A stretch of DNA of 64,000 nucleotides from Dryomyza anilis (Eukaryota > Arthropoda > Insecta > Diptera > Dryomyzidae). The notes under the pieces are model-generated. The model was not told where the DNA came from. It was given only the letters and a program-made list of their open reading frames with translations, and did no database searches. The translations under genes and the position numbers were made by a program. This document shows positions 1 to 64,000 of the stretch, in pieces. How positions within the stretch are numbered: the stretch's first letter is position 1; every line of letters starts with the position of its first letter. The stretch is taken from positions 104,552,464 through 104,616,463 of the forward strand of contig OX638131.1 of the NCBI GenBank assembly GCA_951804985.1, in the 5' to 3' direction.

Positions 1-107
1 ACAAAGCCAAAAAGGATATACATCATCTGCAGCAGACGAGTGAGCTGGGAAATCAATTAATTCTAATTGAAGGTATATTTTGCATATATCTCAGTGTAAT
101 TTTAGCT

Positions 108-1035
108 CAACACAAAATTTTATTAATCACTCAAAATTCTATATTTCAATAAAAAATTCCATATTCAGTAACAGTTCTATATTTCACTAAAAATTCAATT
201 TTCATTAAATTTTTCACTAAAAATTAAATTTTCATTAAATTTTTCACTAAAAATAAAATTTTCATTAAATTTTTCACTAAAAATTAAAATTGTCTCTATA
301 TTAAATCTTTCACTAAAAATTAAATTTTCACCAAAAATTTAAAAAAAAAACAATTTTTCACTACATTTTTTTTTCACTTAAATATTAAATTTCACTAAAA
401 CATCATTTTAACTAAAAAATAAATACATTTTTACCAAAAACAAACAAAAAACAATTTTTCACTAAATAGTATTTGGTTCACTATAAATTAAAAATTATAC
501 TAAATATTAAATTTTTAGCATACAATTGTTTTTTTTTAACTAAAAATTAAAATTTTCACTAAATTTCAAATTATCACTAAAATTTTTACTAAAATTTCAC
601 AAAAAAAAAAATTAAATTTTCAATAAAAATTCATTTTTTTATTAAATTGTTACGAAAATTCAGTCTAACGAAAACTGTTCTACAAGTTCGTATCTCTGTA
701 TTGTGTACAAAATAAAAAACAGTCAGTGCGCTGAATGATCTTCCGTCTCATTCTAACACATTGCTTAGTACGCTGAATTCTCTTGGGTCTCATTTACTCT
801 TGCACAGGGGAGCAAATTACCTCTTTTCGTAACAATATATTAAAATTTTCACTATAAATTTGAATTTTTAACTAAAAATTCAAATATTAACTAAAAATTC
901 AAATTTTCCCTAAAAAATCGATTTTTTACAACAAAAAAAACAGATTTTCACTGAAAGAAATAAAATGTTCACTAAAAAATCAATTTTCCACTAAAACATA
1001 TTTTATTTACTAAAAATTTATAAAAATTGTTCACT
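108..1035. repeat. 19-bp minisatellite (CACTAAAAATT family), degenerate
   Basis: Repeated units of the form TTTTCACTAAAAATTAAA run from about 108 to 660 and again from about 833 to 1035, with a non-repetitive gap between. The unit is the same as in the large block at 14425-17035 but more decayed. No coding potential is seen. Confidence 0.8.
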
Positions 1036-2047
1036 TATATTACTTAAACAAATCCGAGATTTCCCTTTATTTTTTTATCAATTTTTTATTAATTTTCAGT
1101 ACGTTATCTTTACATATTATACAATCATTTATATTCCACTTTTAATCCATTTAATCTATTTATTCCACAGAAATCATATCTAACAGAGCAGCAAGTCGAG
1201 CCTACACTGATAAACTTTATGTTATAATCTGCCTAATTGTTCAACTATATATATTAAGATAAAATATACCTAATTAAAATAAAGTAATATGGATTATAAA
1301 TTCTTTTTCTGAGGTAAAATTACAATTTAAAATATATATTTAAGTAAAAAATCATTTCAAACTAATTTTTAAGTATGTACATTAAAATTGTACATTTATT
1401 AAAATATAAATGGAATAAAAATAAGAAAACGTATTGAAAACCATTGCTTTAATTAATGGTATTTTGGATAATCATCAAACCTTTTACAGTGTCCATCATT
1501 ATTTTATTTATTATTCATTTTTGAAGAAATCTGGCTTATTATGTTTACTGCAATAACCTCTTCTATTGTTATGTTATAATCTTTTTTTCTGTAACCATAC
1601 CTGTATTGCAAAAAATCGAAGATCCTTTTTTTTTATTTTTTAATATTTATATATTTTAAAAATCGTTGAGGTAATTCGTTATATAATTTATATCTCATTA
1701 GTTGTTGATATTAAAAACTCACGTTTTATCATCATCTGTAATTTGCTGATGTAATTTGGAACACTACCATGTGTCTTCCTGTGCAACCTATGCTATTTCA
1801 AATGTATCATTTCATTGAGAATACTACAACTAAAATTTTTAAATACACAAAAAAAATCGGTTGAATCTGACAAAAGTTGTACCAGTGAAACCTTAGATTT
1901 GAATGTTTAACAATGAAAAATATTGGAGCTGCAGTGATAAAACTTGTGTCAATATGTTTTATGGTAATCTTATTCACTTATCCAAATTTTATTTTGATTT
2001 GACAAGTGGGAGAGATACCTTCCATAAATCAAAAATTGTTTATATTA
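1036..2047. other. AT-rich intergenic DNA, nothing recognised
   Basis: Very AT-rich sequence with no supported gene or RNA. A 93-codon open frame at 1903-2184 runs into the fold-back element that starts at 2048 and looks like chance. Confidence 0.6.
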
Positions 2048-3037
2048 CACTGTGCGCGCATTTGACAACAATTTTCGACACCAGAAATGAAAGTTGCATA
2101 TTCTTATTTTTCCCTACACGTCCAGTTTCAAGGATATTTGAGATAAACGAAAACCACGTTTTTGAGGATTCTATAGGTTGGTAAGCGTTGATTATAATGT
2201 CAGACTTATTTTTATTTTATTCAAAACATGCATAACAGAACACAAATTATATGTACATATCAATTTTTAAATTCCTTTAACAGGACCTGAGATATGATGC
2301 AAAAAGGACTAATTTTTGGGTTAAAAAAAGACCCATTTTTGAGCACTTGTTTCTCAGTTCCCAGTTGTACACCATTCTTGTGCTTTACATTATAAGTTCG
2401 CAAATCTCAAATATTTCAATTCTGTTTTATTCCAAAAAATCGTAAACGTCAAAATTGGGCATACAAAATAAAAAAAATAAAAGTTTTTAAAAATAAAACA
2501 AAAATTATTAACCATTACCACAATAATATTGTAAAAGAGTAAAAAAAAATACGAATTAATAATATTTCTACTTTTTACTTTTTTTAATTCGTATGCCCAA
2601 TTTTGACGTTTACGATTTTTTTTGAATAAAACAGGATTGAAATCTATGAGATTGGCTAAGTTATTATGCAAAGCACAAGAATGGTGCTCAACTGGTGCTT
2701 GAGAAACAAATGCTCAAAAATGGGTCTATTTTTAACCTAAAAAGGAGTACTTTTTGCTTCATATCTCAGGTCCTGTTAAAGGAATTTAAAAAATTGATAT
2801 GTGCAAATAATTTGTGTTCTGTTATGCATGTTTTGAATAAAATAAAAATAAGTCTGACATTATAATCAACGCTTACCAACCAATAGAATTCTCAAAAACG
2901 TGGTTTTTCGTTTTTGTCAAATATTCTTGAAACCGGACGTGTAGGGACAAAACTGAAAACGCCATTATTCTTAGAATGTCAAAATCCATAAAAATATGTA
3001 ACTTTCATTTCTGGTGGAAAAATGGGTGGGCACAGTG
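2048..3037. mobile_element. Fold-back DNA element with long inverted arms, TTA target duplication
   Basis: Two arms of roughly 430 bp (about 2048-2480 and 2580-3037) are reverse complements of each other around a short AT-rich centre near 2525. The ends read CACTGTGCGCGC and GGGCACAGTG and are flanked by TTA on both sides (2045-2047 and 3038-3040). Blocks such as CAGGACCTGAGATATGA pair with TCATATCTCAGGTCCTG. There is no transposase, so this is a non-autonomous element. The TTA duplication would fit PIF/Harbinger or CACTA/Chapaev-like families; the class is inferred only. Confidence 0.75.
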
Positions 3038-3722
3038 TTATTAATGGGTCATTCCAAGTCGAGAAATATAAAAAATTGTGAGTATTTTATCGTTTTTTAT
3101 TTAGACAATATGTTTAAAATGATCACATATTGTATATCTATTGAAATACAAACGGGGTTTTCGCAAAATTCGACATTGCTTAAATGGTGTTAAGTTATGT
3201 TCAAATTGCGATATTAGTGTAAAGTAGGAAACATGTTTTGGGGTAAAGTGGAAAACGTAATTTAAGCAATGTTTGTTGTAATTTTAGTTGAAATATTTTG
3301 TTATATGAATTATTTAATAAGTTTAGTCAAGAATTTGTTTGGCTTGAAATGAGATAAAATCTGAATTTCCGAAGAAAGCCTTTAACAGGAGCAAAAAAAA
3401 CAATCATCCGTTAGGATTTTTCAACTTCATCAGAAGAAGAATTTTGAACAATGTGCATGAATAAAATGACGAAGAACGGACTGTACAACGGACTGTACAT
3501 CTGAAATGTGCTGACCAGTCCATTATCACTCAGAATATTTTGACTATGAGTAAATGTATAATATTTAAATATAAACTTTTTTAATTTTAACTTGATTGGT
3601 AATTTTTTATTAGCCGTAGAATATTTGACTTGAGAAATAAAAAAACAAAACATAAAAAGAAAGACTAAAATAGCTTTTTGGTAAACATTTTGAAGTTTCC
3701 CACTTTACCCCAACATTTCTCA
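3038..3722. other. AT-rich DNA with a short inverted pair
   Basis: No gene. TTTTGGGGTAAAGTGG near 3236 is mirrored by CCCACTTTACCCCAAC near 3698, which could be the ends of a small decayed element of about 480 bp. No clear target duplication is seen. Confidence 0.4.
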
Positions 3723-4600
3723 GGGATCCGTACGATATGTCGAAAAAAAATGTCGAAATTTTAAAAGCCTTAAAATGCCGTAACCATTTTTGGCCGAAAC
3801 AAAAAATGTCGAAAAAATATTTTAAAGCTAGAAAATGTCGAAATAAAATTGAAAATAAATATGTACACATATTTTTTATGGGAACAAAAAATATCGAAAA
3901 ATGTCGACATATCAAAATGTTGTATTACACATTTCAAATCTTATTTGAGCCATACCAAATCGATAGGCTTTGCAACTCACCTTCTGCAATATCAATGGAA
4001 TGTTGGGTTTCGAGATATACATTATTTCCAAAGATACTGTTATTGTTCAAAGTTAGAAAGATCACTTTTTGTATGGTGATTCATATGCATCATCTATTGA
4101 TTTTAGTAACTCCGTTAAGGTGGGCAATGATCATTATTCCTGCACTTCAGATTTCAAGTATTTAATTCAAAATTTTTGTTGATTTATTATAAATGTTCGT
4201 GCCAATTTCAAGATGGTATTTTGATGGTATAATATTTAAAAATTACGCCTTCAAATTATATTTATATATTTTTAATAATTTTTATAGTTTTATATTAATA
4301 TTTGCAGCTTATGATATGTTCTCACCTCAATTCTGAACCAGTCGTAGCGAAAATATGAATCTCCAAATTTTGAGCTACTCTAGAATTCATGCGGAATGAA
4401 ACATATTCGGACAATTCACCCATTTTTCCATTACGCACGGATGCTAAAGTAGCTAAAAAATTTGAATTCGTAGCAAAGATTTGGTTTTCGGTTGAAAATG
4501 ATTTCGGCATTTAAAATTTCGACATTTTTATTTTCTACATTTTTATCTTCGGTATTTTTAGTTTCGATATTTTAAATTACGACTTATCGTACCAGACCCC
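3723..4600. mobile_element. Non-autonomous TIR element
   Basis: The left end GGGATCCGTACGATATGTCG is matched by the reverse complement of the right end, GGGTCTGGTACGATAAGTCG. Inside are several copies of AAAATGTCGAAA and TTTCGACATTTT near both ends, extending the inverted structure. The open frame at 3737-4165 lies across these repeats and has no recognisable domain. Possible 8-bp flanks match at only 5 of 8 positions, so the class is open (hAT-like ends are possible). Confidence 0.55.
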
Positions 4601-5165
4601 ATTTTTCAACATGCCCGCAATTGAGCTGTTTTGAATAATCACTCAAAAATCAATTAAAAGGCATATAATTTTATTATGTTAACACAAAGAAATATAATAA
4701 ATCAGTCAATGGAATAGACCCTTCAATAGAATTTAAAATAATTCAAATGTACATTTTTTTGGAGATAAATTTAAAAAATATAAAATATAAAAACAAAAGA
4801 AAAACTGTCTTTTCAGCATTAAACTCGCTACAGTTAAAAATTTTATTTATATGCGAATTAAATTTAGTTTGCACTCATGCAATTTTTATTTTTTTTGCTC
4901 GACTTTATTTTATTCAAAATACTTCTTCTCACCAGAAAAAAGCATTCGCTCATAAATTGGCAATTTTGTGTGATAATTGACTCAAGATTCAGAAAAATGA
5001 TGGGAACATTATCTTTAAGTTCACTTGAAATTCAATTGAATAAAGATTTGGGAGGACAGTATTTCTTTTCAATAGGCTGTCTTCCTAAATTTACCTAAAA
5101 CCTAAAATTGTCCTTCTTTTTTGTCTTCGTTTTTCTACAAAGATATCAGTTTTTTACGTATTTAC
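4601..5165. other. AT-rich intergenic DNA, nothing recognised
   Basis: No repeat structure or gene is visible. The open frames here are short and of biased AT composition. Confidence 0.5.
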
Positions 5166-5168
5166 TTA

Positions 5169-6360
5169 CCCAGATAGCAAAATGAGAGCACTGTGTGCTC
5201 ACTCGGAGCTCACTTGTGCGTGTTTTCTAACACGACTGATGTCACTGTGCGGGAAACGTGCAATTGAGGTTCAATATGCTCGCAGGTTCAATATGCGAGT
5301 AAATTTTATGATACGCACCTGAGGATCAGTATAGTCGCACGAGTGCGAGAAAAATTGTATGCGGCGCACTTGAGACTCAATTTAGTCGCACGAATGCGAG
5401 AAAAAAAGGTATGAGGCGCATTTGAGGCTGGAAATAGTCGCACGAGTGCGACTAAGAAAAAATGACAAATATGAACACGCCGTTTTTTTTGTATGTCAAT
5501 TCATTTGAAAATGGAACCAGTTTAAAATGACATTAATATTCATAAACAAAATAATATTGCAAAGAAGAGGCGTACAGGAAATTGTTCGTCACACATTGCA
5601 TGATTTTGAAGCCATCGCCAGCGAACAAAAATGGCAAAATGACAACAAACCTATCGGGATCCATTTCTGAAAATGGTTTTAAAATTAGTTATACACAAAT
5701 CTTGCCTTCTGTGCTACACTATTATTACATTAGCCCTTACCTTGCAACAATTGTCCAGCCAACCTCTCTGCCGTAATAGTATGGACGGAGTCGAATCCAA
5801 ATTCGCAATTTCTACGTTCAACGTCATAGAAATTCCGAACGCTCACAATTAAAAAACAAAAAATAGTAAATAAACAAACTTCAAAAAAATAATTTCAAAT
5901 TATGCTTGAAAAAAAACGATTTGTTAAGCAAAATGTTTTTTTCTTAATTTTTGAATTTGAATTTTGACAATTTAATTTCCTCACAATTCATGCCTTCAAA
6001 TTGCCATCATGTTACGCGCACGCAGTGCCCGCATTTCAGCATCATGCGTGCAACTTTCGTGCGTGTTTTTTTCTACGCATATGACCATAACATGAGTCGC
6101 ACTCAGTGCCCGCATTTCAGTATCATGCGTGCGACTTTTTTTCACGCATGTGCCTCTCATATGAGTCGCACACGTGCATTGTATCATCACGTGTGTCTCA
6201 TCACGCGTATCATCACGCGTACAAGTTTCGTGCGAGTTTTATAGCGAGTCTCGCACTCATAATGCTCGCACGGCGTGAGTCGCATATCACTCGCATATAA
6301 TTCGCAGACGTGCGCCTGCACGCAGTGATTGTTTCGTGCGACGCACGCTTGCTATCTGGG
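5169..6360. mobile_element. 1.2-kb TIR element with TTA target duplication and GC-rich internal repeats
   Basis: The ends are exact inverted repeats, CCCAGATAGCAA (5169-5180) and TTGCTATCTGGG (6349-6360), flanked by TTA at 5166-5168 and 6361-6363. A 3-bp TTA duplication is typical of PIF/Harbinger-type elements (family knowledge). The left third holds about 75-bp direct repeats built on AGTCGCACGAGTGCGAGAAA. The right third holds repeats built on CGCATTTCAGYATCATGCGT. The middle (about 5533-5850) is unlike the rest and looks like a captured gene fragment on the minus strand. No transposase is present. Confidence 0.8.
5533..5849 (-). pseudogene. Possible captured, spliced gene fragment inside the TIR element
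   Basis: On the minus strand an open segment (about 5849-5741) ends in CAAG|GTAAGG. A 74-nt AT-rich stretch (5740-5667) ends in TTTTCAG, and a second open segment (5666-5533) follows in the frame that splicing would give, to a TAA at 5535-5533. The joined frame has ordinary protein-like composition, for example FYDVERRNCEFGFD before the junction and EMDPDRFVVILPFLF across and after it. No ATG is seen upstream in frame, so this would be an internal exon pair of an unidentified host gene. The protein is not recognised. It could be chance, but the intact splice signals and the maintained frame argue for real exons. Confidence 0.4.
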
Positions 6361-6363
6361 TTA

Positions 6364-8260
6364 TATTAGATTCTCTGATATTTTTTCGAAAGAAATTCCT
6401 AGTTCAGTCAATTATTCTGATGACAATATAGTGGGAAAGTAATGGTAAAAATGTATAAGCAACCTTTTTTCTGGGACATTATCTTCAAGGTACTGCTTTT
6501 TTTAATTTTGAGAAATGTCGCGTCTCAAGTGCATTTTTAATGCTGAACAAGACTCGTTATTTCAATTTTCTCCAATATTTTCAATATGTATAAATATATC
6601 TTAATAGAATCAGGCATTTTGCATTTCACATTCATTTAAAATTTGGAATTGGTGGTGAATGTTATGTTCCATATATCGATTTAACGTTTTCTATTTCACA
6701 TTTTTTTCGAATATTGTGAAATGCCATATTCTAGAAAACGGTTTTCCAATATCTCTTCGATTTCAATCCGATTAACATTTCAAAAGTGAATAAAATTGTA
6801 AAATGTCAGTAATTTATTGATACAAAAGGATAAAACTAAACAAATTATGTACATCAGTGGAAAACACAAGCATTTTAATCAAGATCAAACGTTCCTATAA
6901 GTGTTTTAGGCGATCGAATCGTCTTGTATAATTGTATAATCATTTAAATTATACGAATAAATATAAAATGAACTAATTTCAACAAAATTTTATTTCCATT
7001 TGCTGTTTATGATCGGTTCACAATAGACGTTTCGAACATGTACCAGCTGTTTGTACGTGAATTCGAATTGAACGTCCGTTTTACAGAATACCTTTTTTCA
7101 AACCGTCCGTTTTGCAATTCCGGATTTGACAGACAGATTGCAGAATATGCCTCAATGAGTCCTTCTTTTGCCAAATTTATATTTGGTAGCCTTAGGTAAG
7201 ATTTCATGTGTTTTAAAACCTAAAATCATTTTAAAATTACAAAAAAAAAATGTTTTTGTTGGTCTTTTTTTTATTATTATTATAAATTATACTAGAGCTT
7301 TAAAATAGTTAACCAACAAATGAATATTAGAGTCAAAGTAATTAAAAAATAATAATAAAATAAATAAAATATTAAAATGTTTAAAATGTTTAGCATGTAC
7401 TATATACAATTAATTTCTTGTTCGCTGCAAAACATTTAGCACTGAACAAATTTTTCGAAATACACGAGATCTGCTATAATAATTATAATTTTCACTAATA
7501 TTGTACATACAATATATAAATTATTGTATATTAATACATATTACAATTGTCTACTAGAATAAGTGTTTAGCAGTGTTTCACTATGCGCATTGCATTCATT
7601 ATATGATTTTTAATAATACAATTTATACAAATTGAATTTTCATTTAAATGTATAGAATTCTTGAACTTTGAATACAGCTTAATTTTAATAATTTTAACTA
7701 ATTAAAATTTAAGTTGAATTTAAGCTAGAGTTATAAATAATAATAGTAGAACAACAACATATGCGTTACAATATAAACATATTTGTGAGGTAGGATATAT
7801 TTATTTAAATTGCCATTTTGAAACTTTTTTTTTTATTGGTTATATAATTGTCTACTTTCTGGCGTGGAACATGGTGGTTTTGCGTGTCTCTTATTTGTTA
7901 ATTTACTTAGGCAAGCCTCTCTCTCGAGTGTGTTTTTTTGAACTTTATAGAAAAATGTTTTGAGTTGATAAAAACTTTTCGTAGATAAATCGTTTTTTAG
8001 TTTTAGCGAAAGCAAAATATGTTGTTGATTTGAATACAAAATATTTGTACAAATTATAGAACTTTCAAAGAAATTATATTTAAAATTTTCCTTTATTATT
8101 CAAAAAATTGTATTTCTTAATTTTTTTTTTAATTACAACAACTTTTGAATAATTCACTTTTTCAAAAACATGACATTTTTGCACTTTATAAAAAAAAAAA
8201 AATGAAAAAATAAAATTTTAAATTGAAAATTTTTACTAATCTTCATTTAAATGTGCAGCG
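6364..8260. other. AT-rich DNA downstream of the HDDC2 gene
   Basis: No supported gene. A patch at about 7007-7205 has slightly higher GC and repeats the phrase CGTCCGTTTT, similar in flavour to 23715-24045; it may be a fragment of a dispersed element. Confidence 0.45.
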
Positions 8261-8262
8261 TA

Positions 8263-8268
8263 TTTATT
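8263..8268 (-). terminator. Candidate polyadenylation signal of the HDDC2 gene
   Basis: AATAAA on the minus strand, about 90 nt after the TGA stop at 8358-8356. Similar hexamers are common in this AT-rich DNA, so the call rests on position only. Confidence 0.35.
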
Positions 8269-8355
8269 TTACGCTCAACTCATAAACTACTAACTACTAC
8301 TACTTTTTGTGGTAGACATAAATTAACTAAATGTTCATGGTCTCTTCGCATTCAA

Positions 8356-11300
8356 TCAACTTGTGGTTGAGCTTTGCTTTTGTGGTTCCTCTTGCGTCGG
8401 CGTTGTTGCTGATGTTGCTGCTGCGCAGTGTCCATTGCTACCCTTGGTGGCACCGTTCACATTGCCATTAATGCCATTGTGATGATTATTATGCGTTGCT
8501 GCCGCCTCCCAATCGGGCACAACAATTGTCGGCGGTGGCGTTGCACCCTGTTCCTTGGCCATGCACTTGCGCTGCTCATAGATTTCGGCGACCAGCTGCT
8601 GAACAAACGGATGCTTGAATTTGCCCTCAGTCGAGTCAAAGAATTCCTGATGCTTGAGCAGACAATTGTCGCGTTTCTCGTATTCGAAGGCCTGCATCAC
8701 CATGTCCAAACGATCGAGATCCTTGACGAATTTCGATTCGGCGCTCTCGCCTGTTTCGTATTCCTGCGAAGAATTATTTTAATTAGTTTAATATATTAAA
8801 AAATGCAAATAAAAGGAATATCGTTTGTAAACTGGTTTTAAAAGGGTTGTAAAATGATTATAAAAGGATTATAAGAGTATTATAAAAGTATTATAAAAGC
8901 ATTACAAAAGGATTATAAAAGAATTATAAAAATATTGTAAAAGTGTTACAAAAGGATTAATAATAGATTATGAAAAGATTATAAATGGATTATAAAAATT
9001 TTATAAAAGTATTGTAAAAGTATTATAAAAGGTTTATGAAAGAATTATACAACGATTATAAAAGAATTATAAATGGATTACAAAAAGATTATAAAAAGAA
9101 TGTAAATGCATTAACAAAGTATTTAAAAAAAAGGATTATAAAAGGATTAAAAATAGTATAAATGGATTATAAAAGATTATAAAAGGATTATAAAAGGATT
9201 ATAAAAGTATTATAAAAGCATTATAAAAGTATTTTGAAAGGATCATAAAAGGATTATAAAAAGATTGTACATGGATTATAAAAGTATTGTAAAAGTATTA
9301 TAAAAGGATTAAAAATATTATAAATGGATTATAAAAGGATTATAAAAATATTATAAAAGTATAATATAAGTATTTGGAAAGGATCATAAAGTAAAGGATC
9401 ATAAAGTTATTCAAATTCAAAATTCAAAATATTACTAAAAATTAAAATAAATTGATATTTGAATGGAAAATCAAATATTTTACTAAAACTTAAATTTTTC
9501 TATTTAAAAATTAAAATTTTTTGTCTATAAAAAAACAGTTCGAACAGTTTTTATTTTATAAACCTCGACCAATATGTTATATACTACTTTTACATACTAA
9601 ATACAAGTAAATTTTAATAATTCTTTTCATTTCTAAACGAAAATTTTATAATTTTCTAAACTTTTATATAAATCAAACCCCTTAATTGAAAAACCAAAAC
9701 CCACCTCAAATAGTTCCATTATGCGCTTGCCACGTGGCTCAATCAATTTGCATATATCATCCATGGCCTTGAATTCCATTGCACGTTTGTCATCCTTCGA
9801 GATGCCGCAGAACGGCGTAATATCGCCAACCAGACTCTCGGCCAAATCGTGCACGAGCGCCAGCTCCATGCAACGTATCTGATTGAGACCCTCGGTGCCA
9901 TCGAGCAGAAAGGTCATCATGCTCATGCGGTACATGTGACCGGAGATCGACTCACAATCGTTGACATCACGCAAGACCCAGCCAGTGCGCTTGGTGTGCT
10001 GTAAAATAAAATAGAAAACAATTAAATTTTTTAATTACACCAAATAAACAAACAAATTATAATACCAAATTGAATGAGAACAAATTAAAAAGAAAAGATC
10101 ATAAAAAGTTAAAATTTGAATTGCATTTAAGAAGCTTAAATAGGGTCTGGAATTGAAAAATTAAAATTAGCAACTGCATTTTTAATTGTTTAACTAGGTA
10201 GACGACGACAATTTGTCGCATGAGCTTTAATATAGACGTGTGTAGTTTAAATCATGATTGTCAACTACTTAAAATAAATATGAATAATTTTAAATATGAA
10301 TTTAGTTCGAATATAACGTTATAAAATTAAAATAAAAGAGTTATGCAGGTTAATAAAAGATTATGAAAAGGTTACAAAAGGCTATAACAGGATTATAAAA
10401 GGGCTATAAAAGTGTTATAGAAGTGTTATAGAAGTGTTATAGTAGTGCTATAGGAGTGCTACAGAAGTGCTATAGATGTGCTATAGAAGTGTTAAATAAG
10501 TGTTATAGAAGTATTATAGAAGTGTTAGAGAAGTGTTATAGAAGTGTTACAGAAGTGTTATAGAAGTGTTTAGAAGTGTTATAGAAGTGTATACAATAAC
10601 AAAATGGTTTCTAAAAAAAGGGTATTAGAGAAGAGTTATGTTTTATAAATTGCCATTCTTGAATTCAACTTTTTATACCTTTCGAGCTAAAGCGTATTTT
10701 TGCCAAATAAATCAATTTGATTTCATAAAAAATATGTATAACAAATAGTGTCGCATTTAAAAATTAAACATCACAATATTTAGTAAATTGCTATTTGATT
10801 TCCTATAATATAGAATTCATATTATGAAATAAATATTTTCAATTGAAATTTATTCAAAAATGTGCGAATAATATTTTTAAATTATTTCCTGACACTATTT
10901 ATATTTTTAACAAACATTTGAAGCATTTCAAATTTTTTTAGGTCATATTATCTATCCCATTATGCATTATAAGCCTGCGTAGTTATTAAACAAATAAAAT
11001 TATAGCATTTCACGCTATACTATCAAATTTTATAAATATATATATACAGTTCTTTTTTTATATTTGTCATGATTTTTGTTATATTAATTTAGTCATCTAG
11101 CAATAAAAATCTAGATTATTAGATAAGCGTGACAACACGCAAGCCGCATGGAATATGAATGACAAAAGTCAACATGACATTTATTTCAAGGTTATATTAG
11201 GATATTGACTGCAGCTGTTGTTGTGACAGTGACAATCGTAGTTGGTTTACTTGTGATGCATTGATCAATTATTGTATGATAAGGGCAGCAATTAAAATAC

Positions 11301-14300
11301 TGCGAAATTGGATTCGAATTTAGGAAATAATAAATGTTACAAAAGGGAGGGCGATATAAATCAACAAATCAAATGACATGATAAGACATAACTAAAATTA
11401 TGAGGAACAGAATAGGAATAGGAATTTTATGAATATTCAAAATTTCCAAATAAATTAATTAAATAGGTTTTTCTGTAAGAATTAAAAATAAATAATATTT
11501 GAAAGTACAAAACATGAGACAAATATTATTTTATTAATGTTTACATTGCAATTATTGCAATTATTAGCATTAATATTGTTTTTCAGTGGTAATATTGAAA
11601 AAATATATATAATAAAATTCTATCTTTATTCAAATATCACACGATTGAATAAACAATCAACTTTTTAAACAATTTTCAAATAATTTTAATATCAATCGTG
11701 TCATTGCCCAATTTTTTATGAAAAATGGAAATATATAATATATACCCATATGGGGTATGGGTATGTCTCGTTCAAAGTATATTTCGACTATAATTACGTG
11801 TTACCGTGTTCCCTTGGAAGTTGAATTTTAATTATATGCATTATATAATAATTATATTTTATAATAAGCGCTAGTTAGTCACCTATTAAAATACATGACT
11901 AATTGTATAAATTATAAGAACAGCCAGTCTGGCTACAAAAACCCTTGCCAGCAAGTATAATGACACATGTAAGGTTTTTAAATTTAATTAAAAGCGTATT
12001 TGTTTTTATAACAAAGTCGTCATAATGTTGCGAAAAGTGGTCGATGTAGGGGGGCTAAAATAAAATAAAAATTGTGTAAAAGGATGGCATAGTTTGGCCT
12101 TGTCTACTTCCTCTATACTTCTTGTATGCGACAATGTTTTCGTTTTGTTTTTTTTTTTATTGATTAATTGTTTGTTTTCTTTGTTTATTTAAGAAAGCAA
12201 ACTTATATTGATCAAATACGCAAATATTTTTAGTACACGAACGAGGACATTTACATGAACTTGATTCGAAACAAATAATGAGTTAAAAAATGATTAAGAA
12301 ACTTCTACAAAATATTTTTTTTTCTTTTGTTTAATCATGCATAATTTATACATGGAAATTCAATATTCTGTTGAAATAATTTTAGTTGCACACAGAAAAA
12401 AATGACCATCATATCTATGAATTCCGTTCTTCAAACCATGATTCATTGTATTGAAGAAGGATTCATAATATTAATGACTAACGAGATCAATGTTATGAAT
12501 GCGTTCATAAATATGATGAACACTTGGTAACTGTCGAAAAAGTTCTCTTTAATATGATGAATTGTATGTGAAAAATATGTTTCATCATATTAATGAACAA
12601 AAACATAAAATACAGCATATATGTTCTTCATATTGATGAATGCTGTTCATCAAACAAAATTTCAATCAAAATATTTGTACTTCTCAGTTCTCAAGTAGTT
12701 CCTGTATGTTATTTCTTATATAATTCTTTCTCCACATGCATAAATTAGTATAATATATATAAAAATATTCATCAATATGATGAATTTATTCATAAATATT
12801 ATGAATTCTTCTACCAACTACCAGATTCATCATATTGATGATCGCATTCATAACATTGATATCTTTAGTCATTAATATTATGAGAGTTTTTCAATACAAT
12901 GAATCATGGTTTGAAGAACGGAATTCATCAATATGATGTAAATTTTTTCTGTGTAGGTACACCTGAAATAGCAATATTTTAGTACCTAATAAAATTTGGT
13001 AAACCAATTTTTAAAGAGCTTGAAAAGCGTAAAAGGTGATCAGAAAAGGGTTAAAATATGGTCTGACCAGGATAGAAACTTCAAAGACGTTTTGAATCAG
13101 ATGCTAATGTGACAACCTTTTCATTTACCATATTTGAAATCAGACAAGACTTATCAGACAATGATATCATGCTGAGATTAATAAACAATTTAGCGCCACG
13201 CTTCCACTCATGCTCATCAAGTAGCAGACTGATCAGAAGACTTTTTTCAAATCAGGAAATACTATCAGCATAAACTAAATTAAAAAGCGAGTAGGCTTTA
13301 TCAGTTTTTCTAAGTTTATTCACCCTACGCACCAAATATGTACTTAACATTTATATAATTTCATTAACATTTTCGTTTGTTTTCAAAGTGAACAACTCGT
13401 GCTGAAATTGAACTTATGACAGGGCTCAATAATCATTTATGTGAAATTCAAAAGTAAGTATTTATTAATGATATTTTCTACTACAAATACAAAAATAATA
13501 AACAAGACTTATATTTCAATTCATGTTATTTGAGGCTTATCAGCAATTTGTATACAAACAAACAATAATAAAATCAAATTTAATTCCGTTCATCTATAGT
13601 TTTGCCTAGTCATAACATATAGGGGACAGTATCACCATAGAGCAAAGTCTAGAAATTCGAGTAGAATTTGCTTAACAAAATAATAATTGAAAACATTATT
13701 TAGTTTCGTGAGAATTTTGACGATTATCAAAATAGTAGCTATGTGAAAATATTGAAAGGTAATAAACTCAAAAAGCTTATCACACATAAGCTCTTTGGAA
13801 ATACCATAGAAAATTTGATATAACTGCTAACATTTATAGAAATAGAGACCCCCTTATATAAATTCTATGATTTACAATTTTTCGTTGAGCAAAACAAATA
13901 CTGAAAAAATCAATACAAAAACTCAGCAAGTCTCACGTGAGCAGACACATAACGCGAATTGCTGCAAGTACGTGTTCAAAAAAAAACAAAAATAATTTTG
14001 TTTATAGTATAAATTTATACTAAGGCGAAACAGAAATGAAATTACGCTGAAATGTGTGAAATGAATGAGTAAAATAAAAAACAACATCGATGACAACAGC
14101 GAAAAATGTTGAATAATCAATTTTTTTTTTTTTTATTGCAAATAAAATAAATGTCTTTAGCTTTACTAAGCCACTTCTTCAAGAAAGTCATAGAGATAAT
14201 TTTTTTGACCAAAAATTTAAAAAATAAATATAAAATATATTCTTTTTTAAAAAATTTGTAGGTATGTTGCCAAAATGACGTCAATCAACAACAACAGTCA

Positions 14301-17300
14301 CGAGTTGTCATATTTCGTAATAATCGCTAAAGTGTACAAATTTATAATCGCATTTGAAATGCATTTTATGAGTTTTATCTCCCTAATATAAAAGAATGAA
14401 ATATGATTGCAATAAATTCAATTTTTAACTAAAAATCTAATTTTTAATTTTTTCACTAAAAATTCAATTCTTCATAATAAAAAATGTATTCACTAAAAAT
14501 TCAATTTTCACTAAAAAAAAAATCAATTTTCACTCAAATTCAAATTTTCACTAGAAATTCTACTTTTTAACTAATAATTAAATTTTTCACTAAAAATTTA
14601 ACTTTTCACTAAAAATTTAACTTTTCACTAAAAATATAACTTTTCACTAAAAAAAAATCAATTTTTCACTAAACATTCAAATTTTCACTTAAAATTCAAT
14701 TTTTTACTAAAAACTCAATAGATCACTAAAAATTCTATTTTTCACCAAAAATTTAACTTTTCACTAAAAAAAATCAACTTTTCACTAAAAATTAAAATTT
14801 TCACTTAAAATTAAATTATTCACTAAAATTTCAATTTTTCACTAAAAATTCAATTGTTCACTAAAAATTCAATTTTTCACTAAAAATTCAATTTTTGACT
14901 TAAAATTCAATTTTTGACTAAAAATTAAATTTTTGACTAAAAATTAAATTTTTCACAAAAATTCAATATTTCACTAAAAATTCAATTTTCACTAAAAAAT
15001 TTAATTTTTCACTAAAATTAAATTTTTCACTAAAAATTAAATTTTTCACTAAAAATTAAATTTTTCATTAAAAATTAAATTCTTCACTAAAAATTCAATT
15101 TTTCACTAAAATTCAATTTTTCACTCAAAATCAAATTTTCACTCAAAATTCAATTTTTCACTAATAATCCAATTTTTCACTAAAAATCCAATTTCTCACT
15201 AAAAATTCAAATTTTCACTAAAAATTCAATTTTTCACTAAAAATTCAAATTTTCACTAAAAATTCAAATTTTCACTAAAAATTCAAATTTTTCACTAAAA
15301 ATTAAATTTTTCACTAAAAATTCAATTTTCACATAAAATTTAATTTTTCACTATAAATTTAAATTTTCACTAAAAATTCAATTTTTCACTCAAAATCAAT
15401 TTTTCACTAAAAAATTAAATTTTTCACTAAAAATAAAATTTTCATTAAAAATTAAATTTTTCACTAAAAATTAAATTTTTCACTAAAAATTAAATTTTTC
15501 ACTAAAAATTACATTTTTCACTAAAAATTCAAATTTTCATTAAAAATTAAATTTTTCACTAAAAATTAAATTTTTCACTAAAAATTTAACTTTTCACTAA
15601 AAATTTAACTTTTCACTAAAAAAAATCAATTTTTCACTAAACATTCAAATTTTCACTTAAAATTCAATTTTTTACTAAAAACTCAATAGATCACTAAAAA
15701 TTCTATTTTTCACCAAAAATTTAACTTTTCACTAAAAATTCAATTTTTCACTAAAAATTAAAATTTTCACTTAAAATTAAATTATTCACTAAAATTTCAA
15801 TTTTTCACTAAAAATTCAATTGTTCACTAAAAATTCAATTTTTCACTAAAAATTCAATTTTTGACTAAAAATTAAATTTTTCACAAAAATTCAATATTTC
15901 ACTAAAAATTCAATTTTCACTAAAAAATTTAATTTTTCACTAAAATTAAATTTTTCACTAAAAATTAAATTTTTCACTAAAAATTAAATTTTTCATTAAA
16001 AATTAAATTCTTCACAAAAAATTCAATTTTTCACTATAAATTCAAATTTTCACTAAAAAATTCAATTTTTCACTCAAAATCAAATTTTCACTCAAAATTC
16101 AATTTTTCACTAATAATCCAATTTTTCACTAAAAATCCAATTTTTCACTAAAAATTCAAATTTTCACTAAAAATTCAAATTTTCACTAAAAATTCAAATT
16201 TTCACTAAAAATTCAATTTTTTACTAAAAATTCAATTTTTCACTAAAAGTTAAATTTTCACTAAAAATTCAATTTTTCACTAAAAATTCAATTTTTACTA
16301 AAAATTCAATTTTTCACTAAAATTCAATTTTTCATTCAAAATTACATTTCTCACTAAAAATTCAAATTTTCACTAAAAATTCAATTTTTTACTAAAAATT
16401 CAATTTTTCACTAAAAGTTAAATTTTCACTAAAAATTCAATTTTTCACTAAAAATTCAATTTTTACTAAAAATTCAATTTTTCACTAAAATTCAATTTTT
16501 CATTCAAAATTACATTTCTCACTAAAAATTAAATTTTTCACTAAAAATTAAATTTTTCACTAAAAATTCAAAATTTCACTAAAAATTCAATTTTCACTAA
16601 AAATTCTATTTTTCACTAAAAATTAAATTTTTCACTAAAAATTAAATTTTTCACTAAAAATTCAAATTTTCACTAAAAATTCAATTTTTTACTAAAAATT
16701 AAATTTTTCACTAAAAATTAAATTTTTCACTAAAAATTCAATTTTCACATAAAATTTAATTTTTCACTATAAATTTAAATTTTCACTAAAAATTCAATTT
16801 TTCACTCAAAATCAATTTTTCACTAAAAAATTAAATTTTTCACTAAAAATATAATTTTCATTAAAAATTAAATTTTTCACTAAAAATTAAATTTTTCACT
16901 AAAAAAATAAATTTTTCACTAAAAATTAAATTTTGCACTAAAAATTCAAATTTTCATTAAAAATTCAATTTTTAACTAAAAATTCCATTTACACCAAAAA
17001 TTCAATTTTTAACTAAAAATTCAATTATAAATTTTTTAAATTACATTTTTAAAAATATAAAATTAATAACTTTCATATATAAAAAATATAAATACGAAAA
17101 TGCATTAATATTAAAAATCAACAATTGCTACGAATAGGTAACACACAAACAATTCATAAAAACTATGCCAAAATGAAGTGTAAAATAAAAAAATAAAAGT
17201 ATAAAAAAATCTACAACAAATGAACAAAAAAAAACAAACTTGTGACTTTGATCTTGGCCTTGAGTTTTATTCTATACGCCATATATTTTTCATAATATGT

Positions 17301-20300
17301 ACCTACTACAATTTTATTTTATTATTTAAAGATTTGGGTAAGACATTTTTGTTGAAACAAAAAATTAAACCTGCGAAATTGTATTTCATGGTTAATACAA
17401 ATAATATTTAAAACAAATGTTGATGGGAAATACAAAAAAAGAAGGATTTTTGATGCTCTACTCACTTTAGATAAAACGAAATGCAGAAAGTAAAAACATT
17501 TATAAATATAATTGAAATATAATTTAAATCAAGTGTATAATGAAAATACTTTATAACATTTTTCAATGAATTGCTACTGAAAGTCTCTAAATTTTAATTT
17601 TGTTTTACAATTAAACGGAAAATTAAGGAATGCATAGCATGAATGACGGGTTCAAGTAGAACTGGGCAGACTGCGAGAAGGGGGCAGCGAGATGAAGACA
17701 GGGAGACAGACAGACATACAAACAGAAAATAGACAGACATAAAAACTAACAAAAATTCAGACAGACAGCGAGACAAATAGAAAAATAAACATTTATATTA
17801 AATGTACTCATATTAAATAAACTCATGTAGTTAGTGGGGTTGAACAAAATATATTGATTGTTTTTCGACACAAAAACAGCTGATGTTACACATGAACGTA
17901 TTTGTCTCACTCTCGAGAAATCTTTATTTTTGTTATTATTGGTAGATTTTGTGCTCTTTGGGAGTAGTGTTTATAAATAAGTAGAGCATTTGGTAGTATT
18001 TTGTTGGATTCTCAAACAAAATATAAATTTTCTTAAATTTTTGTAAAAAAAAAAACAAATATAAGATATACAAAAAAAAACAAACAATTTAAATATATAA
18101 AAATGTTCATTATAATATATGTATGTGTGTATATATGCTATGCATAACTTTCAGATTTGTTTATATTTATATTTTTATTTTGTTTAAACAATTTGTATAT
18201 ATTATAAATTGTTGCATAATTTTGAATAAAATGTATTTTCTTTTTTATTGTAGATCAAGAGGACAAAGTATATTTCTAATTTTGAATTAATTAGTTAATT
18301 AATTAATTTGTCTTAGAAATTACTGCCAGAAATGTGTTATTGTAGAACACAATTGAAAAAAATGTTTGTGACAAATACAAATATGTTTCTCAAAAACATA
18401 TTCCATAAAATACTAGACCAAATAATGGTTAAACTTAAAAAATATCGAAATGACTCAAATGATATTAAATATATTTTAGAGAAGCATTTTGCTTTTATAT
18501 TTTCGTTATTAAGAGATTTTAAAATTAAGAATGCATATTAAAAATGTTTAGAGCAAACATAAATACGTTCAATATGAACACAGGAATATATTGTTGAAGC
18601 ATTTTATTGTTTTACATTTTGGTGTTATAATTAAAGTGGAATTTTAACTATAAAGCTTATGTGGAGTTCCATGGTCTACACTAACACTGATAAATGCTAA
18701 TAGTTGTTGCTCTGAGTTTTTAGTTTTTGCCCTGGATTTATCTTGAATTCTGTTTTTCACACACACAAACACAATTTATTGGAATTTAATATTTAACATT
18801 TATCACGCATTCACTAATGTTTATAAACTTTTCTTTTTTATGATTAAATATTATGTTATGCACAATATTTATAAAAATAATAAAATATAATGTAAAACAC
18901 CTTAAAGAGAAACATAATAAACAAACAAAATACATAATAAAAAGTCAATGTACATTATTCAAAAACACATATTAAAAGATCTAAAAAGATTTCCATATAC
19001 TGAGTACTGATATTTTTAGACAATTTTTGAGTCCAAACAAATCTACATTTTTCGAGTTTAGCAAAAAAAATTAACGATTAAAAAAACAGAATATACAGTC
19101 AAAATCAGCAAGCGCGAATTATATAGAATTGATGTATGGGATCTGCATGGCAAAAATTGTTCTCGTTTTGTCCAGTTAGCCTAAATAATATCATTTAGTA
19201 ACTTGTATTAAAAATAAATTTACACTCATAGATTTTTGTAATAAAAATGACAGACAAACACTGATTAAAACAAGAAGCACTAATCTAATAACTTTTATCA
19301 AACAGTCTAAATCATACGATTAATACAAAACATCAACAATCAACACAATTTTATGAAATATCAAAAAGTGAGCAGAAATTGACGCTATTGACACAAATTT
19401 GTATCAATAGAAAATTTTATTTTTATGTCAGTTTCAGAATAAAATTTTAAATGCATCAGCAACATTGCGTTGATTTATGTTGACGACTCGAGCATCAACA
19501 ATATACATCAGAATAAAATTTTAAATGCATCAGCAAAATTGCGTTGATTTATGCTGACGACTTGAGCATCAACAATATACATCAATTTTTGTGTTGACTT
19601 CAAATGGATCTAGTTTTATTTTCCTACAACGACAGGATCAAGAAGTACAGTAGAAAATATACATTGATGTGCTGTTTAAAGAAATTATTTCGGTATACCG
19701 ATTTCCAGTTACGGTTTCGATTTTTGCATTAATCTTATATTTTGTGCATTTTTACAATATCTTCAATAAAAACTGAATTATTTTAAACAGACAAGTACTA
19801 AAAATCAAGTTGAATTTTAATTTTCTTAAAAAAAAAATGGAAAATAAATAAATTTATAAATATTTTTATTTATTAAAAACAGTTTAAAAACTAGTATAAC
19901 ATCGAGATCATTTATATCGGTTTTGAATATCGGATTAATTCTGCTTTTTGTATAATTATATTACGGTGGTAATTTTAAAAATTAAACGTTTTAAACGGAT
20001 ATAGGTTTTGATTAGAGTTACGGTTTCAATCTCAGGTATAAAACAAATTATTAAATCAAATTTCTTTTTTTGTATTTTAGAATTTTCTGATGCCTCAAAT
20101 TTATGATTAAAGTATTTTATATTTTTAATATCTATTTAAAGGAAGGAATGTCTACTCAAATCAATCACCACATGACATCGCTCTACCATATGTTAAAACA
20201 TAAGATGGTGTTTCCCAAAAACACTTCATATTCTATACAGCACAGTATAAAAACTCACCTTCAGATTGCCAATTAATTCCATAAATTGTATCATTTCCGC

Positions 20301-21086
20301 GAAACCGGATTGAAAACAAGGTTTGCCGCTGGCTGATGATGATGAAGACGACGACGACGACAATGGAGATGTTGATGCTGCTGCGGTTTTCGTTGCAGAC
20401 GTTGTGGTGCCATTGCCATTGCTGACGATGTCATCGGTTGGTTTTAGAGCCAAAGGTTCGGCGGCCAACGAGGACATGGTGAAATGTGTCTGTTTCTGTT
20501 TGGCGTAGCGACTATGTTTAGATTGTGTATGAAACTGATGAAATTGTTGTTGATAAAAATTCTGTATGCGTTGATTGCTGCTGTTGATATGAAAATGCGC
20601 TAAAGTTGCAGACGGTGAAGTTGTTGTTTTTGTGGTTGTTGTTGTTGTTGTAGTGATTTTATGCTTCTGCGTAGTAACGTTTAACGTTGGCGTGAGTTCA
20701 GACGATGAACCGCTTGCGTTCAAATGCGAATAGAGACTAAAATCGTTTGTGTTGCTGTTGATACTACTACTACTACTGTTGACTTGATTTTCGTATGATT
20801 TTTCGGCTGAAATTTGTTGTCGTTGTTGTTGCTGTGACTGACTAGATGCGCTTGTTTGTTGCTTTGGCGGTGATACGGACGTCGTCAAGAGTGACGTCAA
20901 ACATGCGACGGCAGCGCTCTCTGCATCGAGATTGTAGTGCTCCACGATGTTGCTGTTGTTGCCGCTACTGTTACCGCTACTGTTACCAGCAGTCGCTGCG
21001 TATTGCAAACTCTTGGCAAGATCGCCGCTCGCGCCGTTCGTCTGTAGCTTGCGCAGTGTTTTGATTAGTTGCTGAATGGAGAACAT
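8356..21086 (-). CDS. HDDC2: HD-domain 5'-deoxynucleotidase, HDDC2/CG11050-like (three coding exons)
   Basis: Coding exons on the minus strand are 21086-20259, 9998-9705 and 8763-8356, giving 509 aa. Splice sites are GAAG|GTGAGT, TTTACAG|CAC, TTGAG|GTGGGT and TTCGCAG|GAA, all phase 0. The start is the ATG at 21086; a TAG lies 24 nt upstream in frame. The catalytic part runs from about residue 262 to 440: ending of exon 1 (MIQFMELIGNLK), then RTGWVLRDV, GHMYRM (metal ligand H297), ALVHDLAE (H326, D327), GDITPF and a late Asp near 391. These are the H...HD...D ligands of the YfbR/HDDC2 family, which dephosphorylates deoxynucleoside 5'-monophosphates (family knowledge). The first 250 residues are low-complexity (Ser, Thr, Gln, Asn runs) and far longer than in short HDDC2 proteins; initiation at an internal Met near residue 196 (MSSLAAEPL) would give a conventional protein. 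Introns are filled with minisatellites and a miniature element. Confidence 0.9.
8825..9395. repeat. HDDC2: Intronic minisatellite, AAAAGGATTATAAAAGTATT units
   Basis: Tandem 10-11 bp half-units (GGATTATAAAA, GTATTATAAAA) fill most of the second HDDC2 intron between exons 3 and 2. Units are variable, so the array is old. Confidence 0.85.
10360..10600. repeat. HDDC2: Intronic minisatellite, GTGTTATAGAA units
   Basis: About twenty 11-bp units (GTGTTATAGAA, GTGCTATAGAA) lie in the first coding intron of HDDC2. They differ from the array at 8825-9395 but share the TTATA core. Confidence 0.85.
10601..12389. other. HDDC2 intron, AT-rich
   Basis: Intron DNA without a recognised feature. Confidence 0.5.
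12390..12954. mobile_element. Miniature inverted-repeat element (ACACAGAAAAAA ends)
   Basis: The left arm starting ACACAGAAAAAAATGACCAT and containing AATTCCGTTCTTCAAACCAT (about 12420-12439) is mirrored at the right end by ATGGTTTGAAGAACGGAATT and TTTTTTCTGTGT. Arms are at least 70 bp. The centre is made of TTCATCATATTGATGAA-like pieces, themselves palindromic. No open frame is seen and no target duplication could be settled. It lies in the first HDDC2 coding intron. Confidence 0.75.
12955..14424. other. HDDC2 intron, nothing recognised
   Basis: AT-rich intron DNA. The 65-codon minus-strand open frame at 13923-14120 has no features of a gene. Confidence 0.5.
14425..17035 (+). repeat. HDDC2: Large 19-bp minisatellite block (TTTTTCACTAAAAATTCAA)
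   Basis: About 2.6 kb of near-continuous 19-bp units inside the first HDDC2 coding intron. It has higher-order structure: the unusual unit CTCAATAGATCACTAAAAAT occurs near 14711 and again near 15678, so about 0.9-1 kb was duplicated. Around 16219-16350 a smaller block is repeated about 163 bp further on. The strand given is that of the CACTAAAAATT reading. Confidence 0.95.
17036..19434. other. HDDC2 intron, AT-rich with a short GACA-rich patch
   Basis: No gene. At about 17697-17775 there are degenerate GACAGACA repeats. The remainder is AT-rich. Confidence 0.5.
19080..19165 (+). repeat. Dispersed repeat, copy 1 (GCGAATTATATAGAATTGAT)
   Basis: The phrase CAGTCAAAATCAGCAAGCGC followed by GAATTATATAGAATTGATG recurs at about 26370-26440 on the plus strand and, reversed, at about 24250-24320. 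It is probably one end of an unidentified transposon family. Confidence 0.6.
19435..19583 (+). repeat. 74-bp tandem duplication
   Basis: The unit starting CAGAATAAAATTTTAAATGC at 19435 is repeated from 19509 with only a few changes. Both copies contain GCGTTGATTTATG and end in ATCAACAATATACAT. Confidence 0.85.
19584..20258. other. HDDC2 intron next to exon 1
   Basis: AT-rich intron DNA up to the donor at 20258. No other feature is seen. Confidence 0.5.
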
Positions 21087-21149
21087 GTTGAGCGAGCGAT
21101 ACAAAGACTAAAAAGCGTTTGCGAGTGCTTTGAGTATGAAGACCAGTTG
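21087..21149 (-). other. HDDC2: 5' untranslated part of HDDC2 coding exon 1
   Basis: Upstream of the ATG on the minus strand, a pyrimidine-rich run ends in CTATTTGTAG at 21150, a good splice acceptor. This implies a leader intron and at least one further upstream exon. An in-frame TAG lies in this segment, so it is non-coding. Confidence 0.5.
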
Positions 21150-21189
21150 CTACAAATAGAAGAAGATACAAAAAAGCATTAAGTGTTGT

Positions 21190-23080
21190 TTGTTTAAAAG
21201 TTCTAAATTATTTTTAATGTTTTTTTGTTTAAAAATCACTTTAAAATTTCTTTTAAATGATAGTTTAAAAGTTAATTTAAAAAATAGTTTAAAAGTTAGT
21301 TTAACATTAATTTAAAAGTTATTGAAAAAATGAGTTTAAACGTTTGAAAGTTTCTTCGAAAGATGGTTTAAGTTTAAAAGTTATTTTAAGTTATGGTAAG
21401 TTTAAAATTTATTTACAAAGTCAGTAGAAAAATCAATTTAAAAATCAGTTTAAAAGTTCGTTTAAATGTTTAAAAGTTTTTCCAAAAGATGGTTTAAAAG
21501 TTAGTTTAAAAGTTAGTTTAAAAGATAGTTTATAAGTCTGTTTAAAAATCACTTCAAAATTTCATTAAAATGTTAGTTTAAAAGTTAATTTAAAAAACAG
21601 TTTAAAAGTTAGTTTAAAAGTTAATTTAAAAGTTATTAAAAATATTAGTATAAACGTTTGAAAGTTTCTTCGAAATATGGTTTAAAAATAAGTTTAAATG
21701 TAAGTTTAAAAGTTAGTTTAGAAGTTATTTTCAAAGTCAGTTTAAAAATCAATTTAAAAGTCAGTTTAAAAGTTCGTTTAAAAGTTTAAGTTTTTCCAAA
21801 AGATGGTTTAAAAGTTAGTTTAAAAGTCAGTTTAAAAGTTAGTTTAAAAGTCAGTTTAAAAGTCAATTTAAAAAGTCAGTTTATAAGTCTGTTTAAAAAT
21901 CACTTCAAATTTTCATTTAAATGTTCTTTAAAACTAATTTTTAAAATAGTTTAAAAATTAATTTAAAAGTTACTGAAAAAGTTAGTTTAAACGTTTCAAA
22001 GTTTCTTCGAAAGGTGGATTAAAAATAAGTTTAAAAGTTAGTTTAAAAGTTATTTTCAAAGTAAGTTTAAAAATCAATTTAAAAATCAGTTTAATTAAAA
22101 AGTTAATTAAAAAGATAATTTAAAAGTTAATTTAAAAGTCAGTTTAAAAGTTAGTTTAAAAGTCAGTTTAAAAGTCAATTTAAAAAGTCAGTTTATAAGT
22201 CTGTTTAAAAATCACTTCAAAATTTCATATAAATGTTTGTTTAATAGTTAATTTTAAAAATAGTTTAAAATATAGTTTAAAAGTTAATATAAAAGTTATT
22301 GAAAAAGTTAGTATAAACGTTTGAAAGTTTTTTCGAAAGATGGTTTAAATATTAATTTAAAAATCTGTTTAAAAGTTTTTTCAAAAGATGGTTTAAAAGT
22401 TAGTTTAAAAGTTAGTTTAAAAGTCAGTTTAAAAGTCAATTTAAAAGTTTGTTTAAAAATCACTTAAAAATTTCATTTAAATGTTAGTTTAAAAGTTAGT
22501 TTAAAAGTTAATTTAAAAGTTATTAAAAAAGTTAGTTTAAACGTTTGAAAGTTTCTTCGAAAGATGGTTTAAAAATAAGTATAAAAGTAAGTTTGAAGTA
22601 ACATAAAAAACAAGTTTAAAAGTTAGTTTATACGTCAGTTTAAAAGTCAGTTTAAAAGCCTGTTTAAAAGTATGTTTAAAGGTCAGTTTATTAGTTCGTA
22701 TAAATATCATTTTAAACGTTAACTTAAAAGTTAGTTTAAAAGTTATTGAACTAGTAGTTTAAACGTTTGAAAGTTTCTTCAAAAAATGTTTAAAAATAAG
22801 TTTTAAAGTTAGTTTAAAAATCTATTTTAAAATCAGTTTAAAAGTTAGTTTAATTATTTTAAAAGTGAATTTAAGTTAGTTTAAAAGTTGGTTTAAAAAT
22901 AATTTAATATTAAATTTAAAAGCTATCAAAAAGTTAGTTAATATGTTTGAAAGTAATTACAAAATATGGTTCAAAATAAGTTAAATAATCACTTTAAAAG
23001 TGAGTATGAAATAATCGAAAAAGATAGCTGTGTAAAATTATTAAATCTAGTTAGAAATAAAAGTTTAAAACTTATTTTAA
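21190..23080. repeat. 12-bp minisatellite (AGTTTAAAAGTT) with higher-order repeats
   Basis: About 1.9 kb of units such as TTTAAAAGTTAG and TTTAAAAGTCAG. The marker phrase AAACGTTTGAAAGTTTCTTC recurs near 21341, 21655, 21992, 22318, 22542 and 22763, so 12-bp units are embedded in larger repeats of about 220-340 bp. It lies in the probable leader intron of HDDC2. Confidence 0.9.
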
Positions 23081-23714
23081 AAATCAGTTTTAGAAACGTT
23101 TCTTTAAAAGATAATAATTAATATGTAATTTAACACATTAATTTTTGTTTTAACACATTTCTATAAATGCAAAACGAATTAACGCAACATAAATGTTAAT
23201 AATTTTATGTTTAAATATGCTTTAAATTTTTTTTAAATATTTGCATACATTTTATTCGCCGTTACTATTTATTTAAAAACTATACTAAATGTTTGTTAAA
23301 AAATAATGTAAATAAAAATTGTTTTTCTAAAAAGAAATACAAAAAATATCAATTAGGAAGGTGCGAATTTTATACTCGTTTTTCTAAATAGCTTAAAGTA
23401 TTTTTATATAATATACATGTAGACATTTGACAAATAAAACTGTATAGACAGACACATACAGCTTATAAATCGCTATAATTAGTAATGTTTTGCTTTTACA
23501 GCAGCAAATATTTTTCAATTGAAAAAAAAATCTAATCTAAACGATTAAATATCTGTCAAGTTTAGGCCATATGATTAAAATTAGATTTAGTTTGATTTTA
23601 GTGTTGATTGATTGATTTTAAATGAAACAAATGAAATACATGCCCAATAGACATTTTTTTTTTGAAATACTTGTTCATTTTTGTATTTGAAATTAGTTTT
23701 AAAGAAAAAAAACC

Positions 23715-24045
23715 AGTCCGTTAACGATGTCGTATACGGAACAGGAATACGAAATACGATTCCGTAAACGTTCCGTTTTCTGGATAAGAAAACGGTGCAG
23801 AGAACGGATAAAGAGAAACATCGAAACGGATTTCGAATACGTTTGGACGGTACGTTAACGGACCGTCATACTGGATGACAAATAGAGTGAGTCCGTCGAG
23901 AACACGTTTTGACGGTACGGGATGAAATACGGAGTGCATGAAATACGGAGTTGATATTACGTTTTGACGGTCCGTAAACGCGACATTCTGGACAAAATAC
24001 GGAGTGTTCCGTTGAGATTGCGTTTCGACGGTCCGTTAACGTATC
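23715..24045. repeat. GC-richer patch with repeated CCGTTAACG / ACGGTCCGT phrases
   Basis: CCGTTAACG or its inverse occurs near 23718, 23851 and 24030, with several TTTTGACGGT and AAATACGGAGT phrases between. It looks like a decayed transposon with subterminal repeats; ends and class cannot be set. The 72-codon minus-strand frame here is a by-product. Confidence 0.5.
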
Positions 24046-24244
24046 ATATATATGAGTTAGTTCATTTTAAAAGCTTTTAGAATATTTAATAGCTTATGTT
24101 TTTGTGATATTCCAATTTTGTTTCTATTTTGTCAATATAACCACAATAGTATGTTGTATTAATTTAAAAAATATCTCGTAATATTAAAACAAATCCAATA
24201 CAATTTTAATTCATTGATTACACTACTCAACACAACGATAAAAT

Positions 24245-24480
24245 AATGTCGCCAAGGACATCCCATTCATTAATTCTATATAATTCGCGGTTGCTGATTT
24301 TGACTTATTTTATGCCCTTTTCAGCGTCTTTTTAGAAGAAAAAAACTATAGTGCCTTACACAACTCAATTTCCAAAAACTGTAAACGCAATTTATTTCTC
24401 AATGGTCAAGACTAATTACAATATTCCACCAAATACCAATATTCCAATATGTTCTTTTTTTATATTTGATGCAAAATATG
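24245..24480. repeat. Dispersed repeat shared with 33610-33860
   Basis: GTCAAGACTAATTACAATAT and CCTTACA-AACT...TTTCCAAAAACTGTAAA phrases occur here and again near 33740-33830, covering roughly 200 bp in the same order. The 5' part also contains the inverse of the repeat at 19080-19165. Confidence 0.6.
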
Positions 24481-24651
24481 AACATTTTTTTTATTGTTTT
24501 AGACAATTTTTGTTTGATTTTTTGAGCATTTCGAATCTAATGATAAATTAGAAAATTATTTATGGTTATTCAGAGTATAGTTCAAATTAACGATCATTAC
24601 TACATCATTTCATAGGTTCTCATTTTTAAAATATTCCCTATTAACACAGTG

Positions 24652-25643
24652 CACTATAGGACAGAAGCTTATTCTAGCTCGCCGAAAATCAGGAAATAAA
24701 GTTTGTTGCAGAAAGTTTAAAAATATGTTATTTTATTAATAATTTATGAGAACCTAGAGAACAAACAAAAAATGATACACCCTAGTGAAAAAATCCTTCT
24801 GTAGGCTTACTTAAAGTGAAAAAATTAAACAAGTGCTTTTCAAGAAATAAAAATGGTTTACATTAAAACTGTCATAACTCTTTCAATATATACTCCACAT
24901 GCAGAGTGTTAGTTTTATATTATTGTGAATTGAGAGAACTATCATCTTGTGTATCAAAAATTTCAAATGGGTATTCGTGTTTTTCCTGATTATCTGTCAA
25001 AAACATAAAAGAAAAATTACGTATTTTTTATACAAAAGTAGACATGGAAAAAAAAAGCTTCCAAATGCTCTCATACATTTTTTTACAGGCATAATGTCTG
25101 AAATGTCTTCTTTCTAACGGTTTTAAAAATGCCTGCATTAGTTTGCCACACGTCATTTAAAATGAGTTTAAGTGATGAGAAAAGTACGAAAATCGTAAAA
25201 TAATTTAACTAAATTTTGTCAGTTTTGCCTTTTCTGTCATTATAGTTGACAAAACTGGGTCATATTTGGTATGGTAGTTAAGAATTCTGATATGTACCAT
25301 AGTACCTAATATTATCAGAAATCTCTAACGATGGTCAAGTTATATAGTTTAAAAAGAATGGTAGGCGTGACAGTTGGCCAATCACGCCCATATTAAGAAT
25401 AGTCATGTCCAATTACAGTATGTATCTAAATACCAATTATAAACAAAATATCTCATTCCAAACAAAAGTTATAGTCGTTTTACCATTTCAATTATATGAC
25501 AGGTGGGCGTAGCTATGGACCAATCTTTATAATTTTCAAATTGAAATCTATTCATAGAACATGTATGCTTAGTGTAAAGTTTCGTTAAGATTGGAGCAAA
25601 ACTGTATTTACGGCGAGCTAGAATTGACTTCTGTCCCACAGTG
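24652..25643. mobile_element. TIR element with CAC-type ends and possible 5-bp duplication
   Basis: The left end CACTATAGGACAGAAG... TTCTAGCTCGCCG is the inverse of the right end CGGCGAGCTAGAA...CTTCTGTCCCACAGTG, about 28 of 33 positions. Both sides carry CAGTG (24647-24651, 25644-25648), a candidate 5-bp target duplication. No transposase frame is visible in 992 bp. The CACTGTG terminus with a 5-bp duplication resembles Transib, but the boundary could be shifted by 5 bp because AGTGCACT is palindromic, so the class is tentative. Confidence 0.65.
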
Positions 25644-25912
25644 CAGTGTCCGTTAAAAACATAAAAAAAATGTATAAAAGAGTACCAAAATTATGATCAC
25701 AAGACATATTTTAAAAATTATCATAAAGTTAGCAATTTTGATAGTTAGTTTAAACTATGCTCTGGATAATTAAAAATCATTTTCTTTCCTATTTTTAGTT
25801 TCGGTAAGCAAAAAAATAAAAAAAAAACTGTCAAAAAATCACAATTTTACAAGTAATATCCAAATAGCTTAAAAACGTCTTGAAATATTAGCGTTCACTT
25901 GTATATTAAAAT

Positions 25913-26217
25913 GTAGCCGCGGTAGCTCAGTGGTTAGTGCGTTGGACTGCGAGCCGAAAGGTCCCCGGTTCAAGCCTGGACTGGGGCTAACAACATCTTT
26001 TCATAGAAACATTTTTCTATACCGCGTTACTTCTCGTCAGTAAATGGCAAACCTACGAGACTAAAACCATTGCATATGAAAAGCTCTCACCCGCCGTTCG
26101 GATTCGGCAATAAACTGTAGGTCCCACCACTTTGAGTACAAATATAACACGCACAGTTCAAAATGGTGAGAGAGCTCGGCCGAAGTTCTATACAGGACTG
26201 TAGCGCCAAACTATTAT
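25913..26217 (+). mobile_element. tRNA-derived SINE, complete copy 1
   Basis: The head is tRNA-like: TAGCCGCGGTAGCTCAGTGG contains an A box (TAGCTCAGTGG), and GGTTCAAGCCT matches a B box 46 nt later. This internal RNA polymerase III promoter is the hallmark of SINEs. A tRNA-unrelated body follows, ending in an ATTATTATT tail. It is bounded by an 11-bp direct repeat TATATTAAAAT (25902-25912 and 26218-26228), a target-site duplication from LINE-type integration. Related copies lie at 38622-38940 and 59595-59707. Confidence 0.9.
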
Positions 26218-26359
26218 TATATTAAAATTAGTCTTGACAATTAAAAGAAAAATTGCGTTTTAGGTTTTTTGTAAAACTATTTTACCAAAGTATTATATTT
26301 TTTTATTCTAGGTAATGGCTGAAAAGAGCTTAAAATTACTATTGCAATTTTTTGAACGT

Positions 26360-26440
26360 AATAGGAAAAAACAGATTATACAGTGAAAATCAGCACCAGC
26401 GAATTGTGTAAAATTGATGTATGGGATGTCCATGGGCAAA
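26360..26440 (+). repeat. Dispersed repeat, copy 2
   Basis: Shares AATCAGCA-GCGAATT and AATTGATGTATGGGAT with the copy at 19080-19165. Confidence 0.6.
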
Positions 26441-27556
26441 ATCGTGTTGGATAGTGCCATTTTGGTTAAATCAATCGATAAATTTAATATTTTGGTATCA
26501 CTTTTTATAGATAAACCATGTTCTCTTCAATTGATAATAATATTGGTCTCATCGATCAAAAATTGTCATACATATATCTATTTTTGCAAATCAGTAATCG
26601 AAAATTTCAAAACATATTTTATAACTTTTACCACTACAACGATGATTTTGTAAATTTTTATATATTAGATTTTAATGTGCTGTTTTCAGTTCCTTAATTG
26701 TTTTTATTGTACATCACAGGTAGTGCTTGCTCACTTAAGGCACAGAAATGTACTTTTGTGGAAAATTACTGCACAGTGCGGCGGACCTTTTTGCCAAAGA
26801 TGAGTTAAGCGCACAGTTGTCACTAAAATAACAGCTGTGTTTTTTTGGGTTTACTTAGTTCGGCATTAAAGGCAGGTCAGTAAAAAGGTCAGTCAAAATG
26901 GAAAAAGATAAAACAAACCGATTTTTCAGGGTAAATATTAAAAATCAAAAGGTAATAAAATGTCGTAAAATGCAAAAGGATATAAATAACCAAAAGGGAC
27001 TAATGGTGGCGTGAAGTTTAAATGTTAACGATTACGTTAGGTAAAATAGTTGTATATTATATTTTTGTTCCCAGAAATTACTAATCAAGATCTGTAAAAT
27101 ATCGAATTTGTTTTTAATCTAAGGATTTCAAGACTAACAAATTTTTATTGTGCTGTGTAATCGATTCAAACGTTTTGTAAGAAATCGAACATGTTCCAAA
27201 AATTTTTATTTAAATTTCTGAATACAAATTCAAATAGTTAAAGACAAAACAAAAAGTTGAAATTAAATACAAGAAATAAATTTTAACATTTTTATAAATT
27301 GGTATTGGTTGTTTCACTTTCCATATAAAATTGAACAAATTCCACATGAAATTGGGTTTTTTCTTTTTAAATAAAGATAAATCCAAATGAAATTGAGATT
27401 TTTGAAAAACTCCTTTGAAATTGAGAAAACCCAAAGAAAATAAAATTTAAAATTGAGAAAATTACAGATGAATAAAACTATTGATATTCCGAAATCAAAC
27501 TACCAATTTTGATGAATTTCATATTTTCAATTAATTTCTAATCAAACTAAAACAAT
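26441..27556. other. AT-rich DNA, nothing recognised
   Basis: No supported gene or repeat. A small patch around 26700-26900 has slightly higher GC. Confidence 0.45.
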
Positions 27557-27806
27557 ATATAGTCGTTGTAGAACTAAAAGTCACCAAATACATTTTTATG
27601 AAAATCTTAAATTTCAACTTGGTTGGTAATTATTACAAAAACAAATTGATATATTTATTGTTAAAGTTGAAATATAAATTGATAGATTCACATTTTATTA
27701 TCATTTGGTACAAATATTGAACTCATCGAGTGAAAATTGAAAGATATAAAAAGGTTTTTGTAAAGAAAATGTAGTTGATGACTTTAAGTTCTACAACGAC
27801 GATATT
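27557..27806. mobile_element. 250-bp miniature inverted-repeat element (CGTTGTAGAAC family)
   Basis: The left arm TCGTTGTAGAACTAAAAGTC followed by ACCAAATACATTTT is mirrored by the right arm AAAATGTAGTTGATGACTTT followed by AAGTTCTACAACGACGAT. Single arms of the same family occur at 56427-56466 and, shorter, at 40117-40138 and about 28131-28170, so the family is dispersed in this genome. Confidence 0.75.
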
Positions 27807-28532
27807 TTAAAATATCTAAAGATAATTTTGGACGATTGGAAACTTTTCGGAACAACCGTACGGCGAGGATTTATTATAAACTACATAAAGATTGTAATGT
27901 AGATATTTTGATTTTATTGAAATTTTATGGAATGTTGAAAATGTTATTTTTTTAATTTTTAGTTTTGTAAAATGCAAAATAGAATATTATATAAATATTT
28001 ATATTTCTGTTATCGATTTATATATTGAAATAAATGTATTTAATAAGTAATTTTAAACAAGGTTTCAAATAAAAATAATAATTTCAAAATGTTATATATT
28101 TTTTACTAAGAAAAATCACTTTAACATATCATCGTAGTAGAACAAAAAGTTGCCCCGATAACATTTACAAAAGTTGAATTAAAGATTTACAAATGTTGTT
28201 TAATATTTGAGATTTAATATTTGAAATTTAATATTTGAGATTTACAATTAATTTACATTAAATAAATAAAGTTTCATTTAATATGCATGATTTTAGTATT
28301 GCTTTGAACAATCATAACAAATTATTATTTTCCAGCTCATATAGTATAATCTACGCCTGCACATTTCAAGAAACCATTCTAGAGTGTTTTTCCTACTAGG
28401 CATTAGCACAACTATTTCTATGGGGATACAATTCAGATATTTTTGGGCACCGTATGAAAGAGAAATTCCGCTATCATTCCGTGGTATGCTTATCAATAAC
28501 AATTGGCTTGTTTTTATTTAGCTACGATTTAC

Positions 28533-28700
28533 CTTTTTTATTTATAGGAGTTTGACGTCGATGCTGACGACGTTGCGCGACGAACGTCCGACCGACCGAC
28601 CGAACCACCGAATTACTGAACCACTGACAGACTAGGCGACTGCAGCGCGTGTTCTTTTTGCAAAGCTTTTGGCGGAGGCAAAATTTATTGTTCGACAACG
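28533..28700 (-). promoter_or_regulatory. Possible first exon and promoter of HDDC2
   Basis: On the minus strand this GC-richer patch ends in AAAAAAG|GTAAAT, a fair splice donor (28532), pointing toward the acceptor at 21150. It contains initiator-like TCAGT sequences and a CGGTCGGTCGGTCGGACG stretch. The link to HDDC2 is inference from orientation and splice signals only. Confidence 0.25.
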
Positions 28701-31700
28701 AAATTGTTCAATGTTGAACTTGCGACTGACTATCGAAAGGTTGCTCTTGTCCGCAGAATGCTAGAGGTTAAGGTCACTTGTCGCTGATGTTTTGTACGAT
28801 TCGTCGTTTGACTTACGTGCCTGTGCGGTTTCTGTTGATGACCTTCGCAGTAGTTTGGTGGCACTTCCCACTTGCCCACTTTTATGATTGAATTTTATTG
28901 GTGCTGTTTATAAAATGTTGCTGTTTGTTGCTCTCATAAAAACATGTGGCGCAAATTCTTTTGTCAGCCACTTGTCGTATGTGGTGCCGTCTTGTGACTC
29001 TCGATTAAAGCAAAGTAATTTTATTATTTTTTGTGTATAGCCAAATATTTTTTTCTTTCTGCAGCCGCATACTTTGTACTTTTAGATATTGTAAATATTT
29101 TGCAATTTTAAAAAGTATTAAATGAAACACACACACACGACGAGTCAAACGACTTGGTCAAGAGCGCTTAGCCAAGTTAATGAATGGCCACAATAGAAAT
29201 CCACAATATCTATAATCAAAACAAAAACAATTTTCGAACCGTTCGCTTTGCCACCAGCCGCACGAATGCCGTACGTAACGCGTCGTAAGATTTTGGAAAA
29301 TTTTTTGAAAATTTTTCTCTGCACAGAATTTTCTGCAAAATTTCCAAGGGTTGATTTTTGTATTGCTCTTGTTGTTGTTGCTGCTGCTGCTATTGTTGGT
29401 CAGCTCTCAAACACTGCTGTGTGGCCTGCTGTTTTGCTGCTTCTTCTGCTTTTCTTGGACTGATGATGATGTTGAAAGCAGCTGCTTCTGATTTTTTTGT
29501 TTTACCTACTTTATTTTTGTTGCGTTAGCTATTGCAATTTTCCTTATAATTCGAATTTTCCAAACAGTTTTTACAGCACCTGCATTTTGTAACATTTGTA
29601 GTTTTTGTTATTGCCCACTTTTCTTTGTTATTTAAGCAGCAACAGCGGCAGAAACCAACAACAGCCCACTTAGCCAACAAGCAGCTCCCACCTATGACGA
29701 ATTAATTCAATTGAATAAATTTTAAAATTAGTCTATGCTTTTAATCGGCACGAACTTACTTTTGACAGCTAGCCATTGTTCTTCTTCTGCTAACTGCAAA
29801 TTCACAGTAGAATTAGTGATGTTAAAAAGTCTTTATCCTATAAATAATTTTTTGAAAAAAAAAAACAATGTGTACACCAAGAGCAAAACGTAAATAATCT
29901 AATTACTATTTTGCGTAGTCAATGGAAAAAACTTAAAAAGTTACTATATTTTAATTTTATAACTAAATCGTAATCAAAAAAACGTCTGTTAAAAAAATTT
30001 TAATTTCCAAAAATGTCAAAATTTTTAATTTTTTTACATGGCCAAATTTTGATACATCTTAAACAACGTTGGTCTAGTATGTTACAAATATGCTAATATT
30101 TTCCGCGCATTTGTTTCAACAATTATTTTATTTTAAAAATATATTTTTATAAACATGTCAAAGTTGAAACTAACTACGTCGAAGTTATTAACTCAATGTA
30201 AATCATTCTAATTAACAAAGCCTTATGGCCTAAAACTAAATTACTAGAAGACTTACTAGAATTACATTTTCAAACGTAGTTAAAATTGACAACGATACGT
30301 TGTCGAATTTCAGAAAATATTTAATTTAAATAAAAAATTGAATTTTAAATATAAATTGAAATTAAAAAAATATATATATTATTTTTAGTAAAAAAAAAAA
30401 TTAAAGATTCTGAAATGAAAATATGTATTAATTAATTATTATAGCTTTGGTATAACTTGCAAAAGTTAGCAAAAAGTTATGTTTTGGACATCGTTTTTCT
30501 GGTTGGATATTTTGTTAATAATTTAATTTCTAATTGAAAATTGATCTATAATTTTAAGTGAAAAATATTTGCCTGTAAATAACTGTAGCACCAATTTTTG
30601 TGTTTATTTTCATAAAAAATATAAATGAAAGTTTCTATAGAAAAATATTCAAGAATTTTAATAAAATGTATATTGTGAAATCGGTCGGTTTTTCTTAATT
30701 TGCAATTTTTATTATGCTTCTCACAGAAAAAAAAGTGTGTAAATATAACTAAAATGTTAATCAATCCAATTAATTTTTAATTGAAACTCAGCCGATGTAA
30801 CTTTTAGTAGCATTAAATTCCATATTCGTAATAATGAGAATATGTTAATTGGAGAAACTTTAATTAATTTTTTTGTCATATTGATATAAAAGTTGTTATA
30901 TATATTATATTTTTTATTGGGAATTTTTAAATCATTAATTAATTAATTAGTAACATGAATTAACATTTTTTTTCGATAGATCAATTAACTATTTTGTTAA
31001 ATTAAATAAATTATTTGTCGAATAGAAACATATGAAAATAAAAATAATTTTATTCAATATATAACATAAAATAAATATTAAATAAGTATTTATACTGTTT
31101 GATATGCTTTGTAAAATTCTTTAAACCTAACGAATGTTTTACCGAAGTCAGTTTTCACAATTTCTACAGGTGGGCCAATTAATTGAGTAAAACATAAAAT
31201 TTGATATTCGCTTTTTATTGATTTAATATGCAACAAAATGAGTATCATAAGCTGTTTGTTCAAATTCTTGACAGCAAAAATAAATTGAGCTATGTAATGC
31301 TTTAATAACATAACATGCATTAAATAATGCAATATCCTGTTTTAAAATAGCAACGTAGTAGAAAATAATGTTAAAAGAAACTGAACGACGCCGCCGACGC
31401 ACGAGCCGCACAAACAAAAAACAAAATGAAATTCAGAAGAAAAAAACAGTGTTGCAATTTAAAAAAATGAATAAATCAAAAGTAACAAAAAAAAGTAGTT
31501 AATACTATTAAAGATTTAGTTGTATTGAAATTTTATTAAATTAATTCCTATTAATATTTTAATTAAAAATGTGTAAATACAGTTAATTAATTAGTAAATA
31601 CATTCATATTTTTAATTGGAATACGATTTTGTTTGCTATTAATATCAATTGTTATATGTATGTACAATATTTTTTTCAGTGTAGAAAACTTTTTAACGAA

Positions 31701-31786
31701 AGTATTTGAAAATCTGTTTTTCCAATTCGAATATATAATATTGGGTACCCGAAAAAAATCGATCCCTTGCGAAATTGTGAAATATT
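28701..31786. other. Intergenic DNA between HDDC2 and the Ku80-derived genes
   Basis: From 28.7 to about 29.7 kb the sequence is less AT-rich, with GCTGCTGCT and TTGTTGTTG runs, compatible with regulatory DNA. From 29.7 kb on it is AT-rich with no feature I can support. Short open frames here are not gene-like. Confidence 0.4.
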
Positions 31787-31856
31787 TTTATTTGTTTATT
31801 GGATGCACTTTTTATTATTCCCAGCAACAAGCAGAGCTACGAGACGCATTTTTAAA

Positions 31857-33063
31857 ATGTCCGCAAATGTAAGTAGGAGTTAATGGTGAAATTAAAATTC
31901 AACTATATAAATAAAACACTAAATAGATGGAGGAAAATTTTGAACCTAAAATAACCTTGGAGACACCACTTGAGGACTACAAAAAGCACATCCAAGAGAA
32001 GCTGCGATGCGACTACTTTGTAGACGATGACGTCATGAAGGCTAATTATAAAAAAATTGCCGCCAAGATCCGCGAAACCATTTGGACGCTATTGTTCGCT
32101 GAGCAACCGGCAAAAGTGGAACATTTGGCCAAAGCTGGCGACTGTCTATACGAGCACAAAATGGATGCATGTTTCCACGGACCATGGGAGTACAATGAAT
32201 GGATACCAAAGGTGCGCGATGAGCTGTTAAAGCGCGAAATGTTGCAATTTTGGCGTACACAAATTGTGGAGCGTGAGTTAGGTCCGTGCTGGGCGCGTGA
32301 CTGCGACTATTTCGATGACATGGACGACAAGGCACCAGAACAGTTCTACAAATATGCTGGATGTGTGGCAGCTTTTATTGCGGATCAAAAAGAGCCAGAG
32401 GCAAAGAAAACAAAATTGACCAATGATGATAATGCTGCTGATGATGGAGACGCAGCATCAACACCTGCACCTGATGATGATGATGCAAACTTTGAAGATG
32501 AAATCTCACTCGAGACACCATTGGAAGACTACAAGCGGCTTATAAAGAAACTTATGCAATGCGAAGATGTGATCGATGACGAAAAATGGCGGGACAATTA
32601 CACAATGATCGCGGATAAGATGCGCATTATCATTTGGGAGCTGCTCTTTGCTGACGCAGCGCCCAAGGAGGAACAGCTGAAGAAAGCGGCTGCCTGTCTG
32701 ATTGAACATAAAATGGAGGCCGTCATTCATGCGCCTTTTGCGTACAATGATTGGATTCGAACGGTGCGAGATGAGTTGCTGAAACGCGAAATGTTTGAAT
32801 TCTGGCGCGATCAAATGGTCAAGCATGAGTTGGGTCTGTGCTGGGCACGTGACTCAGACTACTTTGATGACATGGATGACCTCGAACCGGAGGAGTTCTA
32901 CAAGCGTGCCGGCTGTGTGGCCGTCTTTAGCAAGGAGGGCAAAAAGCAACAAGCGACAGCCGAAAGCAAAGATACGGAAACTAAAAAGGGCGAGAATAAG
33001 TCGGATGAAGATAACAAAGGAAAGGGAGATCAAAAAGAGCAGAAAAGGGCAACGAGTCCATAG
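31857..33063 (+). CDS. Stand-alone double Ku80 C-terminal-domain protein, copy A
   Basis: Two exons, 31857-31868 (MSAN) and 31927-33063, joined across a 58-nt GT-AG intron in phase 0; 382 aa. Domain 1 (about residues 14-150) and domain 2 (about 197-339) are close copies of each other. Both resemble residues 575-703 of the Ku80 protein encoded 8 kb downstream: shared positions include ETP.(E/D)D(Y/F), IIW(E/Q)LLFA, a (E/A)YN(D/E)W motif, FW and ELG.C. In Ku80 this helical domain lies before the tail that recruits DNA-PKcs in vertebrates (family knowledge). The linker and the tail (340-382) are strongly charged. There is no vWA or beta-barrel, so it cannot form the Ku ring itself. Function is unknown; it might bind a Ku80-CTD partner. 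An in-frame TAG ends the protein, but 20 further Lys/Glu-rich codons follow to a TAA at 33124-33126. AATAAA lies at 33132. Confidence 0.85.
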
Positions 33064-33131
33064 AAAAAGGAAAAAAGTCCTGAAAAGAAATCAAAAACTC
33101 TGGAGAAAAAGGAAAAGGCAGAGTAAAATTG

Positions 33132-33137
33132 AATAAA
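33132..33137 (+). terminator. Candidate polyadenylation signal of copy A
   Basis: AATAAA just after the second stop (TAA at 33124). The matching place in copy B is deleted. Confidence 0.4.
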
Positions 33138-33370
33138 ATAGACTACTAACTATAGCATGTAAATAGCAACAGTACAGTTGTGTACTGTATACAAATTGTT
33201 AAACTTTCGAATGTTTTTTTACAAAATTATTATTATTACTAAATACAAGTTCAACTCGAAAAACCTATTAAATTATCTGTTTTAAATGCATGCATTAGTT
33301 AAGTGCTTGGGTTATATGATTCATCAGCATTTTGCCGAAGATGATTTCCGTGAAAAGTGCATAGTATATT

Positions 33371-34061
33371 CTGCTGATATTCTATTCACGCTAGTAATGT
33401 TTTAAAAATAGTATACAGAATATCAGAAATGACGTCACTACCAGAACGGAGCATCTGAAATTAATCATCGATGAGTATTTTAGAATTTGTAATTAATTAG
33501 AATATATAAATGATAACTTGTAAAAGATATCAATATTTTAAAACTTAAACTAATTTAATTTACTAAATTTTTATTTGTTTGTTAACAATTACACAAATAA
33601 AACGATAAAATTTCTAATGCACATCTCATACATCAATACTATATAATTTTTTAATTCTATTACGTAACATTTTTAAGACAATACATATGAACATTTTGGG
33701 CCGTTTAGCGGCTCTTTTTAAATTAAAAAAAAATACAGTCCCTTACATAACTAGTTTTCCAAAAAAACTGTAAATGCATTTTTTATCTCAATTGTCAAGA
33801 CTAATTACAATATACCAAAAAATACTATAATTCCGATAGGGTTTTAAGATATTTGAATTTATATTGAATTGTTATTTCTTTAGAATATTTTTAAAAAGTT
33901 TTTTTACACATTTCGGATAAACAAAAATGATTTACATTATGCAGAGCATATTTTAAACCAAATCTCGGATCGCACGATTAACTAAATTGTTCAAATTTAG
34001 TTAATCCCTGATTAATCAGGGTGTTTGATTAATCATTTAAGCAGTAACGCGATGGGAATCG
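33371..34061. other. Intergenic DNA after copy A, with a dispersed repeat and a palindrome
   Basis: About 33610-33860 matches the repeat at 24245-24480. A perfect 16-bp palindrome CCCTGATTAATCAGGG lies at 34007-34022. No gene. Confidence 0.5.
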
Positions 34062-34185
34062 GACAATTCATCGTATGCACAATCATCGTATGCACAAATT
34101 ATCGTATCACAATTCATCGTATACACAATTCATCGTATGCACAATTCATCGTATCACAAATCATCGTATCACAATTCATCGAATT
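34062..34185 (+). repeat. Short tandem array of ATTCATCGTATGCACA units
   Basis: About seven units of roughly 16 bp, alternately ending GTATGCACA or GTATCACA. Confidence 0.9.
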
Positions 34186-34249
34186 CGAATTTTATTCTTA
34201 ACAATTAAAAAAAAAATAGCGTAAATGTTTTTTGTAAATTTAAATTTTA

Positions 34250-35030
34250 CTATATTATATTTTATATAATTTTTAAAAATCGGTTTTAAATATCTCGGAC
34301 CGTTCTCTATCGATTCCATATATAAAATTTAGGTCCCCTATATGTTTTCATATAAATCTTCTAAACGAAACTAAGTAATTTTTGATTTTTTTTACAAAAA
34401 CACTTCTTCGAAAATTTTATATTTTTTTTATATTTATATTTTATATAATTTTTAAAAATCGGTTTTAAATATCTCGGACCGTTCTCTATCGATTCCATAT
34501 ATATTATTTAGGTCCCCTATATGTTTTCATATAAATCTTCTAAACGAAACTAAGTCATTTTTGATTTTTTTTACAAAAACACTTCTTCGAAAATTTCCCA
34601 CGTTTGAAAATTTTTAAAAATCGGTTTTAGGTACCTTGGACAATTTTCTATCGATTTCATATATAAAATTTAAGTCCCCTATTTGTTTTCATATATATCT
34701 TCTAAACGTAGCGATCTCCTTTTTTTCGTTGTTTACCAAAACCCATTTTATCGAAAATTTCCCACATTACAAAATTTTTAAAAATCGGTTTTAAATGCCT
34801 CGGACCATTTTCTATCGATTCCATATACAAAATTTAGGTCCCCTATATGTTTTCATATATATCTTATAAACGAAATTAAGTCATATTAGATTTTTTTTAC
34901 AAAAAACTTTTCTTCGAAAATTTCCCACGTTTGAAAATTTTTAAAAATCGGTTTTAGATACCTTGGACCATTCTCTATCGATTCCATATATAAAATTTAG
35001 GTTCCCTTTATGTTTTCATATGATTTGAAC
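34250..35030 (+). repeat. Satellite array, about 163-bp period, five units
   Basis: The phrase TTTTTAAAAATCGGTTTTA recurs with CGGTTTTA at about 34281, 34460, 34622, 34786 and 34949, spacing 179, 162, 164 and 163. Each unit also has CTATCGATTCCATATA, TTTAGGTCCCCTATATG and TCTTCTAAACGAAA. It lies between Ku80-derived copies A and B. Confidence 0.9.
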
Positions 35031-35489
35031 ATATCTTCTAAACCAACAAATGACAGAATTTATATTTTCATATAATCGTTGTTTTATTAATTTATATATT
35101 TTATTAATTTATATAAATTAATAAAACGCTCATAAAAATTTATATTATTGGTAATTTTTGTAAATTAGACCTTTATTTAGTTTAAAAATTAATTAATTAA
35201 TTTTGTTTACAATTGTTTACATCAAAAAATCGCTACGAATTTAATTTGACGTAATTGTCTACATGGTTAGTGTCTTTGCTAGACGTCAGAAATCGGTAAG
35301 AATTTAACTTCACTTACTTAAAAATTTTAATAGTTTTAGTGGACTAAAAGGCTTAAATCATTAATATATTATAGTTTACGATATGTTTATTGCTTACGAT
35401 TTAGTAAAAAACGAATTAAACACTAAAAAATTAAACACAACAAAAAATATTATATGAAATTACAATTGCTGTAAATTAAAAAAAAAAAT

Positions 35490-37020
35490 GAAAAATGCCT
35501 CCCGACACAAGTGTGATACCACGTTGGAATCTACAACTCCATAGCTATCACGCTAACTTGCTGCGTACTCGGAGAATCCTTTCTGGACTTCGCAATTCAC
35601 GTCCAAAGTAATCTCAATATAAGAACATTTTTTAATGAAAATAAATGTGTGTGAAGATATCATAAAAAGATATCCATAAATGTTAACTGCTTAACAGATG
35701 TGGGACATTTGTTAAATGATTTTTGACTGATCTAAAAATGAATAAAAACTCTAAAAAATAGTTTTTTTAATAGTTTTAGTAATCATTAATATATTATAGT
35801 TTTCAATAAGAATATTGCTTTAATTTAGTAAAAAACGAATTAAACACTAAAAAAACAAAAAAGATTTATATAAAATTAAAATTGCTGTAAATTAAAAAAA
35901 AATCCTCCCACACAAGTGTGATACCACGTTGGAATCTTCAACTCCATAGCTATCACGCTAACTAGGAGAATCTTCTTTGGACTTCGCAATTTGCGTCCAA
36001 AGTAACCTCAAAATATGAAAATTTTTCTTGAAAATAACCCAACCGTAGGACCACTCCCGTTTTTAAAAAAATGCCTCCCCAAATAAGTGGACCTCGCAAT
36101 TCGCGTCCAAAGTTACCTCCAAATTGTTTATGAAAATAAACCAACTGTAGGACCACTCCTGTTTTTAAAAAAATGCCTCCCCAAATAAGTGGAGCACCTT
36201 TTTGAAATCGTTATGCCCTTATCTAGTTATGGATAGTAGGTCACCATGCGGAGAATCCTCTGTGGACCTCGCAATTTGCGCCCAAAGTAACTTCCAAAAA
36301 TGAAAATTTTTTATGAAAATAACCAAACTTTTGGACCACTCCCGTTCTTAAAAAAATGCCCCCCCAAATAAGTGGAGCACCTTTTTGGAAACGTTATGCA
36401 CTTATCTAGTTATGGTTAATAGGTCACCATGCGGAGAATCATCTGTCGACCTCGCAATTCGCGTCCAAAGTTACCTCCAAATTTTTTATGAAAATAAACC
36501 AACTGTAGGACCACTCCAGTTTTTAAAAAAATGCCTCCTTAAATAAATGGAGGACCTTTTTGGAATCGTTATGCCCTTATCTAGTTATGGATAGAAGGTC
36601 ATCACGCGGAGAATCTTCCCTGGACTTCGCAATTTGCGTCCAAAGTAACCTCCAAATATGAAAATTTGTCTTGAAAATAACCCAACCGTAGGACCACTCC
36701 CGTTTTTAAAAAAATGCCTAACCAAATAACTGGAGCACGTTTTTGGAATCGTTGTGCCCTTATCTAGTTATGGAGAGTAGGTCACCACGCGGAGAATCTT
36801 TTCTGGACCTCGCAATTTGCGTCCAAAATAACATCCAAATATGAAAATTTTTTATGAAAATAACCCAACTTTGGATCACTCCCGTTCTTAAAAAAATGCG
36901 TCCCCAAATAAGTGGAGCACCTTTTTGGAAACGTTATGCACTTATCTAGTTATGGATAGTAGGTCCCCACGCGGAGAAACTTCTCTGGACCTCGAAATTT
37001 TAGTCCAAATTTCATTGTCC
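35490..37020 (+). repeat. Satellite array, about 181-bp period
   Basis: GCGGAGAATC starts units at about 36250, 36433, 36608, 36790 and 36973 (spacing 175-183). More diverged or truncated units lie near 35570 and 35965. Each full unit has CTCGCAATTTGCGTCCAAAG, GGACCACTCCCGTT and CTTATCTAGTTATGG. It abuts the promoter side of copy B. Confidence 0.9.
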
Positions 37021-37275
37021 TTAATATTGATTCGTTAACAGCATTTGTTTAAATTTACGGTTATGTTTTTCGTCCAGTATCCAGTTTTTTATGACATCCC
37101 TGACTTTTGTTCTTCTATGAAATGTCAGACCGGTAGAGTGTTGCCCACACAAAACGATGTTTACAACAACATTATTTTTATTTTTCTTGTGGTTGTTTTA
37201 AAATATTAGATTATTATTTCATTATTTGTTTATTGGTACGCTTTTTTTTACAGAGCTATAAGACGCATTTTTAAA

Positions 37276-38404
37276 ATGTCCACAAATGTAAGTAGTAGTT
37301 AATGGTGAAATTAAACTATTTAAATTAAATACCCAATAGATAGAGGAAAGTTTTGAACCAATAATAACTTTGGAGACACCGCTGGAAGACTATAAAAAGC
37401 TCATCAAAGAGAAGATGCAATGCTACTACATTGTAGACGATGATGTCACTAAGGCCAATTATAAAAAAATTTCCGCCAAAATGCGCGAAACCATTTGGAC
37501 GCTATTGTTCGCTGAGCAACCGGCAAAAGTGGAACATTTGGCCAAAGCTGGCGACTGTCTCTACGAGCACAAAATGGATGCATGTTACCACGGACCATGG
37601 GAATACAATGAATGGATACCAAAGGTACGCGATGAGCTGTTGAAGCGCAAAATGTTGCAATTTTGGCGTAAACAAATGGTAAAATCTGAGTTGGGTCCGT
37701 GCTGGGCACGTGACAGCAACTATTTCGATGACATGGACGACAAGGCACCGGAGCAGTTCTACAAATATGCTGGATGTGTGGCAGCTTTTAGTGCGGATAA
37801 AAAAAAGCCAGAGACAAAGAAAACAAAATTGACCAATGATGATAATGCTGCTGATGTTGGAAACGCATCATCAACACCTGATGATGATGAGGACTTTGAA
37901 CCTGAAATCTCACTCGAGACACCATTGGAAGACTACAAGCGGCTTATAAAGGAACATATGCAATGCGATAATGTGGTCGATGACGACGAATGGCGGGACA
38001 ATTACACAAAGATCGCGGATAAGATGCGCGAAATCATTTGGGAGCTGCTCTTTGCTGACGCAGCGCCCAAGGAGGAACAGCTAAAGAAAGCTGCTGCTTG
38101 CCTGATTGAACACAGAATGGATGCTGCCTTTCATGAGCCTTGGGCGTACAACGAATGGATTCCAACGGTGCGTGACGAGTTGTTGAAACGCGAAATGTTT
38201 GAATTCTGGCGGGAGCAAATGGTCGAGCATGAGTTGGGTCTGTGCTGGGCACGTGATTCAGACTACTTCGATGACATGACGGACCTTGAGCCGGAGGAGT
38301 TTTACAAGCATGCCGGCTGTGTGGCTGTCTTCAGCAAGGAGGGCAAAAAGCAACAAGCGGCTGCCGAAAGGCATAGTAAAATTACGACTAGGTATAGTAT
38401 GTAA
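37276..38404 (+). CDS. Stand-alone double Ku80 C-terminal-domain protein, copy B
   Basis: Two exons, 37276-37287 (MSTN) and 37340-38404, with a 52-nt GT-AG intron in phase 0; 358 aa. It is a close paralogue of copy A, with domain 1 at about residues 14-150 and domain 2 at about 194-335, and long identical stretches. The ATG that opens exon 2 in copy A is ATA here, so only the upstream exon-1 ATG explains both genes. The charged tail of copy A is missing: relative to A, 151 bp (equivalent to 32967-33117) are gone at an AAAG microhomology, and translation runs through RHSKITTRYSM into former 3' untranslated sequence. Neither domain is interrupted. Homology with copy A runs from about 37222 to 38607 (A: 31787-33370), covering promoter-proximal and 3' flanking DNA, so the whole gene was duplicated. 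Role unknown. Confidence 0.85.
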
Positions 38405-38621
38405 ATAGCAACAGTACAGTTGTGTACTGTACACAAATTGTTTAACTTTCGAATGTTATTTTTTATAAACTTATTATTATTATTACAAAATATAAGTTCA
38501 ACTCGAAATATCTATTAAATTATCTGTTTTAAATGCATGCATTAGTCAAGTGCTTAAGTTATATGATCCATCAGCATTTGGCGGGAGACTATTTCTCTGA
38601 AAACTGCAGAGTATGCTTTAA

Positions 38622-38940
38622 AAATAATAATAATATAATAATGGTTTGGAGCTACAGTCCTATTAGAACTTAGGCCGAGTTCTCTCACCATTTTGAGCTG
38701 TGCGTGTTATATTTGTACTCAAAGTGGTGAGACCTACAGTTTATTGCCGAATCCGAACGGCGGGCGAAAGCTTTTCATAGGCAATGTTTTACTCTCGTAG
38801 GTTTGCCATTTACTGCCGAGAGATAGCGCGGTGTAGAAAAATGTTTCTATGAAAAGATGTTGTTAGCTCCAAGTCCAGATTTGAACCGGGGACCTTTGGA
38901 CTCGCAGTCCAACGCACTAACCACTGAGCTACCGCGGCTA
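38622..38940 (-). mobile_element. tRNA-derived SINE, copy 2
   Basis: Full-length inverse copy of the SINE at 25913-26217. The tRNA-like head (A box inverse CCACTGAGCTA near 38921-38931, B box inverse TTGAACC at 38881-38887) is at the right end and the ATT-rich tail at the left. No clear target duplication is left. It sits at the downstream edge of the copy-B duplicated block. Confidence 0.9.
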
Positions 38941-40789
38941 CAACTTACAAACAACTCACTTACACTTGTAAAAAAACTGAAGTATTTTTCGTTTCTTTCA
39001 GTTTTTCTTAGAATCTCATTTAAAGTCACATCGATAAGGAGGCGTGGCCGACAAGAATTAATACATATTTTTTTCGGTATAGGGTCTTGGTAAAGAACTG
39101 ATTATTAAATTTTTTCCAAAATTGTTCCCAAATTTCTTCCAAAAGTAAGATGGTTAAAACAATTATTTTGATTGATTTGAAATGATTTTCTATATTAAAT
39201 AAGCATATAATGTGATACTTTTGATTTAAAATATGTCAGCATTAATTTATTTGGAATACAAATCGATGTAATTTGGATTATTTTTATTTTCACATTCAAT
39301 TTACAATATATTTTCATTAGCTTGAGTCTAACTTTGATCTGGGTGTTTATTGGGAGGTTTTATGCAATTAAATTTATTTGTTTTTTATTTACTTATTGTT
39401 TATAAAATTTTGCACAATTTTTTAAAATGTTTTTATGCATCATGTAAAAAGTATGAAAGTGGCAACTCTGTTATATTGATAAAAAGTATTAAAACTGACA
39501 AACAGAGGTCGCCCTGAACGCACTACAGCTGTTTCTTGATTTTATTTCAGTGATACCAACTTCATGGGTTTCCACTAAATCTGGTGGGTTTTAAAAAATA
39601 AAATGCGAGAAAAATTGTACGGTGGACAGTGGGTTTTTTTTTGTGTGTTTTTAGTTTCGACACAGAATGTTTATAATTTAGCTTTTTTTTTTTTATTAAA
39701 TTTCATTGAAATTATACTTTTTATATTGTATAACTTCTCCGTGTACAGCAACACAGAGGTGATTGTGGGTTTTTTGACCGAAGTAGCTAACGGTTCGATT
39801 GTATAAAGAAGGATTCGTGTCTAATCCATTTCAGGATTTAGTGCATTTCGTTTTGTTTTCTATTCGTTTAAATCTGTAATTTGGTATTTAAATAAAATAA
39901 GAGAAGCATTATCTACAATATGCATATCGTCGAGGTGGTAAGACTCGCCTATACAATTTTTACAAAAACTTATTTTTAAACATATTTTTGTTAATACTAT
40001 AAAAATGAAAACCATTTAAATACTATGTTCTCATTAATGTATGTCAATGTCGATCTAATAGATTAGAAACCATCGGATACAAAAGTACTTTTGTAAACCT
40101 ATTATTAAAATTTTTAAAATGTAGTTGGTGACTTCGAGAAACAGAAAAAACTTGAACGGATGCCACAATGAATTGCTTTTTTTTCTTGGATTGAGTTTAA
40201 GAATTATTAGATTTCTTAGTGCTTCGAGACATGGAAGACTGAAGTCATGACATGGCAGACTGAAGTTTTGTTGAAATAATTTTGTTGTCCTTAATTTTTA
40301 AATTGTTAAACTAAGTTCTTAGTTAAATGTAAATGCAAATGAAATTCGATGAAAAACCAATTTTCGCAGAAGGGTTACGAAATAAAATACATTATTATAT
40401 TTAGTGATAGTCTTACGTTATTTGTTATTGTGAACAAATCCTGTATAAAAATTTTCAAAATGTATAAAAACGGAGGGTTTTGCTTAAAATATGGGTTTCT
40501 TGCCTCGATTTAGTGGTTTTTACTTTTGAGAAGTTGGCAACACTGTTTTATTTGCAATTTGAAATTGTTGATGTTTGTGAAATTGTGAAATACGGGAGAA
40601 ATCCAGTTATCTGTGCCATTTATATTTATAGTTTGTATAGCGTACGGCGTTGTTACCGCGTATAAAGTGCAAATAAAACTATTTTGAAAAGTACATTTTT
40701 TTAAAATAATTCTCTACTTCGGTGTGGAAACTGACGGAGTAATTAAAATCCTAAAAAAATATACTATATAACCAGCTAAATTTTAAATA
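38941..40789. other. Intergenic DNA upstream of Ku80
   Basis: No convincing gene; the 67-codon frame at 39603-39806 has no recognised domain. One arm of the CGTTGTAGAAC element family lies at 40117-40138. The stretch just before Ku80 shares GAAATTGTGAAATA with sequence upstream of copy A (near 31771), a hint that copies A and B kept part of the Ku80 upstream region. Confidence 0.45.
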
Positions 40790-43700
40790 ATGGCAAATAA
40801 GGTGCGTAGAAAATAGAATATTTTAATTCAAAATTAAGAATCACTTAATTCATTTCAGGAATGTTTGGTTATAATATTAGATGTGCGCCAAAATGCGTCC
40901 ATTGAACACAAAAGGAACTCGTTGCAATGTATGACGGATGTGCTCAAGGAAAAGGTAGGTGTCACGATTTTCATTTGTATTTTAAAATAATCTAAATAAT
41001 TTCACGTATTCGCTAAGATTTGCACCGGCAAAAAAGACTTTGTGTCTTTTGTACTGCTTGGAACGCAGCGCACATATAACCTGGTCAATACGAATGTTTG
41101 TCCCGAGGGTTATATGAACATTGTGCAGTACCCAAAGGCTGTGCTGCCCTCCTGGCAGGTGCTCGTCGATTTTATGCGTTTTGTGAATGAGCCCTCGTGC
41201 AACGATGGCGAGTGGTTGGATGCATTGGTGGTGGCCATGGAAGTCATAAAAAATACAGAAGAGTATGTAGTTGGTTGGCAGCAGCTTTTAGGGCTTGCTT
41301 TATTAATTTTGTAATATTTTAGAGAACAAAAATTTCAACGTTCACGCATTTTGCTCTTTCACGACTTTGATAGTCCGGGCATGAACTACGACATGTTTGA
41401 TGCGATCATTATGAATTTGGCAAAGGCAGAAATCAAGCTGATTGTCGTGTAAATATTAAATATGATTATACTTGATTTAAATAGTACTTATAAATGGTAC
41501 TTCTTACAAAGTCAAACTATAAAATATTAAAAAATCCTATTTAAACTCCTACCGTACAGCTCCAACAATATACAGTACATTGACAATGCCGCCACTGGCG
41601 AACCACAAGCTGTATTTCGTGCATTGTCCACCAAAAAATCTTATCAGTTAGAAAATGAAAAATATGCACTACGTCTTGTGACCAATTGCAGCGCGACGCT
41701 ATGCAATTTCGCAGCGGCCAGCAGCACCATTAACTATGTGATAAACAAACGTCCGTGGTGCTGGTCCCATACCCTGAGTATTGGCACGAAAATTACAATG
41801 AAAATAAGCGGCATGATTGCCATAAAAAATGAAAATCAAGTTAAATTGAAAAAATGCTGGGGTGGTGTTGGCGAAGAAGCCAGACGCGAGACAAAATCCT
41901 ACATAGGCGAGAAGGAAGTACAACCACTTCCGGATGATCTCATCGGCGGCTATATGCTGGGTTCGACACCGATTGCCTTTGATGATGAGGTTATCGACGA
42001 GCCACTGCAAGAGCAACACGAACCTGGTTTGACGTTTTTGGGTTTTGTGAAACGTGATGCTATTCCTGAGGAATACTATACCGGTGATTCGCTATACTGG
42101 GTGGTGCATCAAAAGGGCATGACGGCATCTGCCAAGAAAATGGATGCGCTGGTGAAAGCGATGCTGCAGACGGAGATGGCCATGCTGTGCTGGAAGGTTT
42201 ACAGTGTCAAATTCAATACGCCGAAGGCGGTGGTGCTGCTACCAAATAAGGTGCGTCAGATGTTTTATATATGTATTCAAAGAATTGTGTTCACAGCAAT
42301 GTCAAATTTTTTATATAACTTTTAGTACAACTTTCAGTGAAACTTTTGGTAAAACTTTCAGTACAACTTTTCGTACAATATTTAGTACAACTTTTAGTTC
42401 AACTTTTTGAAAAACTTTTAGTACAACTTTAAGTTCAACTTTTAGAACAACTTTTCGTACAACTTTTATCACTACAATTTTTAGTACTGTGCTTTGCACG
42501 ATTAACGTTGGTTAATTTGAAAAAAAAAAAATTGTGCACCATCTTTTAGTAAAACTTTTAAAACTAGTTTTAGTACAACATTTAGTACAACGTTTAGAAC
42601 ATCTCATTTTAATTACTCAGTTTATATTTGAATACTAAATAAATTTAGTATTCATTTCTGAGCACTCAATTTTTGGTACTAAATTTTTGAATAATGAATT
42701 TTAAGTACTAATTGTTAAGTACTAAATGTTAAGTACTAAATTTTAAGTAGTAAATTTTAAGTACTAATTTTGAGTACTAAATTTTGGGTACTAAATTCTG
42801 AAATTAATTTTGAGTACTAAATTTTGAGTACTAAATATGTAGTAATAAATTTTGAATACTTATTTCTGAAGCGTTAATTGTGAATACTATATTTTGTGTA
42901 CTAAATTTTGGGTACTAATTTGGAGTACTAAATGTTGAGTACTAAATTGAGCCATACTAAATGAGTACTAAATTTTGAAAACTAAATTTTAAGTAGTAAA
43001 TTTTGAGTACTAAATTTTGAGTACTAAATTTTGAGTACTAATTTTTGAGTACTAATTTGGAAGTACCTACTAAATTTTGAGTACTAAATTATGAGTATTG
43101 ATTTTGTATTTTAAATTTTGAGTACTAATTTTGATGTACTATATTTTGGATTCTACATTGTGAGTACTAAATTTTGAGTACTAAATTTTGAGTACTCATT
43201 TCTGAGTTATTAATTTTGAATACTAAATTCTTTTGGATTCAAAATTTTAGTACTAATTATGAGTACTAAATTATGAGTACTAAATTTTAATTACTATATT
43301 TGAAGACCTAATTTTCGAGGCATTAAATTTTAATTTTTAAAATTAAATTTAATTCAAATTCCTTCAATCGCAGCTTTCAGATGATCGTCCCGCCTCGCTC
43401 TCAATGATTGAGCTCGCCTACCACGCGCAGCACGTCTTCTGGGATTTTCCCACATTGCGCACAAAGAAAAACGTCTGCAGCGCCGCACAAATCGATGCCA
43501 TCGATGAGCTAATCGATGCCATGGATTTAACCATTGACGCCAAGGTGGCGCAAGAACCACGCGACACAATGCAACGTGATTTGCTCCCCTTCGACACGTT
43601 GCCGCATGTTTACGAACAATATTTTCTCGATATGCTCGAACGAAAGGTATTGAATACCGTCGGCGCCGAAGATGATTACATACAGGATCTGGTAGCGGAG

Positions 43701-44384
43701 AAGGACTACAAGGAGTTATTCTGGAAACTACCCGAACCTATAGAGCAGCGTGCAAAGAGCGCGGCCAAAAGGGTTAAAGAGCTCTTTCCGCTCGAGAGCA
43801 GAGGCGTCGTCAAACCCAAGGTAGAAGTGAAAAAGGAACCAAGTGATGGTGTTGCAAATAACAACAACAACAATACACAGCAGTGCAGCCAAAATCAAGA
43901 AGATGCAAATATTCCAAACCGCATTGGGCTGCTCACACCAGCCGATGATTTTGAAAAACTACTCAAACAACACATACTGCGTTTGGACGATAAAACGCAG
44001 CGTGATGCTAAATTTCAACTGTATGCCAAACAAATGCGCGACATCATCTGGCAGCTTTTGTTTGCTACCAAACCGTTGAATGCCACAAAAGTCTCCGATG
44101 CTTTGAAGGTGCTGCGCAAGTGCAGTCTCGATTTTAATGCCTTCGGCGAGTATAACGATTGGTTGCGTGCGTTGAAGACACAGGTTTGCAAACAACGTCT
44201 CTTTGATTTTTGGCAAAATCACATTACCAAGTACGAGCTTGGTTTGTGTGTCATCGGTGAATTGTCGCTCGATGAGAAATTGGATTTGCAACAATTTTAT
44301 AAAATTGATACCGGTACCGGTGCGCTGCCGGATGATTTGGAAATGACCGATGAGTCGGTGGATGCACTGCTGGCCAACATGTAA
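40790..44384 (+). CDS. Ku80: Ku80, X-ray repair cross-complementing 5 homologue (six exons)
   Basis: Exons: 40790-40801, 40859-40954, 41018-41262, 41323-41448, 41560-42250, 43374-44384; 2181 nt, 726 aa. All introns are GT-AG and every junction keeps frame. Domains: vWA-like N-terminal domain (about residues 5-165; ECLVIILDVRQNAS opening, RILLFHDFDSPG core strand), Ku beta-barrel core (about 200-390 and into exon 6; LGFVKRDAIPEEYYTGDSLY, YSVKFNTPKAVVLLPNK), helical arm (390-520), a Lys/Glu and Asn-rich linker (530-570) and the C-terminal helical domain (575-703). With Ku70 it forms the ring that binds DNA ends in non-homologous end joining and at telomeres (family knowledge). The last residues, acidic and short, are where DNA-PKcs binding lies in vertebrates. 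The last intron (1123 nt) is full of two minisatellites. The gene follows the two Ku80-CTD genes on the same strand, 2.4 kb from copy B. Confidence 0.95.
42306..42480 (+). repeat. Ku80: Intronic minisatellite, CAACTTTTAGTA units
   Basis: About fifteen 12-bp units (TACAACTTTTAG, TTCAACTTTTAG) near the start of the last Ku80 intron. The minus-strand and plus-strand open frames here are artefacts of the repeat. Confidence 0.85.
42660..43300 (+). repeat. Ku80: Intronic minisatellite, TACTAAATTTTGAG units
   Basis: About forty variable 14-bp units fill the rest of the last Ku80 intron up to about 70 bp before the acceptor at 43373. Confidence 0.9.
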
Positions 44385-44553
44385 TTGGTGTTTAAGTTTC
44401 TTTTTCTACTTGTTTTTTTAAATGTTATGTTTTCTTTTAAGTTTTTTTTTTAAATCAGTTGTTTTTTTTACTATTAGATATGCTAAGAATTTGAAATGCG
44501 TTTAGTGTACCAGATGTACGCGAAGCATATTGAAAAAATATGTGAACAATTTG

Positions 44554-44563
44554 AATAAATAAA
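44554..44563 (+). terminator. Ku80: Ku80 polyadenylation signal
   Basis: Overlapping AATAAA hexamers (AATAAATAAA) 170 nt after the Ku80 stop codon. Confidence 0.6.
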
Positions 44564-44864
44564 TATTAATGAATTCTTTAAGATGATTAAGAGGTAACTT
44601 TTATATAAAACAATCAATAGGTGACTTTATAAACAAAAGGCAACTTCGTTGTAGATCTAAAAATTAGCTATTCTATTTTTAAATATTCAATAATTGTTTT
44701 CGAAATACAAAAATCATAAAATTGTGACAAATACGCATCGGCGAGCTCAATATTTGTACCATCTGAAAGTTTATTTTTTTTAATGAAAATTGTATTTTTA
44801 GTGATAGCATTTAAATTTTATTGTAAATTAAATTAAAAAAAAAGTATTTTTTAGAAAATACATT

Positions 44865-45150
44865 TTTTTTTTATTGAAAATACATTTTTTTAATTAAAAA
44901 TTTTATTTTTTTTACTAAAAATTACAATTTTAACTAAAAAATAAAATTTTCAATAAAAATTAAATTTTTACAAAAAATTCCATTTCTGATTAAAAATTTA
45001 ATTTTTCACTACAAAATTAATTTTTCAATAAAAATTAAATTTTTACTAAAAATTCCAATATATACTAAAAAATTAAATTTTGCACTACAAATTAAATTTT
45101 CCAATATTCAACTATTCACCAAAATTTAATTTTTCACTAAAAAAAATTGG
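44865..45150 (+). repeat. 19-bp minisatellite, short degenerate block
   Basis: Units such as TTTTTCACTACAAAATTAA and TTTTTACTAAAAATTCCA in the same orientation as 14425-17035, diverged. Confidence 0.75.
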
Positions 45151-45704
45151 GTTTCAATCGAATTCTTCGATAATTAGATTTTTTTCTATTCCATGGCACA
45201 GCTTAATGTCTCTGACAATTGTTTGACATATTAATTACGATCATTAGAGATCGTATATTTTGCGCCCAAACCATTTGTCCAGCGGCAACAGGCGCTGTCA
45301 AGTGTTCAGTGTTGCGCCCCTCTGCAACATGGTACCGCCAGCAACAACAACAACATATCATTACAACAATTTCACTAACAACAACAAGAACAACCCAACG
45401 ACACCATCCAAGTGTTTGGAATTTGCCAAGTACTTGGAATGGAGCATGTAACACAGCTGTTCGAATAGCCCAGCTCCAACACAAATTGACAGCCTCAAAG
45501 CTTCCTCTGTGCGGTGTCCGTCTGTTTGTCTGTCGGGTTGTTTGGCAGACTGACATATGAACCAATGGACAGCCCGAGGAAAGACAGACAGCCAGAGGGT
45601 TACGAACACAGACAGTTAGAGGGCCATAGAGTCAAAGTAAAAAAAAAAAATACTTTGATTAAGCGCACATATGCCGACATCCCAACAAACTGAATTTTGA
45701 TTTT
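45151..45704. other. Non-repetitive spacer between inverted minisatellite blocks
   Basis: GC-richer single-copy DNA with CAACAACAACAA runs and GACAGACAG/GTCTGTCTG phrases. Open frames occur on both strands (for example 45219-45560 plus, 45203-45565 minus), but none has a domain I recognise. It could contain regulatory DNA or an untranslated exon; nothing shows that. Confidence 0.4.
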
Positions 45705-47900
45705 ATGTGAATATTGAATTTTTAATGAAAATTTGAATTTTTAGTGAAAATTTGAATTTTTAGTGAAAATTTGAATTTTTAGTGACAATTGAATTTTTAG
45801 TGAAAAATTGAATTTTTAGTGATAAATTGAATTTTTAGTGATAAATTGAATTTTAGTGAAAAATTCAATTTTTAGTGAAAATTTGAATTTTTAGTAAAAA
45901 TTTGTAATTTTAGTAAAAATTTAAATTCTTCGGTAAAAAAAAATTAGTGAAAAAAGGAATATATAGTGAGATTTTGGTATTTAAGTGAAAAATTGAATTT
46001 TTAGTGAAAAATGGAATTTTTAGTGAAAAATTGAATTTTTGGTGAAAATTTGAATTTTTAGTGAACAATTGAATTTTTGGTAAAAAATTGAATTTTTAGT
46101 GAAAAATTGAATTTTTAGTGAAAAATTGAATTTTTAGTGAAAAATTGAATTTTAATGAAAATTTAATTTTAAGTGAAAAATTGAATTTTAATGAAAATTT
46201 AATTTTAAGTGAAAAATTGAATTATTAGTGAAAAATTTAATTTTTAGTGAAAAATTGAATATAAAGTGAAAAATTGAACTTTTATTGAAAATTTGAATTT
46301 TTAGTGAAAAATTGAATTTTTAGTGAAAAATTTAATTTTTAGTGATAAATTGAATTTTTAGTGAAAATTTGAATTTTTAGTGAAAAATTTAATTTTAATG
46401 AAAATTTAATTTTAAGTGAAAAATTGAATTTTAATGAAAATTTAATTTTAAGTGAAAAATTGAATTATTAGTGAAAAATTTAATTTTTAGTGAAAAATTG
46501 AATATAAAGTGAAAAATTGAACTTTTATTGAAAATTTGAATTTTTAGTGAAAAATGGAATTTTTAGTGAAAAATTGAATTTTTGGTGAAAATTTTAATTT
46601 TTATTGAACAATTGAATTTTTGGTAAAAAATTGAATTTTTAGTGAAAAATTGAATTTTTAGTGAAAAATTGAATTTTTAGTGAAAAATTGAATTTTAATG
46701 AAAATTTAATTTTAAGTGAAAAATTGAATTTTAATGAAAATTTAATTTTAAGTGAAAAATTGAATTATTAGTGAAAAATTTAATTTTTAGTGAAAAATTG
46801 AATATAAAGTGAAAAATTGAACTTTTATTGAAAATTTGAATTTTTAGTGAAAAATTGAATTTTTAGTGAAAAATTTAATTTTTAGTGAAAATTGAATTTA
46901 TAGTTTAAAATTGAACTTTTAGTGACAATTGAATTTTTAGTGAAAAATTGAATTTTTAGTGAAAATTTGAATTTTTAGTGAAAAATTTAATTTTTAGTGA
47001 AAATTGAATTTATAGTTTAAAATTGAACTTTTAGTGACAATTGAATTTTTAGTGAAAAATTGAATTTTTAGTGATAAATTGAATTTTTAGTGAAAAATTG
47101 AATTTTTAGTGAAAATTTGAATTTTTAGTGAAAATTGAATTTTTAGTGAGATTTTAGATTTTGAGTGAAAAATTAAATTTTTAGTAAAAAAGTGAAACTT
47201 TAGTGAAAAATAGATTTTTTTAATGAAAGTGAAAAATGGAATTTTTTAGTGAACAAATTAAATTTGTTAGTGGAAATATTGAATTTTTTATTAAAAAATG
47301 GTAATTTTAGTGAAAAATGGAATATAAGTGAGATTTTGAAATTTAAGTGAAAATAGAATTTTTAGTGAAAAATTGAATTTGTAGTGAAAAATTGAATTTT
47401 TAGTGAAAAATTTAATTATTTGTGAAAAATTGAATTTTTAGTGAAAAATTGAATTATTTGTGAAAAATTGAATTTTTAGTGAAAAATTGAAGTGAAAATT
47501 TGAATTCTTAGTGATATTTTGGATTTTTAGTGAAAAATTTAATTTTTAGTATAATTTGAAAATTGGAATTTTAGTGAATAAGTGAATTTTTAGTGAAAAT
47601 TGGATTTTTTTTAGTTAAAATTGAATTTTTAGTGAGATTAAATTAATTAAATTTTTAGTAAAAAATAGATTTTTTTTAATGATTTTTAAGTGAAAATTTG
47701 ATATTTAAGTGAAAATTTGATTTTTAAGTGATTTTTTTTTTAATTTGGAATTTTTAGTGAAAAATTGAATATTTAGTAAAAATTTGAATTTTTAGTAAAA
47801 ATATGAATTTTTAGTAAAAATTTGAAATTTTAGTTAAAATTTAAATTTTCAGGTAAAAAAATGTTAAGTGAAAAAAATATATATATATTTAGTGAAATAT
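45705..47900 (-). repeat. 19-bp minisatellite block, inverted orientation
   Basis: About 2.2 kb of TTTTTAGTGAAAAATTGAA units, the reverse complement of the CACTAAAAATT family. Higher-order copies are clear: the odd unit GAATATAAAGTGAAAAATTG appears near 46258, 46500 and 46800. Confidence 0.95.
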
Positions 47901-49521
47901 TTAATTATTGTTGTGTCATTATTTGCCTAAATCTCTAACAATTACTTTTTTCCTGTTTGCTGGGACGCCGTTCCCTGCTCAAAATGTCAATTCATCTAGC
48001 AAACTGACAGCCTGCCTGACAGATGGCTTGAGATGCATTATTTGAGCACATTTGGCAAGGTATCTATTAGTACGTCTTACTGGTTGTTCATGCGACTATC
48101 TGTCTGTCTGAATGTCTGTCCGCATGTCCGTATTCATTTGCTGTTTAAACAAATGAACTGTCAGCCTGTCGTAGCGCAAACAAAAAAAAATTGCAACACG
48201 TTTTGCCTTCGTTCATATCTATGGCGTTAGATACCAGCACAACCGATACAATTCATAGGTAGTATCTATAAGTACGCTTTGTGTATCTGCGCGTATCTAT
48301 ATCTATGGCAGAGCTGTTCGAGCAACACGGCTGCTTAAGATAGCGTTTGCGAGCGCGCATTCGTATCGCGAGTATTAATCTTATTATTAAGAGATTTAAG
48401 ATCGCTGAGCCACGATAAGACGAGCCGCCGCCAATTTTTTTCTGTTTTTTTTTGTATTATTTTTGCGGCATGTGGTTGCCGCTCGTTTGCAGCACCGAGT
48501 TGCAATATTTATTGCAACTCTAATTCGAGTATCTGCATCTTTGGCCATACGAAGAATAATTGTTTTTATTTTATGTAGCGCGTTTTAAATCACTGGTCGG
48601 TTGGCGCTGAATTAATGTCGGCGTTGAAATGCTGTTGCAGCGGAAATGGCGCAAATTTATTGAATTAACTAAAAAAAATATACAAAAAAATTTTTTGTTT
48701 GCCTCCTCAGGCCTCAATTGGTCTGTTTGGTAGGTTCAGTTCAGTTCGGTTCGCTTCGTTGGTTGTGAAAAATTCCAGTTTTGGAATGTTGACTTTGTCG
48801 CCAAATAGTTCAAAACGGTTGTTTGGTAGTTGTTGGTAATGAATAATGAATTATGCCAACAACTTAACGATCGACTGATAACTGGCGTTTACATTGCAGC
48901 AACAGTTAGACATTTTTAGACATCGCAGTTACTGCAAGTGAAATTAATTGAGACAAGAATTAATTGATCTAATACAAGATCTAGAAAAATATATCAACGT
49001 GCTATAACTAAAACTAACCAAATAATTTTTTTCTTCGAAAAACTTATTTTTTGAGGTTAGGTATTGATTAATATTTTAAAAATCAGTTGATACAAAAACT
49101 TCTTGACGGGCTCAAGGTCTACCGAATGAAATATGTATTTTGAATTAATTAAATTCTAAACGGCTCGACCAATTTTTATGAAATATGTATTGAAATTAAA
49201 TTAAATATATTTAATCAACTCTTTCGCGTTAGAAATTTTTTGACAACATTTTTTTTTTCTGACCCGTCTTACATTTTGTGCTCTGACATATTTTGGTCAA
49301 ATATGCGCACTTTCTTTGTATATAGAAATTCATTAAAATTTATTTCGTCGAGGAACAGCGCGATGGTAAAAAGTTTAACCAAAGTATAAGTTTTAGAATT
49401 CAAAATATGCACCTACTCTTTAATTTTTAACACTGTGCATAAGCACATCACAACTGTTTTAAAGCTGAATATCATACCTTTCCAAAATGATATCACATAA
49501 TATACTTTTGGTTCGAAAAAA
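47901..49521. other. GC-richer non-repetitive DNA, possible regulatory region or leader exon
   Basis: From about 47960 to 48920 base composition rises and repeats stop. There are palindromic phrases (GCGAGCGCGCATTCG) and initiator-like TTCAGTTCAGTTCGG at about 48736. No protein-coding exon is recognised on either strand. From 48.9 kb on it is AT-rich and then broken by the retrotransposon, whose target duplication starts at 49522. Confidence 0.3.
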
Positions 49522-49526
49522 GGCAC

Positions 49527-50004
49527 TGTTCGAATAAGTTATTATAATTATATTAAAATCATCAAGTTATTTGCTATAACATTAATTATGCATATGCATA
49601 AATTAGTATTAAATTTTGTGCGTCGCTTTAAGTAGCGCTAAGCATTAGTATTTTGTATGTATACCAATGCTCTCTATTTAGTACAGATTATAAGAATACT
49701 AAATTTTGGTCTAAACCGGTTTTGACTCTTATAATTAGTTCTCTGAGAGAATGCATTGCTATATGTTAGTATGCTATATGTTAGTATGCTACTAGTTAGT
49801 AAGCAAGACCTTATGTATATAAAATATTAGCATGTCGCAGAAAATGTATGCATTTCTCGTTCACTTAAATTTTGGACTGCATACGGTGAACATTGTTATT
49901 TAATTAATAAATTTATAATCTTTTAATTTTCAGCTTCTTTTTTTTTTTTCTATTTAAACAAATTAAAAAAAATTTGTCAAAACAAATATAAAGTACTTTG
50001 TACA
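49527..50004 (+). repeat. 5' LTR
   Basis: 478 bp, TGT...ACA. It contains a TATA-like TATATAAAA at 49816-49824 and AATAAA at 49906-49911, consistent with U3-R-U5 order. Confidence 0.95.
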
Positions 50005-50007
50005 TTT

Positions 50008-50025
50008 TGGTGCCGAAACCCGGGA
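50008..50025 (+). other. Primer-binding site, tRNA-Phe type
   Basis: TGGTGCCGAAACCCGGGA begins 3 nt after the 5' LTR. Its reverse complement matches, from memory, the 3' end of eukaryotic tRNA-Phe plus CCA over all 18 positions, the usual primer position for reverse transcription. Confidence 0.8.
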
Positions 50026-50137
50026 ACTGATTAAGTTCACCCCTTTTTAATAAAATAATCAAATTCGAAAAATACATGCTGTATTTGCTTTGATATTAAC
50101 TGCAGTTTTTTGTGCATTAAAAAATAGAACTAACGTT

Positions 50138-53100
50138 ATGGCTCTTGATAAGAGCATTGCAGAACAGCGTGCAAGTTTGGATCAACTTAAACAGTTCCAC
50201 AATATTTTTACTAAAAAGAATAGCGCTATGAAAACACGAGGATATTTGAATGGAGTTTTGCAAGAAATTGAAAAATTGTGTACTTCATTTAAAATCAATC
50301 ATGATGCAATTTGCGCCTTAATTCACGAAAATTCCTTAAATGCTTCTGATGTTCCGTACATAGCTGATAATTGTTATTTTGAATATTGTGAACTTTATCT
50401 TGATTTTAAAGGTGAAGTTTTGGAGTCTCTTCCAGAGACATCCACATCACCTCATGCTCTTTACAGTAGTACATTTTCACTACCAAACCGTAATGAAATA
50501 AGCACCAACATAGAGTCTAAACTACCAAAAATTTCATTGCCTAAGTTTTCTGGAGATTATATGGAATGGGTTCCATTTCAAGATATTTATTTATCGCTTG
50601 TTCATGATAACAATTCGCTATCTAAAATTCAAAAATTCTACTATTTGAAAGGTTCATTAATTGGCGAAGCAGCTAACTTGGTAAAAACTATAAGTGCTAC
50701 TGAAGCCAATTACGACTCAGCTTGGTCTATTCTAAAACGTAGGTATCACAATAAGCGTTTAATTGTGGATACACTAACTAAAAAACTTTTTAATATTCCA
50801 AAATCGGAAGGTAACTTCCAGGGAATAAAACAAATTCTTGATACAACGCAAGAATGTCTTTCATCTCTATCAAATCTTGGTGTTTCTACTACTGATTGGG
50901 ATCCGCTTCTGATTTATTTAATTGCTCAGAAACTCGATCTTGATACGAGAAAAGATTGGGAACAATCATTAAAGTCTTCGACTGAAGTCCCAGCAATTGC
51001 AGATATGTTTTCGTTCTTAGAAAGAACTTTTAGGACACTTGAATCTATTTATGAAGAGATTCCGTCTCCTTTAGTTAAAACTTCTAAAGGAAAATTTTCT
51101 AAAAATAAGAACAAAAACAACAATTTTCATTCTAACCATTTAACACGATATCAGCCATGTGCCTATTGTGAAAAGACACATTTTTTAGCAAAATGTTTTA
51201 AATTTCTTGCCTTGTCGTCAGATTTAAAGTATGAATTTGTTACAAAAAATAAACTTTGTCATAATTGCCTTTCAGCAGGTCACAATTATAATGATTGTAA
51301 ATCAACTTATCGTTGCAATATTTGTAAAAAGCAACATCACAGCTTATTGCACGTTGATGAAAATCACACGACAAATGCATCTACTTCTCAAGCTGCTGAC
51401 AGATCATTAAACAGTCATCATGAAATTTGTAGTAATAATTCCACTCATAATACGCAAATGTTTCCAAATGTGTTGCTTTCAACAATACGATTGATGATTA
51501 AGTCCACGAGTGGACAATTTATTCTCAGGGCACTTCTAGATCAGGGTTCTCAAGCTACTTTAATAACCGAAAAGGCTGTTCAACTTCTCAAACTGGGAAA
51601 AAATCGAGTTAATTGCAATGTATCAGGCGTAGGTGATAACAGCGACACACTTTGTCGCAGCAGTGTTTTTTTAAACATATTTTCATTGCAAAATAAACAA
51701 ATATTAGAGTGCAACGCTCTTGTGTTAAACAATTTATCAGCATATGTTCCAAAGGCCTCCAAATTAAACATTTCGGTTGAAGGTATCGAAGTTGATTTTC
51801 TTGCTGATCCACATTACAATAAAGCCGATCCAATTGATTTGCTTCTTGGATCCGATGTTTTTAGTAAAATTGTTATTGCTGGTCAGTCCTTCATTAATAA
51901 CCAATTGTTTTATCAAAACACCTACTTTGGTTGGGTTTTATCTGGACCTACAGGACAAATCAATACTCAGAATGTAGTGGTGAATAATATATATTTAGAA
52001 AATATATTACGATCCTTTTGGGAACAAGAAGAGGTAACGTGTAAACGAGAGTTAACAACAGAAGAAGAAAATTGTGAAAAATATTTCAGTAGCACAACTA
52101 AGCGTACTTTTTCTGGTCGTTACATTGTCAATCTTCCCTTCAGATCAGCTCTGGAAAACAATTCCAATCCATCGTTGTGTAATAACCACTTTAATGCGTT
52201 GAAACGATTGCATAATCTAGAATCATCATTTAATAAGCAACCGTCTTTTCATAATGCTTATAAGGACTTTTTACAAGAATATGAACAATTAAATCACATG
52301 TCAAAAATCGGAAAATATCCCGATGACCTCACAAATTATTCATATTTTTTGCCACACCATGGCGTTTTTAAAGAAACTAGCACTACAACGAAATTAAGAG
52401 TAGTGTTTGATGGAAGTAGTAAACTTCCTGGTTACAATTCTATTAACGATGAGTTATGTCCTGGACCTGCATTACAAAATGATATGCCTAAAATCATTAC
52501 GCGTTGGCGAAGGCACAAGTTCGCTTTTAGCGCAGACATCGAAAAGATGTTTAGACAAATTCAGGTTGCTTCAGAGCACCAGAATTATCAACAAATACTA
52601 TGGCGTCATAATATTAGTGATGACGTTTGCATTTATAAAATGAACACTGTCACCTATGGTACAACGTCAGCTCCATATCTTTCAATAAGGGTTCTTCAAC
52701 AATTAGCTAATGATTACATAGATATATATCCAAAAGCAGCAAAAGTTTTGCTTTTAGATTCATATGTGGATGATATAATGTCCGGCTCAGATACTTTATC
52801 AGACGCCCTAGCATTACATAAAGACTTATGTTTGCTACTAAATAAAGGTGAATTCACTCTACGAAAATGGATATCTCATTCAGCTGAATTTATTGAAGAA
52901 ATCCCACCAGATCTAAGAGAAAATTCGAATACACTTGATTTCAATGATAACAATATTGTTAAAACACTTGGAGTTCAGTGGAACACCACCTCAGATTCTT
53001 TTACATTTAAATTGCATTTAGACGAACCTAAAAATATAACAAAACGATCTATATTATCCGATTCAGCTCGTCTTTTCGACCCATTAGGGTGGTTGACCCC

Positions 53101-55408
53101 CTCTACTGTTATTTCAAAAATATTATTTCAAAAATTGTGGTTAGCAGGAGTTGATTGGGATGATAAGGTCCCCAGTGACATTCAAACAGATTGGATAAAT
53201 TATAGATCTTCTTTGAAGCTAATTCAAGAAATCAAAATTTCTAGATGGTTTGGATATCGGCCAGATACAACATTTGAATTGCACTGCTTCTGCGATGCCT
53301 CACAAGCAGCGTATGCTGCAGTTGTTTATGCAAGAATTCAGTCTAGCTGCGAAGTATTTATAAATATTTTACAAGCTAAATCTAAGCTAGCGCCTGTAAA
53401 AACAATATCCATTCCTAAGCTAGAGCTTTGTGCTGCTACCTTGTTAGCTAAACTTGTATCAACAGTCAAAGAATCATTTGATTCAAATTTAATTTCAAAT
53501 ATAACGTACTGGAGCGATAGTACCACTGTCTTAAGTTGGATAAGACAACCGCCAGCTCGTTGGAGTGTTTATGTTGCCAATAGAGTCGGAGAAATTCAAA
53601 GATATACAAACATAGTTCAATGTAAGTATGTACCATCGGCTGAAAACCCAGCAGATTGTGCTTCACGAGGTAAAATGCCCGCCGATTTAAAAGATTTTAA
53701 TTTATGGTGGCATGGCCCACAATTTCTGAAATTGCCATCGTCTTCATGGCCAAAATATATTTCTGATTATCAGACTACTTTAGAAGAGCGAAAACATAAA
53801 GTTATATTGCATGCAACGCAAGTAGTATCCTACCCCGATATTTTTCTTAAATTCTCCTCTTTCAATAAGTTGCTTCTTGTTGGTACGACGTGCTACAGAT
53901 TTATTCGAAACTGTAAGGAAAATAAAAATTGTAAAGATGTTGGTAGTCTTACATCAAAATCAGTCCGAACAACTATGTATTCGTTCGTTAAAATAATTCA
54001 AAAGATTGACTTTAATGCAGATTACAATAAACTTTTGTTGCATAAAGAAATCAGCAACAAAACCTTGCTTAAACTCATGGCATTTATTGACGAATCAGGT
54101 TTACTGCGAGTGGGAGGTCGATTGCAAAATTCTCAATTTTCTTTTGAAAAGAAACATCCACTACTTTTGACTAAGCATAACCCATTGTCAAAATTAATAA
54201 TTTTAGATGCACATGAGAGAACATTGCACGGTGGTATAACTTTAACAATGTCTTATGTGAATCGTACATTTTGGATTTTATCAGGCACTCAATTAGCCAA
54301 AACGTTATTAGGAAAATGTATGATTTGTTTCAAATATACTGCGAAAACTTCGCAACAAATAATGGGCAATCTACCACCTGTTCGTCTCAATGTCACGAGG
54401 CCCTTTAAGCACAGTGGAGTAGATTACGCTGGTCCCATTTCCATTAAAAATTCTTCACTTAGATCTGCTGTCATATCTAAAGGATATATTTGTCTATTTG
54501 TGTGTATGGTCACAAAAGCTTTACATTTGGAAGTTGTGTCTGACTTGACCACTACCGCGTTTTTAGCAGCTTTTAGACGGTTTGTGTCAAGAAGAGGTAG
54601 TTGCACAGATATTTACTCTGATTGCGGCACTAATTTTGTTGGCGCATCTAAGGAATTGAAAGTACTCTTACATAAATCAGAATCATCATTGCCAAATGAA
54701 CTGCTTGACACTCTTTCGATGATTGGTACTGATTGGCATTTTATTCCTCCTGCTTCTCCAAATTTTGGTGGTCTTTGGGAAGCAGGTGTAAAATCGGTTA
54801 AATATCACCTAAAACGAATTTTAAGCTTTGAAGAACTTGCCACATTACTTTGTCAAATAGAGGGAAGTCTGAATTCCAGGCCCCTTTGTCCGCTCACATC
54901 TGATCCTAGAGATACTGATGCCTTAACACCAGCACACTTTTTGATAGGGGAACCAACCAATTGCTTACAGGAAGAAAATTTGTTAGATGTAAACATTAAT
55001 CGTTTGACCCGATGGAAATCTATTGAGAAATTAAAACAACATTTTTGGAATCGCTGGTATTCCGAATATTTAAATAGATTGCAGGCTAGACCAAAATGGC
55101 TGCACGCGAAACCAGATGCTAAAATAGGAGATTTGGTCCTTATTGCCGATGAACGATATGCTCCTGGACAGTGGGCATTAGGAAGGATTAGTGACATTCA
55201 CCCTGGAGCTGACGGACGTGTTCGAGTAGTTTCTATTATTTCAAAAAACAAACTTATTAAAAGACCAATTTCTAAAATCTGTTTTTTACCTTCAGATGAA
55301 CCTATTAATGAAACTGGATATAAAAAATCGTTGTCTAAATCCACGGATAATGAGATGGAGCCTACTGAATCGCGCTGTGAGTCGGAGCATAGCGAAGTTT
55401 TGACTTGA
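50138..55408 (+). CDS. Gag-Pol polyprotein of the BEL/Pao element
   Basis: Starts at the first ATG in frame (MALDKSIAEQ) and is open for 1756 codons without a stop. Order of parts (approximate residues): Gag with a DUF1759-like stretch (KISLPKFSGDYMEW, 130-270); three Cys/His knuckles (340-400, CAYCEKTHFLAKC type); aspartic protease with DQGSQ (Asp 468); reverse transcriptase with SADIEKMF and the YVDD active site (about 876-879); RNase H with FCDAS (about 1050); integrase with an HHCC zinc part (about 1357-1400), core Asp near 1429 and 1494 and Glu near 1547; and a DUF5641-like C-terminal part with KIGDLVLI (1630-1720). All catalytic residues visible are in place, so the element may still be active. 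The frame extends 48 nt upstream of this ATG without another ATG. Confidence 0.95.
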   Translation: MALDKSIAEQRASLDQLKQFHNIFTKKNSAMKTRGYLNGVLQEIEKLCTSFKINHDAICALIHENSLNASDVPYIADNCYFEYCELYLDFKGEVLESLPETSTSPHALYSSTFSLPNRNEISTNIESKLPKISLPKFSGDYMEWVPFQDIYLSLVHDNNSLSKIQKFYYLKGSLIGEAANLVKTISATEANYDSAWSILKRRYHNKRLIVDTLTKKLFNIPKSEGNFQGIKQILDTTQECLSSLSNLGVSTTDWDPLLIYLIAQKLDLDTRKDWEQSLKSSTEVPAIADMFSFLERTFRTLESIYEEIPSPLVKTSKGKFSKNKNKNNNFHSNHLTRYQPCAYCEKTHFLAKCFKFLALSSDLKYEFVTKNKLCHNCLSAGHNYNDCKSTYRCNICKKQHHSLLHVDENHTTNASTSQAADRSLNSHHEICSNNSTHNTQMFPNVLLSTIRLMIKSTSGQFILRALLDQGSQATLITEKAVQLLKLGKNRVNCNVSGVGDNSDTLCRSSVFLNIFSLQNKQILECNALVLNNLSAYVPKASKLNISVEGIEVDFLADPHYNKADPIDLLLGSDVFSKIVIAGQSFINNQLFYQNTYFGWVLSGPTGQINTQNVVVNNIYLENILRSFWEQEEVTCKRELTTEEENCEKYFSSTTKRTFSGRYIVNLPFRSALENNSNPSLCNNHFNALKRLHNLESSFNKQPSFHNAYKDFLQEYEQLNHMSKIGKYPDDLTNYSYFLPHHGVFKETSTTTKLRVVFDGSSKLPGYNSINDELCPGPALQNDMPKIITRWRRHKFAFSADIEKMFRQIQVASEHQNYQQILWRHNISDDVCIYKMNTVTYGTTSAPYLSIRVLQQLANDYIDIYPKAAKVLLLDSYVDDIMSGSDTLSDALALHKDLCLLLNKGEFTLRKWISHSAEFIEEIPPDLRENSNTLDFNDNNIVKTLGVQWNTTSDSFTFKLHLDEPKNITKRSILSDSARLFDPLGWLTPSTVISKILFQKLWLAGVDWDDKVPSDIQTDWINYRSSLKLIQEIKISRWFGYRPDTTFELHCFCDASQAAYAAVVYARIQSSCEVFINILQAKSKLAPVKTISIPKLELCAATLLAKLVSTVKESFDSNLISNITYWSDSTTVLSWIRQPPARWSVYVANRVGEIQRYTNIVQCKYVPSAENPADCASRGKMPADLKDFNLWWHGPQFLKLPSSSWPKYISDYQTTLEERKHKVILHATQVVSYPDIFLKFSSFNKLLLVGTTCYRFIRNCKENKNCKDVGSLTSKSVRTTMYSFVKIIQKIDFNADYNKLLLHKEISNKTLLKLMAFIDESGLLRVGGRLQNSQFSFEKKHPLLLTKHNPLSKLIILDAHERTLHGGITLTMSYVNRTFWILSGTQLAKTLLGKCMICFKYTAKTSQQIMGNLPPVRLNVTRPFKHSGVDYAGPISIKNSSLRSAVISKGYICLFVCMVTKALHLEVVSDLTTTAFLAAFRRFVSRRGSCTDIYSDCGTNFVGASKELKVLLHKSESSLPNELLDTLSMIGTDWHFIPPASPNFGGLWEAGVKSVKYHLKRILSFEELATLLCQIEGSLNSRPLCPLTSDPRDTDALTPAHFLIGEPTNCLQEENLLDVNINRLTRWKSIEKLKQHFWNRWYSEYLNRLQARPKWLHAKPDAKIGDLVLIADERYAPGQWALGRISDIHPGADGRVRVVSIISKNKLIKRPISKICFLPSDEPINETGYKKSLSKSTDNEMEPTESRCESEHSEVLT

Positions 55409-55470
55409 CTAAATCACTCCCAACGATAGGCCGTCTTGTTATTACCTGGAGCAAGAACAGCTGTTCTTAT

Positions 55471-55479
55471 GGGGGAGAA
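55471..55479 (+). other. Polypurine tract of the BEL/Pao element
   Basis: GGGGGAGAA immediately before the 3' LTR; the usual plus-strand primer site. Confidence 0.8.
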
Positions 55480-55958
55480 TGTTCGAATAAGTTATTATAA
55501 TTATATTAAAATCATCAAGTTATTTGCTATAACATTAATTATGCATATGCATAAATTAGTATTAAATTTTGTGCGTCGCTTTAAGTAGCGCTAAGCATTA
55601 GTATTTTGTATGTATACCAATGCTCTCTATTTAGTACAGATTATAAGAATACTAAATTTTGGTCTAAACCGGTTTTGACTCTTATAATTAGTTCTCTGAG
55701 AGAATGCATTGCTATATGTTAGTATGCTATATGTTAGTATGCTACTAGTTAGTAAGCAAGACCTTATGTATATAAAATATTAGCATGTCGCAGAAAATGT
55801 ATGCATTTCTCGTTCACTTAAATTTTGGACTGCATACGGTGAACATTGTTATTTAATTAATAAATTTATAATCTTTTAATTTTCAGCTTCTTTTTTTTTT
55901 TTTCTATTTAAACAAATTAAAAAAAATTTGTCAAAACAAATATAAAGTACTTTGTACA
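55480..55958 (+). repeat. 3' LTR
   Basis: 479 bp; differs from the 5' LTR only by one T in the T run near position 55900, by direct reading. Confidence 0.95.
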
Positions 55959-55963
55959 GGCAC

Positions 55964-56735
55964 TTAAAAACATTGCTCAAAAAACCTTTAAAAAAATATG
56001 TTTTTTTTTCATGTTTGAGCATCTATTTCGTATATTTAAAATAAAAATAATGCAAAAAATGTTTTTGACTATGAAAATTCAATAATTAATCTCTCTAAAA
56101 CCGTTTATTTCATTCATTTCCGATGACTTTCACCTAAAGTATTTATGAGACGCTAATGCGGTTTTTGACCCATAGTGCGCTGGTCGATTTGGTGTGAAAT
56201 GACCCATATACAGAATTTTTAACTAAGTACAACACTTTTATTCATAACTTCTGAACCCGTTGACTTGCTATTCTAATTAAGGTCTTAAATTATAGATAAA
56301 ATATCCACCTTCAACATATATTATTTTAAAATTTTCAAAAAGGTAGCTTTTTGAGATATGTCATTTTGAAATATACTTTGGTCAAAGATATATTAAGATT
56401 TTTGTAAATGAACAATTGACATTTTGAAAATGTAGTTGGTGACTTTTCGTTCTACAACGACGATATGAGAAAATGAGTGGTTATCATATAAAGTGGTGCA
56501 TACCGGCTATGCTTCCTTCTGGGTGTTACAAACGGGACTTAAAATTATTTTCAAATAATTAAAAAGGAGTCAGATTACGAAAACGAAAAAAATTAGTGAA
56601 AATTCAGTAGATGAATTCACCGTGATTCGAATAAGTCCAATGAGTCGAATGATTTAGTGTCATATATCCGCGTTTTGGAACACGACAACCTTAATTATTC
56701 AATCCGATCGAAAATACGCGGACACCATTCATACA
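55964..56735. other. AT-rich DNA with one arm of the CGTTGTAGAAC element family
   Basis: AAAATGTAGTTGGTGACTTT through CTACAACGACGATAT at 56427-56466 matches the right arm of the element at 27557-27806. No partner arm is seen. No gene. Confidence 0.5.
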
Positions 56736-57595
56736 CAACTGCACTCCTTTTTCTAGAAAAGCAAGTGGACAAAAATCGATATATTCTGAAAAGGTGGGTT
56801 TTCTAAAGGTTTTTGCTGTACCAACTAGAGATGGGCGCGTGCCTGTTTTTGATGGCACGGACACGCACGGGCACACACGAGAAGCTCGATAAAACACGGT
56901 ATTTAAAAAGACGAAGAAACAAAGAAACACGGGAAAACACGACAAAACACGGAAAAACACGGAAAAACACGACAAAACACAAAAAAAGCACGGAAAAACA
57001 TGAAAAAGCAAGCAACCGGAACAAATATTATAGTCCCTGTGAGGGAACACAAAGAACCAGAATCGGAACCGTTATTAAAAATATATGGAACCGGAATCGA
57101 ATACCATTTAATTTGCTGGTTGAAACCACAATTTTAAAAATCTTGAAACCGGAACTGATATTGCAATAAGTTTTAGGCCCTGTAATTAATAATTCAAAAA
57201 TTATGTTTGATACTGTTTTATTCTTTTAAATCCATAAGTAAAACTAAAACAACAGATTTTTAAGAAAAGGTTTAAATACAACGACATTTTTATTTTCTGA
57301 AGCAGGAAGTAAGGGTTTTTTTTTATTAGGGTAGAAACTATAAAAAAAAAAACTTTAATGAGCGCGTTCTAGATTTTGGAGGCACGGGCACGACAGCAAC
57401 TAGCACGCACGGAGATTTGCACGCACGAACACGAAAAAAGAACGCACGCGCCCATCTCTAATACCAACCACACAAGTATGTGTGGAAAGACCTTTCTCAG
57501 ATGTAAAATTTATAAAAAACCTACTAAGAAGTCGGCTTGATTCAAACATGCTAAATTTCATAATTCTTTTAAAATCGAACCACAATCACTGTTAA
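56736..57595 (+). pseudogene. Decayed hAT transposase C-terminus, interrupted by a miniature element
   Basis: From 57465 the plus strand reads open to TAA at 57593-57595 and contains ERPFSDVKFIKNLLRSRL, the typical hAT dimerisation motif (E-R-x-F-S...K...R-x-R-L). The frame continues upstream across the miniature element at 56826-57460 into KVFAVP at about 56804-56821. Before that, codons resembling the usual Trp/Lys-rich segment are readable only with frameshifts, so the gene is dead. The inserted element split it between FAVP and the TTQVCVERPF part. Confidence 0.65.
56826..57460. mobile_element. hAT-type miniature element with 8-bp target duplication
   Basis: The ends TAGAGATGGGCGCGTGC and GCACGCGCCCATCTCTA are exact inverted repeats. 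Flanks GTACCAAC (56818-56825) and ATACCAAC (57461-57468) match at 7 of 8 positions. An 8-bp duplication and a TAGAGATGGGC terminus are hAT hallmarks (family knowledge). Inside are GGAAAAACAC tandem repeats (about 56925-57000). The open frames here follow the repeats. Confidence 0.85.
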
Positions 57596-57659
57596 TTTTT
57601 TACGCCGTTACCCATAAAGAAAACAAAGTTCAAAAATTTTCGCTTAAAAATGATACATA

Positions 57660-57792
57660 AAAAATGTTGCTCTTACCGGTAAAATACCGGTAATTACCGG
57701 TAATACCTTTACCTTTTCAAATCAAATACCGTTACGGAAACTATCCCAATACCGTTATCCGTTATCGTACCGTTATTCGTATCGGTTACAAC
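57660..57792. repeat. TACCGGTA / TACCGTTA-rich patch
   Basis: Several ACCGGTAA and ACCGTTATCCG units within 130 bp, including the direct run TACCGGTAATTACCGGTAA. It probably belongs to an older element broken by the insertion at 57793. Confidence 0.55.
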
Positions 57793-58450
57793 CAGTGTTC
57801 TCATTCTACTCCGATCTGAGTAGATCTACTCCATTTCATTTTGATTTGTAAAATGTACTCCTCTACTCCGGTAGTAGAATTTTCTACTCCTTTCTCATAA
57901 TTTTCGACTTCCTATTACTGAAATCTACTTTCTTTTGCAAAAATTGCAAAAATATGATGAGAACAATTTCTTGCGAACCAAATAAATTGTCAATATTATA
58001 ATTTAAATAATAACTATGATCAATTATCTGTAAAATAAATGTAATAATTTTGACATGGTCTTAAAAATGTAGAAGTCATAATTATAAATATAATCATAAT
58101 TTATAAATAAAATATTGAAAACACCATGTATCTCATTGGGTGTTCCAGATACACCCCAACTCTAGAATAGACCATCCTGTATACATCAACATTATAGAAA
58201 ATCCATAAAATCAGGATTCAATAAAAATATTAAAATTAACACATCTATTAATTTTTTTTGAATCTAATATACTAATGCATATTCCTACTCCATTTCCCTT
58301 CAAATTTACTACTATATTTAATTTTCTACCCCTTTTACATCGAATCTACTCCATTTTGCAATATTTTCAATTCCACTCCCTTTTACTCATTTCTACTCCC
58401 CAATATTTTCAAATCTGCTCCTTTTGCATTGGCAAAAAGTGTGAACACTG
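57793..58450. mobile_element. hAT-type miniature element with exact 8-bp target duplication
   Basis: Ends CAGTGTTCTCA and TGTGAACACTG (inverted with one change) lie between exact copies of GTTACAAC (57785-57792 and 58451-58458). Subterminal regions are dense in CTACTCC. No transposase frame is seen. Confidence 0.85.
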
Positions 58451-58608
58451 GTTACAACCCCTGGACCTTAGTATTTAAATTCGCTTAACTATTGCTTAAG
58501 TTACGTTAAATTGATTAGTGTGAAAGGTTTTAGGACAGTCAAAAATAAAGATGAAATAATTAATTCTATTCTATGTAAAGAATTTAATATATAATCAACA
58601 CGTGAAAA

Positions 58609-58935
58609 ATGAATAAATTTCAATGTGCTTCTATCAGTGGAGGATCTGTCAGTGTCAAATTACTACAAATTATTAACTCAAACAAAAAATACTTGATGGC
58701 ACCTCCAACATATAGCTTATGTGGGTCACCACAAGTAGAACTAGTCATAACTCACTCACTCAAAGGAAGAGCTAAACTTCCCAGTGCACCTTTATCACTC
58801 AGCGACGACGAGACACAACGATGCGATTCACTTTCCTCGAAAGCACTTTGTCATCGCCGCATACGAACCGAAAAACACCCACACAACGTCTTTGATCATT
58901 CAACAACACCCACTTCGGCGGTCCCTATTTCCTGA
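58609..58935 (+). CDS. Unrecognised 108-codon open frame
   Basis: Starts with ATG and ends TGA in a patch less AT-rich than its surroundings (about 58590-59420). The product is Ser-, Thr- and His-rich in its second half with no signal peptide, membrane segment or domain I recognise. No splice sites or promoter tie it to a gene. It may be part of an unrecognised element or an untranslated region; weakly supported. Confidence 0.15.
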   Translation: MNKFQCASISGGSVSVKLLQIINSNKKYLMAPPTYSLCGSPQVELVITHSLKGRAKLPSAPLSLSDDETQRCDSLSSKALCHRRIRTEKHPHNVFDHSTTPTSAVPIS

Positions 58936-59594
58936 GCTCTAAAGTACAGCATGTACTACATCATTCCCGACCATAATGTCCGCCCGCATTTTTCATATCG
59001 CAATATGGAATCACATAAAAAGTTTTTGCATACTTTTTGGCGCAATACAAGAAAGTAGTGTGGATCGGGCTATGGGGAAGGGTGTTTTTTTTCTGTTCCT
59101 TTTTTAGGAAGAGTTGGGTGGTTGTCAGTGAGAAGTGGAGGTTTAAGTGTGCGGTATGGGCCAAGGTGAGCGCTCGCACAAAGGTAATAAAAAATGAAAT
59201 ATGGCAGCTATTCGGCATGCCATGAAAATCTGATAACATATTTTATGCGAAAAAATATTATTTATTGCACACAGAGGGCGTTACATTTCATATATTTCGC
59301 TTTTCGCATTTCTCGCGCTCACTCTCGCTGGGTCGCATTGAAAATACAGAAATTGTTTATATCTGCCAAACTGTGGGTGTTGGTGAGATTGCTCTTAATA
59401 GATACCCAATAGGAAATTTGTGTTATTGGTGACATGGAAAATGAATTGGAAGTTTTTACAAAAGTTTTGAACAGCATTATATCTTATAAGTTATTACATA
59501 AAACAACTTAAAAAAAATAAAAGACTTTTTCTATTTTTCTTTTAATATTCACTATAAATTTAATTTCACATATCTGAACATAAAAAATAGTTCT
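58936..59594. other. Intergenic DNA, moderately GC-rich, nothing recognised
   Basis: Unique-looking sequence with no structure I can name. The open frames on both strands at 58961-59412 overlap each other and are not convincing. Confidence 0.4.
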
Positions 59595-59707
59595 CAGCGC
59601 GGTATAGAAAATGTTTCTACCAAATGATGTTGTTAGCCTCAGACCAGACTTGAACCGGGACCTTTCAGCTCACAGTCCAACGCACTAAACTTCAGCTACC
59701 GACGCTA
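59595..59707 (-). mobile_element. tRNA-derived SINE, truncated copy 3
   Basis: The tRNA-like head and about 40 nt of the body, inverse strand. It matches copies 1 and 2 (inverse B box TTGAACCGGG; TTCTATACCGCG at the break) but is more diverged, so older. The rest of the body and the tail are absent. Confidence 0.85.
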
Positions 59708-59930
59708 AAATAAATTCATTAAATATTCATTTCAACTCACATTTTAAATATGAGAAAATATTTAAATTTAAATAAAAAAGTCAAAACCTATACTAAATAG
59801 TTAAGGTATTAGAAAAATGTAACTGAAATCATAAATTCAATGTTTAAACAAAAAAGAATTGTACATCCAAAAATTTTTAATTTAAATTCTCACTCACAAA
59901 TTTTACATTTTGAAATATAACATTTCATGC
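59708..59930. other. AT-rich DNA, nothing recognised
   Basis: Short AT-rich stretch between SINE copy 3 and the next element. Confidence 0.4.
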
Positions 59931-60805
59931 ACACATAGAAAATTATTGTCGAATCCGACAATAATTTGAAAATATTTCATGTCAAAATGGATCCGCAAAT
60001 ATAATTTTCATATTATTGTCGGATCCAACAATAAAATTATCAAACAAGTATTGAACATAAAATTTTTGTTTTTGAAAATTTGTATTGCTAATTTTCAGTT
60101 TTCCTTCGAATGACGTTTTTAAAATTTTCAATTTTGACAGGTTATTATGAAAAAGAAAACAAACAATTTTGAAATTCTTTTTTATTTTTTATTAACAGAT
60201 TAAATCAGAAATCAAAATTTGCGCTGCAATTATTAACATATTTTTGTCATATGTGCAGTGTACATCTAATGTCCATCTTATCGATCCACGGCGAGCGATT
60301 GTAATGATTTGGATTGTGTTAGAGTGTAGGATCACATATATGTTGAAGCGCACACAGCGCGAGATTTTTCGTCTCATTGCCGACGATGGAGGGTCCCTGA
60401 AAGCCAATCATACTCCACGGACTTGGTGCAATCGCGATAAAGTTGGGTCGGTGCCGAAGCACCAAATCGTAAGACGGCGGTTTATATGGCTTTCATCTCG
60501 CATTCCTTTGTTATATTCTACAATTTATTGGCCAACAGAACACATGGCAATTACTCGATTCAGTAGTTCAGATTAAATTTATTAATTAACGGTTTTATAA
60601 ATAAAATACACGTCTTGTTTTTAATATTAAAATGAAAATATGAAATACCAAAATAAAAAATTCTATTTTCCATGTCAACCTTTTATTTACTTCAAAATGA
60701 AAATTCATAATATTATTTTCAAAGTTAAAAATAATATTGTTGTTTGGAGATTTTAATAAATTGATAATATTTATTGTCGAAAATCAACAATTATTTTCTA
60801 TGTGT
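59931..60805. mobile_element. TIR element with ACACATAGAAAAT ends
   Basis: The left end ACACATAGAAAATTATTGTCG is the approximate inverse of the right end CAACAATTATTTTCTATGTGT. Near the left end lie palindromes of the type ATTGTCGGATCCAACAAT (59946 and 60018 regions). A patch with higher GC and a 110-codon open frame (60244-60576, first ATG at 60307) occupies the middle. It is not a recognisable transposase and might be captured host DNA. Target duplication not settled. Confidence 0.6.
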
Positions 60806-61040
60806 GTGCTGTAGTTTATCAACCAGGCTATTTTTGAAAACAGCAGCAATTTCAAAACAGCCGCTATAATTTAACCCACAGCTTTTTTACATTATAAACC
60901 AGGCTGTTTATACTTTTTATTCCAGCCATAAACCATTCCAATAAACATTTGCTGTTGAATTAAAGTGGTTTGCAAGTTTAAATCAAGCATTTTTCTCAAT
61001 TTATTGTGTTGAGAATAGCGTAGAGAAACGTAACTTAAAA

Positions 61041-61839
61041 AGTTGCTAAATATAGCATTCTCCATCAAAACGTCTTTTAACTATCTATCCTATTTATCAA
61101 ATTATATTCCAATGTACAACTAACTTAAAATATGCACTCATATCGAAGTTGAAGGAAAATTTGAATTCTATTTGAAATACACTAATATTTCTAGCTGAGC
61201 TATAGCTTAATAGACCACTTGATATTCATAATAAACTACACAATAAAACAACACTTGTTTGAAACTTGATGTTGATAAAAATTCTCAACATATTCGTATA
61301 CTGCATTTATCTATATCAAAACAATATGGTATTGGAAATAAAAAAAGGAAGTGAAATGGTACATGCATGTTAAATCGCACAAGTATTACATATTGATCAT
61401 CATTAATAGATCTGTTTTCCCGGTCTACGTGGTTCGATAAAAAGTTGTTAAATATAGCATTCTCCATCAAAACGTCTTTTAACTATCTATCCTATTTATT
61501 AAATTATAATCCAATATACAACAAACTTAAAATATGCACACATATCGAAGTAGAGGGAAAAATTTTAATTCTATTTGAAATACACTAAATTTCTAGCTGA
61601 GCTATAGCTTAATAGACAACTTGATATACATAATAAACTACACAATAAAACCACACATGTTTGAAACTTGATGTTGATAAAAATTCTCAACATATTCGTA
61701 TACTGCATTTATCTATATCAAAACAATTTGGTATTGGAAATAAAAAATTAAGTGAAATGGTAAATGCATGTTAAATCGCACAAGTATCACATATTGATCA
61801 TCATTAATAGATCTGTTTTCCGGGTCTCCGTGGTTCGAT
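61041..61839 (+). repeat. 401-bp tandem duplication
   Basis: Copy 1 (about 61041-61438) and copy 2 (about 61443-61839) share nearly every base, for example TAGCATTCTCCATCAAAACG and GATCATCATTAATAGATCTG, with scattered substitutions and small indels. Confidence 0.95.
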
Positions 61840-62177
61840 TTTCATAAAAAGACACATGATGTTGCGGGTTTTCGTACACCGTTTGAATTTCTTATTCAAT
61901 AATTAAGACGCAACAATTGTTGAATTTCGTAGTCAATAATGGCGTCAATAGTTGTGATTATTTATAATATTCAAAAAATATGCGCTGGGCTTGACGAAAT
62001 GTTTATTGGGATACATTTATGTAATTTTCAAATTCAAATTTTTTTATGAAAAACAATAAAAAATCATAAATTTTGAAATTATTTTTAATTTTGAGTTGGA
62101 TATTTTTTCAGGCTAAACATTTTAGACGACTACCAAGCAGTTTGATATTTTTAGGTCGGGCTAAAATTCAATATTTA

Positions 62178-62356
62178 GGGTGTGTGAGAATTCGACGAAA
62201 TTGCTGACTAAACTAAATTGAACGGCTTTTCATTCGATCACCATTTGGTAACCGGCAATTGTTAAAGTCCATAATCGAGCGATTATTATATGTCTGTCAT
62301 CCAATTTAGTTCAATTTAAATGTGCTAAATTGAAAAAATCGAATTCGCACACACCC
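62178..62356. mobile_element. 179-bp miniature element with TTA target duplication
   Basis: Ends GGGTGTGTGAGAATTCGA and TCGAATTCGCACACACCC are inverted with one change and flanked by TTA (62175-62177 and 62357-62359), the pattern of PIF/Harbinger miniature elements. It is nested in the 60809-62430 element. Confidence 0.8.
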
Positions 62357-62430
62357 TTAGACTGGTTGAAAATAAAATAAATTAGCCAGATACTCCGTTG
62401 TTTTCAAAATAGCCTGGTTGATAAATTACA

Positions 62431-62791
62431 TAACCAGTAATATTTTTTTCAGTGTTTCAACTCTTTGTCTTCATTTTTTTTTGGATCGATTTGTTTTTGG
62501 TATTGTCAATGGTTTGATCATCAATTCTTGATTTTCCTACCCAGTCATCGCTAGAGCGTGAATACGTTTTTTTGTTGTTGTTGTGGTATGATGCTACCGT
62601 GTTGTGCCTCATATTTTATGAGTCTTACAATTCCGAATGATAAACTGCTTTAATATATACACAAACACATATATATTATATACATTACGATGTACAATGT
62701 ATACACGGAAATCAACAACAACAACAATGGCAATAATAAGAGAAACGGCAGCAAATATTGCAACAATTTTATTTATTATTTTTATATGCAG
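62431..62791. other. Intergenic DNA, AT-rich
   Basis: TTGTTGTTGTTG and ACAACAACAACAA runs near 62571 and 62716. No supported gene. Confidence 0.4.
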
Positions 62792-62928
62792 CCATTGCTG
62801 CCATAAGAGAGTCAGTCGACACCATCTACCGTCACCACGGAGAATTATGGGATTTTTATAGGAAAAACATCGGCAACCCGCATCGGACGCATTTGGCGGC
62901 ACAATGCGGGACACAGTTTATCGCAAAG
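62792..62928 (+). CDS. Possible single exon of an unidentified gene
   Basis: A 137-nt GC-richer island is bounded by TTTTTATATGCAG (acceptor) and GCAAAG|GTAGCG (donor). It is open in one frame with balanced composition, for example RESVDTIYRHHGELWDFYRK. I do not recognise the protein, and no neighbouring exon can be joined within the window. A minus-strand frame overlaps it. Weak; it may equally be an untranslated or regulatory segment. Confidence 0.2.
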
Positions 62929-63074
62929 GTAGCGATAAATATTTTGATACATTGTTTGGTACAGCAGCAGCAGCAGCAACACTTAAATGAATAACGTTCG
63001 ACAAATATTTTATAGTTCAGCAATTTTTCATATCGATGAATATTAATGGGCGACACACTAGCAACATTTATTTG

Positions 63075-63990
63075 GTTCAAAAATAGTGAAGAATTTCAGT
63101 TAAAATTCAAATTTTCAGTAGAAACTGCAATGTTCAGTAAAAATTACAATTTTCAGTAAAAATACAATTTTCAGTTCAAATTACAATTTATATTAAAAAT
63201 TACACTTCTCAGTAACAATTACATTATTAGTAAAAATTACAATTTATGTAAATATATTCAGTACAGTAATAATTAAAAGTTTTAGTAAAAATTTAAATTT
63301 TCATAAAAAAATAAAATTACATTTTTCAGTAAAAATTAAAATGTTCAGTAAGAATTATAATTATATATAAAAACTAAATGCCAAAAATTACAATTTTTAG
63401 TAAAAGTACCTCAGTAAAATTACAATTTTCAGTAGGAATTACAATTTTCAATAAAAAATATAATTTTCAGTAAAAGAAAAATGTCAGTAAAAATTACATT
63501 TTTCAGTGAAAATTAAAATTTTCAGTTAAAATTAAATAATTTCAGTAAGAATTGCAATTTTCAGTAAATGGTAAAAATTTAAATTTTCAGTAAAATTACA
63601 ATTATCAGTAAAAATTACAATTATCAGTAAACAGTAAAAATTAAATATGTCAGTAAAAATAACAATTTTTCGTAAAAATTACAATTTTAAAATTGCAGTT
63701 TTCACTAAATACACTACAATGTTTAGTAAAAAAATTAAAATTTACAGTAAAATTTACAATTTTACAGTTTTTAATAAAATAACAGTATTAAGTAAAAATT
63801 ACAATTTTCAGTAAAAATATCAATTTTTAGTAAAAAAATATCCCTTTTCAGTAAAAAATTAAAGCTTTAAATAAAAAAATTACAATTTACAGTAAAATTT
63901 ACATTTTGCAGTAAATTTTCAATATTCATAAAGTTACAGTTTTCAGTAAAAATAACAGTATTCAGTAAAATTTTTCATTTAAAAAAAAAT
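63075..63990 (+). repeat. 19-bp minisatellite, CAGTAAAAATTACAATTTT variant
   Basis: Nearly continuous, variable units to the end of the window. The core CAGTAAAAATT differs from the CACTAAAAATT family by one base, suggesting common origin or convergence under the same AT bias. Confidence 0.9.
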
Positions 63991-64000
63991 ATTCTTCATT

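Follow-up and report, generated by a model that had tools for sequence, protein, structure and literature searches.

Organization of the EGI and Ku80 genes

In the window, i.e. the 64,000-nt stretch of Dryomyza anilis DNA analysed as a whole, two genes homologous to EndoGI, designated EGI-A and EGI-B, were located upstream of an intact Ku80 gene, all on one strand, with the following features.

31857–33063, + strand: EGI-A, EndoGI homologue, 382 aa (exon 1, 31857–31868; exon 2, 31927–33063)
34063–37009, unstranded: intergenic spacer separating EGI-A from EGI-B; it contains several tandem-repeat arrays (periods include 15, 164, 179, 183 and 358)
37276–38404, + strand: EGI-B, tandem EndoGI paralogue, 358 aa (exon 1, 37276–37287; exon 2, 37340–38404)
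40790–44384, + strand: Ku80 (XRCC5), six exons, 726 aa (40790–40801, 40859–40954, 41018–41262, 41323–41448, 41560–42250 and 43374–44384), identified by gene model, homologues and a PDB match of the last exon
43374–44384, + strand: last exon of Ku80, encoding the C-terminal domain, a relative of the EndoGI domains

Gene modelling gave GT-AG introns for EGI-A and EGI-B, with intact frames and splice sites in both. A purpose-built domain profile, made from these sequences, yielded two domains per EGI gene (residues 10–152 and 194–336 in EGI-A; residues 10–152 and 191–333 in EGI-B) and one in Ku80 (residues 571–707 of the 726-aa model). The gene models and this profile thus agreed with the original prediction, in which two intact two-exon genes, each encoding two tandem domains, lay near Ku80 on the same strand and the Ku80 domain was placed at residues 575–703. 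If exons 3/4 of Ku80 are spliced differently, the product has 729 aa.

In Pfam searches, Ku_PK_bind (PF08785) was the only family above cut-off for EGI-A and EGI-B, with two matching stretches in each second exon (2.2e-12 and 8.2e-16, both better than the curated threshold), and it also matched the last exon of Ku80 (6.8e-13). No vWA or Ku-core family was found for either EGI gene at E up to 10, as had been anticipated for the Ku vWA and barrel. The proposed homology with the Ku80 C-terminal domain was borne out by these matches and by the predicted fold, and chance cannot account for a likeness of this degree. The C-terminal domain of Ku80/XRCC5 (PDB 1Q2Z and 1RW2), encoded adjacently, shares domain family and fold with the EGI proteins, whereas no vWA or Ku core was found in the latter.

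Identity with EndoGI and the expected target

EndoGI is an inhibitor of endonuclease G (EndoG) that consists of two Ku80-like domains and has been crystallised with EndoG (PDB 3ISM). Drosophila EndoGI (CG4930; 3ism_C) matched the second exon of EGI-A with an E-value of 8.6e-82 (residues 9–335 of the query), leaving the C-terminal tail of EGI-A outside the match, and that of EGI-B with an E-value of 3e-81 (residues 3–322 of the query). The best structural match of the predicted EGI-A fold was likewise 3ISM chain C, and each of its domains had the fold seen there; the arrangement of the two domains with respect to each other did not superpose (whole-chain rmsd 26.6, pTM 0.48), with low pLDDT in the linker (residues 155–188). 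EndoGI and the EGI proteins thus share near-full-length homology, two Ku-CTD-like domains with a linker, and the same fold. These sequence and fold matches ruled out independent Ku80-derived genes of an uncharacterised kind, and the original view of the pair as unnamed Ku80 derivatives had to be replaced. The likeness of EndoGI to the Ku80 C-terminal domain has already been published (PMC13086865). EndoGI as a two-domain Ku80-like EndoG inhibitor is known, and the pair beside Ku80 adds detail, not a new kind of protein.

Residues conserved in the EndoGI family that have no Ku80 counterpart occupied 31 columns, with departures of the EGI proteins at 3. Where Ku80 has its own sequence, the EGI proteins kept the EndoGI-specific block R-D-x-D-x-F...D...P except for one N. 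In each copy, one domain carried a substitution of a near-invariant acidic residue, i.e. N for D in domain 1 of EGI-B (RDSN) and E for D in domain 2 of EGI-A; in all four domains, C occupied a position that is usually L.

An EndoG orthologue (L036) was encoded in the genome of D. anilis, together with two diverged EndoG-like open reading frames (L035 and L037). Near-full-length homology, the two-domain fold of the EGI-A model, the EndoGI-specific residues, the presence of an EndoG orthologue and purifying selection (see below) together support our reading, held with a probability of about 0.92, that EGI-A and EGI-B are EndoGI orthologues, tandemly duplicated in this fly lineage, and, as we infer, bivalent inhibitors of EndoG. 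Each Ku80-CTD-like domain would block a single active site in the EndoG homodimer. EndoG straying from mitochondria into the nucleus would thereby be neutralised, except when apoptosis released enough of the nuclease to overwhelm the inhibitor.

Given the EndoGI identity, the expected partner is, judging from sequence, most likely EndoG and not DNA-PKcs or Ku, and the earlier proposal of a partner shared with the Ku80 C-terminus was not upheld. A characterised role in nuclease inhibition thereby takes the place of a speculative one in DNA repair. Flies are reported to lack DNA-PKcs; its family PF08163 was unmatched in the D. anilis genome and likewise in 14 of 14 control genomes, so that the controls were silent. 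According to PMC13086865, human Ku80 residues 384–732 bind EndoG with a KD of 72.7 nM. This makes a common partner possible and, with the shared fold and sequence, would be compatible with a DNA-repair role in which the EGI proteins and the Ku80 C-terminal domain compete for a partner; such a role is nevertheless very improbable, as the near-full-length match was to EndoGI, the EndoGI-specific block was kept apart from one N, and the two groups of domains were split in the domain tree.

Homologues in other flies and domain phylogeny

The two-domain form of EndoGI was present in Drosophila, tephritids, Teleopsis and calyptrates, and the homologues of Teleopsis, Rhagoletis, Anastrepha, Zeugodacus, Musca, Lucilia, Calliphora and Episyrphus had the same two-domain architecture as the EGI proteins. 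The highest identity with EGI-A was 54%, in the short protein P0079; homologues that span most of EGI-A reached no more than 50%. Teleopsis likewise had two EndoGI genes (P0003 and P0017), and two further homologues (P0018 and P0025) probably lie on one 17,286-bp contig, as judged from equal-sized contigs. From the equal size of the longest contigs matched, close linkage of EndoGI and Ku80 is also probable in Musca vetustissima. PMC6932890 describes a chromatin-contact network in which ku80 and EndoGI belong to the same cluster; membership of a cluster does not mean adjacency.

In the domain tree, rooted on mosquito Ku80 as an assumption and accompanied by a program warning of long branches meeting, the EndoGI and Ku80 domains fell on opposite sides of one branch (support 100/99). 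Domains 1 and 2 grouped within lineages, and a single origin of domain 1 was rejected (p-AU 0.0004) for a clade chosen for testing only after the tree had been seen; with the window and Teleopsis alone, a single domain 1 clade was not rejected (p-AU 0.104). Between domains 1 and 2, synonymous change had reached saturation over the whole domain and was at least 0.8 in each 36-codon piece where estimable. This ruled out recent conversion of one domain by the other within an EGI gene; any conversion must be old.

The original prediction had part of Ku80 copied, the domain doubled and then the gene doubled. This order is plausible and largely holds, but many flies have the two-domain form, so that the gene doubling alone is recent, and the within-lineage grouping makes a single clean doubling of the domain too simple. 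EndoGI probably originated in an ancestor of the cyclorrhaphan flies, when the C-terminal domain of the adjacent Ku80 was duplicated in tandem, an origin supported by the adjoining position of EndoGI and Ku80 here and, by extension, in Musca. A bolder and rather doubtful proposal is that the fly Ku80 C-terminal domain itself binds EndoG and that EndoGI split off as a dedicated inhibitor, stayed adjacent and expanded here alongside three EndoG-like nucleases, Ku80-EndoGI forming one EndoG-control locus. If so, the human Ku80-EndoG contact would be ancestral, and it would become clear why flies, which reportedly lack DNA-PKcs, have kept the Ku80 C-terminal domain. The proximity of the two genes makes EndoG binding by the fly Ku80 C-terminus a testable question, in view of the contact that PMC13086865 gives for human Ku80.

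Duplication, selection and repeat-borne fragments

Purifying selection acts on the EGI pair. The dN/dS between EGI-A and EGI-B was 0.31, a value as low as which was reached in 0 of 1000 neutral simulations; the YN00 estimate (0.087/0.146 = 0.60) indicated weaker constraint. The claim that the gene had doubled with both copies constrained was thus sustained. Some near-invariant positions were changed and the C-terminal tails of the two copies differed, as might be expected if one were a decaying, functionless duplicate; this is very unlikely, however, since frames and splice sites were intact in both, only 12 of 1000 neutral simulations remained stop-free and none attained the observed dN/dS.

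The same differences in RDSN and the tails, in a genome that encodes two diverged EndoG-like frames besides its EndoG orthologue, would also suit a division of labour, one copy acting on mitochondrial EndoG and the other on a diverged EndoG-like protein, or a split between tissues. We regard this as possible though not probable, as relative-rate tests with four outgroup species were all non-significant (chi-square <= 1.33), by which faster evolution of one copy was also rejected; for domain 2, with EGI-B domain 1 as outgroup, 10 versus 3 changes (chi-square 3.77) narrowly missed significance at the 5% level. Drosophila has EndoG-like paralogues alongside a single EndoGI, so that one-to-one pairing of inhibitor and nuclease is not required. 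The two EndoGI orthologues would most likely serve to raise the amount of one kind of inhibitor or to vary its expression.

A literature search gave, among the matches listed, no title on a duplication or evolutionary account of EndoGI. New here are the tandem EndoGI duplication under purifying selection, the probable linkage in Musca, the within-lineage grouping of domains and the repeat-borne fragments of EndoGI and Ku80. Such natural duplicates offer material for studying the evolution of a bivalent inhibitor that acts on a homodimeric nuclease. The repeat-borne fragments corresponded to two segments of the window, found by blastn of loci against the window in the case of EndoGI.

31848–32989, + strand: EndoGI segment including intron 1, degenerate pieces of which occur within dispersed repeats at other genomic sites
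43628–44640, + strand: Ku80 last-exon segment with 256 bp of 3′ flank, carried whole or partly by a dispersed repeat

The dispersed repeat carrying the Ku80 segment had inverted ends of about 48 bp.

EndoGI homologues adjoining Ku80

EGI-A and EGI-B, the window's two homologues of EndoGI (endonuclease G inhibitor; Drosophila CG4930), were two-exon genes with open reading frames and GT-AG splice sites, located upstream of the Ku80 (XRCC5) gene on the same strand.

31857-31868 + 31927-33063, + strand: EGI-A, two exons, 382 aa
37276-37287 + 37340-38404, + strand: EGI-B, two exons, 358 aa
40790-44384, + strand: Ku80, six exons, 726 aa (729 aa with another splice choice)

Pfam family Ku_PK_bind was matched above cut-off by EGI-A (2.2e-12), EGI-B (8.2e-16) and the last exon of Ku80 (6.8e-13), and no Ku vWA or core family was listed by Pfam for the second-exon reading frames of EGI-A or EGI-B. 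A profile built from these sequences found two domains, 1 and 2, in each EGI protein and one in Ku80 (residues 571-707). The coordinates and motifs given in the original prediction, which had described two genes of duplicated Ku80 C-terminal domains beside Ku80, were correct. That observation was borne out, but it is largely explained by a known gene, EndoGI; what is new is the tandem EndoGI duplication adjoining Ku80, its probable old linkage and the repeat-borne gene fragments, which are of moderate interest, for specialists. The EGI genes and Ku80 also had in common a four-codon first exon followed by a phase-0 intron, which weakly suggests a shared origin but may be due to chance. Intron 5 of Ku80 (42309-43301) consisted mostly of tandem repeats with periods of 12 and 14 bp, and a 1772-aa long open frame at 50090-55408 resembled, by eye, a BEL/Pao-type LTR retrotransposon polyprotein.

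Loll 2009 and Temme 2009 reportedly described EndoGI as nuclear, with its two domains filling both active sites of the endonuclease G (EndoG) dimer. In the EGI proteins both domains, their fold and most of the conserved residues were retained, and we infer that these proteins inhibit EndoG. Across 42 EndoGI domains from other flies, 31 columns were at least 85% conserved; the window's four domains differed in three of these: L to C in all four, D to E in EGI-A domain 2, and D to N in EGI-B domain 1. The R-D-x-D-x-F...D...P block, which follows the Ku-like helices, was EndoGI-specific and retained in the window domains save for the N of EGI-B domain 1; this acidic block would contact the nuclease. 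In one report, the structure of the EndoGI-EndoG complex is described as solved, EndoGI domain 1 as structurally closest to the C-terminus of Ku80, and residues 384-732 of human Ku80 as binding EndoG with a KD of 72.7 nM (PMC13086865).

The EndoG orthologue (L036, on sequence C4) matched CG8862, the EndoG in the same crystal as EndoGI, with E 1.2e-147. Two diverged EndoG-like open frames, L035 (C2:44.1 Mb; 6.6e-87) and L037 (C2:35.3 Mb; 1.1e-83), had DRGH and ERGH, respectively, at the same place. These three were among 16 PF01223 matches in the genome.

Selection on the copies and domain history

EGI-A and EGI-B shared 82.7% amino acid and 88.8% nucleotide identity over 358 aligned codons. 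By NG86 (342 codons, 98 nucleotide differences), dN was 0.074 and dS 0.238, a ratio of 0.31; YN00 gave 0.60. In 1000 neutral simulations placing about 103 changes on EGI-A with a transition bias of 2, the median dN/dS was 0.78 and the minimum 0.40, none being as low as that observed, and with stops permitted only 12 of 1000 runs were stop-free. Most likely, both copies have been retained as proteins since duplication.

A tree of 62 domains, from 21 of the 47 EndoGI homologues, 15 of the 33 Ku80 homologues and the window (first two Musca autumnalis domains absent), was rooted on mosquito Ku80. EndoGI and Ku80 domains were split with support of 100/99; Teleopsis was nearest to the window's EndoGI domains (93/92) and, weakly, to its Ku80 domain (91/72). 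Domains 1 and 2 clustered within lineages (window, 99/93; Zeugodacus, 97/88). In an AU test decided on after tree inspection and run without six ambiguous rows (from Calliphora, Episyrphus and M. autumnalis), a single domain-1 clade was rejected for 20 versus 20 schizophoran domains (p-AU 0.000425), but not for the window and Teleopsis alone (p-AU 0.104). This grouping is compatible with old gene conversion, with repeated re-duplication of a domain and with convergence on the same dimeric target; recent conversion is unlikely in the window, since synonymous change between domains 1 and 2 was saturated in its genes.

EndoGI and its probable linkage to Ku80 in other flies

EGI-A matched 36 proteins in a protein search, and a profile search matched 44 (only the 7,994 candidates sharing most words being scored); of the 44, all 28 with a source name were from cyclorrhaphan flies, namely schizophorans and the hoverfly Episyrphus. 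The two-domain form was present in Drosophila, tephritids, Teleopsis and calyptrates, and a Cochliomyia homologue already carries the name endonuclease G inhibitor. The Episyrphus entry, which by eye resembles two near-identical single units in succession, could be an annotation fusing them. Teleopsis had two EndoGI genes and two further EndoGI-like proteins are probably encoded on one 17,286-bp contig; duplication is thus not confined to D. anilis. Cochliomyia P0009 and Lucilia P0016 carried a basic, hydrophobic stretch ahead of the usual start, judged by eye to be mitochondrial presequence-like.

Twelve species had EndoGI-like and Ku80 entries both stating longest-contig size, and in 11 an EndoGI entry gave the same size as Ku80: Drosophila montana, D. 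arizonae, D. grimshawi, D. busckii, D. rubida, Teleopsis dalmanni, Calliphora vicina, Musca autumnalis, M. vetustissima, Haematobia irritans and Eurosta solidaginis. The exception was D. immigrans (2,480,496 versus 4,762,247). Since contigs were chromosome-sized in most of the 11, equality suggests only a shared chromosome there. In M. vetustissima, EndoGI (P0030) and Ku80 (P0046) both listed 18,431 bp and so probably lie within 18.4 kb; a second EndoGI-like entry (P0023) gave 22,127 bp, and a second Calliphora entry (P0078) likewise listed a different contig.

Dispersed gene pieces and repeats

EGI-A had 36 genome matches: the two EGI genes, Ku80, and 33 others in 26 stretches, all retrieved. 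In 11 stretches (L010, L011, L012, L014, L019, L027, L028, L030, L031, L033 and L034), all or part of the Ku80 last-exon segment 43628-44640 lay inside a repeat, whose inverted ends were about 48 bp and 88-96% alike in four copies (L010, L011, L012, L027) and similar in L019. A 670-bp piece of it, lying beyond the Ku80 segment, had 1108 first-look candidates in the genome (40 scored), so the repeat is probably abundant, some copies having captured Ku80 DNA. The other 15 stretches (L009, L013, L015-L018, L020-L026, L029, L032) held degenerate EndoGI-like pieces, ten with a shared repeat core and five looser (L009, L013, L021, L022, L026). Because several aligned to the gene from 31848 through intron 1, they appear to be genomic copies, not processed ones. 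Pieces of both neighbouring genes, EndoGI and Ku80, have thus been captured by repeats. Long inverted repeats, their arms spanning about 670-810 bp, enclosed the Ku80 piece in L014 (1348-2107/3963-4679) and EndoGI pieces in L024 (71-738/4781-5522) and L032 (1461-2267/3494-4294), the arms of L014 and L024 being related.
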